Positions 1 to 48,748 of a stretch of 48,748 bases of DNA are shown here, piece after piece. The DNA is taken from NCBI GenBank assembly GCA_023473595.1, contig JAMCYV010000022.1, positions 1 to 48,748 on the forward strand. Reading direction: 5' to 3'. The notes beneath the pieces were generated by a model. It was not told the origin of the DNA. It made no database searches and saw only the letters and a list, made by a program, of their open reading frames with translations. Each line of letters opens with the position of its first letter. Position 1 is the first letter of the stretch. The position numbers and the translations under genes were made by a program. The stretch is from Patescibacteria group bacterium (GTDB taxonomy: Bacteria > Patescibacteriota > CPR2 > UBA1875 > JAMCYV01).

Positions 1-46
1 CTTTTTCAATTTTGTTTTCACTGGGGATTTTAGTTAAAATACTCAT
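1..46 (-). CDS. N-terminus of an unknown leftward protein (partial)
   Basis: An ATG at 46-44 on the minus strand opens a frame of 15 codons that runs off the left edge, beginning MSILTKIPSENKIEK. A strong AAGGAGG ribosome binding site lies 8-14 bases upstream (on the plus strand around 55-62), which is the main reason to believe the start. Too little protein is visible to guess a function. The leader also holds nested inverted repeats (47-97) that could affect translation. Confidence 0.6.
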   Translation of the reverse strand, partial: MSILTKIPSENKIEK

Positions 47-97
47 GGAACAGGTCCTCCTTATTTGTTGTGCTTATTTTAGCACGGGATCTGTTCC
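47..97 (-). promoter_or_regulatory. Nested inverted repeats in the leader of the left-edge gene
   Basis: GGAACAG at 47-53 pairs with CTGTTCC at 91-97, and GTGCT at 70-74 pairs with AGCAC at 81-85 inside it. On the minus-strand transcript the outer stem would close directly in front of the start codon and hold the AAGGAGG site in its loop. Both pairings are perfect but short, so a translational control element is only an inference. Confidence 0.35.
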
Positions 98-128
98 AAC
101 TGCTTTACTTAGACCAAAGTTTAGCGCC

Positions 129-158
129 TTGACAATAGCTAGTCATAAAAGTTAAGCT
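129..158 (+). promoter_or_regulatory. Probable sigma70-type promoter for the PLDc_N protein gene
   Basis: A perfect TTGACA (129-134) is followed after 18 bases by a weak -10, TAAGCT (153-158). The start codon at 193 has an AAAGGAGGGG site just upstream, so this transcript would carry a conventional leader. Confidence 0.5.
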
Positions 159-192
159 ATAGATAAGAAAAATAAAAGAAAGGAGGGGAGAA

Positions 193-522
193 ATGTCTTT
201 ACTAAACCTAGTAGCTTTGGCAGAAGAGACTTATGATACAACAAATGCTGATGCCGCGGCGGCAGCCGTCGTTACCGGCATCGGAGCATTCTTTATGATC
301 TTTATGCTAATAGCTGTCGTAATAGGAATCTTTACCTTGTGGATGCTCATTGACTCTATTATCAGGCAGGATGCGGACTTTCCGCAGGGCCAGCCAAAGA
401 TTATGTGGATTCTTCTAATTCTTTTTATTCCATTTGCTTCCATTGCCTACTTCTTTATGGTAAAAAGAGCTGGGAAGAAGGCTCCGGCTGCGGCGCCTGC
501 ACCAGAAGCACCAAAGGAATAA
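193..522 (+). CDS. Small PLDc_N-like membrane protein
   Basis: This 109-residue protein has two membrane segments (about residues 28-55 and 68-89). Between them is the sequence LWMLIDSIIRQ followed by a QPKIMW stretch, the signature of the phospholipase D N-terminal (PLDc_N) membrane domain. No phospholipase HKD catalytic motif is present, so it is a stand-alone membrane module. The tail is an Ala/Pro-rich cytoplasmic extension. The start is fixed by an AAAGGAGGGG site ending a few bases before the ATG. It is monocistronic, with its own promoter at 129-158 and a strong terminator at 534-561. The biological role of stand-alone PLDc_N proteins is not established. Confidence 0.75.
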   Translation: MSLLNLVALAEETYDTTNADAAAAAVVTGIGAFFMIFMLIAVVIGIFTLWMLIDSIIRQDADFPQGQPKIMWILLILFIPFASIAYFFMVKRAGKKAPAAAPAPEAPKE

Positions 523-533
523 TTTTGTTTTTT

Positions 534-561
534 AAAAGATCCCCCGGCTGGGGGATCTTTT
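534..561 (+). terminator. Strong intrinsic terminator
   Basis: A 12-bp perfect stem, AAAAGATCCCCC / GGGGGATCTTTT, has a 4-base loop GGCT. It follows the stop codon at 522 and ends in a T-run. Confidence 0.9.
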
Positions 562-580
562 AGTATTTCTTGTCATTTGT

Positions 581-586
581 TAGAAT
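581..586 (+). promoter_or_regulatory. -10 box for leaderless ZIP transporter mRNA
   Basis: TAGAAT ends exactly 6 bases before the ATG at 593, which places transcription start on the A of the start codon. There is no Shine-Dalgarno sequence. Confidence 0.6.
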
Positions 587-592
587 ACATTT

Positions 593-1333
593 ATGCTTAA
601 AGCTTTCATTTTGGGACTTATTGCTGGTTTAGCTCTTCTTCTAGGGGCAATATTTGGCCTAGTTTTTAAACCATCTAAAAAAATTGCATCCCTTATTATG
701 GCTTTTGGGAGTGGTGTTCTTATTTCAGCCCTGGCTTTTGATCTCATGGAAGATGCATACTTAAAAGGAGGAATAATTCCCATTTCTCTCGGTTTTCTTT
801 TAGGGGCTGGAGTTTTTGTTTTCGGTGATTATCTTTTAGGGAAAAGAGGCGGTCACTATAGAAAACATTTAAAGATTGAAAGGAGCGGTTACAGCGGTGA
901 AGCCAATAGTATGGCAATCGCCTTGGGAGCGCTTTTAGACGGCATCCCTGAATCAGCGATGATCGGGATCGGTCTTCTTACCGGTGGCAGTACTGGGATA
1001 TTAATGTTTTCGGCTGTTTTCTTATCAAATATTCCGGAAGGAATTTCCGGAGTTTTTGGGATTTCTCATGCCAAGAAAACCCGAAGATTCATTTTTACCC
1101 TATGGATTTTAATAGCACTTGTCTGCGGCCTTGCTGCTCTTATAGGCTTTAAGTTTTTAGCCAGCTCTTCCGGGGCAACCTTGGCTCTGGTCTCGGCTGT
1201 CGCCGCCGGATCCATCTTGGCTATGATTTCTGATACTATGATTCCGGAAGCCTTTGAAGAGGGTGGGGTCTTTGTCGCCCTTTCTACCGTCTGCGGCTTT
1301 CTCTCGGCATTTATTATTTCAAGATTAAGTTAG
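593..1333 (+). CDS. ZIP-family metal cation transporter
   Basis: This 246-residue polytopic membrane protein carries the paired ZIP signatures. DGIPES is at residues 116-121, in the helix that normally holds the metal-site His/Glu pair, and SNIPEG is at 145-150 in the next helix. A third acidic motif, IPEAFEEGG, is near residue 217. About seven or eight hydrophobic helices are visible, and the loop around residues 84-105 is basic. Family members import or move Zn2+ and other divalent metals. The start is supported by the TAGAAT box 6 bases upstream. A very short gap to the next gene (1 base) makes it the first gene of a three-gene unit. The metal cannot be named from sequence. Confidence 0.85.
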   Translation: MLKAFILGLIAGLALLLGAIFGLVFKPSKKIASLIMAFGSGVLISALAFDLMEDAYLKGGIIPISLGFLLGAGVFVFGDYLLGKRGGHYRKHLKIERSGYSGEANSMAIALGALLDGIPESAMIGIGLLTGGSTGILMFSAVFLSNIPEGISGVFGISHAKKTRRFIFTLWILIALVCGLAALIGFKFLASSSGATLALVSAVAAGSILAMISDTMIPEAFEEGGVFVALSTVCGFLSAFIISRLS

Positions 1334-1334
1334 A

Positions 1335-1763
1335 ATGGAAAAAGAATTAATATTTGAACTTATTTATCAGATTACCTCTTTAGAATCGTTATCTAAATTA
1401 GACGAAATATGCTCAAAAATATTTAAATTGGGGATTGAACATTTGAATAAAGCTTATAAATTGTTAGAGACTGACAAGGAAGAAGGTAAAAAAGAGTTTT
1501 ATGTAGGAGACACTTATCTTTTAACTCTTGACCAAATTTTTGGAGAAAGACTAGGTCCTGTTATGCTAAATGCAAGGCTGAAAAGGCTAGGGATCAATGA
1601 ACTTGAATTTATCACTAAGATAGACCAGGGAAAAGAAGAAGAAATTGACCCTAAACTAAAGGAACTTGTAGAATATTATAAACTTCTCAAGAAATGGAAA
1701 CAGGCTTGCTGGGAGCCAGGCGAAAAAGTATTAGAAATAAAAAGAAAGTTAGAAAATAAATGA
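1335..1763 (+). CDS. Unknown helical cytoplasmic protein
   Basis: This 142-residue, Lys/Glu-rich, mostly alpha-helical protein has no signal or membrane segment. I do not recognise a family. It starts one base after the ZIP transporter stop and ends in a 4-base ATGA overlap with the next gene, so it is translated as part of that operon. A single Cys and several Trp residues sit near the C-terminus (KKWKQACWEPGEK). It is a real gene by its tight packing and neighbour-like codon use; its function is unknown. Confidence 0.7.
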   Translation: MEKELIFELIYQITSLESLSKLDEICSKIFKLGIEHLNKAYKLLETDKEEGKKEFYVGDTYLLTLDQIFGERLGPVMLNARLKRLGINELEFITKIDQGKEEEIDPKLKELVEYYKLLKKWKQACWEPGEKVLEIKRKLENK

Positions 1764-2086
1764 GTTTACTTGAGATTTCAGTCATATTTTTTGGAAGCAT
1801 AATGAACATTGGCTATTTTGTCCAAGCATGGAAAATGTTCCAGACCAAATCAGTAAACGATGTCTCACCCCTCTCTTTCTCAGTCTTTTTAATCGGAAAT
1901 ATCGTCTGGTGGGCCTACGGGATCTCTCTTAAAGATTTTCCTCTAATCCTAAGTGCTGCTATTGGAACTATAGGCGCAGGGCTTGTTGTTCTTCTTTACT
2001 TTGTTCATTGGGAAGAGGAAAGGCATCATGAGATAAAGAGGAAATTGGAAGAAAAAAAGGCAAAGTCTAAGCTAGCTACTCATTAG
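1760..2086 (+). CDS. SemiSWEET/PQ-loop family membrane protein
   Basis: This 108-residue protein has three membrane helices, at about residues 3-22, 38-57 and 62-83. A TKSVNDVSPLSF segment between helices 1 and 2 is the typical PQ-loop/SemiSWEET signature. SemiSWEETs of about 90-100 residues dimerise to carry sugars. A charged, coiled-coil-like tail of about 25 residues is added at the C-terminus. It overlaps the previous gene by ATGA, which suggests coupled expression. The family assignment is good; the substrate is not visible. Confidence 0.75.
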   Translation: MSLLEISVIFFGSIMNIGYFVQAWKMFQTKSVNDVSPLSFSVFLIGNIVWWAYGISLKDFPLILSAAIGTIGAGLVVLLYFVHWEEERHHEIKRKLEEKKAKSKLATH

Positions 2087-2101
2087 TTTAATAAAAAAGT
2101 C

Positions 2102-2131
2102 TTGACAGTATAATTCTTTTTGATTTACTAT
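2102..2131 (+). promoter_or_regulatory. Promoter of the nucleotide/radical SAM operon
   Basis: A perfect TTGACA (2102-2107), an 18-base spacer and TACTAT (2126-2131). A GGAGG site at 2138-2142 precedes the ATG at 2155. No other promoter-like pair is evident before 4615, so it probably drives all four genes. Confidence 0.65.
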
Positions 2132-2154
2132 GTGTTTGGAGGACGCAAAGGCTT

Positions 2155-2832
2155 ATGGACATGAAGAATCCTAAATACAAAAATCAAGGAATCCATGTTG
2201 ATATGGTGGTTTTTACGGTCGATGATAAAAAGATCAAGACATTGCTTGTCCAAAGAGGCCGCAAGCCTTTTGTAGGGGAATGGATTCTGCCCGGAGGGGC
2301 CGTTTACAACGATGAATCAGTTGATTTTGCAGCCGAAAGAGAATTAGAAGAAAAAACAGGCTTAAAAGATCTCTATCTAGAGCAGCTTCATACTTTCGGG
2401 AATCCCAAAAGGGATCCTAGAAAAAGGATGGTCTCAGTTGCCTATTTAGCTTTAGTAGATAAGAAAAAGGTCTCTATTTTGCAAAAAACGTCTAAAACCT
2501 TGGATGCCAAATGGTTTGATATCAAAAAGCTTCCAGATCTTGCTTTTGACCATAAAGAAATCGTAAGGCTAGCAGTAAAAAGTCTTAGAAAAATGCTTAT
2601 TTACTCGAATATTGCCTATACATTGCTTCCCTGCCAATTTACACTTCCTGAACTTCAGGGAGTGTATGAGATTATTTTAGGAGAGAAGTTTGATCGCCGG
2701 AATTTCCGCCGAAAATTCTTGAATCTAGGCTTAATAGAAGCAACAGGTAAAAGAGAGGAAGGGATGGCTAATCGTCCAGCAAATCTCTATCGTTTTAAAG
2801 CTAAAAAATATAAGGCGGTAGACATTTTATAA
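2155..2832 (+). CDS. Nudix-domain transcriptional regulator, NrtR-like
   Basis: This is a 225-residue protein. Residues 13-140 form a Nudix domain with an intact box: G48, E54, then RELEEKTGL at 62-70. Residues about 150-225 form the winged-helix domain typical of NrtR-type regulators, with the FDRRNFRRKF element near residue 190. NrtR proteins bind ADP-ribose or related NAD-linked metabolites and repress NAD genes. Here the neighbours are a nucleotide kinase, a radical SAM enzyme and a dCTP-deaminase-like gene, so the regulon is probably this operon. Whether the Nudix site still hydrolyses substrate cannot be told, since all box residues are present. Confidence 0.8.
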   Translation: MDMKNPKYKNQGIHVDMVVFTVDDKKIKTLLVQRGRKPFVGEWILPGGAVYNDESVDFAAERELEEKTGLKDLYLEQLHTFGNPKRDPRKRMVSVAYLALVDKKKVSILQKTSKTLDAKWFDIKKLPDLAFDHKEIVRLAVKSLRKMLIYSNIAYTLLPCQFTLPELQGVYEIILGEKFDRRNFRRKFLNLGLIEATGKREEGMANRPANLYRFKAKKYKAVDIL

Positions 2833-2865
2833 TTTAACTTTTTTTTAGAAAGGGTTTGCGTCAAT

Positions 2866-3372
2866 ATGACAGCACTGGTTAATAGCAAGATCTTAAGAAT
2901 TATCGTTGAGGGTCCTGATTGCTCTGGTAAGTCCACATTGGTGGAAAGGTTAAAAAACTCTTTAAGATGGGATTCTAAATATCTAAGACACAAGGAAGGT
3001 TATCAATTTACAAGATATTTAAAGGAATACGCAAGCCAGGAACATACCGTATTTGACCGAGGACATTTTTCTGAAGAGGTTTATTCGAAAATGTGGCGAG
3101 GGGGCTCCCCCTTTCATAAAAAAGAGAAGCAAATTTTAGACAACCTAGTGAATTATAAGAGAATTGTTATCTTTTGCTGCCCTACTTTAAAAGAGATTAA
3201 AAAAAGATACCTTGCTCGAGGATTTGAACAACAAATCAGTTTGGAAGAACTCAAACGTTCAAGAGAACTTTTTATGAGATACTTTAAAAGTATTCCTCAT
3301 ATAACTTATAAATCAGAGAACTATAAGGAGCTTGAGTCTTTGATTAAAAAAATAAAAAAGGAGGTTGAATGA
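2866..3372 (+). CDS. P-loop nucleotide kinase, thymidylate/deoxynucleoside-kinase-like
   Basis: This 168-residue protein has a Walker A motif GPDCSGKST at residues 16-24 and a D64-R65 pair (DRGHFSEEVY) matching the DR(Y/F/H) motif of thymidylate and deoxynucleoside kinases. A lid-like basic region (KKRYLARGFEQQ) follows. It is shorter than a usual Tmk (about 200-210 residues), so substrate choice is open. It starts 33 bases after the Nudix regulator, with an AAAGGG site, and overlaps the radical SAM gene by ATGA. Its place between a regulator and two nucleotide-type enzymes argues for a dedicated role, not housekeeping dTMP phosphorylation. Confidence 0.75.
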   Translation: MTALVNSKILRIIVEGPDCSGKSTLVERLKNSLRWDSKYLRHKEGYQFTRYLKEYASQEHTVFDRGHFSEEVYSKMWRGGSPFHKKEKQILDNLVNYKRIVIFCCPTLKEIKKRYLARGFEQQISLEELKRSRELFMRYFKSIPHITYKSENYKELESLIKKIKKEVE

Positions 3373-4100
3373 AACTTTATGTTATCCCAGTAGGTTACCT
3401 TTGCAATGCTAGTTGCCCCTATTGTATAACAAAGGCAATAAACTCAAGGAAAAAAGAAGGCTTTTTAAAAATTAAGACTTTAAGAGGAATTTTAGACGAA
3501 AAAAAATTTGAAAAGATTGAGATAACTGGCGGAGGCGAGCCGACTTTGCATCCTAAGATCCAAGAAATTATTGATTTATGTACCGAGAATGCCCCAACGC
3601 AGATGTATACCAATGGGACCTTTAAGAAAATTAATAACCTGGGAAAGTTGTATTACCTTTGTATCTCTAGAGCTCACTATAAAGATCTAGAAAACCAAAA
3701 GATAATGGGGATTAGTTATGAGCTAGATAATATTTTAAAGATAAAAGTACCAATCAAATTTTCATTAATCTCGCATAAATCGGGTATCGGCACTTCTAAA
3801 GAAGTTCTAAATTACCTTAATTGGGCTAAAAACAAAGCAAAAAAAGTAGTGATTAGGCAACTCTTTGAAGAACCAAACGAGATTTATGGAGATTATTATG
3901 AAAAAGAATTTATTTCAACTGACGAGATCTTTAAAGAATTAGAAATAAAAGATTTTAAGTTTACTAACCAGGGAAATAGGTTGATTGATTACCATGGATT
4001 AGAAGTTGAATTTGAATGTCGAGATTGCTCTCAAAACGAAGGAGCACCGGTTCTTTATTCAGATGGAAAGTTATATGAGGGGTGGGGAGAGATAGCATGA
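3369..4100 (+). CDS. Short radical SAM enzyme in a nucleotide-metabolism operon
   Basis: This 243-residue protein has the 4Fe-4S motif C12-x3-C16-x2-C19 (CNASCPYC) close to the N-terminus and the SAM-binding GGGEP at residues 54-58. A second Cys pair, C217 and C220 (CRDC), sits near the C-terminus and could bind an auxiliary cluster or zinc. It overlaps the kinase gene upstream and the dCTP-deaminase-like gene downstream, each by ATGA, so the three are almost certainly co-translated. I cannot assign a reaction. QueE, NrdG and viperin were considered, but none of their specific signatures is apparent. Modification of a nucleotide or nucleoside is the contextual inference. Confidence 0.75.
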   Translation: MKLYVIPVGYLCNASCPYCITKAINSRKKEGFLKIKTLRGILDEKKFEKIEITGGGEPTLHPKIQEIIDLCTENAPTQMYTNGTFKKINNLGKLYYLCISRAHYKDLENQKIMGISYELDNILKIKVPIKFSLISHKSGIGTSKEVLNYLNWAKNKAKKVVIRQLFEEPNEIYGDYYEKEFISTDEIFKELEIKDFKFTNQGNRLIDYHGLEVEFECRDCSQNEGAPVLYSDGKLYEGWGEIA

Positions 4101-4615
4101 TTTTAACGGGTTCTGAGATTAAGAAGCAAGTAGAAAATCACAGAATTCATATCTATCCTTTCAACGAAGAATTTTTAAACCCAAACAGTTACAACTTTCG
4201 GCTCGGTAAAATCCTTAAGGTATATAAATACCCTATTTTAGATCCCAAAATTGAAAACGAATTTGATGAAATAATCATTCCTGAAGAAGGATATATATTA
4301 AGGCCAAACCAGCTTTATCTAGGTCATACAATTGAAGAAATGGGCTCCAACTTTTATGTACCGATTATGCAGGCCAGAAGCTCGGTTGGGAGATTAGGCC
4401 TATATATTTACCTTAATTCCGGGCTTGGTGATTTGGGATTTAAGAGACAATGGACTTTGGAACTACATGTCATTCATCCTTTAAAGGTTTATCCAGGGAT
4501 GAAAGTCGGTCAAATGCTTTTTTGGAAGACTCTTGGGAAGATTAAATTATACGAAGGGAAATATCAAAATGCAGTTGGACCGGAAACCAGTAAAATCTGG
4601 AAAGATTTCGGATAA
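4097..4615 (+). CDS. dCTP deaminase/dUTPase-family protein
   Basis: From the ATG at 4097 the protein has 172 residues. It carries RSSVGRLGL at 94-102, matching the Ser/Arg active-site loop of dCTP deaminase, and WTLEL with E122 at the position of the catalytic glutamate. NSYNFRLG near the N-terminus is also typical. The family is a trimeric beta-barrel acting on dCTP or dUTP. A GTG at 4082 would add five residues, but the ATG gives a 4-base ATGA overlap with the radical SAM stop and a GGGGAGAG site, so I prefer it. It closes the operon. It could deaminate dCTP or a modified nucleotide. Confidence 0.8.
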   Translation: MILTGSEIKKQVENHRIHIYPFNEEFLNPNSYNFRLGKILKVYKYPILDPKIENEFDEIIIPEEGYILRPNQLYLGHTIEEMGSNFYVPIMQARSSVGRLGLYIYLNSGLGDLGFKRQWTLELHVIHPLKVYPGMKVGQMLFWKTLGKIKLYEGKYQNAVGPETSKIWKDFG

Positions 4616-4660
4616 TTTCTTTTATCATATTGGCTCTAAATAATTAAAGGATATTGATAA

Positions 4661-4666
4661 TATAAT
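4661..4666 (+). promoter_or_regulatory. -10 box for leaderless DUF72 mRNA
   Basis: A perfect TATAAT ends exactly 6 bases before the ATG at 4673. No Shine-Dalgarno sequence is present. Confidence 0.65.
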
Positions 4667-4672
4667 TTACTT

Positions 4673-5395
4673 ATGACAATACAAATCGGGACTTCGGGAT
4701 TTTCATATGAGGATTGGGCTCAAAAGTTTTACCCAGCCGAGCTTCCAAAAACAAAATGGCTAGAATACTATGCCCAAAATTTTAATACGGTTGAATTAAA
4801 CTCTCCTTTCTACCGTTTGCCGAGTGAAAAAAGCTTTCAGAAATGGCATAAAGAGACACCTGCCGGATTTCATTTTGCTGTTAAAGGGAACCGGTATCTT
4901 ACTCATGTAAAAAGGCTTAAAAATTCCGAAGATTCGATTAACCTCTTTTTTAAAAGAGCTTTGAATCTTAAAGAAAAATTAGATGTCGTTCTTTGGCAAT
5001 TGCCGCCGAATTTTAAAGCGAATGCAGAAAGACTAGAAAAATTTTTATTCGAGGCTAAAAGATTTAAAATTTGCCAGGCAATCGAATTCAGAGACCAAAG
5101 CTGGTTTAAGGAACCGATTTACAAGATATTAAAGAAATACAATGTGTCAGCAGTAATTGCTGATTCTCCACTTTTGCCAAAGATAGAAATCTTGACCGCT
5201 GATTTCATTTATATCCGTTTTCATGGTGCAAAGATCCTATATAGTTCCAATTACTCTGATAAGGAGCTCCAAGAGTGGGCTTATAAAATAAAAGCTTGGT
5301 CAAAAAATCGAGACGTCTTCATTTATTTTAACAATGACTACAACGCCTATGCAGTTAAAAACGCCCTTTATCTTAAACAATTATTAGAGAAATAA
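4673..5395 (+). CDS. DUF72 (YecE-like) protein
   Basis: This 240-residue protein opens with IGTSGFSYEDW and continues with FNTVELNSPFYRLPS, both hallmarks of the DUF72/YecE family, a TIM-barrel-like fold. Other matching segments are FHFAVKGNRYLTH and, near the end, YFNNDYNAYAV. Length fits the family. The molecular function of DUF72 proteins is not established. The gene stands alone between two leaderless promoters and is probably monocistronic. Confidence 0.85.
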   Translation: MTIQIGTSGFSYEDWAQKFYPAELPKTKWLEYYAQNFNTVELNSPFYRLPSEKSFQKWHKETPAGFHFAVKGNRYLTHVKRLKNSEDSINLFFKRALNLKEKLDVVLWQLPPNFKANAERLEKFLFEAKRFKICQAIEFRDQSWFKEPIYKILKKYNVSAVIADSPLLPKIEILTADFIYIRFHGAKILYSSNYSDKELQEWAYKIKAWSKNRDVFIYFNNDYNAYAVKNALYLKQLLEK

Positions 5396-5407
5396 TAGTG
5401 CTCTTGC

Positions 5408-5413
5408 TAAAAT
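5408..5413 (+). promoter_or_regulatory. Extended -10 box for leaderless M28 peptidase mRNA
   Basis: TAAAAT is preceded by TGC (an extended -10) and ends exactly 6 bases before the ATG at 5420. Confidence 0.6.
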
Positions 5414-5419
5414 AATGAT

Positions 5420-6382
5420 ATGAAAGTTGGCAATTTATGGCGGAATACATTTATGAAAGCGCTTTTGGTAATTTGGGGTTTTGTTGGTATTTTAGGCGTT
5501 TATTTTTTCTTTACCACCGCTAATACCCAAAAAACAGCTTCTGAGCCAACCAATAGGATAATTACAAAAGAAGAAATTGCTAACTACCTTAGCCTTTTTT
5601 CTTCAGAAAGATTTTCATTTAGTGAAAAAGAAAAAGTCCGAAAAGAAATAAAAAATCTTTTTCAAGGTTTTGGTTATCAAGTGTCTGAACAAAAGATAGG
5701 AAATTATATAAATATAATCGCAGAAAGAAAAGACAGCGGTGACTATACATTGGTAGCTGCTCATTACGACACAGTGAAAGGAACTCCGGGAGCCGATGAC
5801 AACGGCTCGGCGCTTTCTGTTATGATGGCGGTTGCTAAAAATTATAATGGCAATAATGTAAAATTTGTCGCTTTCGATGGGGAAGAAGATAATTTCGTTG
5901 GAAGCAAGTATTTTGCAGAGAGTGAAAAGCTGCCGAAGCTCATGATTTCTTTGGAAATGAACGGCTATTACTCTGACAAAGAAAATAGCCAAAAAGTTCC
6001 AGATTTTTTCAACATTTATTACCGAGGCCTTTATAATCGTTTAAAAAAAGATAATTTTAAGGGTGATTTTATCTCTTTAATCTGCGATGAAAAGTCTTTA
6101 GAAAGCTGCAGCAGGTATGAAAGATTATCTAGCAACATAAATCTAAAGGTTTATTCGATAAAGTTACCAAGCATTTCTTTTGTAAAAGCCAGATTTTTGG
6201 ATCTTTTTAGAAGTGATCATACTCCATTTGTTGAAAAAAATATTCCTTCTATAATGATTACTGACTCATCTAATTTTCGAAACCCCAATTACCATAAAAC
6301 CACAGATACAAAAGAGACGCTTGATCTCAATTTTATGGAAAAACAAGCTAATGTTTTAATAAACTTTCTTGGGATAAAATAG
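5420..6382 (+). CDS. Membrane-anchored M28-family zinc peptidase
   Basis: This 320-residue protein has a hydrophobic anchor at about residues 12-33, so the catalytic domain is probably outside the membrane. M28 metal ligands are visible: H115 and D117 (AAHYDT), D126 (GADDNGS), the E155-E156 pair (DGEED) and H292 (NYHKTTDT). This is the aminopeptidase pattern of a co-catalytic two-zinc site. The start at 5420 adds 11 residues before a second ATG and is chosen because the -10 box lies exactly 6 bases upstream. The CCA-adding enzyme gene follows after 9 bases. A role in peptide scavenging is plausible but unproven. Confidence 0.85.
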   Translation: MKVGNLWRNTFMKALLVIWGFVGILGVYFFFTTANTQKTASEPTNRIITKEEIANYLSLFSSERFSFSEKEKVRKEIKNLFQGFGYQVSEQKIGNYINIIAERKDSGDYTLVAAHYDTVKGTPGADDNGSALSVMMAVAKNYNGNNVKFVAFDGEEDNFVGSKYFAESEKLPKLMISLEMNGYYSDKENSQKVPDFFNIYYRGLYNRLKKDNFKGDFISLICDEKSLESCSRYERLSSNINLKVYSIKLPSISFVKARFLDLFRSDHTPFVEKNIPSIMITDSSNFRNPNYHKTTDTKETLDLNFMEKQANVLINFLGIK

Positions 6383-6391
6383 AGTTAAGTT

Positions 6392-7699
6392 ATGCAGAAA
6401 ACTTCGATTAAAATTGTTAAAAAATTAAGAGAAGCCGGATATGAGGCCTACTGGGCCGGAGGTTCGGTCAGGGATATTTTAATGGGTCGAGAACCGAAAG
6501 ATTACGACATTGTAACTTCGGCTAGGCCTCATGAAATTGAAAAACTCTTAAAATATACTATTCCTGTTGGTAAAAAGTTCGGTGTTATCTTAGCAGTAGT
6601 TGGCGAACATCATTTCGAGATTGCAACTTTCCGTTCTGATGCCGCTTATACGGATGGCCGCCGGCCGGATGCTGTCTACTTTAAGACTGCCAAAGAAGAT
6701 GCCTTAAGACGGGATTTTACCATAAATGGAATGTTTTATGATCTTTTAAAAAAAGAAGTCTTAGATTATGTTGGCGGTCAGGAAGATCTTAAAAAGAAGA
6801 TTTTAAGATTTATCGGCAATCCGGATGAAAGGATCAAAGAAGATAATTTAAGAATTCTTAGGGCCATTAGATTCAAAAATGCGCTGGAATTTTATTACGC
6901 TCCCAAAACTTTCCAAGCTATTCGAAAAAATGCCAAGCTCATTATCAATGTCTCGGCAGAGCGAATCAAGGAAGAATTGGATAAAATTTTAAAATTAAAG
7001 GGGAGAGAGACGGCTGTAAGGGAGCTGGAGGCAGCCGGAATTTTAAAGATGATTCTCCCAGAACTTTTAGAGCTAAAAGGGGTGAGACAGCCGGAAAAGT
7101 ACCATAAGGAAGGCGACGTTTACGAACATACTTTAGAATCTATTGCCAACCTTCCCGAAAAAGTTTCCGGAGAATTGGCCTGGGCCATCCTTTTGCACGA
7201 CATCGGCAAAGCGGACACCTTTAAAGTAAAAGATAGGATTCGCTTTGACGGCCATGCCGAGGTTGGGGCAGAGATTGCCGATAAAATCATGCGAAGGCTG
7301 AAATTTTCCAATACCGAAAGGCAGCATATCATCTGGCTGATCCATCACCATATGATTTTGGGGAATATCCCCAAGGCTAAGCCCAACCGGCAGGCATTTT
7401 GGTTCCATCAGCCGCTTTTCCCAGAGCTTCTTGAACTTTTGAAAGCCGATGCATTGGGTTCAAAACCTAAGGATTTGAGCCTTTATAACAAACTTAAAGC
7501 ATTGGAAGAGAAAAAACACAAGATTCTTCCAAAGCCGAAAAGACTTCTTACAGGGAATCAAGTGATGAGGATTTTTAAAATTCCCGAAGGGCCAGAAGTT
7601 GGCCGACTTCTCGATGAAATCCATGAAGCCCAGCTCGATCATAAGATAGAGACCAAAGAAGAAGCGATAGAATTTGCAAAAAAATTATTAAAAAAATGA
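6392..7699 (+). CDS. cca: CCA tRNA nucleotidyltransferase with HD domain
   Basis: This 435-residue enzyme of the class II polynucleotide adenylyltransferase family adds or repairs the 3' CCA of tRNA. The head motif GGSVRD (22-27) is followed by the metal-binding DYD (about 37-39) and the RRDFTINGM motif. A C-terminal HD domain has LLHDIGKAD near residue 268, as in CCA enzymes with phosphohydrolase activity. It begins 9 bases after the M28 gene and overlaps the archease gene by ATGA, which links CCA addition with RtcB-type RNA ligation. The three tRNA genes in this window already encode CCA, so repair of damaged tRNA ends may be its main job. Confidence 0.92.
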   Translation: MQKTSIKIVKKLREAGYEAYWAGGSVRDILMGREPKDYDIVTSARPHEIEKLLKYTIPVGKKFGVILAVVGEHHFEIATFRSDAAYTDGRRPDAVYFKTAKEDALRRDFTINGMFYDLLKKEVLDYVGGQEDLKKKILRFIGNPDERIKEDNLRILRAIRFKNALEFYYAPKTFQAIRKNAKLIINVSAERIKEELDKILKLKGRETAVRELEAAGILKMILPELLELKGVRQPEKYHKEGDVYEHTLESIANLPEKVSGELAWAILLHDIGKADTFKVKDRIRFDGHAEVGAEIADKIMRRLKFSNTERQHIIWLIHHHMILGNIPKAKPNRQAFWFHQPLFPELLELLKADALGSKPKDLSLYNKLKALEEKKHKILPKPKRLLTGNQVMRIFKIPEGPEVGRLLDEIHEAQLDHKIETKEEAIEFAKKLLKK

Positions 7700-8094
7700 A
7701 TCACGAGTTTTTAGACCATCCGTCAGACTTAAAAATAAAAGCGGTTGGAAAAAGTAAAGAAGAGGTTTTTCAGAGCTTAGCCGAAGCCGTAGCTGAATAT
7801 CTTTTACAAGAGAAACCGAGTGCAGAAGAAGAAAAGTCGTTTGATATTGAGCTAAAAGCAAACGATCTTCTTGGCCTTTTGATCCAGTATTTAAACGAAA
7901 TTCTTTTCCTAACCGAGACTGAAGGCGCTATTTTTGCGAAAGTAAGATTTGAAGAATTAGAGGATGATTATCTTAAGGCAAAGGCTTATAGTAGCGGGCA
8001 AAGACCGAAAGAGCAGATAAAATCGGCGACATATGAGTCGGAAATTAAAAGGATAAGTAAAGGTTTTCAAGCAGTGGTATTGTTTGATATTTAA
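7696..8094 (+). CDS. Archease, activator of RtcB RNA ligase
   Basis: This 132-residue protein has the family start FLDHPSDLKIKA and the central segment LLGLLIQYLNEILFL; it ends in LFDI with the conserved Asp. Archease helps RtcB through its guanylylation cycle and is usually encoded beside it. It overlaps the CCA enzyme stop by 4 bases, and rtcB follows after a 227-base spacer filled with repeat elements, so the original cca-archease-rtcB operon seems to have been split by an insertion. Confidence 0.9.
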   Translation: MNHEFLDHPSDLKIKAVGKSKEEVFQSLAEAVAEYLLQEKPSAEEEKSFDIELKANDLLGLLIQYLNEILFLTETEGAIFAKVRFEELEDDYLKAKAYSSGQRPKEQIKSATYESEIKRISKGFQAVVLFDI

Positions 8095-8190
8095 TTCAGT
8101 AGCACAGTAGACAGTAGCCCTCCTTCGCCAAGGCTACGGACGGGCAGGCATGTAGCAAGGTTTCGTTGCTATCCATTCGGCCCTTCCTTG

Positions 8191-8259
8191 TGTCATTCCC
8201 GCGTAGGCGGGAATCCAGAAAGCAAAAGCTGGATCCCCGGGTCAAGCCCGAGGATGACA
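8191..8259. repeat. Palindromic element with TGTCAT/ATGACA ends, between archease and rtcB
   Basis: A 69-base unit begins TGTCATTCCCGC and ends with GAGGATGACA. Internal palindromes are CCCGC/GCGGG and CTGGAT...ATCCAG-like arms. It belongs to the dispersed family also seen at 24705, 25065, 27994, 44090, 45364 and 45532. The stretch 8095-8190 in front of it contains further repetitive, non-coding sequence. Confidence 0.75.
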
Positions 8260-8293
8260 ATTTAGATTATTCTAACCATATCATGGATGACAA

Positions 8294-8328
8294 ATGGCCA
8301 ATGGCAAATAACTAATGACGAATGGCAA
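8294..8328 (+). repeat. Five degenerate heptamers ending in the rtcB start
   Basis: The units are ATGGCCA, ATGGCAA, ATAACTA, ATGACGA and ATGGCAA, head to tail. The last unit contains the ATG of rtcB (8322). A similar 5 x 7 array lies at 24794-24828 inside miaB. Confidence 0.6.
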
Positions 8329-9746
8329 TCGAAAGAAAAGACATTAAGAAAATAAATAGCTATCTCTGGGAAATTCCGGCGACTTTTAGGAAAGATATGA
8401 AAGTGCCAGCCAGGTTTTATGCAAATGAAAAATTTTTGGATAAGGTTCTTGAAGAGAGAGCTCTTGAACAATTGATTAATACAGCGACTTTGCCTGGGGT
8501 TCAGAAATACGTTCTTGCGATGCCAGATATTCATGAAGGCTATGGCTTTCCGATAGGCGGGGTGGCGGCTATGGATCAAAAAACGGGTATGATTTCTCCC
8601 GGAGGGGTCGGTTATGACATAAATTGCGGCGTCCGTCTCCTTAAAACAGGAATATCTTTTAAAGATGTCGAGGGCAAAAAACATGACTTCATGGCGAATC
8701 TTATGCGCTCAATACCGGCAGGATTAGGCCGCGGCGGAGCGGTTAGAGTTTCCTTTGATGAATTGGATAAATATTTAGAAAAAGGGGCTTCTTTTGCAGT
8801 TGAAGAGGGGTTCGGTTTTAAAGATGATTTAGAAAAAATTGAAGAAAATGGTTGTCTAAGACAGGCAAGTCCAGCTAAAGTAAGCGATCGAGCTAAGAAA
8901 AGAGGTATTGGTCAGCTGGGGACTTTGGGGTCGGGAAACCACTTCCTAGAGCTCCAAAAAGCAGAAGAAGTTTTTGACCAAGAAATTGCAGAAAAACTAG
9001 ACATTAAAAAAGATGAAATCTTCATTATGATTCATACCGGTTCTAGAGGACTCGGGCATCAAACAGCCTCTGATTATATCGAAGTTATGAGGCAAGCAAT
9101 GCAAAAGTATAAAATCTCAATCCCTGATCCGGAACTTGCATGTACGCCGTTTAATTCCCCAGAAGGTCAGGATTATTTCGAAGGCATGGCAGCTGCTGCT
9201 AACTTTGCTTGGGCAAACCGGCAAATTATTACAGAACTGGTTCGAAGAGATTTCAGCCGAATATTTAAAATTCCGAAAGAACAAATTTCCTTAATTTACG
9301 ACGTTGCTCATAATATTGCTAAGATAGAAGGAGATTTAGTAGTCCATAGGAAAGGGGCGACGAGAGCTTTCGGTCCCAATAATTCTGCAGTGCCGAAAAT
9401 TTATCGGGAAATCGGCCAACCGGTTATTATTCCCGGAAGCATGGGGACAGCATCTTATTTTCTCCTCGGGACAAAAAAAGCTGAAGAAGAGACATTCGGC
9501 TCTAATGCTCATGGGGCTGGCAGGGTGATGAGCCGCCACAAAGCCAAAAGGAAAATCCAAGGTGGGATTTTAAAAAAAGAGCTTGAGGCCGAGGGGATTA
9601 CCATTATGGCCCATTCGAAGCCTGGTCTGGCCGAAGAAGCTCCTTTTGCTTATAAAAATATTGAAGAAGTAACAGATATTATCGCTGAATCAGGGATCTC
9701 CAAAAAGGTTTTAAAGCTTAGGCCGATAGGGGTTTTAAAGGGCTAG
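8322..9746 (+). CDS. rtcB: RtcB tRNA/RNA-splicing ligase
   Basis: This 474-residue GTP- and Mn2+-dependent ligase joins 2',3'-cyclic-phosphate or 3'-phosphate RNA ends to 5'-OH ends. Visible motifs are GYDINCGVR (metal-binding Asp and Cys), GSGNHFLE, HTGSRGLGHQ, YDVAHN, RKGATRA and the guanylylated-His motif AHGAGR. Length is typical. The ATG at 8322 fits the family N-terminus (YLWEIP near residue 15), though it has no Shine-Dalgarno site and lies in the last unit of a heptamer array. Archease is upstream and ThpR (11166) downstream. RNA repair or tRNA processing is the likely role. Confidence 0.95.
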   Translation: MAIERKDIKKINSYLWEIPATFRKDMKVPARFYANEKFLDKVLEERALEQLINTATLPGVQKYVLAMPDIHEGYGFPIGGVAAMDQKTGMISPGGVGYDINCGVRLLKTGISFKDVEGKKHDFMANLMRSIPAGLGRGGAVRVSFDELDKYLEKGASFAVEEGFGFKDDLEKIEENGCLRQASPAKVSDRAKKRGIGQLGTLGSGNHFLELQKAEEVFDQEIAEKLDIKKDEIFIMIHTGSRGLGHQTASDYIEVMRQAMQKYKISIPDPELACTPFNSPEGQDYFEGMAAAANFAWANRQIITELVRRDFSRIFKIPKEQISLIYDVAHNIAKIEGDLVVHRKGATRAFGPNNSAVPKIYREIGQPVIIPGSMGTASYFLLGTKKAEEETFGSNAHGAGRVMSRHKAKRKIQGGILKKELEAEGITIMAHSKPGLAEEAPFAYKNIEEVTDIIAESGISKKVLKLRPIGVLKG

Positions 9747-9755
9747 CTTTTGGCT

Positions 9756-9761
9756 TAGAAT
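9756..9761 (+). promoter_or_regulatory. -10 box for leaderless Nudix hydrolase mRNA
   Basis: TAGAAT ends exactly 6 bases before the ATG at 9768, and there is no Shine-Dalgarno site. Confidence 0.6.
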
Positions 9762-9767
9762 AAACAT

Positions 9768-10235
9768 ATGAAACTAGGTACTAATGTTTATGTCAGAAAA
9801 GACGGCAAGACTTTGATGCTTTTTAGAAATAAAAAGCAAAATGATTTTCATCAAGGGAAATGGGTCCCAATAGGGGGTAAATTGGAAAACCATGAAAGCC
9901 CAGAGGAATGTGCCATTCGTGAGCTTAAAGAAGAAACCGGCTTAATTGCAAAAAATGTTAAATTTAAAGGAATTTTAACTTTTCCGGCTGATATAGAAAG
10001 TATTGATGGCGGTGAATGGATGCTTTTTGTTTTTGTTATAAACGATTTTTCTGGTAGGCTGATTAACACTTATGAGGGGGAACTCAAATGGATCGAAGAA
10101 TCGAAGCTTAAAGAGATTAATATGTGGCCTGGCGATCAGTTGAGTCTCAATTGGCTAGAGCAGCCAAAGTTTTTCTCTGCTAAGTTTATATATAGAAATG
10201 GTGAGTTCAAAGAACACACCGTTAATTTTTATTAG
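9768..10235 (+). CDS. Nudix hydrolase, MutT-like
   Basis: This 155-residue protein has a complete Nudix box: G37, E43, then RELKEETGL at 51-59. The arrangement resembles 8-oxo-dGTP diphosphatases of the MutT/MTH1 type, with WVPIGGKLE leading into the box. It probably hydrolyses a nucleoside diphosphate linked to another group. The substrate is unknown. The EamA transporter starts 4 bases after its stop. Confidence 0.8.
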   Translation: MKLGTNVYVRKDGKTLMLFRNKKQNDFHQGKWVPIGGKLENHESPEECAIRELKEETGLIAKNVKFKGILTFPADIESIDGGEWMLFVFVINDFSGRLINTYEGELKWIEESKLKEINMWPGDQLSLNWLEQPKFFSAKFIYRNGEFKEHTVNFY

Positions 10236-10238
10236 CCT

Positions 10239-11111
10239 ATGACTTGGTATTTATTAGCTTTGCTTTCGGCAGTTTTTATCGCTCTAACCGAATTTACAGA
10301 GAAAAAAGCGCTAACCAAAGAGCATGCTTCCGCTTTTCTCACAGTTTCTTCGTTTATCATCCTTATTTTTTCTTTGCCGCTTTTACTAACTGGCAAGATC
10401 CAAATAGTCACAGGTCCAATGCTTGGCCTGATATTTTTTAAATCGGTTCTAGCTGTTCTCGCCATCACTTTTACCACTATGGCCTTAAGACATATGGAAG
10501 TCTCGGAATTTTCGCCGCTTCTTAACTTAAGCCCTCTTTTTCTTCTTGTTATCTCTGTCTTTTTTCTTGGCGAAAAAGTCTCTAATTTTCAATCCCTAGG
10601 CATCGTCCTAATTGTTCTAGGAACTTATATTCTAGAATTCAAGCAAACTTTAAAATCACCCTTTGAAAGGATAAAAAGCGATAAATATATTCATTTGCTT
10701 CTTCTGGGGGCTGTTTTTTTAAGCCTTACTGCGGCTTTGGACAGGGTTATTCTTTTGAAATCTATAAATGTTGAGACATTTTATCTTTATCAAAGAGTTT
10801 TTATAACAGCACTCTTCGTTATTATCACTTTTTATTTCTATGAAGGGATGAAAGACATCAAAGAAGTTACCAAGCGTTCCTTTATGATTGTTCTCATCCC
10901 TAGCGTTTTATATGCGGTCGGAGATTATATTTATTTTATGGCAGTGGCAATGCCGGCTGCTCTTATCGCTCTTATTATTCCTATCAAGCGTACTTCAAAC
11001 CTAATTACGACGATGATGGGAGGGGAATTATTAAAAGAAGAAAGGGTTTTACAAAAAAGCTTGGCTTGTATCATTATGCTTTTAGGAGTTGTACTTATCA
11101 TTTTAAAATAA
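10239..11111 (+). CDS. EamA/DMT-superfamily transporter
   Basis: This 290-residue protein has about ten hydrophobic helices arranged as two EamA repeats; the first repeat ends near FFLGEKVSNFQSLGIVLIVLG (residues about 110-130) and the second in a matching GGELLKEERVLQKSL segment near residue 262. These E-K glycine-rich turns are typical of drug/metabolite transporters. The gene starts 4 bases after the Nudix stop with no ribosome binding site, so it is likely translated by coupling. Substrate unknown. Confidence 0.8.
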   Translation: MTWYLLALLSAVFIALTEFTEKKALTKEHASAFLTVSSFIILIFSLPLLLTGKIQIVTGPMLGLIFFKSVLAVLAITFTTMALRHMEVSEFSPLLNLSPLFLLVISVFFLGEKVSNFQSLGIVLIVLGTYILEFKQTLKSPFERIKSDKYIHLLLLGAVFLSLTAALDRVILLKSINVETFYLYQRVFITALFVIITFYFYEGMKDIKEVTKRSFMIVLIPSVLYAVGDYIYFMAVAMPAALIALIIPIKRTSNLITTMMGGELLKEERVLQKSLACIIMLLGVVLIILK

Positions 11112-11153
11112 ATTACTGAAGAATTTGCTAAATCATTTTTTATTTCAAAAGTT

Positions 11154-11159
11154 TAAAAT
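11154..11159 (+). promoter_or_regulatory. -10 box for leaderless thpR mRNA
   Basis: TAAAAT ends exactly 6 bases before the ATG at 11166. Confidence 0.6.
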
Positions 11160-11165
11160 CTAACC

Positions 11166-11735
11166 ATGCGACAGCCAATGAGACTTTTTATCGGGGTCAG
11201 TCTTCCGAATCATGTGACTGATGTTATCGACAGCTTCAAAGAAGCATATGTTCAGTATGATTTGGACAAACTTGAGGCTAGATGGGTCCCTAAAAACAAT
11301 TTCCATATTACTTTGCTTTTTCTAGGAGAAGCTGATTCTTATAAACTAGATCAGGTTCTAGAAGTGGTGGAAAAAGTCGCTAAAAATTTAAATTCGTTTC
11401 AAGCGAAAACAGGCGGCTTAACTATTCTTTCTAATTTTAAATATCCCAAAGTTCTGGCTCTAGAAATCAAAGAGAATAAAAATCTTTCGGCTTTGCAAAA
11501 GGCGCTTTTAGATGAATTTAATAAAAAAGATTACGTTTTTGAGAATAAAAAGTTTGTTCCCCATATCACTTTGGGCCGATTTAAAAGAAGAGTCAGAGAT
11601 TTAAAAAGTACCTTAAAAGAACTAAGAGAACCGCCAGAGCAAGAATTTGAAATTTCAAGTTTTGAGGTCCTAGAAACGAGCTACAGCAACGGTGAGATTA
11701 AATATTTGCTTCATAAAAGGATAAAATTTGGGTAA
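11166..11735 (+). CDS. thpR: RNA 2',3'-cyclic phosphodiesterase (LigT/ThpR family)
   Basis: This 189-residue 2H phosphoesterase has both catalytic His motifs: HITL with H47 and HITLGR with H133. The N-terminal RLFIGVSLP also fits. Family members open 2',3'-cyclic phosphates to 2'-phosphates at RNA ends and show weak 2'-5' RNA ligase activity. RtcB uses the same cyclic phosphate ends, so this gene and rtcB, 1.4 kb apart, would act on the same RNA break in opposite ways. It is transcribed from its own leaderless promoter. Confidence 0.9.
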   Translation: MRQPMRLFIGVSLPNHVTDVIDSFKEAYVQYDLDKLEARWVPKNNFHITLLFLGEADSYKLDQVLEVVEKVAKNLNSFQAKTGGLTILSNFKYPKVLALEIKENKNLSALQKALLDEFNKKDYVFENKKFVPHITLGRFKRRVRDLKSTLKELREPPEQEFEISSFEVLETSYSNGEIKYLLHKRIKFG

Positions 11736-11739
11736 GCCC

Positions 11740-11769
11740 TTGATTTTCTAAAAACAAAAGCTTTATAAT
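11740..11769 (+). promoter_or_regulatory. Promoter of the solute-binding protein/histidine kinase operon
   Basis: TTGATT (11740-11745), an 18-base spacer and a perfect TATAAT (11764-11769). The AAGGAGGG site just before the ATG at 11797 gives a conventional leader of about 20 bases. Confidence 0.7.
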
Positions 11770-11796
11770 AAGTTTTAGATAAATAAAGGAGGGAAA

Positions 11797-13428
11797 ATGA
11801 ACTTTAATAAGAGATTAATTATTTTACTTTCAATACTCTTGGTTCTTGTTTTTGGTACTTTAGGCGGCATTTATTTTTATTGGACTAGATACTCGAGGCC
11901 TATTGCTAGAAATGTTTTAACCGAGAAAGAACACTTGAGAGTTGCTGCTCTTATGGAACCAATTGGTATTTATCCAGAACCTTTCGGTGATGTAAGCGAA
12001 ATTATTTCCCATGCGGTAAATTCTCAAGTTTTTGAGCCTTTGGTAACTTTAGACAACGATTTTAAGCTTAAGCCAGTGCTAGCAGAAAGTTGGGATAATC
12101 CCGATAATCTAACATGGCGCATCTATCTAAAAAAGAATGTTAAGTTTCATAACGGCGATTCATTTACTGCTGAAGATGTAAAAGCAACTTTAGAAGCATC
12201 AAAAAAAGATAAATGGGTTCAGGCCCAAGACCTTGATCAAGTATCTGAGATTAAGGTAGTAAATCCTTATACTATTGAGCTAAAGACTAAAAGTCCTTAT
12301 CCGATTTTGATGAACAAATTGAGCTTTTTCTTTATCTTGCCCAAAAGTGTAATAGCGGAAGGCAAAGTGACCGAGAAACATATCGGCACAGGAGCTTTCA
12401 AATTTGTAAAGTATGAACAAGGCAAAGAACTTGTCTTTGAAAGAAATGACAACTGGTGGAGCGAAAAACCTAAAGTCAAAAAAGTTACCTATAAATACCT
12501 TTCAGATCCTGAAGAAGCGGCTAAAATGATAAAGGATGGGGAAGCAGACGCAATGGAATCTGTAAACCCAGCTTTAGCTAAAGAAGCAAATAAAGATAGT
12601 AAGCTCAAAAATAGCATTAAATTTCTTGATTACGGCGTAAAGTACATAGGCTTAAGTGTTTATCAGGAGAAATCCCCTTATATCGAAACCGAGAAAAATC
12701 CTTTTAAGGATAAAAGGGTCAGAGAAGCAATCGCTCTAGGAATTAACTTGGATGAAATGATGCAGGAAGCAATCCTAGGCGATGGAGAGACTGCATCCCA
12801 AATGGTTCCTAAGGACATTTTTGGTTATAATCCGAGTATTCAGCAAACAGCTTATAACCCTGAAAGAGCTAAATCACTTCTTAAAGAAGCTGGGTATCCA
12901 AACGGATTTACGGTAACTATGGATATTCCAGTGCCAAGAGAAGCAGACGGGCAAGCTTTGGTAAAACAACTAAAAAATATAGGGATTACCTTAAAGCTAG
13001 CCTTAATGGATGACCCAGCAACTGGAATGAAAAAGTTAAGCCAGAAAGATACCGGTATGTACTTTATGGGCTTTGGTTGTGATAGCGGAGATGGTTCTGA
13101 ACTTTTTGAACAGCTTGCTTATTCTAAGAGCGACTATAATTATACAGGCTATAACAATAGCGAGGTAGATAGACTAACTGATCTAGCAAAAACAACAGTT
13201 GACCAATCGAAACGAAGAGAATACCTGCAAGAAGCAATGACAGCACTTAAGGAAGATTATGTCTATATTCCGCTCTATGCAAACAAATTCACCTATTTTG
13301 CTTCTCTAAAGATCAACTTGGTTTATGATAAGTCGGGTGAAGTTAAAGCAACTTTAGTGTCAGGAGTTGAGACCGTTTACGAAAAACAAAGCTACAAGCA
13401 GTTCATAGTAAGCCTTTTCTCAAGTTAA
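11797..13428 (+). CDS. ABC-type peptide/solute-binding protein, family 5
   Basis: This 543-residue protein has a membrane anchor at residues 6-29 without a lipobox Cys. The extracytoplasmic domain follows the SBP_bac_5 pattern: VFEPLVTLDNDFKLKPVLAE near residue 80, then WRIYLKKNVKFHNGDSFTAED with the conserved FHxG, and later VREAIALGINLDEM. Family members bind oligopeptides, nickel or related ligands and feed ABC permeases. No permease or ATPase gene is present here; instead a histidine kinase starts 4 bases after the stop. That makes a ligand-sensing role as likely as transport. Confidence 0.85.
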   Translation: MNFNKRLIILLSILLVLVFGTLGGIYFYWTRYSRPIARNVLTEKEHLRVAALMEPIGIYPEPFGDVSEIISHAVNSQVFEPLVTLDNDFKLKPVLAESWDNPDNLTWRIYLKKNVKFHNGDSFTAEDVKATLEASKKDKWVQAQDLDQVSEIKVVNPYTIELKTKSPYPILMNKLSFFFILPKSVIAEGKVTEKHIGTGAFKFVKYEQGKELVFERNDNWWSEKPKVKKVTYKYLSDPEEAAKMIKDGEADAMESVNPALAKEANKDSKLKNSIKFLDYGVKYIGLSVYQEKSPYIETEKNPFKDKRVREAIALGINLDEMMQEAILGDGETASQMVPKDIFGYNPSIQQTAYNPERAKSLLKEAGYPNGFTVTMDIPVPREADGQALVKQLKNIGITLKLALMDDPATGMKKLSQKDTGMYFMGFGCDSGDGSELFEQLAYSKSDYNYTGYNNSEVDRLTDLAKTTVDQSKRREYLQEAMTALKEDYVYIPLYANKFTYFASLKINLVYDKSGEVKATLVSGVETVYEKQSYKQFIVSLFSS

Positions 13429-13431
13429 AAA

Positions 13432-14781
13432 ATGGAAAATTCGGGGGTATTTTCAAGGATTAGAAACTTAACCAAAAATTCTCTTGTTTATGCAATAGCG
13501 TTAGTCTTTCTAATCTCTGGCTTTATAGGCTGGTTTGTTGTAAACTCGAGCTCCGATAGGGCTATTGCGAGAACAAATGAGGAAATAAAAGCATATACCG
13601 ACCTTTCAACCAAAACTATCGTAGATGCATATACTCTTTATTATTCTTCTGGCTTTTATAAATTTAAGGAAATCATTAATGAGACACTTAAGATTTCGCC
13701 TAACATCTCTAAATTTCAACTTGTAAATCCGGAAGGAAAAGTTCTCTTTGATTCCTCTAATGTGGGTAACACCACCGAAGTCAGTCTAGATGAGACCTTA
13801 GCAGACAGTACGAGAAAAATTAGTACTACCTATGTCTATGATAAAAAAGACTCATCCAGGATAACCCAGGTTATCTCCCCTTATTTAGAGGATTGGAGCC
13901 GTCACCCATACTCTGTAGTCTATTATGTAAACTACGAAAAGGTAGACAGCGATATCTATAGCTTTAAGCTTCAGATTATCCTTTTTGTATTCTTACTCTC
14001 TCTTTCTACTGCCTTAACCCTAATTTCGACTATTACTGCCAAGGATCTAGCTCTTAAAAAAGAGGAGAAACAAGAGTTAGAGGAGCTAAACAAAAGGAAA
14101 GACCAATTCTTGATGATTGCCGCACATAACCTGAGGACACCTCTAACCAGCATTAAGGGATTTTTATCCCTTATCACGGAAAAGAACAAAAAATTTGTTC
14201 AAGAAGAGAAAGAGTATTTCGAGCCGATCGTCGAAGGAACCGACCGTTTATTTTACTTAACAGAAACAATTATTGAAGTAAATTCGATTCTCGCTGAAAA
14301 AGTCACTTTTAATTTTAAGGCAGCCGAAATAGTAGATATTATAGAAAAAGAAGTTAGAAGTTGTCTTAATCTCGCTACCGAAAAAGGGATTATTATAAAG
14401 TTTGAGAAACCAAAGAAAAAACTGCCTTTAGTAAGTGTTGATATTGGAAAGATCAAAGAAGTTTTCCAAAACTTGATTAGCAATGCTATTAAATTTAATA
14501 AACCAAACGGCTGGGTAAAGATTAATATCCAAAGAAATGAAAATGATATAACTATTACAGTCTCTGATAACGGAATCGGTTTTAAAAAGGAAGAACAGGA
14601 ACACATCTTTGAAATGTTCCATCGTGGCACTGATATTTTGACCTACAATTACGAAGGAGTTGGTCTAGGCTTATTTTTGTCTAAGCTTATAATAGATAAG
14701 CATAAAGGAAATATCCTAGTAGAAAGCAAGGAAGGTAAAGGATCAAAGTTCTCTATTGTTTTGCCAATAATGTCCAGTTAA
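13432..14781 (+). CDS. Membrane sensor histidine kinase
   Basis: This 449-residue protein has a first membrane helix at about residues 15-38, an extracytoplasmic sensor region to about 177 and a second helix at about 178-202. A short linker without an obvious HAMP domain leads to the HisKA box AAHNLRTPLT with H232. The ATPase domain has the N box (NLISNAIKFN), DNGIGF and GVGLGLFLSK. The usual Glu after the phospho-acceptor His is Asn here. It directly follows the solute-binding protein gene and no response regulator is encoded nearby. I infer that the binding protein presents ligand to this kinase. Confidence 0.85.
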   Translation: MENSGVFSRIRNLTKNSLVYAIALVFLISGFIGWFVVNSSSDRAIARTNEEIKAYTDLSTKTIVDAYTLYYSSGFYKFKEIINETLKISPNISKFQLVNPEGKVLFDSSNVGNTTEVSLDETLADSTRKISTTYVYDKKDSSRITQVISPYLEDWSRHPYSVVYYVNYEKVDSDIYSFKLQIILFVFLLSLSTALTLISTITAKDLALKKEEKQELEELNKRKDQFLMIAAHNLRTPLTSIKGFLSLITEKNKKFVQEEKEYFEPIVEGTDRLFYLTETIIEVNSILAEKVTFNFKAAEIVDIIEKEVRSCLNLATEKGIIIKFEKPKKKLPLVSVDIGKIKEVFQNLISNAIKFNKPNGWVKINIQRNENDITITVSDNGIGFKKEEQEHIFEMFHRGTDILTYNYEGVGLGLFLSKLIIDKHKGNILVESKEGKGSKFSIVLPIMSS

Positions 14782-14814
14782 AATAAACTTAAATAATTTA
14801 TTAGGAATGAGTTT

Positions 14815-15309
14815 ATGAATGAGTTAGATGGAAGTTATTCTCCAAATCAGGACAAAAATCCCGAACAAAAGGAACAAGAAATCAAAGAAGGTTTCAGGGA
14901 ATTTCTAGAATTTCAAACTGAAACGTTAGGTGAACAAAGAGAAACTTTAGAAGAAATTAAAAAAAGAGGACTCGATTTGGGGGATATCGTAACTTCCCCG
15001 ATTCAAATGCTTTCGGATGCTGGCTTTGAATTCGAGGGCGATATTTTCTCTGATTTAGAACCTGTTTATCAAAAAGCGGTTCTTAATGTTTTAAAGGAAG
15101 ATTTAGGATTTGATGAGGCTAATTTGGTTCAAGAGGAAATTCAGAATGAAGGGCAAGAGGATGAAGTTAAAAGTGAATTTTTTATGACCAATAAAGAGGG
15201 TTTTTTTGTAAAAAGAGAAACCGATAAAATAGGCATCAACATTTACTTTGTCGAAGAAAGGTTTATCTCTGAAATAGTTGCAGAATGGCCTATTTCAGAA
15301 GAGGAATAA
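14815..15309 (+). CDS. Unknown acidic protein
   Basis: This 164-residue soluble protein is very rich in Glu and Asp, with no signal, membrane segment or known motif that I recognise. The first 50 residues look like a charged coiled coil; the remainder may fold (DAGFEFEGDIFSDLEPVYQ and a terminal INIYFVEERFISEIVAEW). The stop codon overlaps the start of the next gene (TAATG), which implies co-translation with that membrane protein. It might be its cytoplasmic partner, but this is only positional inference. Confidence 0.65.
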   Translation: MNELDGSYSPNQDKNPEQKEQEIKEGFREFLEFQTETLGEQRETLEEIKKRGLDLGDIVTSPIQMLSDAGFEFEGDIFSDLEPVYQKAVLNVLKEDLGFDEANLVQEEIQNEGQEDEVKSEFFMTNKEGFFVKRETDKIGINIYFVEERFISEIVAEWPISEEE

Positions 15310-16376
15310 TGTTAAGAAAGATTTCTTTAATCCCATTTCTTATTCTCTTTACCCTGCTTTTACTAGCTATTCTTCTTGCCTGGGGTCTTAAGTTTACGGT
15401 TTTAAACCCTAATTTTATTAAAAATGAACTAAAGAGCCAGGATGTTTATAACAAGGTTTATACAAATCTGCCTTTAATTGCCGAACAAATGATGCCTAAA
15501 GAGGGAGAAAGAGAAAACCCTGAAGAGCCGCTTCCTACCGAAGGATTATTTACGTCCCAAAGCACGATAACATTTGCCCAAAATATTATTTCTAAATCTG
15601 ATTTAGAGCGAAAGATCGAAAGCGCAATTGACTCTTTAATACCATGGTTTTTAGGGTCAGATCAAAAACTCGCTCTGGATATCTCTCTTAAGGATATCAA
15701 AATTAATTTGATAAAAGAATTGATGAAAAATCCTAAAATCAAGGAATCGGCTGAGGCAATGCCAGTCTGCGCTGATCTGGCTTATTTTATTTCACTTAAG
15801 GGAAATATTACTTGCCGGCCGCCGGAATTTGATCTTAATAATCTTGATAGTCCCCAAAATGAAGTCGTTCTAGCAGAGGTTTCAAAAATGATAAAAAATA
15901 TTCCCGATACTTTAAACGCTCAAACTCTGAATGAAACTTCCAATTTCTCTGCAGGCTGGCAGAAGGCGCAGGATATTAGATCAAAGGTTGTCTTGGGAGT
16001 AAGGCTTTTTTACCTAGGAACGGCTGTCCTTATTCTTTTAATTTTTACCGTCGCTTGGCTATGGGCAGGAAACTTAAATAAAACACCATTAGTTTTTGGA
16101 ATCTTTTTAGCGATTTATTCAAGCTTATATTTAATAATTATAAATATCGGCTGGATAATCGGATTTCCCCAAATCTTGAGATTATATGACCAAAAAATTA
16201 ACCAGCCACCGTTTGTCAAAAATGAACTAATATTACCGCTAATAAAAGACGTTTTAGGGAAAATTAGATACACCCTAAATCTTGAGTTAGCTCTTGTTAT
16301 TTTATTTTCAACTGTTTTAATTAGCATTTCTCTTATAGTTAAAAAACGTTCGGTAAAAATAGAAACATCAACCTAA
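15309..16376 (+). CDS. Unknown membrane protein with large extracytoplasmic domain
   Basis: From the ATG at 15309 (TAATG overlap with the previous stop) the protein has 355 residues. An in-frame start at 15285 would add 8 residues. One N-terminal helix (about residues 8-28) is followed by some 190 residues predicted outside, with two Cys (VCADLAYF and ITCRPPEF) that could form a disulfide. Three helices follow at about 225-250, 260-285 and 325-347. I know no family for it. It shares an operon with the acidic protein upstream. Confidence 0.65.
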   Translation: MLRKISLIPFLILFTLLLLAILLAWGLKFTVLNPNFIKNELKSQDVYNKVYTNLPLIAEQMMPKEGERENPEEPLPTEGLFTSQSTITFAQNIISKSDLERKIESAIDSLIPWFLGSDQKLALDISLKDIKINLIKELMKNPKIKESAEAMPVCADLAYFISLKGNITCRPPEFDLNNLDSPQNEVVLAEVSKMIKNIPDTLNAQTLNETSNFSAGWQKAQDIRSKVVLGVRLFYLGTAVLILLIFTVAWLWAGNLNKTPLVFGIFLAIYSSLYLIIINIGWIIGFPQILRLYDQKINQPPFVKNELILPLIKDVLGKIRYTLNLELALVILFSTVLISISLIVKKRSVKIETST

Positions 16377-16444
16377 AAATCTTTTTATCTTAAAATTATT
16401 AAGAAAAGCTGAAATTTCTTAGTTTTTATGCTAATTTAGTATAT

Positions 16445-17473
16445 ATGTCTTCAACACAAAAAAGCCTTACCGAAGTTTTTGATGAGGCTATACAACTAGT
16501 AGAACCGGTAATAGATGAACTCCTGGTAAAGGACGTTGACCCTCGTTTCCAGGAACTCCAACGGCATCATATGAAAGCTGGAGGGAAGAGAATCAGGCCT
16601 GTTATTAGCTTGGTAAGTTCGAGGAATCTAGGGGGTGAAGACAGCGAAGTAATCTATCCTGCAGCTGCACTGGAAATTTTGCATAATTATACTCTGATTG
16701 TTGACGATATGATCGACAATAGCCCTATGAGAAGAAATTCACCGACTGTTTGGAAACAGTTCGGGAGGTCTATCGCCGAGTGTGTTGCTTGGGACTATGC
16801 TTCTTCTGCATACCAAGCATTAGGCAGGTCTAGCCAGGCTCAAATCTTATTAGATAAAATCAGTAAAACCCTTAAGATTATTGGTGACGGTGAAATATTA
16901 GACATTCTTTTCGAGAGGTTCGGGAGAGAAGACGACCCCTATGTGGTAGAAAACCGTTTTAAAGACCTGACAATTAAGGATTATTTTGAAATGGCTGGCA
17001 AAAAAACAGCATCTCTTTTCGCAACCTGTTCAGAAATCGGAGGAATCTGTGCTAGGGGAAGCGAAAAAGAGCTGGCTTGTTTAAAAAACTATGGTTACAA
17101 CCTTGGCATTGCCTTTCAAATCCAGGACGATTTTCTAGATACCTTTGGGGATGAAAGTAAGTTCGGCAAAAAGATCGGCAAGGATATAGAAGAGCGCAAA
17201 GCCAGCAATATAGTCGTTCTATTAGCACTAGAGGAATTAAATGATAACGATAAAAAAGATTTAAATAATATTTTCATTAAAAAAGAGATTAAAGATTTAG
17301 ATGTTAAAAGAGCGATTGAACTGATCCAGAAAACCAGTGCCAGAGAACAAGCTCTATCTTTGGCTCAAGAATACAATAAAAAAGCAAAGGTATACTTAAA
17401 GGATTTGCCTCAAAATGAATGGAATAATGTTTTAGAAGAGATCACTGATTTTGTGATAAAGAGGGAGAAATAA
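16445..17473 (+). CDS. Polyprenyl diphosphate synthase
   Basis: This 342-residue trans-isoprenyl diphosphate synthase has GGKRIRP at 46-52, a first aspartate-rich motif DDMID at 87-91 followed by MRRNSPT, and a second DDFLD near residue 224 followed by GKKIGKDI. These bind allylic substrate and IPP through Mg2+. Chain length is not obvious. No Shine-Dalgarno is present; a TAATTT box lies 7 bases before the ATG, so the mRNA may be nearly leaderless. The idi gene overlaps by one base (TAATG), and dxs follows, making an isoprenoid operon. Confidence 0.88.
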   Translation: MSSTQKSLTEVFDEAIQLVEPVIDELLVKDVDPRFQELQRHHMKAGGKRIRPVISLVSSRNLGGEDSEVIYPAAALEILHNYTLIVDDMIDNSPMRRNSPTVWKQFGRSIAECVAWDYASSAYQALGRSSQAQILLDKISKTLKIIGDGEILDILFERFGREDDPYVVENRFKDLTIKDYFEMAGKKTASLFATCSEIGGICARGSEKELACLKNYGYNLGIAFQIQDDFLDTFGDESKFGKKIGKDIEERKASNIVVLLALEELNDNDKKDLNNIFIKKEIKDLDVKRAIELIQKTSAREQALSLAQEYNKKAKVYLKDLPQNEWNNVLEEITDFVIKREK

Positions 17474-18003
17474 TGGAACAAGTCGTCCTCGTCGACAAAG
17501 ATGACAAAGAGATAGGATTAGAAGAAAAAGAAAAAGCGCATTTAGGAGAAGGCAAATTGCACAGGGCCTTTTCGATTTTTATATTTAACCCCAAAAAAGA
17601 ACTTCTAATAACAAAAAGAAGCAGTCAAAAGATGCTTTGGCCTCTCTTTTGGGACAGCGCTTGTGCCAGCCATCCTTTGAAAGGCGAATCTCAAGAAAAA
17701 GCGGGGGAACGAAGACTGAAAGAAGAGCTTGGGTTTACTTGCAAGCTAAAAGAGGTTGATAGATTTGAATATCACGCACTTTATGAAGATATAGGGTCTG
17801 AATACGAAATTTGTTCAGTTTTAATCGGATTTTACGACAGAAATATTAATATAAATCCTGATGAGGTTGCCGAGTATAAATGGGTTGATTTAAAATGGAT
17901 AAACCAAGAAATTTCAAGTAACAAGGATAAATATACTCCTTGGTTGATAATAGCCATTGAAAGATTAAAGAAGAAAAATTATGAGTTTGTTGAAAAAAAT
18001 TAA
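17473..18003 (+). CDS. idi: Isopentenyl-diphosphate delta-isomerase, type I
   Basis: This 176-residue Nudix-fold enzyme interconverts IPP and DMAPP. Expected active-site residues are visible: H23 and H30 (metal), the catalytic C64 in WDSACASHP with H67, and the acidic EDIGSEYE segment near residue 110 with the second catalytic Glu. A Nudix-like RRLKEELGF helix follows the Cys. It overlaps the prenyl synthase gene by one base and the dxs gene by 23 bases. Having idi makes IPP/DMAPP balance independent of the terminal MEP enzyme. Confidence 0.92.
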   Translation: MEQVVLVDKDDKEIGLEEKEKAHLGEGKLHRAFSIFIFNPKKELLITKRSSQKMLWPLFWDSACASHPLKGESQEKAGERRLKEELGFTCKLKEVDRFEYHALYEDIGSEYEICSVLIGFYDRNININPDEVAEYKWVDLKWINQEISSNKDKYTPWLIIAIERLKKKNYEFVEKN

Positions 18004-19873
18004 AAGACCAAAAGACTTAAAAAGTTTAAAAATAGAAGAGCTTAGTAAACTTGCGGAAGAAATTCGAGAAGAAATTCTAACTACCGTATCGAAAAGAGGA
18101 GGGCATCTGGCTTCAAATTTAGGAGCCGTCGAGCTTACCCTTGGCCTGCATTTAGCTCTTGATCTTCCTAAAGATAAAATTGTCTGGGATGTCGGGCATC
18201 AGTGTTATACGCATAAACTCTTAACCGGCCGCCAAGAAGAATTTTCAACACTTAGGAGCTACAAAGGGCTATGCGGTTTCCCAAGAAGGGAGGAAAGCAA
18301 GTATGACACTGCAAATACCGGCCATGCCAGTACATCCGTAAGCACTGCTCTGGGGCTTGCAAGGGCAAGAGACTTGAAAGGAGAAGACTTTACCATAGTC
18401 GCTGTTATAGGTGACGGTTCACTTACCGGTGGACTTGCTTATGAAGGATTAAATCAAGCTGGCCAGTCAAATACAAATATTATTATCGTTCTTAAAACAT
18501 TATTCATGTCGATTGGCAAGAATGTTGGCGCTTTAGCTGATTACTTGAATCGTTTGAGAAGCCACTCAAAAGTGAAAAAAGTAAGAAAAGAAGCCGAAGA
18601 GAGATTGTCTAAGATACCAACGCTTGGAGATTTCCTGGTTAACTTAGGGAAATCTGTTAATAAATCAATAAGAAAAATTGTTCTCCCAGGAAGGCTTTTT
18701 GAAGAATTAGGCTTTAGGTATTATGGCCCGATTGACGGCCACGATCCTTTGAGAATCGTGGAAGCAATTAGTTTCGCTCAAGATATGGGCGGCCCGGTCC
18801 TTATTCATGCTTTTACTGTAAAAGGCAAAGGCTATAAGCCGGCAGAAGACGATCCGACTTACTTTCACGGCATCTCCCCTTTTAATTTAACGCCTGAAAA
18901 AGTGGAAACAGTCGAAAAAAACGGCAAAAAAAGGCCCTCTTATACTGAAGTTTTTAGTGATATGATGCTGGAATTAAGCGAAAAAAATAAGGATATAGTG
19001 GCAATCACAGCTGCAATGGCGGATGGTACCGGGCTTAGCGATTTTGCTAAGAAATATCCGAACCGTTTCTTTGATGTAGGGATAGCTGAAGAACATGCGG
19101 TAACTTTTGCTGCCGGGTTAGCTTTAAACGGCTTAAAACCTGTGGTAGCCATTTATTCTACTTTCTTACAAAGGGCATATGATCAAATTATCCATGATGT
19201 TGCTTTAACCGGTCTTCCAGTTATATTTGTTTTAGACAGAGCTGGTCTGGTTGGCGAAGACGGACCAACCCATCATGGGCTTTTTGACCTTACATATTTA
19301 AAAAGCATTCCTGGAATGACTGTAATGGCGCCTTCGAACGAGCAGGAACTTAGGGATATGTTAGAAACGGCGATTACAATTAATGGTCCGGTAGCAATTC
19401 GCTTTCCAAGGGGAAAAGCTCCAGGCGTTCCAATTAAAAAAGCCAGTAAACTAAAGGTGCCGGAAGCGAAAATGCTGAAAAAGGGTAATGATGTACTTGT
19501 GTTGGCGGTTGGCCGAATGGTCGAAAACGCTCTTGAAATAGAATCTCTTTTGAAAGCCAAAAACATTAGTACTACTGTCGTCGACGTGAGATTTACGAAA
19601 CCTTTTGATGAAGAGCTTTTCTTAAAACTAATTCCGAAACATAAATTGGTAGTTACTTTGGAGGAGAATGGGATCGGAGGATTTGCAGACTCAATCTCTA
19701 AATTTATGCTTGAAAATAAGTTAGTTACTCCAACAATTTTTTGCCATATTCCCGATCGATTTATTACTCATGGAGCAGTAAAAGATTTAATGAAAGATGC
19801 CGGGATAGACCCTGAATCAGTAGCAGATAAGGTAATAAAAAAGTTAAAAGAAAATTTAGTTGCTATTAAGTAG
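17981..19873 (+). CDS. dxs: 1-deoxy-D-xylulose-5-phosphate synthase with altered NDN motif
   Basis: This 630-residue thiamine-diphosphate enzyme is the entry step of the MEP isoprenoid pathway (pyruvate plus glyceraldehyde-3-phosphate). Conserved features are H42 (GGHLASNLG), H73 (GHQCYTHK), GDG at 144-146, AEEHAVTFAAG with the catalytic Glu, and DRAGLVGEDGPTHHG. The motif that normally reads NDN before MSI is K172-T173-L174 here, so the usual Asn ligand of the Mg2+-ThDP site is missing. The reading frame is otherwise intact and full length. The start lies 23 bases inside idi and gives the expected N-terminus. Activity is uncertain because of the motif change. Confidence 0.9.
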   Translation: MSLLKKIKRPKDLKSLKIEELSKLAEEIREEILTTVSKRGGHLASNLGAVELTLGLHLALDLPKDKIVWDVGHQCYTHKLLTGRQEEFSTLRSYKGLCGFPRREESKYDTANTGHASTSVSTALGLARARDLKGEDFTIVAVIGDGSLTGGLAYEGLNQAGQSNTNIIIVLKTLFMSIGKNVGALADYLNRLRSHSKVKKVRKEAEERLSKIPTLGDFLVNLGKSVNKSIRKIVLPGRLFEELGFRYYGPIDGHDPLRIVEAISFAQDMGGPVLIHAFTVKGKGYKPAEDDPTYFHGISPFNLTPEKVETVEKNGKKRPSYTEVFSDMMLELSEKNKDIVAITAAMADGTGLSDFAKKYPNRFFDVGIAEEHAVTFAAGLALNGLKPVVAIYSTFLQRAYDQIIHDVALTGLPVIFVLDRAGLVGEDGPTHHGLFDLTYLKSIPGMTVMAPSNEQELRDMLETAITINGPVAIRFPRGKAPGVPIKKASKLKVPEAKMLKKGNDVLVLAVGRMVENALEIESLLKAKNISTTVVDVRFTKPFDEELFLKLIPKHKLVVTLEENGIGGFADSISKFMLENKLVTPTIFCHIPDRFITHGAVKDLMKDAGIDPESVADKVIKKLKENLVAIK

Positions 19874-19938
19874 TATTATCAAGCTAAATAGCTAGTATAG
19901 GCAAGAACCTTCAGCTTTTTTTAATAAAGCACTAATGC

Positions 19939-19944
19939 TACAAT
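19939..19944 (+). promoter_or_regulatory. Extended -10 box for leaderless UbiA-family mRNA
   Basis: TGC-TACAAT, with the box ending exactly 6 bases before the ATG at 19951. Confidence 0.65.
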
Positions 19945-19950
19945 AAAAGT

Positions 19951-20835
19951 ATGAACAAAAGCGAGAGCTTATCAATAAATCGCTTATTTCAAGCTGTCTG
20001 GAATGAGTTTGTCTATGGCGGGCACCTAGTTTCTATCAGTAATTTTTCGATTGTCATCTGTACAATTGTCCTTTTACAAATCTCCTTCGATTTAGACGTC
20101 TTTAAAATTATTAGTCTTTCTTATTTAATTACTTTTTTTGTTTATAACTATAACCATATTTTTGAACTTGATCGAGATGCTATCTCAAATCCCGAAAGAA
20201 CTAAGCACTTATCGAATGCTCTGGAAATTTATAGAACCTTAATAATAATAGCCTTTTTACTTTTTATATATATAAGTGGAGTTACCAGCCTTAAAGCTTT
20301 AATTTATTTACTATTTATTGCGATAGTGGGTGTTTTTTATCCAAAGCATCTTACAAAAAAAATAACTGCTTTTAAAAATATTTATACAGCTTTTTTTTGG
20401 AGTACTATTGTTTTCTTGCCATTACTATTTTTAGATTTAGAATTAGGCCCCAATGTCTTTCTTTTCTTTGTTTTTGTTTTAATACGATCCATATTAAATG
20501 CTGTCTATTACGATATAAAAGATATTGACAGTGATAAACGAGAAGGACTAAAAACTCTCCCAGTTATTATTGGTAAAGAGGCAACAGTGAACTTTCTACA
20601 CATTCTTAACATCTTATCTTTCTGCCCCCTAATTATTGGTTTTTATTTTGGAGTTATTCCTCTCATTTTCTTAGTTGGATTAGTCCCAGTATTATTCTAC
20701 GCTCTTTTCTATCTCACGAGGGTAAATAAAGCAAGTGACTCTATTTTCAGAAACTTATCTTATGTAATGGTAGATGGAGAATATATTTTTTGGGCCCTTA
20801 GCTTGTTATCTATTAAATATCTATTTGGCGTATGA
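19951..20835 (+). CDS. UbiA-family membrane prenyltransferase
   Basis: This 294-residue protein has about eight or nine helices. The first acidic motif region reads ELDRDAISNPER (near residue 70), a divergent form of the NDxxD motif; the second reads DIKDIDSDKREGLKTLP (near residue 192), a good match to UbiA enzymes. Such proteins transfer a polyprenyl chain to an aromatic or polar acceptor in the membrane. The polyprenyl synthase upstream could supply the donor. The acceptor is unknown. It overlaps the next histidine kinase gene by ATGA, an unusual pairing. Confidence 0.8.
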   Translation: MNKSESLSINRLFQAVWNEFVYGGHLVSISNFSIVICTIVLLQISFDLDVFKIISLSYLITFFVYNYNHIFELDRDAISNPERTKHLSNALEIYRTLIIIAFLLFIYISGVTSLKALIYLLFIAIVGVFYPKHLTKKITAFKNIYTAFFWSTIVFLPLLFLDLELGPNVFLFFVFVLIRSILNAVYYDIKDIDSDKREGLKTLPVIIGKEATVNFLHILNILSFCPLIIGFYFGVIPLIFLVGLVPVLFYALFYLTRVNKASDSIFRNLSYVMVDGEYIFWALSLLSIKYLFGV

Positions 20836-23156
20836 GTTTAGATACTTTACAACTTTTTATATTAATTTTAATTAATATCCTAAGCGTTATTCTAGGGGCT
20901 TGGGTATTAAAAAGCTCAAGGAAAGATAAGCAAAATCAATGGTTTGTTGCGATGGATTTATTAATTATCCTCTGGACAAACTTTTCTTATATTGGATCTA
21001 TCGCTCGGAGTTATGGTATTTCCTTATTATTTTATAGGTTAAATGATTTTGTGGTCTCCCTATTCCTGTTTGTTTTCTATTATTTCTTTGTGAGTAAGTT
21101 TTTAAAAATAAAAAAAAATAGGTTATTGAATAGTATTATTCTCATCGGATCAACCTTCTTTGCTTTATTATCGGTTTTTTCTGATAAAATAATTGCCTCA
21201 GTAAAAATCTCTGACTGGGGTTCAGAAATTATTTTCGGTAAACTTAATGATTTTTTGAATGCCTTTGCAGTCTTTGTGGCAGCAGTGATTTTCTATTTTG
21301 GTATTGCAAGATATTCTAAACTACCAAATAAGGAAAAGCTTAGAGTAAGATATTTCTTTTTAGGTATAGCTTCTTTTATCCTAGCAAATGTGGTTTTTAA
21401 TGTTATATTTCCTGCTCTCTTCAATACCACTCGATATCAGCATTTTGGTGATTTCTCGTTTATCTTCTTTCTTGCCTTTACGGCCTATGCCATTGTGAAG
21501 CACAGGCTTATGGATATTCGTATGGTTGTGGCGAGATCGCTCGCTTATGCTATGCTTCTTGTCACTATTGCAGGAGGTTATGCAACGACTTTAGTTGGGG
21601 TTCAAAACTATTTCTTTGCTCAAAGAGAATTTTCGTGGGAACAAACTATATTTCAAATAATCTTGGCTGTAATTTTTGCATTTACATTTCAGCCACTCCG
21701 TCGTTTTTTCACTAAAATTACCGATAAAATCTTTTTCAAAAACGATTATAACTTCGAAGTGCTGCTTAAGAAATTGACTGATAATGCATTTTCCACTCTT
21801 ATCCTGATAGAACTTTTGTATAAGACCATTGACACTTTAATGAAGGAAATGAAGGTTTCGAGAGGATTTTTTGTTCTTTTGGATGAAGACGGCCAGATCC
21901 ACACTTCCCAGGCTATCGGTTATGCTAAGACCCCTGAATTCGAGCCAAGGGATATCAAGGGCTTTGCAAAGCACGAAATTATTGTTTTTGATGATCTTGA
22001 AGAAAGTTCTCATTTTAAGACTATGTTTAGAAGATATGACGCCAGCATTGCTATAGGGCTCTTGGATGACAATGATAAGCCTGTCGGAGCCCTTTTCCTT
22101 GGTGAAAAAAATTCCGGCGATATGTTCAATACTAAGGATATTCGGCTTTTTGAGATACTAGCACCGGAGATGGTTATCGCTATCCAAAGGGCAAAAGAGC
22201 ATGAAAAAGTACAGAATTTCAATGTTTACTTGCAAGCTGAAGTTAATAGGAAAACGAAAGAATTGCAGCAGGCAAACGAGCACTTAAGAGAGCTTGATAA
22301 AGCGAAAGATGAATTTATTTCTATGGCTTCTCATCAGCTAAGAACGCCTTTAACGGCTATTAAGGGCTATCTTTCGATGCTTCTGGAAGGCGACGCCGGC
22401 GAGATAAAAATGGCCCAATATGACTTTATTAATGAAGCTTTTGACGGCGCTAATAGGATGGTTGCTTTAATAAACGACCTTCTCAATGTTTCTAGGATGG
22501 ATACCGGCCGTTTCTTCCTAGAGCCTACCAAAGTCGACATGGAGAAACTCGTTGATGAAGAGATCAAACAGCTAAAGAATACGGCTGCCGAGAAAAAGCT
22601 CTATCTCAAATTTGAGAAGAAGAAGGCCAAAATTCCGCCGATTACTGCCGACGAGACAAAGATCAGGCAAGTTGTGATGAACTTTATCGACAATGCTATT
22701 TACTATACTCTTTCTGGCGGCATAACCGTGATCCTGGATGCTGATAAAAATAATTTAATCTATAAAGTAGCGGATACTGGAATCGGTGTTCCTGAAGGGG
22801 AGAGAAAAAATCTCTTCTCTAAGTTTTACAGAGCGGATAATGCCAGGAAGACGCGGCCGGATGGCACCGGGCTCGGAATTTATCTGGCCAAAAAAGTCAT
22901 CGAAGACCATGGCGGTGAGGTAATCTTTGAATCCAAGGAAGGCAAAGGTTCTACATTTGGCTTTAAGTTCCCCCTTAAAGCCAAGATTAAGAAAGAGCTG
23001 ACTATCCCGCCTCCCGATTTAGCAGCCAAAGCTAAGGCGGAGGCCGAGCAAGCAACAGCGCCGAGTGGAACTCCGAATGCGAGTGATAAACAAGAAAGCG
23101 CAGAATCATCTCAAAATCAAGAGGCCGAAGGGCAAATTAAAAGCGGAATATTCTAA
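20832..23156 (+). CDS. 7TM sensor histidine kinase with GAF-like domain
   Basis: This 774-residue protein has about seven to eight N-terminal helices (residues 1-270), followed by a GAF-like region (about 310-465), a short coiled coil and the HisKA box SHQLRTPLT with H501. ATPase motifs are NFIDNAIYYT, DTGIGVP, LFSKFYRADN and DGTGLGIYLAKK. The last 50 residues are a low-complexity Ala/Glu/Gln/Ser tail, unusual for this family. It is translationally coupled to the UbiA gene. No response regulator is in the window. An isoprenoid product sensed in the membrane is a possible but untested link. Confidence 0.88.
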   Translation: MSLDTLQLFILILINILSVILGAWVLKSSRKDKQNQWFVAMDLLIILWTNFSYIGSIARSYGISLLFYRLNDFVVSLFLFVFYYFFVSKFLKIKKNRLLNSIILIGSTFFALLSVFSDKIIASVKISDWGSEIIFGKLNDFLNAFAVFVAAVIFYFGIARYSKLPNKEKLRVRYFFLGIASFILANVVFNVIFPALFNTTRYQHFGDFSFIFFLAFTAYAIVKHRLMDIRMVVARSLAYAMLLVTIAGGYATTLVGVQNYFFAQREFSWEQTIFQIILAVIFAFTFQPLRRFFTKITDKIFFKNDYNFEVLLKKLTDNAFSTLILIELLYKTIDTLMKEMKVSRGFFVLLDEDGQIHTSQAIGYAKTPEFEPRDIKGFAKHEIIVFDDLEESSHFKTMFRRYDASIAIGLLDDNDKPVGALFLGEKNSGDMFNTKDIRLFEILAPEMVIAIQRAKEHEKVQNFNVYLQAEVNRKTKELQQANEHLRELDKAKDEFISMASHQLRTPLTAIKGYLSMLLEGDAGEIKMAQYDFINEAFDGANRMVALINDLLNVSRMDTGRFFLEPTKVDMEKLVDEEIKQLKNTAAEKKLYLKFEKKKAKIPPITADETKIRQVVMNFIDNAIYYTLSGGITVILDADKNNLIYKVADTGIGVPEGERKNLFSKFYRADNARKTRPDGTGLGIYLAKKVIEDHGGEVIFESKEGKGSTFGFKFPLKAKIKKELTIPPPDLAAKAKAEAEQATAPSGTPNASDKQESAESSQNQEAEGQIKSGIF

Positions 23157-23173
23157 TTACGTTATCAATTTGT

Positions 23174-23179
23174 TATACT
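23174..23179 (+). promoter_or_regulatory. Extended -10 box upstream of the 23209 gene
   Basis: TGT-TATACT (23171-23179); no good -35 is seen. A GGAAGGAG site precedes the ATG at 23209. Confidence 0.5.
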
Positions 23180-23208
23180 AAAAGCATAAGAGGGTAGGAA
23201 GGAGAAAA

Positions 23209-23766
23209 ATGGCAAAATTATATAATGAATCGGAGGGAGGATACAGACCTGAAAGGTTTAAAGATACAACGTTAAGACCGGGTGAATTTAAAGATGCGGT
23301 TGATTTTTTTCCAGGAGGAAAACCAGAAAAACCGACAACTAAAACCCAATTTGAGACAGGTGGTGAAAACTTACTTGATCGGGTTTATACAACCGTTCAT
23401 GAATTTTTTACTGTTAAAGGAAGTCCGGATAGAAGGAAGGAAATATACCGCAGGAGAACTCTTGCTGCTTTTTTAGCTGGAGCCGCTATATTGGCAGGAA
23501 CTCAATATTCTTCAAGGGGAGAAAAGCCGGTTGGAGATGGAAACCCTAATCCGGAAGCGCCATCTACTCCAGTCAAACAGCCTGAGAGAGGAACGATTGT
23601 TGACTCCCAGGGGCAGGCTAAAGAAATTGAATTTGACACTACAGCAGCTGAAGAGCAGAAAAAGACAATGATAGAAGCCCAAAAGATTACGCCGGATTTT
23701 GCAGAAGATTTAGACCGCGAACCATTACCCGATGGCCGATATAAAGTGGAGGGAAATCAAAAATGA
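23209..23766 (+). CDS. Unknown single-pass membrane protein
   Basis: This 185-residue protein has one short membrane segment (about residues 84-100, LAAFLAGAAILAG) preceded by a very basic stretch (RRKEIYRRR), so the N-terminal half is probably cytoplasmic and the Pro/Glu-rich C-terminal half outside. No family is recognised. A good GGAAGGAG site supports the start. It overlaps the next small gene by ATGA, forming a two-gene unit that ends at the terminator at 23992. Confidence 0.7.
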   Translation: MAKLYNESEGGYRPERFKDTTLRPGEFKDAVDFFPGGKPEKPTTKTQFETGGENLLDRVYTTVHEFFTVKGSPDRRKEIYRRRTLAAFLAGAAILAGTQYSSRGEKPVGDGNPNPEAPSTPVKQPERGTIVDSQGQAKEIEFDTTAAEEQKKTMIEAQKITPDFAEDLDREPLPDGRYKVEGNQK

Positions 23767-23993
23767 CTACAGAAGAAAAAGCTGAAAGAATAGCCGATCT
23801 TCTTCTTAGGGTAGAGATGCCGGAAGAAGAGATGAAAAACTGGCTTCAAGTTATTCCTAAGATGAATAAAGACCAGCTTAATGAGTTTATCGACGTTTTT
23901 GAAACGGAGCTAAGGGAACTTGAACTCTTGAGGGCTGATACAAGAGATAAATTGAAAGGTCAAATCCTAGAACTGATAAAGAATAATGCTTAG
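23763..23993 (+). CDS. Small helical unknown protein
   Basis: This 76-residue, all-helical, acidic protein has repeated Leu and Glu spacing and no membrane segment. It overlaps the preceding gene by ATGA and is followed directly by a terminator whose stem begins at its stop codon. It resembles the short coiled-coil proteins common in CPR genomes, but I do not recognise a family. It may be a partner of the membrane protein upstream. Confidence 0.7.
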   Translation: MTTEEKAERIADLLLRVEMPEEEMKNWLQVIPKMNKDQLNEFIDVFETELRELELLRADTRDKLKGQILELIKNNA

Positions 23994-24020
23994 AAAAAGC
24001 GCCTTTTCGGCGCTTTTTCT
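23992..24020. terminator. Bidirectional terminator between convergent genes
   Basis: A perfect 12-bp stem AGAAAAAGCGCC / GGCGCTTTTTCT with loop TTTTC. It ends the plus-strand pair and the minus-strand miaB transcript. Confidence 0.92.
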
Positions 24021-25604
24021 TTAAAGAGTCCCAATAAGTTTCCAGGGGGTTGCTTTTTCTATCTTTATTTCTTGAAAAGTCCCAATTAAACCTTTTTTTC
24101 TCGTTTGAATTTCGACTACTTTATTTTGAAGCGAGCGGCCATAAAATTTACCACCTTTTTGGCCGTCTATAAGGACTTTTACCGTTTTCCTAACAAATTT
24201 TTGGTTATTTTCTAAAGCAGTTTTGCTTAAGATTTTATTTAAAACTTCTTCTCGTTTCTTCTTTTCCTCTTTTGAAACATTATCTTTTAGTTTTGCAGCT
24301 ATAGTCTCTTGCCGAGGAGAATACTGGGAGATATAAGCCATATCAAAGCCAGCTTTTTCAAAAACAGCAACTGTTTCTTCAAAACCCATCTCTGTTTCAC
24401 CTGGAAAGCCTACAATTACATCGGTGGTAATAGCACATTCAGGAATTTCTTTTCTTATCTTTTTGACTAAATTCAGGAATTTAGCCTTGGTATAGTTTCT
24501 ATTCATTGCTTTTAAGATTTTATTGCTTCCCGATTGGAGAGGCAGGTGAATAGCCGGAGTCGCTTTCTTAAGCTTCCCGAGGGTTTTTATTAAATTTTCA
24601 GTCATATCTTTCGGGTGATTCGAGATGAACCTCGCCCAAAAATCGCCCGGAATTTTATCAATCTCTTTTAAGAGTTGCAGGAAAGGTTCTTCTTTCCTTG
24701 TATCGTTATTTTGGCTTGTCCAGAATCTTGAATCGGTATTTGGAACGTTTTGATTCTGGTCTCCCTGGGTCGCCAGAATGACAGTTCTTGTTTGTTTACT
24801 GTTTACTATTTGCTGTTTGCTGTTTGCTTTTCCATAACTATTGACATTTTGCCCTAAGAGAATTATCTCTTTGTAACCTTTGCCCACTAATTCTTTGATT
24901 TCCTCGATTATTTCTTTAAAAGGCCGGGAAACCTCGCGGCCTCTTACGTAGGGGACAGCGCAATAAGAGCAGAAGTTGTTGCAGCCGTTAGAAATCGGGA
25001 CTAAAGCTCGAAAAGTGCTGGAGTGTTTGGGATTAATGGACAAGTAATTAAAGTATTCATTATTTGTCATTCTAGCTTGCCTGTCCGGCCGTATCCCGAT
25101 CTTGTATCGGGAGAAGGAGGGTCCAGAATCTTCTAGTTTGTCATCCTCGGGCTTGATGTCTATTAAAATGTCATCCCTGGCTTGACCAGGGATCTTTAAG
25201 ATTCCTGCCTCCGCAGGAATGACAGGTATGGGGATTTTTACTAATTTCTTATCGCTTATCGCTTTCAAGAGTTCTGGTAAGTTCTGCAAATCTTTTATTT
25301 CAAAAATAAGATCAAAAACACTCATTAACTTAGTCTTGTCTTTGGGAAGAATGCAGCCTGAAATAATTAAAAGCGGTTTCTTTTTTAAACTTTTCCAGAT
25401 TTTTGCTTTGCCATAAATCCGGTCAACCGCCGTTTGGCGGACAGAGCAAGCGAGAGCAATAATAAGGTCAGCTTCTTTTTCGTCATTTGTAAAAGAGTAG
25501 TCGGCATCTTCTAAAACTCTTGCCGCCCTTTCGGCATCGGAGTAATTCTGGGCGCAGCCGATTATGAAAATATAGTATTTTTTAGTTAATAATGATTTTG
25601 CCAT
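24021..25604 (-). CDS. miaB: MiaB-type tRNA methylthiotransferase with two repeat-derived insertions
   Basis: This 527-residue enzyme adds a methylthio group to N6-isopentenyl-A37 of tRNA. The N-terminal domain has cluster Cys C17, C53 and C84; the radical SAM domain has C208, C212 and C215 (GCNNFCSYC); a TRAM-like domain ends the protein. It is some 60-90 residues longer than usual. Residues about 127-180 and 259-300 are encoded by TGTCAT-type repeat elements and a heptamer array, and do not look like family sequence. Both lie in a linker or loop and keep the frame. The start overlaps the alkyltransferase gene by 23 bases. MtaB or RimO are alternatives, but the NSYG and SNHPKDM segments favour MiaB. 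Confidence 0.88.
   Translation of the reverse strand: MAKSLLTKKYYIFIIGCAQNYSDAERAARVLEDADYSFTNDEKEADLIIALACSVRQTAVDRIYGKAKIWKSLKKKPLLIISGCILPKDKTKLMSVFDLIFEIKDLQNLPELLKAISDKKLVKIPIPVIPAEAGILKIPGQARDDILIDIKPEDDKLEDSGPSFSRYKIGIRPDRQARMTNNEYFNYLSINPKHSSTFRALVPISNGCNNFCSYCAVPYVRGREVSRPFKEIIEEIKELVGKGYKEIILLGQNVNSYGKANSKQQIVNSKQTRTVILATQGDQNQNVPNTDSRFWTSQNNDTRKEEPFLQLLKEIDKIPGDFWARFISNHPKDMTENLIKTLGKLKKATPAIHLPLQSGSNKILKAMNRNYTKAKFLNLVKKIRKEIPECAITTDVIVGFPGETEMGFEETVAVFEKAGFDMAYISQYSPRQETIAAKLKDNVSKEEKKKREEVLNKILSKTALENNQKFVRKTVKVLIDGQKGGKFYGRSLQNKVVEIQTRKKGLIGTFQEIKIEKATPWKLIGTL
24705..24783. repeat. TGTCAT-family element inside miaB (copy B)
   Basis: A 79-base element starting GTTATTTTGGCTTGTCCAG (a decayed form of the GTCATTCTGGCTTGACCAG seen at 27995) and ending CCAGAATGACA. 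It is in frame with miaB. Confidence 0.7.
24794..24828. repeat. Five tandem heptamers inside miaB
   Basis: GTTTACT x2, ATTTGCT, GTTTGCT x2. They abut repeat copy B and encode a run of Lys, Gln, Ser and Asn in MiaB (residues about 259-270). Confidence 0.75.
25065..25224. repeat. Composite TGTCAT-family element inside miaB (copy A)
   Basis: A 160-base composite with TGTCAT at 25065-25070 and ATGACA at 25219-25224. Two further TGTCATCC starts inside suggest nested insertions. Internal palindromes such as TCCCGAT/ATCGGGA and CCTGC/GCAGG are visible. Translated in the miaB frame it includes the peptide VIPAEAGI, typical of such repeats. Confidence 0.75.
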
Positions 25605-25866
25605 TTATCACTTTTACTCCTTCTTTTTCTAGAAGCTCTTTTTGTTTTTTAATCCCTCCTTTGCCGAAGTTTGACGCCAATTTGCCACACTTTGCGACAA
25701 TTCTATGGCAAGGGACGCTAGGCGGAGCATTATGGAGAGCATTGCCAACGGCTCGAAAAGCCTTTGGGCTTCCGGCAAGTTCAGCTACTTCCAGGTAAGA
25801 TAATGTTTTACCAGGAGGAATTTTCCGCACAATGTCGTAAACAACTTGAGAAAACTTTTGAACCAC
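25582..25866 (-). CDS. Short O6-alkylguanine-DNA alkyltransferase-like protein
   Basis: This 94-residue protein corresponds to the DNA-binding C-terminal domain of Ogt/MGMT. It has the active-site motif PCHR with C53, the recognition helix region RAVGNALHNAP at 38-48 with its Arg finger, and the following GKGGIKKQKELLEKEG segment. Stand-alone proteins of this size are usually alkyltransferase-like (ATL) proteins in which Cys is Trp; here the Cys is kept. So it may repair O6-alkylguanine directly or flag lesions. It starts with GTG and shares 23 bases with miaB. Confidence 0.82.
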   Translation of the reverse strand: MVQKFSQVVYDIVRKIPPGKTLSYLEVAELAGSPKAFRAVGNALHNAPPSVPCHRIVAKCGKLASNFGKGGIKKQKELLEKEGVKVINGKIIIN

Positions 25867-25899
25867 AAGTTAAAAGTTTAATTTCTTAACTAAAAAATC

Positions 25900-26799
25900 T
25901 TAGCACTTTTTACTTAAACTTTGAAGCATATACGAGGCAGCACCGATTAAAGAGATGTCATCGCTAAACTTCGTAAATGCTATTTCTGGCAAATTTTTAA
26001 TACCGGAAATTTCAGACAAAATTTCTTCTTGATTATTTAAGGCTACCGAGCCGCCAAAAACGATTTTTTCCGGGTGGTATTTCTTTATTATCATTTCAAG
26101 TGCTTTTTTGTTTATGCTCCCAAAACCTTCGCTTAAAAAACGTTTGCATACCATATCGCCCTTTTTTGCTGTTTCAAATATTTCCTTTGCATTTTTAAAA
26201 GGTTTTGATGGCAAATTGCTTGCCCTTGTCCAAACTTTATAAAAATTGACTAAATTTTTTCCTGATGAATAAGCTTCCCAATGATCTCTACCACCGCAAC
26301 CGCAGTTTACACCATAATTAAAATTCAAGGTTATATGGCCGATTTCTTGCTGAACGTTATTAAATGGCACTGGTTTTCCGTCTTTAATAGCCGCGCCTCC
26401 AATTCCACTTGAAATAGTAATATAAACTATGTTTTTAGATTGCTTTTTAAAATTCTCGGCATAAAGAGCAGCCATAGTATCGTTTAGTACTATTATTTGG
26501 GAAGCTAAATCAGCTACATTGCTTGCTCCAAGTTCTGGATTATCCTTAATATTAGTGAATTTAACGCTGTTTTTAATCGCATCAAATGGTCCGGCCAAGC
26601 TAAGGGCTATGCCTAAAATTTGATTTTGACCTATAAAATCTTTCAATTCTTCCCTTATGGTCTGTACAAAATTAGTTCTTGGGGTTAAAACTTTTTTCTT
26701 TTCGATCATTTCTAAATTAAGCGTGAAAAGAGCCATTCGGAAGTTTGTTGCGCCAATATCAGCGGCTAATATTAGATTATTTTGCGCTTTTGACTGCAT
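25900..26799 (-). CDS. ROK-family sugar kinase
   Basis: This 299-residue kinase has the ATP-binding ADIGATN motif near the N-terminus, the NDTMAALYAE catalytic-Asp region, SSGIGGAAIKDG, the EIGHITL His and a zinc-type CGCGGRDHWEAYSSG segment. The CxCGG cluster is simpler than the usual GCGxxGCxE form. ROK kinases phosphorylate glucose, fructose or N-acetylhexosamines. It starts 23 bases inside the malic enzyme gene, so the two are coupled. The sugar cannot be told from sequence. Confidence 0.82.
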   Translation of the reverse strand: MQSKAQNNLILAADIGATNFRMALFTLNLEMIEKKKVLTPRTNFVQTIREELKDFIGQNQILGIALSLAGPFDAIKNSVKFTNIKDNPELGASNVADLASQIIVLNDTMAALYAENFKKQSKNIVYITISSGIGGAAIKDGKPVPFNNVQQEIGHITLNFNYGVNCGCGGRDHWEAYSSGKNLVNFYKVWTRASNLPSKPFKNAKEIFETAKKGDMVCKRFLSEGFGSINKKALEMIIKKYHPEKIVFGGSVALNNQEEILSEISGIKNLPEIAFTKFSDDISLIGAASYMLQSLSKKC

Positions 26800-27928
26800 C
26801 AGAAATTATTTTAACTAAATTTTTATCAAAAATAGAAGGGATAAAGTTTTCCGGTGTCGGATTCTTAATCATTCCGGCTATTGATTCGGCGACAGCAATC
26901 TTGATTTCCGGTGTGACTTTTCTAATGCCACTGTCTAAAAGGCCGCGGAAAAGCCCTGGAAAAACCAAAGCATTGTTTACTTGGTTTGGGAAGTCGCTTC
27001 TGCCAGTGGCGATAATCTTGGCGCTGCCTTTTTTAGCCTCTTCTGGCATGATTTCAGGCGCCGGATTAGCTAAAGCGAAGACGACAGCATTTGGATTCAT
27101 TTTCTTAATGTCTTCTTTCATAAATTGATTTGGTTTTGAAACCCCAATCAAGACATCGGTTCCCGGAAGTGCATCAGTACACTTATTTGAGCAGGGGCAG
27201 GAAGCGGCGCTTTTAACCATCATCGTCTTTTTCTGGCCGTTTAGCTCTAAACGGCATTCAGAGATTGTGCCTTTGGAATCGCATAAGCAATAATTATTCA
27301 TCCCATATTCTCCCAGAATTTTGGCAATGGCAATTCCAGCGGCACCGGCCCCAGAAATTAAAATCTTCACATCTTTTCCTTTACCGACTACTTTTAAGGC
27401 ATTTATTAGTCCTGCCAAGACAACAATGGCTGTTCCGTCCTGGTCATCATGAAAGACGGGGATATCCAGCTCTTTGGAAAGGCGTTTTACTATCTCAAAA
27501 CATCCGGGTGCCGCAATATCTTCTAAATTAATTGCCGAAAAAGTAGGAGCAATATTTTTGATCGTCTTTATAATTTCTTCTAGCTCCTGAGTATTTAAAA
27601 GAATGGGATATGCGTCGATGTTCGCAAATCTTTTGAAAATAGCTGCCTTTCCTTCCATTACCGGAAGCCCGGCTTCTGGGCCGATATTGCCAAGCCCCAA
27701 GATGGCAGAGCCATCGGTAATAATAGCGACGGAATTCTTTTTATTCGTATAATCGTTTACAGCTTCTGGTCTTTCAACTATTTTTTTACAAACTTCGGCC
27801 ACTCCGGGAGTATAGTAAAGCGCCAAGTCTTCAGCCGTTTCTAAGCTTACTTTTGGTTTAATCTCAATCTTGCCTCGAGTCTTTTTGTGAAGTTCAAGGG
27901 ATTTTTTGATTATATCTTTGATATTCAT
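26777..27928 (-). CDS. NAD(P)-dependent malic enzyme
   Basis: This 383-residue enzyme decarboxylates malate to pyruvate. Matching segments are YTPGVAEVC (catalytic Tyr), SVAIITDGSAILGLGNIGPEAG, FHDDQDGTA with the metal-binding Asp residues, and a Rossmann GAGAAGIAIA. In place of the usual loop before DVLIGVS there is a Cys-rich CPCSNKC (27179-27199), plus one more Cys nearby, which is unusual and might bind metal or be redox active. It is the first gene of a unit with the ROK kinase. Confidence 0.9.
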   Translation of the reverse strand: MNIKDIIKKSLELHKKTRGKIEIKPKVSLETAEDLALYYTPGVAEVCKKIVERPEAVNDYTNKKNSVAIITDGSAILGLGNIGPEAGLPVMEGKAAIFKRFANIDAYPILLNTQELEEIIKTIKNIAPTFSAINLEDIAAPGCFEIVKRLSKELDIPVFHDDQDGTAIVVLAGLINALKVVGKGKDVKILISGAGAAGIAIAKILGEYGMNNYCLCDSKGTISECRLELNGQKKTMMVKSAASCPCSNKCTDALPGTDVLIGVSKPNQFMKEDIKKMNPNAVVFALANPAPEIMPEEAKKGSAKIIATGRSDFPNQVNNALVFPGLFRGLLDSGIRKVTPEIKIAVAESIAGMIKNPTPENFIPSIFDKNLVKIISDAVKSAK

Positions 27929-27993
27929 AACTAAACAACTAATTTACAAATTTTAAAACGAATCTTACCAATACTACGAATAAATCTCTAATC

Positions 27994-28065
27994 TGTCATT
28001 CTGGCTTGACCAGAATCATTCACTTGCTTCGTATGAATCATTACTTCTTTGGATTCCGGATCAAC
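27994..28065. repeat. TGTCAT-family element, probably truncated
   Basis: It starts TGTCATTCTGGCTTGACCAG and runs to GGATTCCGGATCAAC. The closing ATGACA is not present. It occupies the 183-base gap between the malic enzyme and Nudix genes. Decayed heptamer-like units (ACGAATC, ACGAATA) precede it. Confidence 0.6.
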
Positions 28066-28111
28066 AGTTTATTTTATGAGAATGAAATTGATAATTTTTT
28101 CTTTCGCCAGT

Positions 28112-28639
28112 TTATTTGCTACTTTTTACTGTTTTAGGTACTGGTTCAAATTGAACGTCTTTTTCACCCTTTAGGGCTCTTTCAGTCATCCAAAGTTCCT
28201 CTAAGATTCCATCAAAGAGTTTGTAGTTTTTAGCTTCTTCAAAAGTAACCCATTTGTAATCCTGGGTATCTTCATCTAGTTTTATTTCATCGCCAGCCCA
28301 ATCAGCGACAAAAGAAAGAACGATCGAAGCATATTCTTTGTCAGTATCCCAAGTAAGAGAAGTAAGGTACCAGATATTTTTGATGTCTAAATTAGTCTCT
28401 TCTTTTATTTCTCTTTTTAAGCTTTCTTCCAAGATGTTATACCAATAGTCACCGACATCTTTGGGGAAGGGGAGGAAATCCTCGGTCGTAAAATGCCCGC
28501 CGGGAACATGCCACATTCCGGGAAAAGTCTCCTCATGCTCGGCTCTCTGAGTTATAAGATAGCGAGGTGTTATCCCTTCTTTATAAGGTTCTTTTAAAAT
28601 TATAGCGGTTGAAAGGATCTTAAAATATTTTTCTTGCAT
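28112..28639 (-). CDS. Nudix-fold hydrolase, tandem paralogue 1
   Basis: This 175-residue Nudix protein has the strand-turn MWHVPGGHF followed, after an insertion of about 20 residues, by the helix LKREIKEETNL. The first Glu of the canonical GX5EX7REUXEEXGU box is not at its usual spacing, and the box Gly is Asn. The C-terminal half has KWVTFEEAKNY. A GGAGGAG site supports the start. The neighbouring gene at 28660 is clearly related along its whole length, so they arose by tandem duplication. Substrate unknown. Confidence 0.8.
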   Translation of the reverse strand: MQEKYFKILSTAIILKEPYKEGITPRYLITQRAEHEETFPGMWHVPGGHFTTEDFLPFPKDVGDYWYNILEESLKREIKEETNLDIKNIWYLTSLTWDTDKEYASIVLSFVADWAGDEIKLDEDTQDYKWVTFEEAKNYKLFDGILEELWMTERALKGEKDVQFEPVPKTVKSSK

Positions 28640-28659
28640 TTCTCCTCCTATCTAATTTT

Positions 28660-29169
28660 TTATACAGCTCTTTGCCACTCAACATCTTTTTCTCCAACCA
28701 ATTTTCTTTCTGCTAAGTAAATCTCATCTAGTATGCCATCGATTAAATCATATTTTTTTGCTTCCTCATAAGTAACCCAGGCATGGTCGGTCATATCTTC
28801 ATCTAATTTAATTTTCCCGTCTGCATATTCAGCAACGAAAGATAGGGTAAGTGAACCGTGCCCTTCTTCTGTTAATCTGGCAAGTGAAGTGAGATAGAAA
28901 ATATTTTTGATTTCAATTCCTGCTTCTTCCCTAACCTCCCTCCTTAATCCTTTCTCCAAAACATTATACCAGTAATCCTTTGTTTCCTTTTTAGTAAATG
29001 TGTAATCGGATTGATGGAGTTTGCCTCCCGGTACCGTCCACATTCCTGGAAAAGTTCTTTCCTTATTAGATCTCTTTAAAATCAAGTATTTCGATGGGAC
29101 TTCTTTTTGATAAGGTTTTTTCAATACAAAAGCAGAGGCGAGAATATTAAACATTTTATTCTTGCTCAT
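28660..29169 (-). CDS. Nudix-fold hydrolase, tandem paralogue 2
   Basis: This 169-residue protein shares with its neighbour the blocks FPGMW-VPGG, DYWYN-LE, IKNI-YLTSLA, LSFVA, IKLDEDM and W-TYEEAKKYDLIDGIL-E. Here the Nudix helix LRREVREEAGI is canonical, but the same insertion of about 20 residues separates it from the GG turn. It overlaps thrS by ATGA, so it is probably made from the thrS transcript. The full helix suggests it keeps pyrophosphohydrolase activity. Confidence 0.8.
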   Translation of the reverse strand: MSKNKMFNILASAFVLKKPYQKEVPSKYLILKRSNKERTFPGMWTVPGGKLHQSDYTFTKKETKDYWYNVLEKGLRREVREEAGIEIKNIFYLTSLARLTEEGHGSLTLSFVAEYADGKIKLDEDMTDHAWVTYEEAKKYDLIDGILDEIYLAERKLVGEKDVEWQRAV

Positions 29170-30911
29170 TTTTTTTCTCCCACCTCTTTTTGAAGAGATT
29201 TAATAAATGCCTCTAGCTTAATATTTGTTATTTTTTTATCTTTTAATGAACGGATAGCTAAGGATTTGCTAGCGACTTCCTTGTCGCCGATTACAACCAT
29301 GTAGGGGATTTTTTGAAGCTCGGCGTCTCGGATCTTCTTGCCAACAGTTTCGTTTTCATCCTTGAGTTCCGAACGAATCCCAATGTCTATTAAATTTTCA
29401 TTGATTTCTTTAGCGTATTTTTTTGCACTTGCCCCGACAGTAATAATATGAACCTGAATCGGTGCCAGCCAGAGGGGGAATGCGCCTCCAAAGTGTTCGA
29501 TCAAGACGCCGATAAATCTTTCCATGGATCCGAGAAGGGTTCTATGGATCATTACCGGCTGAACTTTGGCTCCTTTCTGATCAATATAAAAGAGGTCAAA
29601 TTTTTCCGGGAAATTAAAATCAATCTGGATGGTCGGTCCCTGCCATTCGCGGCTCAAAGCATCTTCTAACTTGATATCAATCTTCGGTCCGTAAAAGACG
29701 CCTTCCCCCGGATCAACCTCATAGGGAAGTTTATATTTTTTCAACGATCTTTCTAAAGCTTCTGTGGCTAATTTCCAGCTTTTATCACTGCCAATGGCTT
29801 TTTCCGGCTTAGTCGAAAGATAAGCTTTGTATTTGAAACCGAAAGTGTCCATCATCTGATTGATTAATTTAAGGATAGTTAAGATCTCATTCTCCAGCTG
29901 ATCCTGGCGACAGAAAATGTGAGCGTCATCTTGGGTAAATCCGCGGACCCTGGTCAAGCCATGAAGGACGCCACTTCTTTCATAGCGGTAGACCGTTCCG
30001 AGTTCGCAATATCTTATCGGGAGATCTCGGTAGCTTCTCATCTGGCTTTTATAGATCTCAATGTGAAAAGGGCAGTTCATCGGCTTAATCAGGTATTCCT
30101 GGGCATCGATCTTCATTGGAGAATAAAGGTTTTCTCTATAGAAATCCCAGTGGCCGCTCTTTTTCCATAAATTAATATTTCCGATATGAGGCGTATAAAC
30201 ATAATCGTAGCCGTTTCTCTTATGAATCTCTTTCCAGTAGCATTCGATTACCTCTCTTAAAATTGCTCCTTTAGGATGCCAGATAGGGAGGCCGCCGCCA
30301 AGCTCTTCTGGAGTAGAAAAAAGGTCAAGTTCTCTGCCAAGTTTCCGGTGGTCTCTCCTTTCAGCTTCTTCAAGGTTTCGAAGATAATTATCTAGTTCTT
30401 TTTGGGTCTTAAAAGCAGCGCCATAAATTCGCTGGAGCATCGGCCGGGCTTCGTCTCCTTTCCAATAAGCGCCGGAAATTCTGGTAAGTTTGAAAGCCCC
30501 GACTTTTTCAGTAGAAGCTACATGTGGACCTTTGCAAAGGTCCACAAAATTACCGATTTTATAAAAACTGACTTTTTTAGTTTTCTCTGCTTTTAAGTCG
30601 GCAAGAAGCTCTTCTTTGTACGGCTGTTTAGCCTTTTTAGCAGCTTTTATGGCTTCGTCGATCCCAACTTCGGACTTTTCAAACGGAAGATCAGATTTAA
30701 TAATCGAACGCATTTTTTCTTCTATTAGCGGCAAATCTTCAGGAATTAGAGTCCTTGGCAGGTCAAAATCATAATAAAAGCCATTTTCTATCGTCGGTCC
30801 GATAGCAAGCTTCGCTTCCGGAAACATTTCGACAACTGCTGCTGCCATGATATGAGCCAGCGAATGCCGCATGGTCTCAATATCTGCTTCTTTTTTGTTT
30901 TTATTAACCAT
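29166..30911 (-). CDS. thrS: Threonyl-tRNA synthetase lacking the N-terminal TGS domain
   Basis: This 581-residue enzyme begins at the editing domain: RHSLAHIMAAAV at 15-26 with both His of HxxxH, DLCKGPH and SGAYWKGDE. The class II core has the zinc Cys in MNCPFH, the His in QDDAHIF and the VMIHRTLLGSMERF motif 3 region; an anticodon-binding domain ends it. Usual bacterial ThrRS is about 640 residues because of an extra TGS (N1) domain, absent here. A TATAAT lies 9 bases before the ATG, so the leader is only a few bases. Two Nudix genes follow in the same unit. Confidence 0.95.
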   Translation of the reverse strand: MVNKNKKEADIETMRHSLAHIMAAAVVEMFPEAKLAIGPTIENGFYYDFDLPRTLIPEDLPLIEEKMRSIIKSDLPFEKSEVGIDEAIKAAKKAKQPYKEELLADLKAEKTKKVSFYKIGNFVDLCKGPHVASTEKVGAFKLTRISGAYWKGDEARPMLQRIYGAAFKTQKELDNYLRNLEEAERRDHRKLGRELDLFSTPEELGGGLPIWHPKGAILREVIECYWKEIHKRNGYDYVYTPHIGNINLWKKSGHWDFYRENLYSPMKIDAQEYLIKPMNCPFHIEIYKSQMRSYRDLPIRYCELGTVYRYERSGVLHGLTRVRGFTQDDAHIFCRQDQLENEILTILKLINQMMDTFGFKYKAYLSTKPEKAIGSDKSWKLATEALERSLKKYKLPYEVDPGEGVFYGPKIDIKLEDALSREWQGPTIQIDFNFPEKFDLFYIDQKGAKVQPVMIHRTLLGSMERFIGVLIEHFGGAFPLWLAPIQVHIITVGASAKKYAKEINENLIDIGIRSELKDENETVGKKIRDAELQKIPYMVVIGDKEVASKSLAIRSLKDKKITNIKLEAFIKSLQKEVGEKK

Positions 30912-30920
30912 GATACAAGA

Positions 30921-30926
30921 ATTATA
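30921..30926 (-). promoter_or_regulatory. -10 box upstream of thrS
   Basis: TATAAT on the minus strand, 9 bases before the ATG at 30911. It gives a near-leaderless transcript. No -35 match is seen. Confidence 0.5.
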
Positions 30927-30962
30927 CTATAGGTTCGGTTTTTTGCCTATTTAAAACCATCT

Positions 30963-31049
30963 TGGTGCCCTCGACTGGACTCGAACCAGCACGGTCTTGC
31001 GACCACTAGCACCTGAAGCTAGTGTGTATACCAATTTCACCACGAGGGC
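30963..31049 (-). tRNA. tRNA-Leu (anticodon CAG)
   Basis: An 87-base type II tRNA with acceptor GCCCTCG/CGAGGGC, encoded CCA and a long variable arm. The anticodon stem CTAGC/GCTAG holds a TTCAGGT loop, so the anticodon is CAG (reads CUG). The T loop is TTCGAGT. Confidence 0.95.
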
Positions 31050-31088
31050 CCCTTAGTGTTAATTCAGAATTGATAATTGTTAATTATT

Positions 31089-32261
31089 CTACCCTGCCCA
31101 GTAGTAATTTACAAAAGCTAATGTTGTTGTTGCAAAGAGCAAAATTGAAATAAAAATCCATATCTTTCTAGCATCTTCATTCTTCCAAGAAGCGACATAA
31201 AGGTAGATTGGGAAAAGAACCAGAAGGTATCGATTTAGGCTCATCATCGTTCCAGAGGAAAGCGCTACCAAAGCAGTCGCACCCACATAAGCCCCGTAGG
31301 ATTTATTGAATTTTTTGTAAATAAGGTAAGTCATGGCTAGAGCAAGAACGACAAAAAGAATCTGAAGGGTATATTCGATAATAGTCGCATGGGTAATAGT
31401 CATAGTGGCGGCAAAAGCCTTCTTAGTTTCCGAGAATATAAAAAAATCTCGCCCAAAACTCTTCTCAACTTTAAAAAACTTCAAGAAATCGCCATATTTT
31501 AAATAGTGGTAAGTAAAGAATCCTAAAATTCCGGCAGGAATTAAAGCTAAAGGCGCTAGTTTCTGTTTGATTAGCTGCAAGTTTAATTTTTTCTCTTCAA
31601 TTAATTTGCCGATAATGGGAATAAGTAAAAGGGGAGCAGTGATCCGAGTCAGAGCAGCCAGAAGGCCGAAAATCCCGCCCTTCAAGTAATCTTCTTTGTA
31701 TGAATAATAGATTGTTGCCATTGAAAGGAATAAAAAGAGACTTTCGGTGTAGACAGTATTAAAGAAATAAGCCGTAGGGAAAATCAGCATTAGAAAAATC
31801 GGAAGATAAGGGTCCAGTTTCGGATAAAATTCTTTAATAAATTTATAGAAATAGATAAGTCCCAAGATCAAAGAAATAGCGCTAATAAGCCAGCCAGCGA
31901 AAACAAAGTCGCCTAAAGTAAGGGAGGAAACAGCTTTCATAAGAGAAGGATAGAGCGGGAGAAAAACGACATTTGAAAGCTTGGGCAAAACATCACTTGG
32001 TCTACCAACTTCTCTTGTTAAAGAATAACCGTCCTTAGCAATATCGGTGTACCACTCTGAATCCCATTTGTAATGAATATTATTAAAACCCCAGGATTGA
32101 TTGGACTCAAAGCCGCGGATTTTCACAAAGGGATCATAATTGTCGATTGAGAGATTAAAGCGGTTTAAGGCGAAAATGGCGAAGATATTAACAATAAAAA
32201 GCCAGATTAAGCCTATTAAAATTACTTTTTTGTATTTAGAAATAGCTTCTTTTAGTTGCAT
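31089..32261 (-). CDS. PIG-V-like polytopic mannosyltransferase
   Basis: This 390-residue membrane protein has about nine or ten helices. The extracytoplasmic loop after helix 1 has HYKWDSEWYTDIAKDGY near residue 63, with the acidic WD motif of GT-C glycosyltransferases; FLPLYP and FPTAYFFNTVYTESLFLF follow, then LTRITAP. These match the PIG-V (GT76-like) family, which transfers mannose from a lipid-linked donor. Polyprenyl phosphate made by the isoprenoid genes could be the carrier. A TAAATT box ends 6 bases before the ATG, suggesting another leaderless mRNA. Confidence 0.82.
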   Translation of the reverse strand: MQLKEAISKYKKVILIGLIWLFIVNIFAIFALNRFNLSIDNYDPFVKIRGFESNQSWGFNNIHYKWDSEWYTDIAKDGYSLTREVGRPSDVLPKLSNVVFLPLYPSLMKAVSSLTLGDFVFAGWLISAISLILGLIYFYKFIKEFYPKLDPYLPIFLMLIFPTAYFFNTVYTESLFLFLSMATIYYSYKEDYLKGGIFGLLAALTRITAPLLLIPIIGKLIEEKKLNLQLIKQKLAPLALIPAGILGFFTYHYLKYGDFLKFFKVEKSFGRDFFIFSETKKAFAATMTITHATIIEYTLQILFVVLALAMTYLIYKKFNKSYGAYVGATALVALSSGTMMSLNRYLLVLFPIYLYVASWKNEDARKIWIFISILLFATTTLAFVNYYWAG

Positions 32262-32291
32262 TTTTTAAATTTAGAGCACTAAGATGATCGG

Positions 32292-33329
32292 TTACCCCTG
32301 CCTAGTTTTTAATTCGTAAAAAATTTTATTAATCTCTTCCTCTGGTAGTTTATGGTTCAATTTTCTTAAAACTTTTTTCCCTACCATATTCCCTAGTACA
32401 ATTTTTCTTTTCTGATTAACAACTTCTGGAGATATCAATTCATATGTCTCTGGGTTTTCCAACACAGCTGATGAATGCAATCCTCCTTTATGGGTAAAAA
32501 CATTTTCACCAATTATTGGTTGTCTGGCTGATACCTTTATTTTTGTATATTGTTCTATTAGTTTAGAAATTTCTGGGAGCAGTGTCAAATCGTATTTTTT
32601 GATGCCATAAAAAACATTCAGAGCAGCACAAATTGTAGAGAGTGAAGCAATACCTGCTCTTTCACCCAAACCATTGATTGTAGTATCTATACATATAACA
32701 CCAGCCTCATAAGCAGTTAATGAATTGGCAACTGCCATACCGAAATCATTATGACAATGTACGTGAAGTTCAGTTTTAATTTCTTGCTTTATTTTTTTAA
32801 TGAATTCAAAAATTCTTAAAGGTGTCATTGCCCCCACAGTGTCAATAACTGAAATTCTGTCGACGCCGATTTCTTCAGCTTTTTTGGCGAAATTAATCCA
32901 ATCATTAAAATTTGTCCGACTCCCATCTTCTAAGGAACACCTAACTTTAAGATTGTTTTCCTTTGCATAGTTCAAAGCGTCTAAAAATCTTTTTTCTGCT
33001 TGTTCTCTAGTAATATGGTACTTGTGTTCTAGACTCAAGTCATTGAGCCCCATAAATATTCCTATCCATTTGCAACCACATTCTAAAACAGCATCAATAT
33101 CCTCTTTGGTTGCTCGAGCGTGACCAATAATATTAGCATTGAGATTCAAGTTAACTATTGTTTTAACATCTTCTTTTATTTTTTGAGAAACTGCTGGATG
33201 ACCAGCTTCAATAAAATCAATACCAAATTGATCTAAAAGTTTAGCAATCTTAATTTTTTGGTTAGTATTAAAAGATACGCTTGTCGTTTGCTCACCCTCT
33301 CGCAAAGTAGTATCTAAGATTTGAATCAT
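32292..33329 (-). CDS. Homocitrate/citramalate/2-isopropylmalate synthase-family enzyme
   Basis: This 345-residue HMGL-type acyltransferase begins DTTLREGEQT (catalytic Arg and metal Asp). It has HVHCHNDFGMAVAN (metal His pair), NGLGERAG and a C-terminal GENVFTHKGGLHSSAVLENP segment closer to homocitrate or citramalate synthases than to LeuA. The long allosteric C-terminal domain of LeuA is absent. The enzyme condenses acetyl-CoA with a 2-oxo acid. No other gene of lysine, leucine or isoleucine synthesis is in the window, so the substrate is open. tRNA-Val lies just upstream on the same strand. Confidence 0.82.
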   Translation of the reverse strand: MIQILDTTLREGEQTTSVSFNTNQKIKIAKLLDQFGIDFIEAGHPAVSQKIKEDVKTIVNLNLNANIIGHARATKEDIDAVLECGCKWIGIFMGLNDLSLEHKYHITREQAEKRFLDALNYAKENNLKVRCSLEDGSRTNFNDWINFAKKAEEIGVDRISVIDTVGAMTPLRIFEFIKKIKQEIKTELHVHCHNDFGMAVANSLTAYEAGVICIDTTINGLGERAGIASLSTICAALNVFYGIKKYDLTLLPEISKLIEQYTKIKVSARQPIIGENVFTHKGGLHSSAVLENPETYELISPEVVNQKRKIVLGNMVGKKVLRKLNHKLPEEEINKIFYELKTRQG

Positions 33330-33360
33330 CTTTATGTTTTAACTTGAGGGGCTTTTTTCT

Positions 33361-33437
33361 TGGTGGGCGGTACTGGGCTCGAACCAGTGACCTCTTGCAC
33401 GTCAAGCAAACGCTCTAACCAGCTGAGCTAACCGCCC
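33361..33437 (-). tRNA. tRNA-Val (anticodon GAC)
   Basis: A 77-base tRNA with acceptor GGGCGGT/ACCGCCC and encoded CCA. The anticodon stem TTTGC/GCAAG holds loop TTGACGT, so the anticodon is GAC. The T loop is TTCGAGC. Confidence 0.95.
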
Positions 33438-33487
33438 TAGACTAATAATAAATATTATACTCGAAATTAGCTTTTTTTCAATAAAAA

Positions 33488-33516
33488 TTGCCCTCCTGAA
33501 GCAATTTTGCTACGAT
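33488..33516 (+). promoter_or_regulatory. Promoter for a leaderless GTG-start gene
   Basis: TTGCCC (33488-33493), a 17-base spacer and TGC-TACGAT (33511-33516). The box ends exactly 6 bases before the GTG at 33523. Confidence 0.6.
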
Positions 33517-33522
33517 AAAGGG

Positions 33523-34467
33523 GTGAAAACTACTAAGACAAAAAGTATAGAAGAGAATCTCTTCGAAAAGCCCAAGGAAAAAAGCAATATAGAAAGGGCT
33601 GAAGAGTATTTAAAGGAAAATATTCGGCTTTACCAACTGGATACTTTAAGATGGGCTCTTCTAGATCAAGGCTATTCAAAAAAAGATATTGACGAAGCAG
33701 TCAAAAGGTTGAATCTTCCGGCTCAAGCTTTTGGTAAAAGCGAGCTTGATATCGGATTTTTACTCTCAAATTCTTGGAATTTTTTCTCAAATAACTTTGC
33801 CAAGCTTTTTCTTCTTTATGGTATTTCTATTGTTCCTGGATTAATCCTCGAAAACATAAATTATGCCGATTTTCGTTACTTAGAAACGATTCAAACCGAA
33901 GGGTATTCCATACATCCTGAAGAGATTTTTTCAGCATTCAAATTTCTTTTACTTCCGTATAATATAATCCTTATAATACTTTCAATTTTTGCTGCTATTT
34001 TAGCAATCACTTCGCTTTATAAAGCGATAATAGATACGGACCAGGGTCAAAGTTTACAAATCGGAAGAACTTATAAAGAATCTTTTAAATTTATTCTTCC
34101 CCTTATCTTGATTCAAATTTTAGTCGGACTTAGCATTATAGGAGGTATCTTTCTTCTAATTGTCCCGGCGCTTATTTTCGGAATTTGGTATTCGTTTGCG
34201 CCATTTATCCTTTTTTCGGAAAATTTAAGGGGCAGAGCGGCCTTAAGAAGAAGCCATGACTTGGTCCGCGGCCGATGGTGGGGCGTTTTCGGAAGAATTA
34301 TTCTAGCAAGCCTTTTGGTCGGGGCGATCAGTCTGCCTTTTTCAGCGCTTGCTTTAATCCCTCGAGTCGGGAATATTTTAAATAGTCTGCTCCAAGTAGC
34401 GACTACTATCTTTATAACTACTTATTCTTATTTCTTATACAAAGGATTGAAATCAACCAAACAATAA
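33523..34467 (+). CDS. Polytopic membrane protein with N-terminal UBA-like helix bundle
   Basis: This 314-residue protein starts with a cytoplasmic region of about 75 residues that contains RWALLDQGYSKKDIDEAVKR, a helical motif like those placed before many CPR membrane proteins. Five or six helices follow. The segment RGRAALRRSHDLVRGRWWGV near residue 240 is typical of the glycerophosphodiester phosphodiesterase membrane-domain group. No catalytic domain is attached, so function is unknown. The GTG start is chosen from the promoter geometry, since there is no Shine-Dalgarno site. It converges on lon. Confidence 0.7.
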   Translation: MKTTKTKSIEENLFEKPKEKSNIERAEEYLKENIRLYQLDTLRWALLDQGYSKKDIDEAVKRLNLPAQAFGKSELDIGFLLSNSWNFFSNNFAKLFLLYGISIVPGLILENINYADFRYLETIQTEGYSIHPEEIFSAFKFLLLPYNIILIILSIFAAILAITSLYKAIIDTDQGQSLQIGRTYKESFKFILPLILIQILVGLSIIGGIFLLIVPALIFGIWYSFAPFILFSENLRGRAALRRSHDLVRGRWWGVFGRIILASLLVGAISLPFSALALIPRVGNILNSLLQVATTIFITTYSYFLYKGLKSTKQ

Positions 34468-34486
34468 TTTTTTAAGATTATTATCT

Positions 34487-36829
34487 TTATTTCTTATCAG
34501 CAAGGGCTTCCTTTAAGACCTCGTCCATACTGCTAACAAAGACAAATTTTAGGGATTTCTTTGTCTGCTCCGGGACTTCTATCATATCTTTCTTATTATT
34601 TTTCGGGAGGATGACAGTTTCTACTCCAGCAGCTTGAGCTGCTAAGACTTTTTCTTTAACGCCGCCGACTTCTAGGACACGGCCTCTTAAAGTAATCTCA
34701 CCAGTCATTCCAACACCTCTCTTAATTGGTCTTTTGATTAAAGATGAAATGATCGAAGTAGCGATGGCAATTCCAGCCGATGGCCCATCTTTTGGGATTG
34801 CTCCTTCGGGGACATGGACATGGATGTCTGTTTGCTTGTAAAATTCCGGATTAATGCCCAATTTTTCTGCTTTTGATCGGGCATAGCTTAAGGCTGCTTG
34901 GGCTGATTCCTTCATAATCTCTCCCAGTTTTCCGGTCAAAATCAAATTCCCTTTTCCTTTCATCGGCGTAGCTTCTATGAAAAGGACTTGGCCGCCGGCG
35001 ACAGTCCAGGCGAGGCCAGTAGCAACACCAACCTCATCTTTCTCTTCAGCAACAGGCAGAGCAAATTTTGCCGGACCTAGATATTCGCTTAAATTTTTTA
35101 CAGTAATATCTACTGTTTCTTTTCTGCCGTTTTCGCTGATTTCTTTTGCTACTTTCCGAAAAATTGTAGCGATTTCTCTTTCTAAGTTTCTTACTCCTGC
35201 CTCACGGGTATATTTACTGATAATGTTGCTTAAGGCCTCTTTTTCAATTTTTACTTCCTTTTCGGAAAGGCCATGGCTTTTTAAAAGTTTTGGAACTAGA
35301 AATTTCTGGGCAATCTGAATTTTTTCGTCTTCTATATAGCCCGGAAATCTTATAATCTCCATTCTGTCTAAAAGGGTAGGGGGAATAGTCTCCAAAATAT
35401 TAGCGGTGGTGATAAAAAGAACATCTGAAAGATCGAAAGGAATCTCCACATAATTGTCAGAGAAGGCGTTGTTTTGCTCTGGATCTAGGATTTCCAAAAG
35501 AGCGGCTGAAGGATCTCCCCTAAAATCCACTCCGACTTTATCTATTTCATCGAGCATGAAAACCGGATTTCTGGTTCCGGCATTCTTTACTCCTTGGATG
35601 ATTCTACCTGGTAAAGCGCCGACATAAGTTCGCCTATGTCCCCGGATTTCGGCTTCATCTCTGATCCCTCCTAGAGACATTCGAACAAATTTTCGATTCA
35701 TTGCCTTGGCAATGGACTTGCCGACTGAAGTTTTTCCTGTCCCCGGAGGACCGACAAAGCAAAGTATCGATCCCCTGATTCTGCCGACTAGCTTAAGGAC
35801 AGCCAAGTATTCCAAAATCCTTTCTTTAACTTTTTCTAGGCCGTAGTGATCTTGATCAAGGATTTTTTTAGCTTCTTTAAGGTTAATTTGATCTTTGGAT
35901 TCCTTGGACCAGGGAAGAGAGACTAAAAGATCGAGATAGCTTCGGATCCAGCTGATTTCCGGTGAGAAAGGCGGCGTTCTTTTAAGTTTATCAAGCTCGC
36001 TCTCTGCGGCTTTTCTGGCATAATCGGGCATCTTTGCTTCTTCAATCTTTCTTCTTAAATTCCTTGTTTCTTCATCCTCTTCAATCCCCAGTTCTTTTTG
36101 GATTGTTTTCATCTCTTCCCTCAAGTAAACTTCTTTTTGCATCTTTTCCAATTCTTTAGCTGTCTTAGTTTGTATTTTTCGAGCTTCTTCAAGGACAGCC
36201 CGCTCTTTGACTAGATATTTATTTAGTTTGATAAGTCTCTCTTTGAAATCAAAAGTTTCTAAAAGGTCTTGCTTTTCCTTAGTCCCAATTTCTGTTGTGA
36301 AGGAAATAATATCGGTCGTTATCACTGGGTCGGAAAGGTCTAAGATGGCGACTAAGACTTCGACTGGGACCGTCTTTCCTAAAGAAACCGACTGCTTGAA
36401 TCCTTCGACTACCGAGTGGAAAAGAGCTTGGATTTCCGGAGTAATCGACGGGTATTCCTTAAATTCTTCGACTAAAGCCTTAAGATAGGGCTTTTTTTGA
36501 GTAAAATCTAAGACCCTAGCTCTCGATTTTCCCTCAATAACAAGCTGAAGTGTCTGGTCCGGCAGTTCTCTCGATTTTGACATCTGGATAACTGTCCCGA
36601 TTTTATAGAGGTCTTCCGTTGTTGGGACTTCAACTTCTTTATTTTTTTGGGTTAGGATTATCGCTTGCTTGTTTTTACTTAAAGCTTCTAAGACTGCATC
36701 TCTAGAAATCCCTTTCTGGACAAAAAGAGAAGTTGTAACATGAGGAAAAAGAACAACATCCTTTATAGTAATAACCGGCAGTTCCTTCTCATTTCTAACT
36801 TTTGTTAGCCTCTCAAAAAATCTTTCCAT
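34487..36829 (-). CDS. lon: ATP-dependent protease Lon
   Basis: This 780-residue protease has an N-terminal substrate-binding domain (about 1-200), a coiled-coil linker, an AAA+ domain with Walker A GPPGTGKTS (about 365) and a Walker B with MLDEIDK, and a C-terminal S16 domain. The catalytic dyad is S684 (KDGPSAG) and K727 (GGVKEK), 43 residues apart as in E. coli Lon. Length is standard. It degrades misfolded and regulatory proteins in the cytoplasm. It is transcribed away from the unknown gene at 36911, sharing an 81-base intergenic region. Confidence 0.96.
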   Translation of the reverse strand: MERFFERLTKVRNEKELPVITIKDVVLFPHVTTSLFVQKGISRDAVLEALSKNKQAIILTQKNKEVEVPTTEDLYKIGTVIQMSKSRELPDQTLQLVIEGKSRARVLDFTQKKPYLKALVEEFKEYPSITPEIQALFHSVVEGFKQSVSLGKTVPVEVLVAILDLSDPVITTDIISFTTEIGTKEKQDLLETFDFKERLIKLNKYLVKERAVLEEARKIQTKTAKELEKMQKEVYLREEMKTIQKELGIEEDEETRNLRRKIEEAKMPDYARKAAESELDKLKRTPPFSPEISWIRSYLDLLVSLPWSKESKDQINLKEAKKILDQDHYGLEKVKERILEYLAVLKLVGRIRGSILCFVGPPGTGKTSVGKSIAKAMNRKFVRMSLGGIRDEAEIRGHRRTYVGALPGRIIQGVKNAGTRNPVFMLDEIDKVGVDFRGDPSAALLEILDPEQNNAFSDNYVEIPFDLSDVLFITTANILETIPPTLLDRMEIIRFPGYIEDEKIQIAQKFLVPKLLKSHGLSEKEVKIEKEALSNIISKYTREAGVRNLEREIATIFRKVAKEISENGRKETVDITVKNLSEYLGPAKFALPVAEEKDEVGVATGLAWTVAGGQVLFIEATPMKGKGNLILTGKLGEIMKESAQAALSYARSKAEKLGINPEFYKQTDIHVHVPEGAIPKDGPSAGIAIATSIISSLIKRPIKRGVGMTGEITLRGRVLEVGGVKEKVLAAQAAGVETVILPKNNKKDMIEVPEQTKKSLKFVFVSSMDEVLKEALADKK

Positions 36830-36886
36830 TATTTAAAAATAATAAAAACAAAGGTTTTCTTCATTGGCGAAAATGGTAAAAAAAGC

Positions 36887-36892
36887 TATAAT
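36887..36892 (+). promoter_or_regulatory. -10 box upstream of the 36911 gene
   Basis: TATAAT lies 18 bases before the ATG at 36911, which leaves a leader of about 12 bases and no Shine-Dalgarno site. Confidence 0.5.
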
Positions 36893-36910
36893 GTTTTTGC
36901 TAAAAGAAAA

Positions 36911-37951
36911 ATGAATAAATACCAAGAATTTATTAAAGAAACTTTAAGTTGTTTTCCTAGTTATGATCTTTCTAAAGATGATAAAAAAGCCATTGAAAGA
37001 GAAGGGCTTTCCGTTTGGATAACAAATAAGCTTGTAAGAAGCCAGTTTCGAAGAGCTACTTTAAAGGAAAACACAAAAGCTTTTATTTTGGGCCAGGTAG
37101 AAAAAAGCGTAAAGGAAAATAAGCCCATTTACATTATTGCCTGTTTTGGCGGGTATAAGCATTTTTGGAACTCTTATCACCCGGAAGTGGAATGGGCGGA
37201 ACTTTTTAATTTCCGGTCAATGTCAGAATACCTAGCACCGATAGCAGCTGCTTATGAGCCTGGTGTTATTTTAGAGTACGAATCAGAAGACGTTATTATC
37301 TCTCCAATGGACAATTATCCCGAAGAAGCGATGGAAGATTATGCAAAAAGTTACCGTAAACTTATCGATATTTATGCCAAATGCTTGCCAAAGAACTTTA
37401 TATTAAGGCTTATAAGGGCAACAGAACAATATGACAAAGAGAAGCTTTTTAAAAGGATAGATGATCTTTTGCCAGCGAAAAAGAAAAAATGGGAGAAGCT
37501 TTCTAAAAAAGAGATCGAAGAAAGAACGCATAGGACCGATAAAAACATTATGTGGAAGGGTAAAGAAGACTGGACAAAGTTAAACCTCAAGGAAAAAGAA
37601 GAAAAAATCTTAGAGAGCAAGGTCTTGAATGATACTTTTTACGATGCTGATTTTGAGTTAAGGCCTGATTATTTTGAGGGAGAAAATCATATCCCGATGG
37701 TCTTTACTTTTGGCTTGGGTTATGAAAATGTTGGCGATTGGCTGATTTTAGCCTCTGCCAGTTCTTCTTTTGTAGATTTTTGGGCTGGGAGAGGTATCTT
37801 GGAAGATAGAGGGGAAAAGATCATTCCCAGGATCGTTTCCCAGGGACAATATAATAACATTAAAAACTCTTTAAAGGTTGAAAAAATCGGTATTTTACCG
37901 CTTAGAAACTTTGAGACAATAGAAGTTTATAAAGGAACTCTTAAATTTTAA
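36911..37951 (+). CDS. Unknown 346-residue soluble protein
   Basis: I do not recognise a family. The best-ordered block is at residues 72-120: IYIIACFGGYKHFW, then WAELFNFRSMSEYLAPIA and YEPGVILEY. Its layout loosely recalls Rossmann-type isocyanide synthases of the DIT1/PvcA group, but the expected signatures are not clear enough to assign that. A charged helical middle (residues 180-235) is followed by a second folded part with FTFGLGYENVGDWL. The gene stands alone, with its own promoter and a strong terminator at 37954, divergent from lon. Confidence 0.7.
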   Translation: MNKYQEFIKETLSCFPSYDLSKDDKKAIEREGLSVWITNKLVRSQFRRATLKENTKAFILGQVEKSVKENKPIYIIACFGGYKHFWNSYHPEVEWAELFNFRSMSEYLAPIAAAYEPGVILEYESEDVIISPMDNYPEEAMEDYAKSYRKLIDIYAKCLPKNFILRLIRATEQYDKEKLFKRIDDLLPAKKKKWEKLSKKEIEERTHRTDKNIMWKGKEDWTKLNLKEKEEKILESKVLNDTFYDADFELRPDYFEGENHIPMVFTFGLGYENVGDWLILASASSSFVDFWAGRGILEDRGEKIIPRIVSQGQYNNIKNSLKVEKIGILPLRNFETIEVYKGTLKF

Positions 37952-37953
37952 CC

Positions 37954-37983
37954 ACTAGAAAAGCCCCGAGGGGCTTTTCTAGT
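37954..37983. terminator. Bidirectional terminator
   Basis: A perfect 14-bp stem ACTAGAAAAGCCCC / GGGGCTTTTCTAGT with a GA turn. It separates the convergent genes ending at 37951 and 38002. Confidence 0.92.
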
Positions 37984-38001
37984 AAGACTAGAACCCTGGG
38001 G

Positions 38002-38511
38002 CTAATGAACAGGTATTGGGTCTCTCACTTTCTTTTTCGGGTAAAAACGCGGTTGCTTTTCCCGTGTAAACGGAGGCGGAGATGGCAACTTACTCGGATC
38101 CTTGGAAAGCCTATAATATAAGTTAACCGCTATTTCCCGCGCCTCCATTGCCTTAGTATAAGCCTCTAAGGCTCTTTTATAGGATTCTCCCATAAAGATA
38201 TTTTTCCCGAGGACGATTGTCAGATCTTCGTCTAGTTCGTAGATTAGCTTTCTAGCGGCAATGCGGCTAGCGTCTTCCCGAGGGTTAATCTTCGAAAATT
38301 TTGGGACGATTGGCAGGGCTTTATTCCTCTTTTGTTTGGCTAGGATTTTTAAGATTAGAACTTGAGCCCTGTATTCCCTTAGATATTGGACGAAAGCGAA
38401 GCCAGGTTCCAAGTAAGTAATAATAGGATTCTTCTTGAAACGGCCTATTATATGCTTAATCATTTTTATGGTTTCCCAGGTAGTCGCCTTCTTCTTAGAA
38501 AACGGAGGCAT
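38002..38511 (-). CDS. Unknown basic protein
   Basis: This 169-residue protein is rich in Lys and Arg at both ends, with a helical middle (EDASRIAARKLIYELDEDL and SYKRALEAYTKAMEAREIAVNLYYRL, like a single TPR-type helix pair). The Pro-rich basic tail (PSPPPFTREKQPRFYPKKK) may bind nucleic acid or membrane. No known family is seen. The AAAGGA site upstream supports the start. It is monocistronic and ends at the 37954 terminator. Confidence 0.65.
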   Translation of the reverse strand: MPPFSKKKATTWETIKMIKHIIGRFKKNPIITYLEPGFAFVQYLREYRAQVLILKILAKQKRNKALPIVPKFSKINPREDASRIAARKLIYELDEDLTIVLGKNIFMGESYKRALEAYTKAMEAREIAVNLYYRLSKDPSKLPSPPPFTREKQPRFYPKKKVRDPIPVH

Positions 38512-38652
38512 CCGAATTCCTTTCGACGAGGTTTACATTCATATTTTGCCCGAAAAAGGCATACAGTTGTAAAACAGCTGGATAACGATAAGAATTAAGG
38601 CAATTTTAGTAGAAAAAGAGTTATTTGTAAAGATTTAGCTTAAAAACAAAGA

Positions 38653-38675
38653 AAGGCCCGGCAAAGCCGGGCCTT
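38653..38675 (-). terminator. Intrinsic terminator of the lipoprotein gene
   Basis: A perfect 10-bp stem AAGGCCCGGC / GCCGGGCCTT with an AAA (TTT) loop, followed on the minus strand by a T-rich run. Confidence 0.88.
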
Positions 38676-38686
38676 CCCCTGGTTCT

Positions 38687-39112
38687 TTAGTCCTTCGGCG
38701 GGACCTGTTGCAGCGGGATTGTCGTTTGAGTTTGCTGCTGGGTCGGCGCGGCTGAAACTGGCGGTTGCTGAGTCGTCGGAGCAGTTGGAACTGATGTTTT
38801 AGCAGCCGGCACTTGAACCAAGCCTTCCACTTCCACCTGGGTAATAATCCGGTCTTTATTATAGTGAATGACATGCTGTTTTCCGGGGTAAAAGATGAAG
38901 TTGGCTATCCCATTGAAGGCAACATAACCCTGCTGACCGTTCTCATCCTTGATATAAATCAAGGTTGCTGGATTTTCGCCTGTCTGCCAAACTGGCTTTT
39001 CAAGTACTGTCCCCTTTACTGTTAAATCACTTTTGCTATTAGGGGTACAGCCTGTGACCAGTAAAAGCATTATTGTCATCGCCGATAGATAGAGCAGAAC
39101 CTTTTTAGGCAT
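38687..39112 (-). CDS. Secreted lipoprotein with Pro/Gln/Thr-rich tail
   Basis: This 141-residue protein has a type II signal peptide: Lys-Lys, a hydrophobic core and the lipobox LVTGC with C22 as the lipidated residue. A small beta-rich domain (about residues 28-95, KGTVLEKPVWQTGENPA) is followed by a disordered tail of Pro, Gln, Thr and Ala. A GGGGGTG site precedes the ATG. The domain resembles small OB-like periplasmic modules, but no family was recognised. It stands alone with its own terminator. Confidence 0.8.
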   Translation of the reverse strand: MPKKVLLYLSAMTIMLLLVTGCTPNSKSDLTVKGTVLEKPVWQTGENPATLIYIKDENGQQGYVAFNGIANFIFYPGKQHVIHYNKDRIITQVEVEGLVQVPAAKTSVPTAPTTQQPPVSAAPTQQQTQTTIPLQQVPPKD

Positions 39113-39387
39113 TTCAACACCCCCTTTAGTCTTGCCACTAAAAACCGTTCTGCAAGCTTAAGACCAGGGTAAGCTTACTTAAGATATTAATTTAGTTATG
39201 TTTAAAATTCCTGGTCAAGTTTCCTAAAAAACTTATTTTTAAGCATAGTTTTTTTAGAAAACTTGTTAAATTTTAGTTAAAGGGTTACTAAAGACTCTTA
39301 AAGAAGCGGCTAATTTTTGAATTATTTGACATATAAAAAGAGGCCTTTAGAGCTTAAAATCAAGGGTACTAAAAGAAAGGAGGTCAG

Positions 39388-39576
39388 ATGCAGTTTTATA
39401 ACGTTCGAAAAAGAAAGAGGGTTGAAGTGTCTGATGAAAAAATAAAAAAAACTGTTTATGAAAGCCGGAAGGGACAAAAAAGGTATGCTGCTAGGGCAGT
39501 AGATGATGACGGGACTATGCTTACAAAGTTTATCAGCAAGGAGATGTTCGATGGTCTAGATGTTCCTATGGAGTAA
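39388..39576 (+). CDS. Small basic protein, possibly conserved in CPR
   Basis: This 62-residue protein has a basic start (QFYNVRKRKRVEV) and a folded-looking end (KRYAARAVDDDGTMLTKFISKEMFDGL). Its AAAGGAGG site is excellent, which indicates high expression. TTGACA (39326-39331) and TAAAAT (39355-39360) occur upstream but 23 bases apart, so the promoter is not secure. Short proteins of this composition seem familiar from CPR genomes; I recall no function. The 275-base gap before it and the 255-base gap after it hold no other gene. Confidence 0.7.
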   Translation: MQFYNVRKRKRVEVSDEKIKKTVYESRKGQKRYAARAVDDDGTMLTKFISKEMFDGLDVPME

Positions 39577-39774
39577 AAGCTCTATTTTTTTAAAGCCTAG
39601 ATTGAAAGTATTCTGAACTAGTGAAAATTTATATAAATAAAATATCCAAGCTCGTATTTTAATTTATTCTTTTTCTCTACTTTACAGCTGTCAAGAATGT
39701 TCTTTTTCCAAGGAGTCATAATTTAGCAGTTTTTATAAAAGTTCTCAAAAGATCTTTTATTATCTGTCCCATAT

Positions 39775-39780
39775 TATAAT
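39775..39780 (+). promoter_or_regulatory. -10 box and palindrome before the site-2 protease gene
   Basis: A perfect TATAAT. Its -35 region (about 39752-39757) lies inside a 12-base palindrome AAAAGATCTTTT (39747-39758), a possible operator. Confidence 0.5.
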
Positions 39781-39831
39781 GACTTCTTTTTAGGGTCTCG
39801 GTAAGGTGGACTAAAGATAAAGGAGGAAATT

Positions 39832-40953
39832 ATGTTTAAAAATGCGGTCAAACTCTTTAAAATTTTCGGGATTCAGATAGACATCGATTTTTCCTGGGTA
39901 ATTATTTTTCTTCTTGTAGTCTGGATTCTGGCCTTTCAGTTTTTCCCCCGGTTTTATCCATTTTCAACAACGACTAACATCATTCTCGGTTTTATAACTT
40001 CAATAGTTTTCTTTGCGAGTGTCATTTTTCATGAATTGGCTCATTCTCTAGTTGCTAAAAGGCAGGGGATTAATGTCAAAAAAATCACTCTTTTTATTTT
40101 TGGCGGGGTTTCTCAAATAACCGAAGAGCCAGGCACCGCCAAAGCAGAATTTAAAATGGCGATTGCCGGACCGCTTTCGAGCATATTTTTAGGGATGGTT
40201 TTCTTGGGGATTTATGTCATTGGCCGAAATTTTCTACCCCTTACTTTGAAAGCGCCTATAGGTTTCTTAGCAGATATTAATCTCACTTTGGCAATCTTTA
40301 ATTTAATCCCTGGTTTTCCTTTGGATGGCGGCCGGGTCTTTAGGTCGATTCTCTGGTACTTTAACAAAGATATCTTAAAAAGCACCAAAATCGCCGTCTG
40401 GACAGGAAGAATTTTCGCTTTCTTCTTAATCGGTTTCGGCGTCTTTCGAATAGTATTTGCTGATCTTTCGGGACTTTGGTTTATCTTAATCGGCTTTTTC
40501 CTAGACCAAGCGGCTATCTCAAGCCTTTTTCAGATGGAAGCCAACATAATCTTAAATAAAATAAGCGTTGAAAAGGTGATGGACACAAACCCTAAACTTA
40601 TTTCTGAAAATATTACGGTTAGTGAACTTGCCAGAGAATATTTTAAAGATACCAAGGCCCATAGCTTCCTGGTGAAGGATAATGAAAATATCGGCTATGT
40701 GAGGGTCGATAATGTAAATAAGCTTCCTAAAAATCTCTGGGAAGAAAAGAGAATTTCAGACATTGTTGATCGTTATGAAGGAGAAGATCTTTTAAAGAAA
40801 TCGGACACCGCTCTTAAGGCCCTAGAACATATGCGAGGCCAAGATATCGACCAACTTCCGGTTTTGGAAAATCAAAATTTAGTCGGGGCTGTAAGTATCG
40901 AAAAAGTTATTGAATACTTGAACGAAGAGATGAAAGCTGGTAAGAGTAAATGA
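39832..40953 (+). CDS. Site-2 protease (M50) with C-terminal CBS domains
   Basis: This 373-residue membrane metalloprotease has the HELAH zinc motif at residues 67-71 and the second motif FPLDGGR with D165. About six helices make up the first 225 residues, and a CBS-domain pair fills residues about 245-370 (VEKVMDTNPKLISENITVSEL ... ALEHMRGQDIDQLPVLE). M50 enzymes with CBS domains cut membrane proteins in signalling, with nucleotide control through CBS. An AAAGGAGG site supports the start. The substrate, often an anti-sigma factor, is not encoded nearby. Confidence 0.9.
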   Translation: MFKNAVKLFKIFGIQIDIDFSWVIIFLLVVWILAFQFFPRFYPFSTTTNIILGFITSIVFFASVIFHELAHSLVAKRQGINVKKITLFIFGGVSQITEEPGTAKAEFKMAIAGPLSSIFLGMVFLGIYVIGRNFLPLTLKAPIGFLADINLTLAIFNLIPGFPLDGGRVFRSILWYFNKDILKSTKIAVWTGRIFAFFLIGFGVFRIVFADLSGLWFILIGFFLDQAAISSLFQMEANIILNKISVEKVMDTNPKLISENITVSELAREYFKDTKAHSFLVKDNENIGYVRVDNVNKLPKNLWEEKRISDIVDRYEGEDLLKKSDTALKALEHMRGQDIDQLPVLENQNLVGAVSIEKVIEYLNEEMKAGKSK

Positions 40954-41054
40954 TTTTGTTAAAATGACTGATACCTTTTTATCTTCAAAATGTTTAAATT
41001 CTAAAGAACTTATGTATCCCAAGCGCAAGTTGGTTTTTTAAAAGGAGATTTAAA

Positions 41055-41513
41055 ATGAAAAGGATATGGAAGCTGACCTTCTTTAGAAGGCTAACAGCGA
41101 TGGTTTTCCAGCTTGATGAGCGGGATATTGCTGTCCATGGGCTTTGCAAAGCTTTGGGCTGGAAAAAGAGAAGCAATAGAGAGCTTAGGGGCCTTAAGAA
41201 AATCGAAAGGGGCCTTCTAGTTCCATCAGGCATTCTCTGGTTTGTTTTAAGTATTTCCTGCATCGTTCTCTCATTTATTCTTATTAAAACTCAAGCCTTC
41301 CCTTTAAGTGAGCTTCCGTACTACGTAGCGCCACTTCTAGCGGTGGCTGGCCTTTCAGTTGTCTTTCAGTGGTGGGTGAATAGAAGCCACGTTTGGACGG
41401 CTATCATTCTTGTTATCGCTGTTATCCTTTTCGTTCAAGCCTATGACTGGGCAGTGCAAATTCCGGAGTTTGAAGCCTGGGTTAATAATCTCGTTCAATT
41501 CTTCGGTGGATAA
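41055..41513 (+). CDS. Unknown three-helix membrane protein
   Basis: This 152-residue protein has a basic cytoplasmic N-terminal part of about 55 residues followed by helices at about 57-78, 87-107 and 113-136. A short amphipathic tail ends in LVQFFGG. No family recognised. AAAAGGAG precedes the ATG. The gene is followed directly by a strong terminator at 41530, and there is no operon partner. Confidence 0.7.
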   Translation: MKRIWKLTFFRRLTAMVFQLDERDIAVHGLCKALGWKKRSNRELRGLKKIERGLLVPSGILWFVLSISCIVLSFILIKTQAFPLSELPYYVAPLLAVAGLSVVFQWWVNRSHVWTAIILVIAVILFVQAYDWAVQIPEFEAWVNNLVQFFGG

Positions 41514-41529
41514 ACGTATAGTTCGCTTT

Positions 41530-41554
41530 GTCCCCGACTTTTTTAGTCGGGGAC
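41530..41554. terminator. Intrinsic terminator
   Basis: A perfect 10-bp stem GTCCCCGACT / AGTCGGGGAC with a T-rich 5-base loop, followed by TTTGCTTTTG. Confidence 0.9.
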
Positions 41555-41586
41555 TTTGCTTTTGTAAAGCCAAATCATAGGCTTGA

Positions 41587-41615
41587 TTGACAAAGTCCTA
41601 TTTTTGTTGTATAAT
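41587..41615 (+). promoter_or_regulatory. Consensus sigma70 promoter for the 41704 gene
   Basis: TTGACA (41587-41592), a 17-base spacer and TATAAT (41610-41615). All twelve consensus bases match, the only such promoter found in the window. Confidence 0.85.
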
Positions 41616-41655
41616 CGCTCGTTAGAATCATTTGTCTCATGCATATTTGAAAATA

Positions 41656-41674
41656 AGTCTCCCTTCGGGAGATT
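41656..41674 (+). promoter_or_regulatory. Leader hairpin before the 41704 gene
   Basis: AGTCTCCC pairs with GGGAGATT around a TTC loop, in the predicted 80-base leader, about 15 bases before the GGAAGGAG ribosome site. It could stabilise the mRNA or modulate translation. Confidence 0.45.
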
Positions 41675-41703
41675 ACATATAAAGAGCGCGGGAAGGAGTA
41701 GAG

Positions 41704-42444
41704 GTGGAAGTGGATTACAAGGAGTATCATACTCCCAAGCTGGTTCAGGATCTGGAAAGTCTGGATCCGTTTTCTTCAATTTCAACAGAGCAGTCTGTCA
41801 GTTCAGCTGGGGAAAGTGGCGAATTTGTCTTTCAGGCTAATGACTTCCTTGAAGTGGCGAAAAGGGTAGCCGAGATAGTTGATATCGCTGCCAAACCGGT
41901 AGAGGCGGTGAATGAAACGATCGCTGTAACGTCTGCCTATCTTAAGGAGTGGGGCGTAGAGCATTGCCTTGGCCCGTACTCTGCTGCCAAGATTATCTCA
42001 AAGGCAGCGTGTGCCACCAAGGACATCGGGCGATGTCCCGGTGCTTTAATGATTCTTGCCATGAAGCATACCGTCGAGGCCGCTGGCGGACGTTTCAATG
42101 TCGCGGAGACGATATCTTTACTAATAGAGGAGAATCTTAAAATCGTCTCTGCTTCCGGTTACGACCGCTATCAGACCTTCTCGACCGCTGGGTTCAGGAT
42201 TTGGGCTTTAAAGAAGAACCGGCAAGGTTTTCTAGACCGAGCCTACAAGTGCTACGAATCTGGCAATTTGGAGGAGGCGGATGTTCACTTGAAATCTGCC
42301 GACTACCAGAGCGGTCTCGTTTTGGCAGAAATCAGAAAGCGGGACGAAAGCGTCAAAAGATATACTGATGAAGGAGAACTTGCCGAGAAACGGATTCTAG
42401 CGTATAAGAAGATCCAGAATTTCCTGGAGTTGCTTTCGGCATAA
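41704..42444 (+). CDS. Unknown protein in an isolated, highly expressed cassette
   Basis: This 246-residue soluble, mostly helical protein has a Ser-rich N-terminus (SSISTEQSVSSAGES) and no known motif that I can name. Three or four Cys occur between residues 95 and 195. Its codons are visibly richer in G and C than those of neighbouring genes, which suggests a different origin. The GTG start follows a GGAAGGAG site. A consensus promoter and a leader hairpin precede it, and strong terminators lie on both sides (41530 and 42459). The tRNA-Glu gene with a duplicated 3' end is 370 bases away. Function unknown. Confidence 0.7.
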   Translation: MEVDYKEYHTPKLVQDLESLDPFSSISTEQSVSSAGESGEFVFQANDFLEVAKRVAEIVDIAAKPVEAVNETIAVTSAYLKEWGVEHCLGPYSAAKIISKAACATKDIGRCPGALMILAMKHTVEAAGGRFNVAETISLLIEENLKIVSASGYDRYQTFSTAGFRIWALKKNRQGFLDRAYKCYESGNLEEADVHLKSADYQSGLVLAEIRKRDESVKRYTDEGELAEKRILAYKKIQNFLELLSA

Positions 42445-42458
42445 GGGAGTGATTTGTA

Positions 42459-42482
42459 GGGCGTAGCCACGTGGCTACGCCC
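42459..42482 (+). terminator. Intrinsic terminator after the 41704 gene
   Basis: A perfect 24-base palindrome, GGGCGTAGCCAC / GTGGCTACGCCC, followed by TTGTT. Confidence 0.88.
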
Positions 42483-42497
42483 TTGTTCGTATCTGGA

Positions 42498-42602
42498 CTA
42501 CTTAATTATTACTTTAACTTCTGGTTTTTTCTTTAACGGAGTCTCTAGGCTTGTTTTTATTATTTCTGATTCTACTGGCAAGGGTTTTCTTACTTCTAAC
42601 AT
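42498..42602 (-). CDS. Possible 34-residue ORF
   Basis: On the minus strand an ATG at 42602 opens 34 codons, starting MLEVRKPLPVESEIIKTS and ending KPEVKVIIK. It has no ribosome binding site. The Lys/Pro/Val composition is protein-like, but the frame may be chance. It is the only frame I see in the stretch 42483-42816. Confidence 0.2.
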   Translation of the reverse strand: MLEVRKPLPVESEIIKTSLETPLKKKPEVKVIIK

Positions 42603-42642
42603 CTTATAGTTTGAATATTAAAATCTCTATTTAATAAGCAAT

Positions 42643-42661
42643 TTGGCAGGGCCAAGGGGAG
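42643..42661. repeat. 19-base duplicate of the tRNA-Glu 3' end
   Basis: TTGGCAGGGCCAAGGGGAG is identical to 42816-42834 (the CCA end, acceptor strand and part of the T stem of tRNA-Glu), 173 bases away in the same orientation. It could be an attachment-site remnant or the end of a decayed tRNA copy. Confidence 0.7.
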
Positions 42662-42778
42662 CTTACCGCATTCACATGCTGATTAACTAGAGACATTCTA
42701 TGAAATCTTCTTCATAATAATCATTTTTACTGTTCTGGATATCTTTTCCAGGCAGGAGTTCGATCTCTTAGTCTAAAC

Positions 42779-42817
42779 AAGAAAAGAACCTCAACTTCTA
42801 GCTGAGATTCTTTTCTT
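42779..42817 (-). terminator. Terminator of tRNA-Glu
   Basis: A 15-bp stem with one mismatch: AAGAAAAGAACCTCA (42779-42793) against TGAGATTCTTTTCTT (42803-42817). It starts at the last base of the tRNA. Confidence 0.8.
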
Positions 42818-42891
42818 GGCAGGGCCAAGGGGAGTCGAACCCCTGTTACCAGGATGAAAACCTGGCGTCCTGACCACTAGACGATGGCCCC
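42817..42891 (-). tRNA. tRNA-Glu (anticodon TTC)
   Basis: A 75-base tRNA with acceptor GGGGCCA/TGGCCCT (one G-T pair), discriminator G and encoded CCA. The anticodon stem CCAGG/CCTGG holds loop TTTTCAT, so the anticodon is TTC. The D stem GTCT/GGAC and a T stem AGGGG/CCCCT are complete. Confidence 0.94.
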
Positions 42892-43041
42892 AAAATACTT
42901 ATAAATTTTACCATAAAATAAGCACGTTTTCAAGAAAACTAAAGAACAATTTATTTTCAAATAAGTTTATGCTATAAATTAAATATGCTTATTAAATCCT
43001 TCTTCACTGAAAAGTTACGAAGGACTAAAGGGAGGAAATAG

Positions 43042-44064
<1,023 letters not shown>

Positions 44065-44089
44065 AAGGAATAAGAAAAAAGCTTATTGT

Positions 44090-44174
44090 TGTCATCCCAG
44101 ACTATACCTATAAAAATATAATCAGTTGATCTGGGATCCATAGTCTCTGGATTCCCGCTTCCGTGAGAATGACA
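44090..44174. repeat. TGTCAT-family element between gap and pgk
   Basis: An 85-base element from TGTCATCCCAGAC to GAGAATGACA. Internal CTGGGAT and ATCCCAG-type arms are visible. The pgk ribosome binding site (AAAGGTGAT) starts just after its right end. Confidence 0.75.
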
Positions 44175-44185
44175 TAAAAGGTGAT

Positions 44186-45358
44186 ATGAAAAGTATTAAA
44201 GGTATTAATGTTAAAAGCAAAAGAGTGCTCTTAAGAGTTGATTTTAATGTGCCTGTTTTAAGCGGGAAGATTTTGGATAATACCAAAATCCAAGCTCATG
44301 TTCCGACGCTTGATTATCTTAAAAAATACGGTGCCAAGACGATTTTAATCTCTCATTTTGGCAAACCCAAAGGCAAAAAAGTAAAAGGGCTTTCTTTAAA
44401 ACCAGTGGCTAAAGAGCTAGAAAAAATTTTGGAAAGGAAAGTTATATTTATACCAGAAGTCTGGGGGAAGAAAGTTGAGGATCAAATTTCAAAATTAAAA
44501 GACGGTGAAATTTGCGTTCTAGAAAACTTAAGATATGATAAGGGCGAAGAGATGAATGATCCAGTTTTTACCGAGAGGCTAGCAAGACTTGGAGATATAT
44601 TTGTCCAAGATGCCTTCGCCGAATGCCACAAGGCAGCTGCTTCTATGGTTGGCATCCCTAAAATTTTACCTGCATATGCCGGTTTTCTTTTGGAAAAAGA
44701 GATTGAAAACCTTACCAAATATCTTCTTAAGCCTAAGAAACCGTTTATCTGCATTATAGGCGGAGCCAAGATTTCTACCAAAATCGATATCTTGAAATCT
44801 CTTATTGGCAAAGCTGATGTCCTAGCAATAGGCGGGGGAATGGCCAATAATTTTTTGGCTGTCGAAGGGTTCGAAGTTGGCAAATCAATGGTAGAAGAGG
44901 ACTACTTTGATGAAGCCGACAGCATCTTAAGCGATGCCCATTATAAGGAAACGGAAATAATTCTACCGGAGGATGTTTATACAGCCAAAAAATTAGATTC
45001 TAGAAACAAACCAGAACTCAAAGAAATAAACCAAGTTAGCACAAATGATATAATCGTTGATATTGGGCCCAAAACAGTCGGCAAGTTTGTCCAGCCGATA
45101 GAATTCGCCGGCACTGTCTTTTGGAACGGGCCCTTAGGAGTCACTGAAGTAGAGAATTTCTCTAAGAGTACAAAAGCAATTGCCGAAATTGTCTTAAAAA
45201 GCAAAGCAGTCAGCATTGTTGGAGGGGGCGATACAATTGCTGTCTTAGAAAAATTTAAACTTACTGGCAAATTCACTTATGTCTCGACAGGTGGAGGTGC
45301 AACAATGGAATTTATTGAAAAAGAAGGAAAGCTTCCGGGAATTATGGCGCTGGGATAA
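44186..45358 (+). CDS. pgk: Phosphoglycerate kinase
   Basis: This 390-residue enzyme transfers the phosphoryl group of 1,3-bisphosphoglycerate to ADP. The N-terminal lobe has RVDFNVP and SHFGKPKGK; NLRYDKGEE and DAFAECHKAA follow; the C-terminal lobe has GGAKISTKI, the WNGPLGV loop and the GGGDT nucleotide motif. Length is typical. It follows gap, with only a repeat element between. It supplies ATP in the lower half of glycolysis. Confidence 0.97.
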   Translation: MKSIKGINVKSKRVLLRVDFNVPVLSGKILDNTKIQAHVPTLDYLKKYGAKTILISHFGKPKGKKVKGLSLKPVAKELEKILERKVIFIPEVWGKKVEDQISKLKDGEICVLENLRYDKGEEMNDPVFTERLARLGDIFVQDAFAECHKAAASMVGIPKILPAYAGFLLEKEIENLTKYLLKPKKPFICIIGGAKISTKIDILKSLIGKADVLAIGGGMANNFLAVEGFEVGKSMVEEDYFDEADSILSDAHYKETEIILPEDVYTAKKLDSRNKPELKEINQVSTNDIIVDIGPKTVGKFVQPIEFAGTVFWNGPLGVTEVENFSKSTKAIAEIVLKSKAVSIVGGGDTIAVLEKFKLTGKFTYVSTGGGATMEFIEKEGKLPGIMALG

Positions 45359-45363
45359 TCTTT

Positions 45364-45427
45364 TGTCATTTCTGATTTGACCAGGAATCTTACTCTCGTC
45401 AATCTCGCGAAAGCGGGAATCCAGAGC
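45364..45427. repeat. TGTCAT-family element, right end decayed
   Basis: It begins TGTCATTTCTGATTTGACC and includes the palindrome CTCGCGAAAGCGGGAATCCAG. No ATGACA end is seen. Confidence 0.55.
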
Positions 45428-45531
45428 TAAGTAAAAAGACATTCTTTTTCTACTTTTGTCTTGCCAAGCGAAGCTAGTTCAGGACAGGTGCCAGTAGGCA
45501 AAAGTTAGGATAAGCGAATGTTGTCATCCCG

Positions 45532-45580
45532 ACCGAAGTGGAGAGATCTCTCGACTTCACTTCGTTCGCTCGAGATGACA
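45532..45580. repeat. Short TGTCAT-family element
   Basis: A 49-base unit from TGTCATCCCGACC to CTCGAGATGACA, with an internal palindrome GAGAGATCTCTC. Confidence 0.7.
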
Positions 45581-45954
45581 TTTTTTATTTTCTTAAATGT
45601 TCGTTCGCTTCTTACTCGCTTTGAGAACTGATATGCGGAAAAAAATCATTACTTTATAAAGTTAAATTTTTGTTTAAAGATCCAAAATAACCTTAAGGAA
45701 AGAACTTATATTTGGATAACTAGCAGAATAATTTCTTTTTCTTTCCTTTTTATAATGGACTTACTTTAAAAAGCAAATTCCTGCTGTGCGCGTCTATTTT
45801 CGTTCCCTGGAATCCGTATTTTTTTAAGGATTAATTCTTAAAAAAGAGGATACCAAACCTTATGAACGATTAGTTTTGACGGCACTAGCGGAAATTTGCT
45901 TTTTTTATGCTTATAAATTCATTAAAATGTTCATTTAAAGCCAAAAATAATCTC

Positions 45955-45983
45955 TTGACTGCCGTAAAAAACTAATGTTTACT
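45955..45983 (+). promoter_or_regulatory. Promoter and structured leader of the TM-helix protein gene
   Basis: TTGACT (45955-45960), 17 bases, TTTACT (45978-45983). The leader has a small hairpin AGAGG/CCTCT (45991-46007) whose loop carries a decoy GAGGG, before the true GGGAGGTGA site. Confidence 0.55.
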
Positions 45984-46036
45984 TACCTTTAGAGGAGGGA
46001 AACCTCTAGTTTGAAAAAGAAGGGAGGTGAAGTAAG

Positions 46037-46708
46037 GTGCTAGTAGAGTGGAGTAATGCAACCACCACTGCTGTTACAGATTCATTAACAAAAGTTATCG
46101 CTTATATTCCTAACATCATTGCAGCAATAGTTGTCCTACTTATCGGCATTATTGTTGCATGGGCGGTTAAAACCGTTGTCGTTAAAGTCTTAGGCTACGT
46201 CAATTTAAGTTCTGTTAGCGAAACAGTTGGCTTAAACAGAATCTTTACCGGTAAAGTAAACTTGGTTGGTCTTTTGGGCGATTTAGTCCAATGGATTACA
46301 GTCATTGTTTTCTTGATTCCGGCATTTGAGATTTTGAATCTAAATCAAGTCAATGAAGTCTTGCAGAATGTCGTAGCTTATGTACCAAATGTTGTAGCAG
46401 CCGTATTTATTCTTCTAGTCGGCGTGGTTGTAGCTGACTTAGTATCTAAGGTAGTTACCGAGACATCAAAGACCATCGGAGCTAAAACTTCCGATGTTTT
46501 AGCTGATGTTGCCAGGTACTCTATCGTAGTCTTTGTAAGTCTTGCTGCAATTTCGCAGCTTGGCGTCGCCCAAAGGTTGATCGAAAGTCTCTTCACCGGC
46601 CTTGTAGCTATGGTAGCTATCGCCGGCGGTATTGCTTTCGGTTTTGGCGGCCAAGATACTGCTAAAGACTTGGTCAACAGGCTTAGAAAAAATCTTCCTA
46701 AATCTTAA
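46037..46708 (+). CDS. Mechanosensitive-type TM-helix membrane protein
   Basis: This 223-residue protein has five or six helices built from two related repeats: VIAYIPNIIAAIVVLLIGIIV near residue 20 and VVAYVPNVVAAVFILLVGVVV near residue 114. This is the conserved TM-helix domain (PF05552) found with MscS-like channels. The GGIAFGFGGQDTAKDLVNRLRK segment near the end matches the pore-lining helix end of MscS, but the cytoplasmic beta domain is missing. It starts with GTG after a strong GGGAGGTGA site. It may form a small channel or modify one. It ends at its own terminator. Confidence 0.82.
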   Translation: MLVEWSNATTTAVTDSLTKVIAYIPNIIAAIVVLLIGIIVAWAVKTVVVKVLGYVNLSSVSETVGLNRIFTGKVNLVGLLGDLVQWITVIVFLIPAFEILNLNQVNEVLQNVVAYVPNVVAAVFILLVGVVVADLVSKVVTETSKTIGAKTSDVLADVARYSIVVFVSLAAISQLGVAQRLIESLFTGLVAMVAIAGGIAFGFGGQDTAKDLVNRLRKNLPKS

Positions 46709-46736
46709 TTGATTTAGGCAAACAAATATAAAAAAC

Positions 46737-46764
46737 AAAAGATGGGGCTTCGGCCCTATCTTTT
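46737..46764 (+). terminator. Intrinsic terminator with TTCG loop
   Basis: AAAAGATGGGGC / GCCCTATCTTTT (one G-T pair) around a TTCG loop, followed by GTTTTTTTT. Confidence 0.92.
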
Positions 46765-46856
46765 GTTTTTTTTGGTTTTCATCTTTTAATAATGATATTT
46801 TAAAGAAATGGTTCGAAAATTTAATAGGTCTTTTCTTTTTTAGGGTGGTGGCTTAA

Positions 46857-47150
46857 TTGAACAAAAAGAAGAGAGCTCAAGGGATTAAAAAGTATGCCCA
46901 GAAGGGAGGAAAAAGAACCTTTGAAAAATACGGACGAGATCATTTCGTCGAAATGGGTCGAAAGGGCGGAGCCAAAGTTCAAGAATATGTTCGTTTAGGC
47001 AAGAAGCAGCTAGAGGAAGAAGAAACAAGGGTAAAAAAGGAGAGTCCTCTTCCTAAAATCGCTATACATATTGAGAGAAAGAAAATGGACAAAATAAAAG
47101 AAAAGGAAGAAAAAAGGCCCGATACCCACAAAGCGCACAAGTCCCCTTAA
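46857..47150 (+). CDS. KGG-motif small basic protein
   Basis: This 97-residue protein starts with TTG after a GGGTGG site. Two KGG units are visible: KKYAQKGGKRTFEKYGRDHF at 11-30 and VEMGRKGGAKVQEYV at 31-45, a pattern shared with the stress-induced GsiB/YciG family (PF10685). The C-terminal half is a highly charged Lys/Glu tail. Such proteins are intrinsically disordered and linked to desiccation or stress survival. The left arm of the hairpin at 47141 overlaps its stop codon. The gene beginning at 48666 is a second KGG protein. Confidence 0.78.
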   Translation: MNKKKRAQGIKKYAQKGGKRTFEKYGRDHFVEMGRKGGAKVQEYVRLGKKQLEEEETRVKKESPLPKIAIHIERKKMDKIKEKEEKRPDTHKAHKSP

Positions 47151-47167
47151 GAATAACTTAAGGGGAC
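47141..47167. terminator. Terminator-like hairpin
   Basis: A perfect 11-bp stem GTCCCCTTAAG / CTTAAGGGGAC with loop AATAA, overlapping the end of the KGG gene. It lacks a clean T-run. Confidence 0.7.
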
Positions 47168-47220
47168 AAATCTTTGAATAATATTCAATTAATCCATCTA
47201 CCGGTTTACAAATTAACTGA

Positions 47221-48141
47221 TTAGCTATTGTAAAACTTGGCGGAATCTTCAGGGAAGACCGGATTTATAACCATCCCGGTTCCAAGTTCAAGCCCTGCCC
47301 AGATATTTATCCTAGGCTCGACTTTTAATCTGAAATGATGGCTTTCTAGGTCCAAAGAATTATCGAAAAAGTAATTATATGAGATTCCGGCATCGTCCAG
47401 TTTTCCGGTTATTTTTTTAAGAGCCTTGGCTAAAGATTCTAGCTCTTCCCCATGGAAATCATCAATTGTCCTTTGATGCTTCAAGGGCATAATCCAGACG
47501 CCAAAAGCATTCGAAGAAGCGTAAGGGCAGATACCAATGACGTTGTCGTCTAAGTAAGCGACTCTGGGCGAATGCCTTTCCTTTCTTATAATATCGCAAT
47601 GGGGGCAGGTGCCTTTGTTTAGGAAATACTCATCGACGGCATCAGATTCCCTCACAATTTTCGGTGGGATCAAAGGGAGAGCAATGATTTGGGAATGGGC
47701 ATGGGCGACTGTAGCGCCGGCTTTACCGCCGTCATTCTTAAAAACAAGGACATGTCTGACCCCTTTCAGCTTCTTAAGCTCTTTGATCCTTTGGTCATAA
47801 ACCCTAAGGATTCGCATTATGTCTTCCAAAGGCAAATCAGAAAGTTCCTTATTGTGTTCAGGCGTTTCGATTATAACCTCTTGTTTGCCGAAAGCTTTGG
47901 GGTTATCCGGTGTTAGGGCCGGAAACTTATTTTCAATAATAGCGATCCCAGGGTATTTTTTATTGTCGAAATCCTGAATTATCTTCTGATCTTTTAGATT
48001 CTTGGGGCAGAAGTAACATTCGTTTATATCCAATTCCTCCTTTTGGTCCTCGTGAATATTATGAAGCCTCAAATTCCTTTTAGGAGCAAAGATAACATAA
48101 GAGTCTAAAAAATAATGTTTTCTAATTTCCGCTTTTTTCAT
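47221..48141 (-). CDS. Galactose-1-phosphate uridylyltransferase-like HIT-superfamily protein
   Basis: This 306-residue protein has two zinc Cys pairs, C42-C45 (CYFC) and C179-C182 (CPHC), and the catalytic HAHSQ at 147-151, where the second His carries the nucleotidyl group. Other GalT-type segments are VFKNDGGKAGA and SHHFRLKVEPR. Length is a little below the usual 340-350. It swaps a nucleotidyl group between sugar phosphates; UDP-galactose or ADP-glucose chemistry are both possible. A TAAAAT box ends 6 bases before the ATG. Confidence 0.87.
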   Translation of the reverse strand: MKKAEIRKHYFLDSYVIFAPKRNLRLHNIHEDQKEELDINECYFCPKNLKDQKIIQDFDNKKYPGIAIIENKFPALTPDNPKAFGKQEVIIETPEHNKELSDLPLEDIMRILRVYDQRIKELKKLKGVRHVLVFKNDGGKAGATVAHAHSQIIALPLIPPKIVRESDAVDEYFLNKGTCPHCDIIRKERHSPRVAYLDDNVIGICPYASSNAFGVWIMPLKHQRTIDDFHGEELESLAKALKKITGKLDDAGISYNYFFDNSLDLESHHFRLKVEPRINIWAGLELGTGMVINPVFPEDSAKFYNS

Positions 48142-48147
48142 AACCCT

Positions 48148-48153
48148 ATTTTA
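48148..48153 (-). promoter_or_regulatory. -10 box for leaderless GalT-like mRNA
   Basis: TAAAAT on the minus strand ends exactly 6 bases before the ATG at 48141; no Shine-Dalgarno site. Confidence 0.6.
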
Positions 48154-48251
48154 ACTTAAAAATTAAAAAACTGAAAGCTGGTTAATATCATAATGTATGG
48201 AATTGCATAAAGATTTAATATGGAAACATTCATTTTGGCAGGCAACTTTAC

Positions 48252-48665
48252 ATGGGGGATGAGATGGCCACTGAAAGAGGGAACGGGCCGAGGGATCCGG
48301 AAGCTATTTATAGAAGAGCTTTTAGTGAGATTTCGGCAAGATGGAAAAAGGAAACATTCTTAAAAAGAAAGGCTGCAGCGAACTTTGTTGTCTATAAGAT
48401 AACGGGTCTTTCGCCTTATACGCTGGGTCTAGGCGGACCTTCGGTTCGCGAGCATGTAGCGAAATGCGTATCAAAAACGGCAGTAGGTAGAACTTACCGC
48501 GAAGCCATGATCGAAGTGCGAAATTTCGCATGGGTCTTTTTCGGACCGATTACAGATGCCCATGTCGAATGTTTTCTGGCACATGTTTGCCATGATAACG
48601 ATCCAGAAGACATTCATGCTCTCCATACTCTTATTGATCAGAGAAAACGAAGGGAGGCGTCATAA
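48252..48665 (+). CDS. Unknown protein coupled to a KGG gene
   Basis: This 137-residue soluble protein (133 if the ATG at 48264, which sits behind a GGGGGATGAG site, is used) has a basic N-terminal half, an Arg- and Ala-rich helix set and a His/Cys-bearing end (HVECFLAHVCHDNDPEDIHALH) that could bind metal. No family recognised. Its codons are richer in G and C than those of most neighbours, like the 41704 gene. The next gene starts immediately after its stop, so the two are translated together. Confidence 0.65.
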   Translation: MGDEMATERGNGPRDPEAIYRRAFSEISARWKKETFLKRKAAANFVVYKITGLSPYTLGLGGPSVREHVAKCVSKTAVGRTYREAMIEVRNFAWVFFGPITDAHVECFLAHVCHDNDPEDIHALHTLIDQRKRREAS

Positions 48666-48748
48666 TTGCCCGAAAGAAAGAAAAAAGGCAAGATGACCGT
48701 TAGAGAGGCTGGAAGTAAAGGAGGGGGAAGGGTTCGGGAGCTTATCGA
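48666..48748 (+). CDS. KGG-type small protein (partial, runs off the right edge)
   Basis: A TTG at 48666 follows the previous stop without a gap, with GGGAGG about 9 bases upstream. The first 27 residues are basic and contain KMTVREAGSKGGGRVREL, related to the KGG motif of the 46857 gene. The C-terminal part is beyond the window, so family membership is tentative. Confidence 0.6.
   Translation, partial: MPERKKKGKMTVREAGSKGGGRVRELI

Follow-up and report, generated by a model that had tools for sequence, protein, structure and literature searches.

Gene content and layout of the locus

The window, by which we mean the whole stretch of 48,748 nucleotides analysed here, is contig C7 of a draft host genome (G000) of 0.77 Mb (84.6% complete), a Patescibacteria-type genome as judged from its phylum sample, to which a WWE3 bacterium belongs. 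Four open reading frames lie on one strand of it, all of them present as an earlier sequence-only reading had described, and encode a regulator, a kinase, a short radical SAM protein and a dCTP deaminase (Dcd)-like protein, for which the open reading frame list also offers an alternative GTG start at 4082 (Table 1). The kinase and radical SAM genes overlap by a literal 4-nt ATGA (GTTGAATGAAAC at 3369), as do the radical SAM and Dcd-like genes (ATAGCATGATTT at 4097), so that the proposed joining of the last three genes was borne out. Judged by these two overlaps, the three genes are predicted to be coupled in translation. The regulator belongs to the group less securely; a gap of 33 nt, with no overlap, sets it apart from the kinase gene. 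A promoter shared by all four genes had been proposed as well: the TTGACA-18-TACTAT site exists and is a plausible, not a proven, operon promoter, but the region is no richer in promoter-like sites than shuffled sequence (11 versus 11.1).

Table 1. Positions of the operon features in the window and of the resident thymidylate kinase on another contig of the host genome
Feature	Position	Strand	Details
Promoter-like site TTGACA-18-TACTAT	2102..2131	+	10/12 matches, best in region
NrtR/AraR-type regulator: Nudix-like domain and winged helix	2155..2832	+	225 aa; Pfam and PDB matches
YorR-like deoxynucleotide (dNMP/dTMP-type) kinase	2866..3372	+	168 aa; PHROG 761 and YorR matches
Short orphan radical SAM protein, CNASCPYC	3369..4100	+	243 aa; PF04055
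dCTP deaminase-like protein	4097..4615	+	172 aa from ATG; PF22769
Resident thymidylate kinase, Thr for Walker A Lys	G000 C13, L024:2553-3239	minus	P-loop EGIDFCGTTTQ

Judged by Pfam or by inspection, the genes flanking the operon are ordinary ones (DUF72, a CCA-type nucleotidyltransferase, RtcB and isoprenoid genes), and no defence island was seen among these metabolic surroundings. Recent transfer of the operon was considered and rejected, because its GC content and codon usage match those of the neighbouring genes and the host. A literature search found no description of such an operon.

The regulator matched NrtR_WHD (PF21906, 1e-24) and NUDIX (PF00293, 7e-19), both above the Pfam cut-offs, and among solved proteins AraR (3.7e-45) and the NrtR-type protein 3gz5 (2e-37); against the NrtR equivalog NF050029 it scored 173.6 bits (cut-off 400). 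In its Nudix box (G-AVYND-E-SVDFAAE-RELEEKTGL) Lys replaces the last Glu, as expected from other sensors of the NrtR/AraR family, which likewise have an impaired box (PMC4666351). Domain layout, winged helix-turn-helix and impaired box are thus common to this protein and the NrtR/AraR Nudix-related regulators, but no NAD or arabinose genes are found in its operon. Relatives occur in four other genomes of the class, and in one from the same order (G013) the relative lies two genes from an NAD kinase gene, which argues against sensing of the operon's product. The NrtR-like assignment of the sequence-only reading stands, while control of the operon by its own product is unsupported.

The kinase, the resident thymidylate kinase and the dCTP deaminase-like protein

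The kinase has an intact P-loop (GPDCSGKST from residue 16) and a DR motif at residues 64-65, both of which the sequence-only reading had picked out. Pfam gave only weak Thymidylate_kin and dNK matches, and the classical thymidylate kinase (Tmk) model TIGR00041 gave 23.4 bits against a cut-off of 83.25. PHROG 761 (thymidylate kinase) was matched at 9.7e-19 and YorR of phage SPbeta (2axp) at 1.9e-8 in a sequence search of the PDB, and YorR also ranked first in a fold search with the predicted structure (pLDDT 72), followed mostly by deoxynucleoside, shikimate and thymidylate kinases. Because the PHROG, PDB sequence and fold searches agree, we classify the protein as a predicted YorR-like deoxynucleotide kinase rather than a classical Tmk.

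Phage relatives of the kinase have a thymidylate synthase gene as direct neighbour in four cases, namely MedDCM-S28-C10, HTVC119P, HTVC200P and L028 (two are Pelagibacter phages, one is a phage from a marine fosmid and one an IMG/VR contig), and in Gordonia phage Fribs8 the relative adjoins dUTPase, with thymidylate synthase nearby. A YorR/PHROG 761-type kinase beside pyrimidine deoxynucleotide genes is what our operon shares with phage dTTP-supply cassettes (kinase-ThyA-dCMP deaminase/dUTPase, as in Votkovvirus and Fribs8); unlike these, it has a radical SAM gene between kinase and Dcd, no thymidylate synthase, and a chromosomal location with host-like codon usage. Within our phylum sample of 380 genomes, a kinase relative was found in just one other genome, G220, where a cluster (L114:4438-10204) encodes MazG-like, PfkB, YorR-like kinase, HhH-GPD, Amdase-like, 501-aa radical SAM and HAD-like proteins. 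This cluster resembles a nucleoside modification cluster, and its radical SAM protein is unrelated to that of the operon.

A housekeeping set for dTTP (Tmk, a ThyA-like protein, dCMP deaminase, dUTPase and a two-domain Dcd) is encoded on contig C13 of the host, so the operon's nucleotide genes are extra. The resident Tmk has lost the Walker A Lys, which is kept in 10 of the 10 class relatives compared with it. Its Thr codon (ACT, C13 3168-3170) is two bases from AAA or AAG and is thus not explained by a single miscall. This variant is the only Tmk-family match in the host genome, a draft of 84.6% completeness from which another Tmk could be missing. Across the class sample (the host and 15 other genomes), no Tmk was recognisable in 5 of the 16 genomes (4 of the 11 well-completed ones), indicating that Tmk is volatile in this class. 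For an incomplete host genome, the simplest reading is that the operon kinase, which probably supplies dTMP kinase activity, would have displaced the resident enzyme. We also considered that the radical SAM protein replaces thymidylate synthase, and rejected this as needless given the ThyA-like gene on C13, though no ThyX was found in the host genome.

The last gene, which had been called a dCTP deaminase relative, proved to be one: its product matched PF22769 (DCD) with 122 bits (cut-off 27, 3e-35) and a PDB Dcd at 1.4e-17, keeps both the catalytic Asp and the catalytic Glu in the active-site columns, and scored 89.6 bits against the TIGR02274 equivalog, just under the cut-off of 92.8. It shares the fold and these acids with dCTP deaminases, with DLGF in place of their DPGF. 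Unlike a typical dCTP deaminase, it belongs to a Patescibacteria group that occurs mostly as tandem pairs; our tree places it, unpaired, as sister to two 8-member Patescibacteria clades (group support 99/97). By Pfam, PHROG, PDB and fold searches, then, the kinase and the Dcd-like protein are both deoxynucleotide enzymes, in keeping with the nucleotide theme first proposed for the operon.

The tandem Dcd-like gene pairs, found in eight Patescibacteria genomes (L102, L103, L104, L105, L106, L109, L110 and L111), are a separate puzzle, for their catalytic acids are lost in a complementary manner. Clade A proteins retain the Asp but have M, Q or T for the Glu in 7 of 7 tabulated cases; clade B proteins have H or Q for the Asp and retain the Glu in 6 of 6, genome G271 being represented by its clade A gene only. 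Such a pattern could reflect a hetero-oligomer whose active site is divided between the two partners. Three of the pairs (L103:5525-9488, L104 and L105:5492-9075), from two related genomes and a distant one, have neighbours in common: an AlaRS-like fragment, a methyltransferase of class I and a peptidase of the S66 family, to which MccF, the immunity protein for microcin C, belongs. This neighbourhood is suggestive of an aminoacyl-nucleotide pathway.

The radical SAM protein and its relatives

The third protein belongs to the radical SAM superfamily: it scored 36 bits against PF04055 (cut-off 29.5, 1e-8), has the CxxxCxxC motif and a GGE motif (GGGEP), and is modelled as a partial barrel. It reached no NCBIfam cut-off. 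The profile search against viperin, QueE and NrdG models that the sequence-only reading had suggested was run, with MoaA added, and all scores fell far below threshold: 28.1 bits versus 180 for viperin (NF038283), 31.4 versus 260.1 for QueE (TIGR03963), 25.2 versus 131.15 for NrdG/NrdG2 (TIGR02495) and 34.5 versus 284.05 for MoaA (TIGR02666). The protein is indeed not an obvious viperin, as had been remarked. No deazaguanine genes (queC/D/F) were recognised among the operon's neighbours. Its cysteines lie at positions 12, 16, 19, 71, 98, 217 and 220. The C-terminal pair noted from the sequence is real (C217/C220) but not conserved, with a single Cys there in the relative from a WWE3 bacterium; near the C-terminus there are only these two, whereas the second cluster of MoaA requires three.

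Searched alone against solved proteins, the sequence matched GDGT synthase best (2.3e-3); a 4-row profile placed viperin first (3.6e-12), followed by MoaA (5e-11). Viperin and MoaA both act on NTPs. The AlphaFold (AF2) model (pLDDT 74, pTM 0.75), built on an alignment that included SPASM-type proteins, shows a generic radical SAM fold, and a fold search with it returned peptide-modifying SuiB/anSME first, BlsE 12th as a weak match and QueE further down. Action of this protein on a nucleotide is plausible.

Only one clear relative (34-37% identity) was found among the 380 phylum genomes, in the WWE3 bacterium, and none in 26 order-mates of that genome. Neither kinase nor Dcd is encoded near it; its partner gene is a different one. 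At this locus (L068:1911-3416) the gene about 10 nt downstream encodes a phage-type HisRS-like protein carrying a PHROG 6408 domain at its C-terminus, and nrdR lies upstream on the opposite strand. More distant cousins on an Embleya plasmid and in huge phages likewise have no kinase or Dcd nearby. On Embleya plasmids (L013:7314-8906) an unannotated radical SAM protein of 530 aa, with one additional domain at the N-terminus, adjoins a putative PLP aminotransferase. Scans of viral contigs with patterns for radical SAM, kinase and Dcd, as well as degenerate ones, turned up no relative from the clade of the operon's radical SAM protein: GGGEPTLHP hit radical SAM proteins in general, mostly SPASM-type, and the gapped pattern gave only chance matches. 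Pattern scans of genomes returned the WWE3 contig alone, with short patterns that may miss distant relatives, and two alignments proved too heterogeneous to serve in a locus search. The trio of kinase, radical SAM and Dcd was seen in one genome only, and is thus, as far as these searches tell, not a demonstrated conserved or travelling system. The sequence-only reading had expected the kinase and deaminase genes to travel with the radical SAM gene and had held that homologues found mostly without them would refute it; this is largely what we observed.

Interpretation of the operon

Tentatively, and with somewhat less than even confidence, we favour an accessory deoxypyrimidine-nucleotide operon whose kinase substitutes for the resident Tmk and whose radical SAM protein works on the same pool. 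The Dcd-like enzyme would deaminate dCTP to dUTP or dUMP, and the YorR-like kinase would phosphorylate a deoxynucleoside monophosphate, most likely dTMP, thereby standing in for the Tmk with Thr for its Walker A Lys; the radical SAM enzyme, coupled between the two, would most likely modify the same nucleotides. The ATGA overlaps, the likeness to YorR, the thymidylate synthase neighbours in phages, the intact Dcd acids and the Thr of the resident Tmk count for this reading, as do the profile matches to viperin and MoaA and the position of the WWE3 relative beside the HisRS-like gene and nrdR. Against it stand the single occurrence of the trio, the relation to viperin and MoaA, which comes from the 4-row profile only, and the resident two-domain Dcd, given which dTTP alone would not call for a second one; the displacement of Tmk is further weakened by the incomplete draft.

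A looser assembly, in which two phage-type dNTP-pool genes, for the kinase and the Dcd, lie by chance on either side of a radical SAM gene with a non-nucleotide role (peptide, tRNA or lipid modification), is a possibility we take seriously while doubting it. The absence of the trio elsewhere in our searches, the other neighbours of the WWE3, Embleya and huge-phage homologues and the lead of SuiB/anSME in the fold search all speak for chance adjacency, but the radical SAM gene overlaps both of its neighbours, which implies that translation of the three is coupled, no precursor-peptide gene was seen in the operon, and two C-terminal Cys are too few for a SPASM set. An antiphage module making a chain-terminating or pool-depleting nucleotide, in the manner of viperin with a kinase but with a dCTP deaminase added, appears improbable. 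Prokaryotic viperins are short radical SAM proteins, many though not all beside a thymidylate-kinase-like gene, and here too a nucleotide kinase overlaps the radical SAM gene, with Dcd adjoining on the other side; weak pVip profile matches (2.6e-9) and the top rank of viperin among solved relatives of the 4-row profile point the same way. However, our protein is far below the viperin cut-off and shorter (243 aa versus 293-330 aa for the viperin and viperin-like chains among the PDB matches), the operon has the extra Dcd gene, whose product matched 0 PADLOC families at E<=1, and the surroundings are metabolic.

Radical SAM enzymes of the blasticidin and oxetanocin clusters act on nucleosides or nucleotides, and a small nucleoside natural-product pathway of that kind would fit the methyltransferase, AlaRS-like and S66 peptidase genes beside sister Dcd-like genes, the MazG/PfkB/HhH-GPD/radical SAM cluster around the G220 kinase relative and the weak structural match to BlsE; yet with just three genes, and none for export, immunity or ligation in the operon, we think it very improbable. 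That the radical SAM protein founds a new family, modifying a Dcd-fed and kinase-charged deoxypyrimidine nucleotide to give a previously unknown modified deoxynucleotide, is unlikely, if less so than these last two proposals.

Returning to the deoxypyrimidine reading, if the kinase truly replaces a decayed Tmk, the operon would be a clean case in which a phage-type enzyme has displaced a non-orthologous one in a minimal genome. Should the radical SAM enzyme use a nucleotide as its substrate, a new reaction would be added to deoxynucleotide metabolism.
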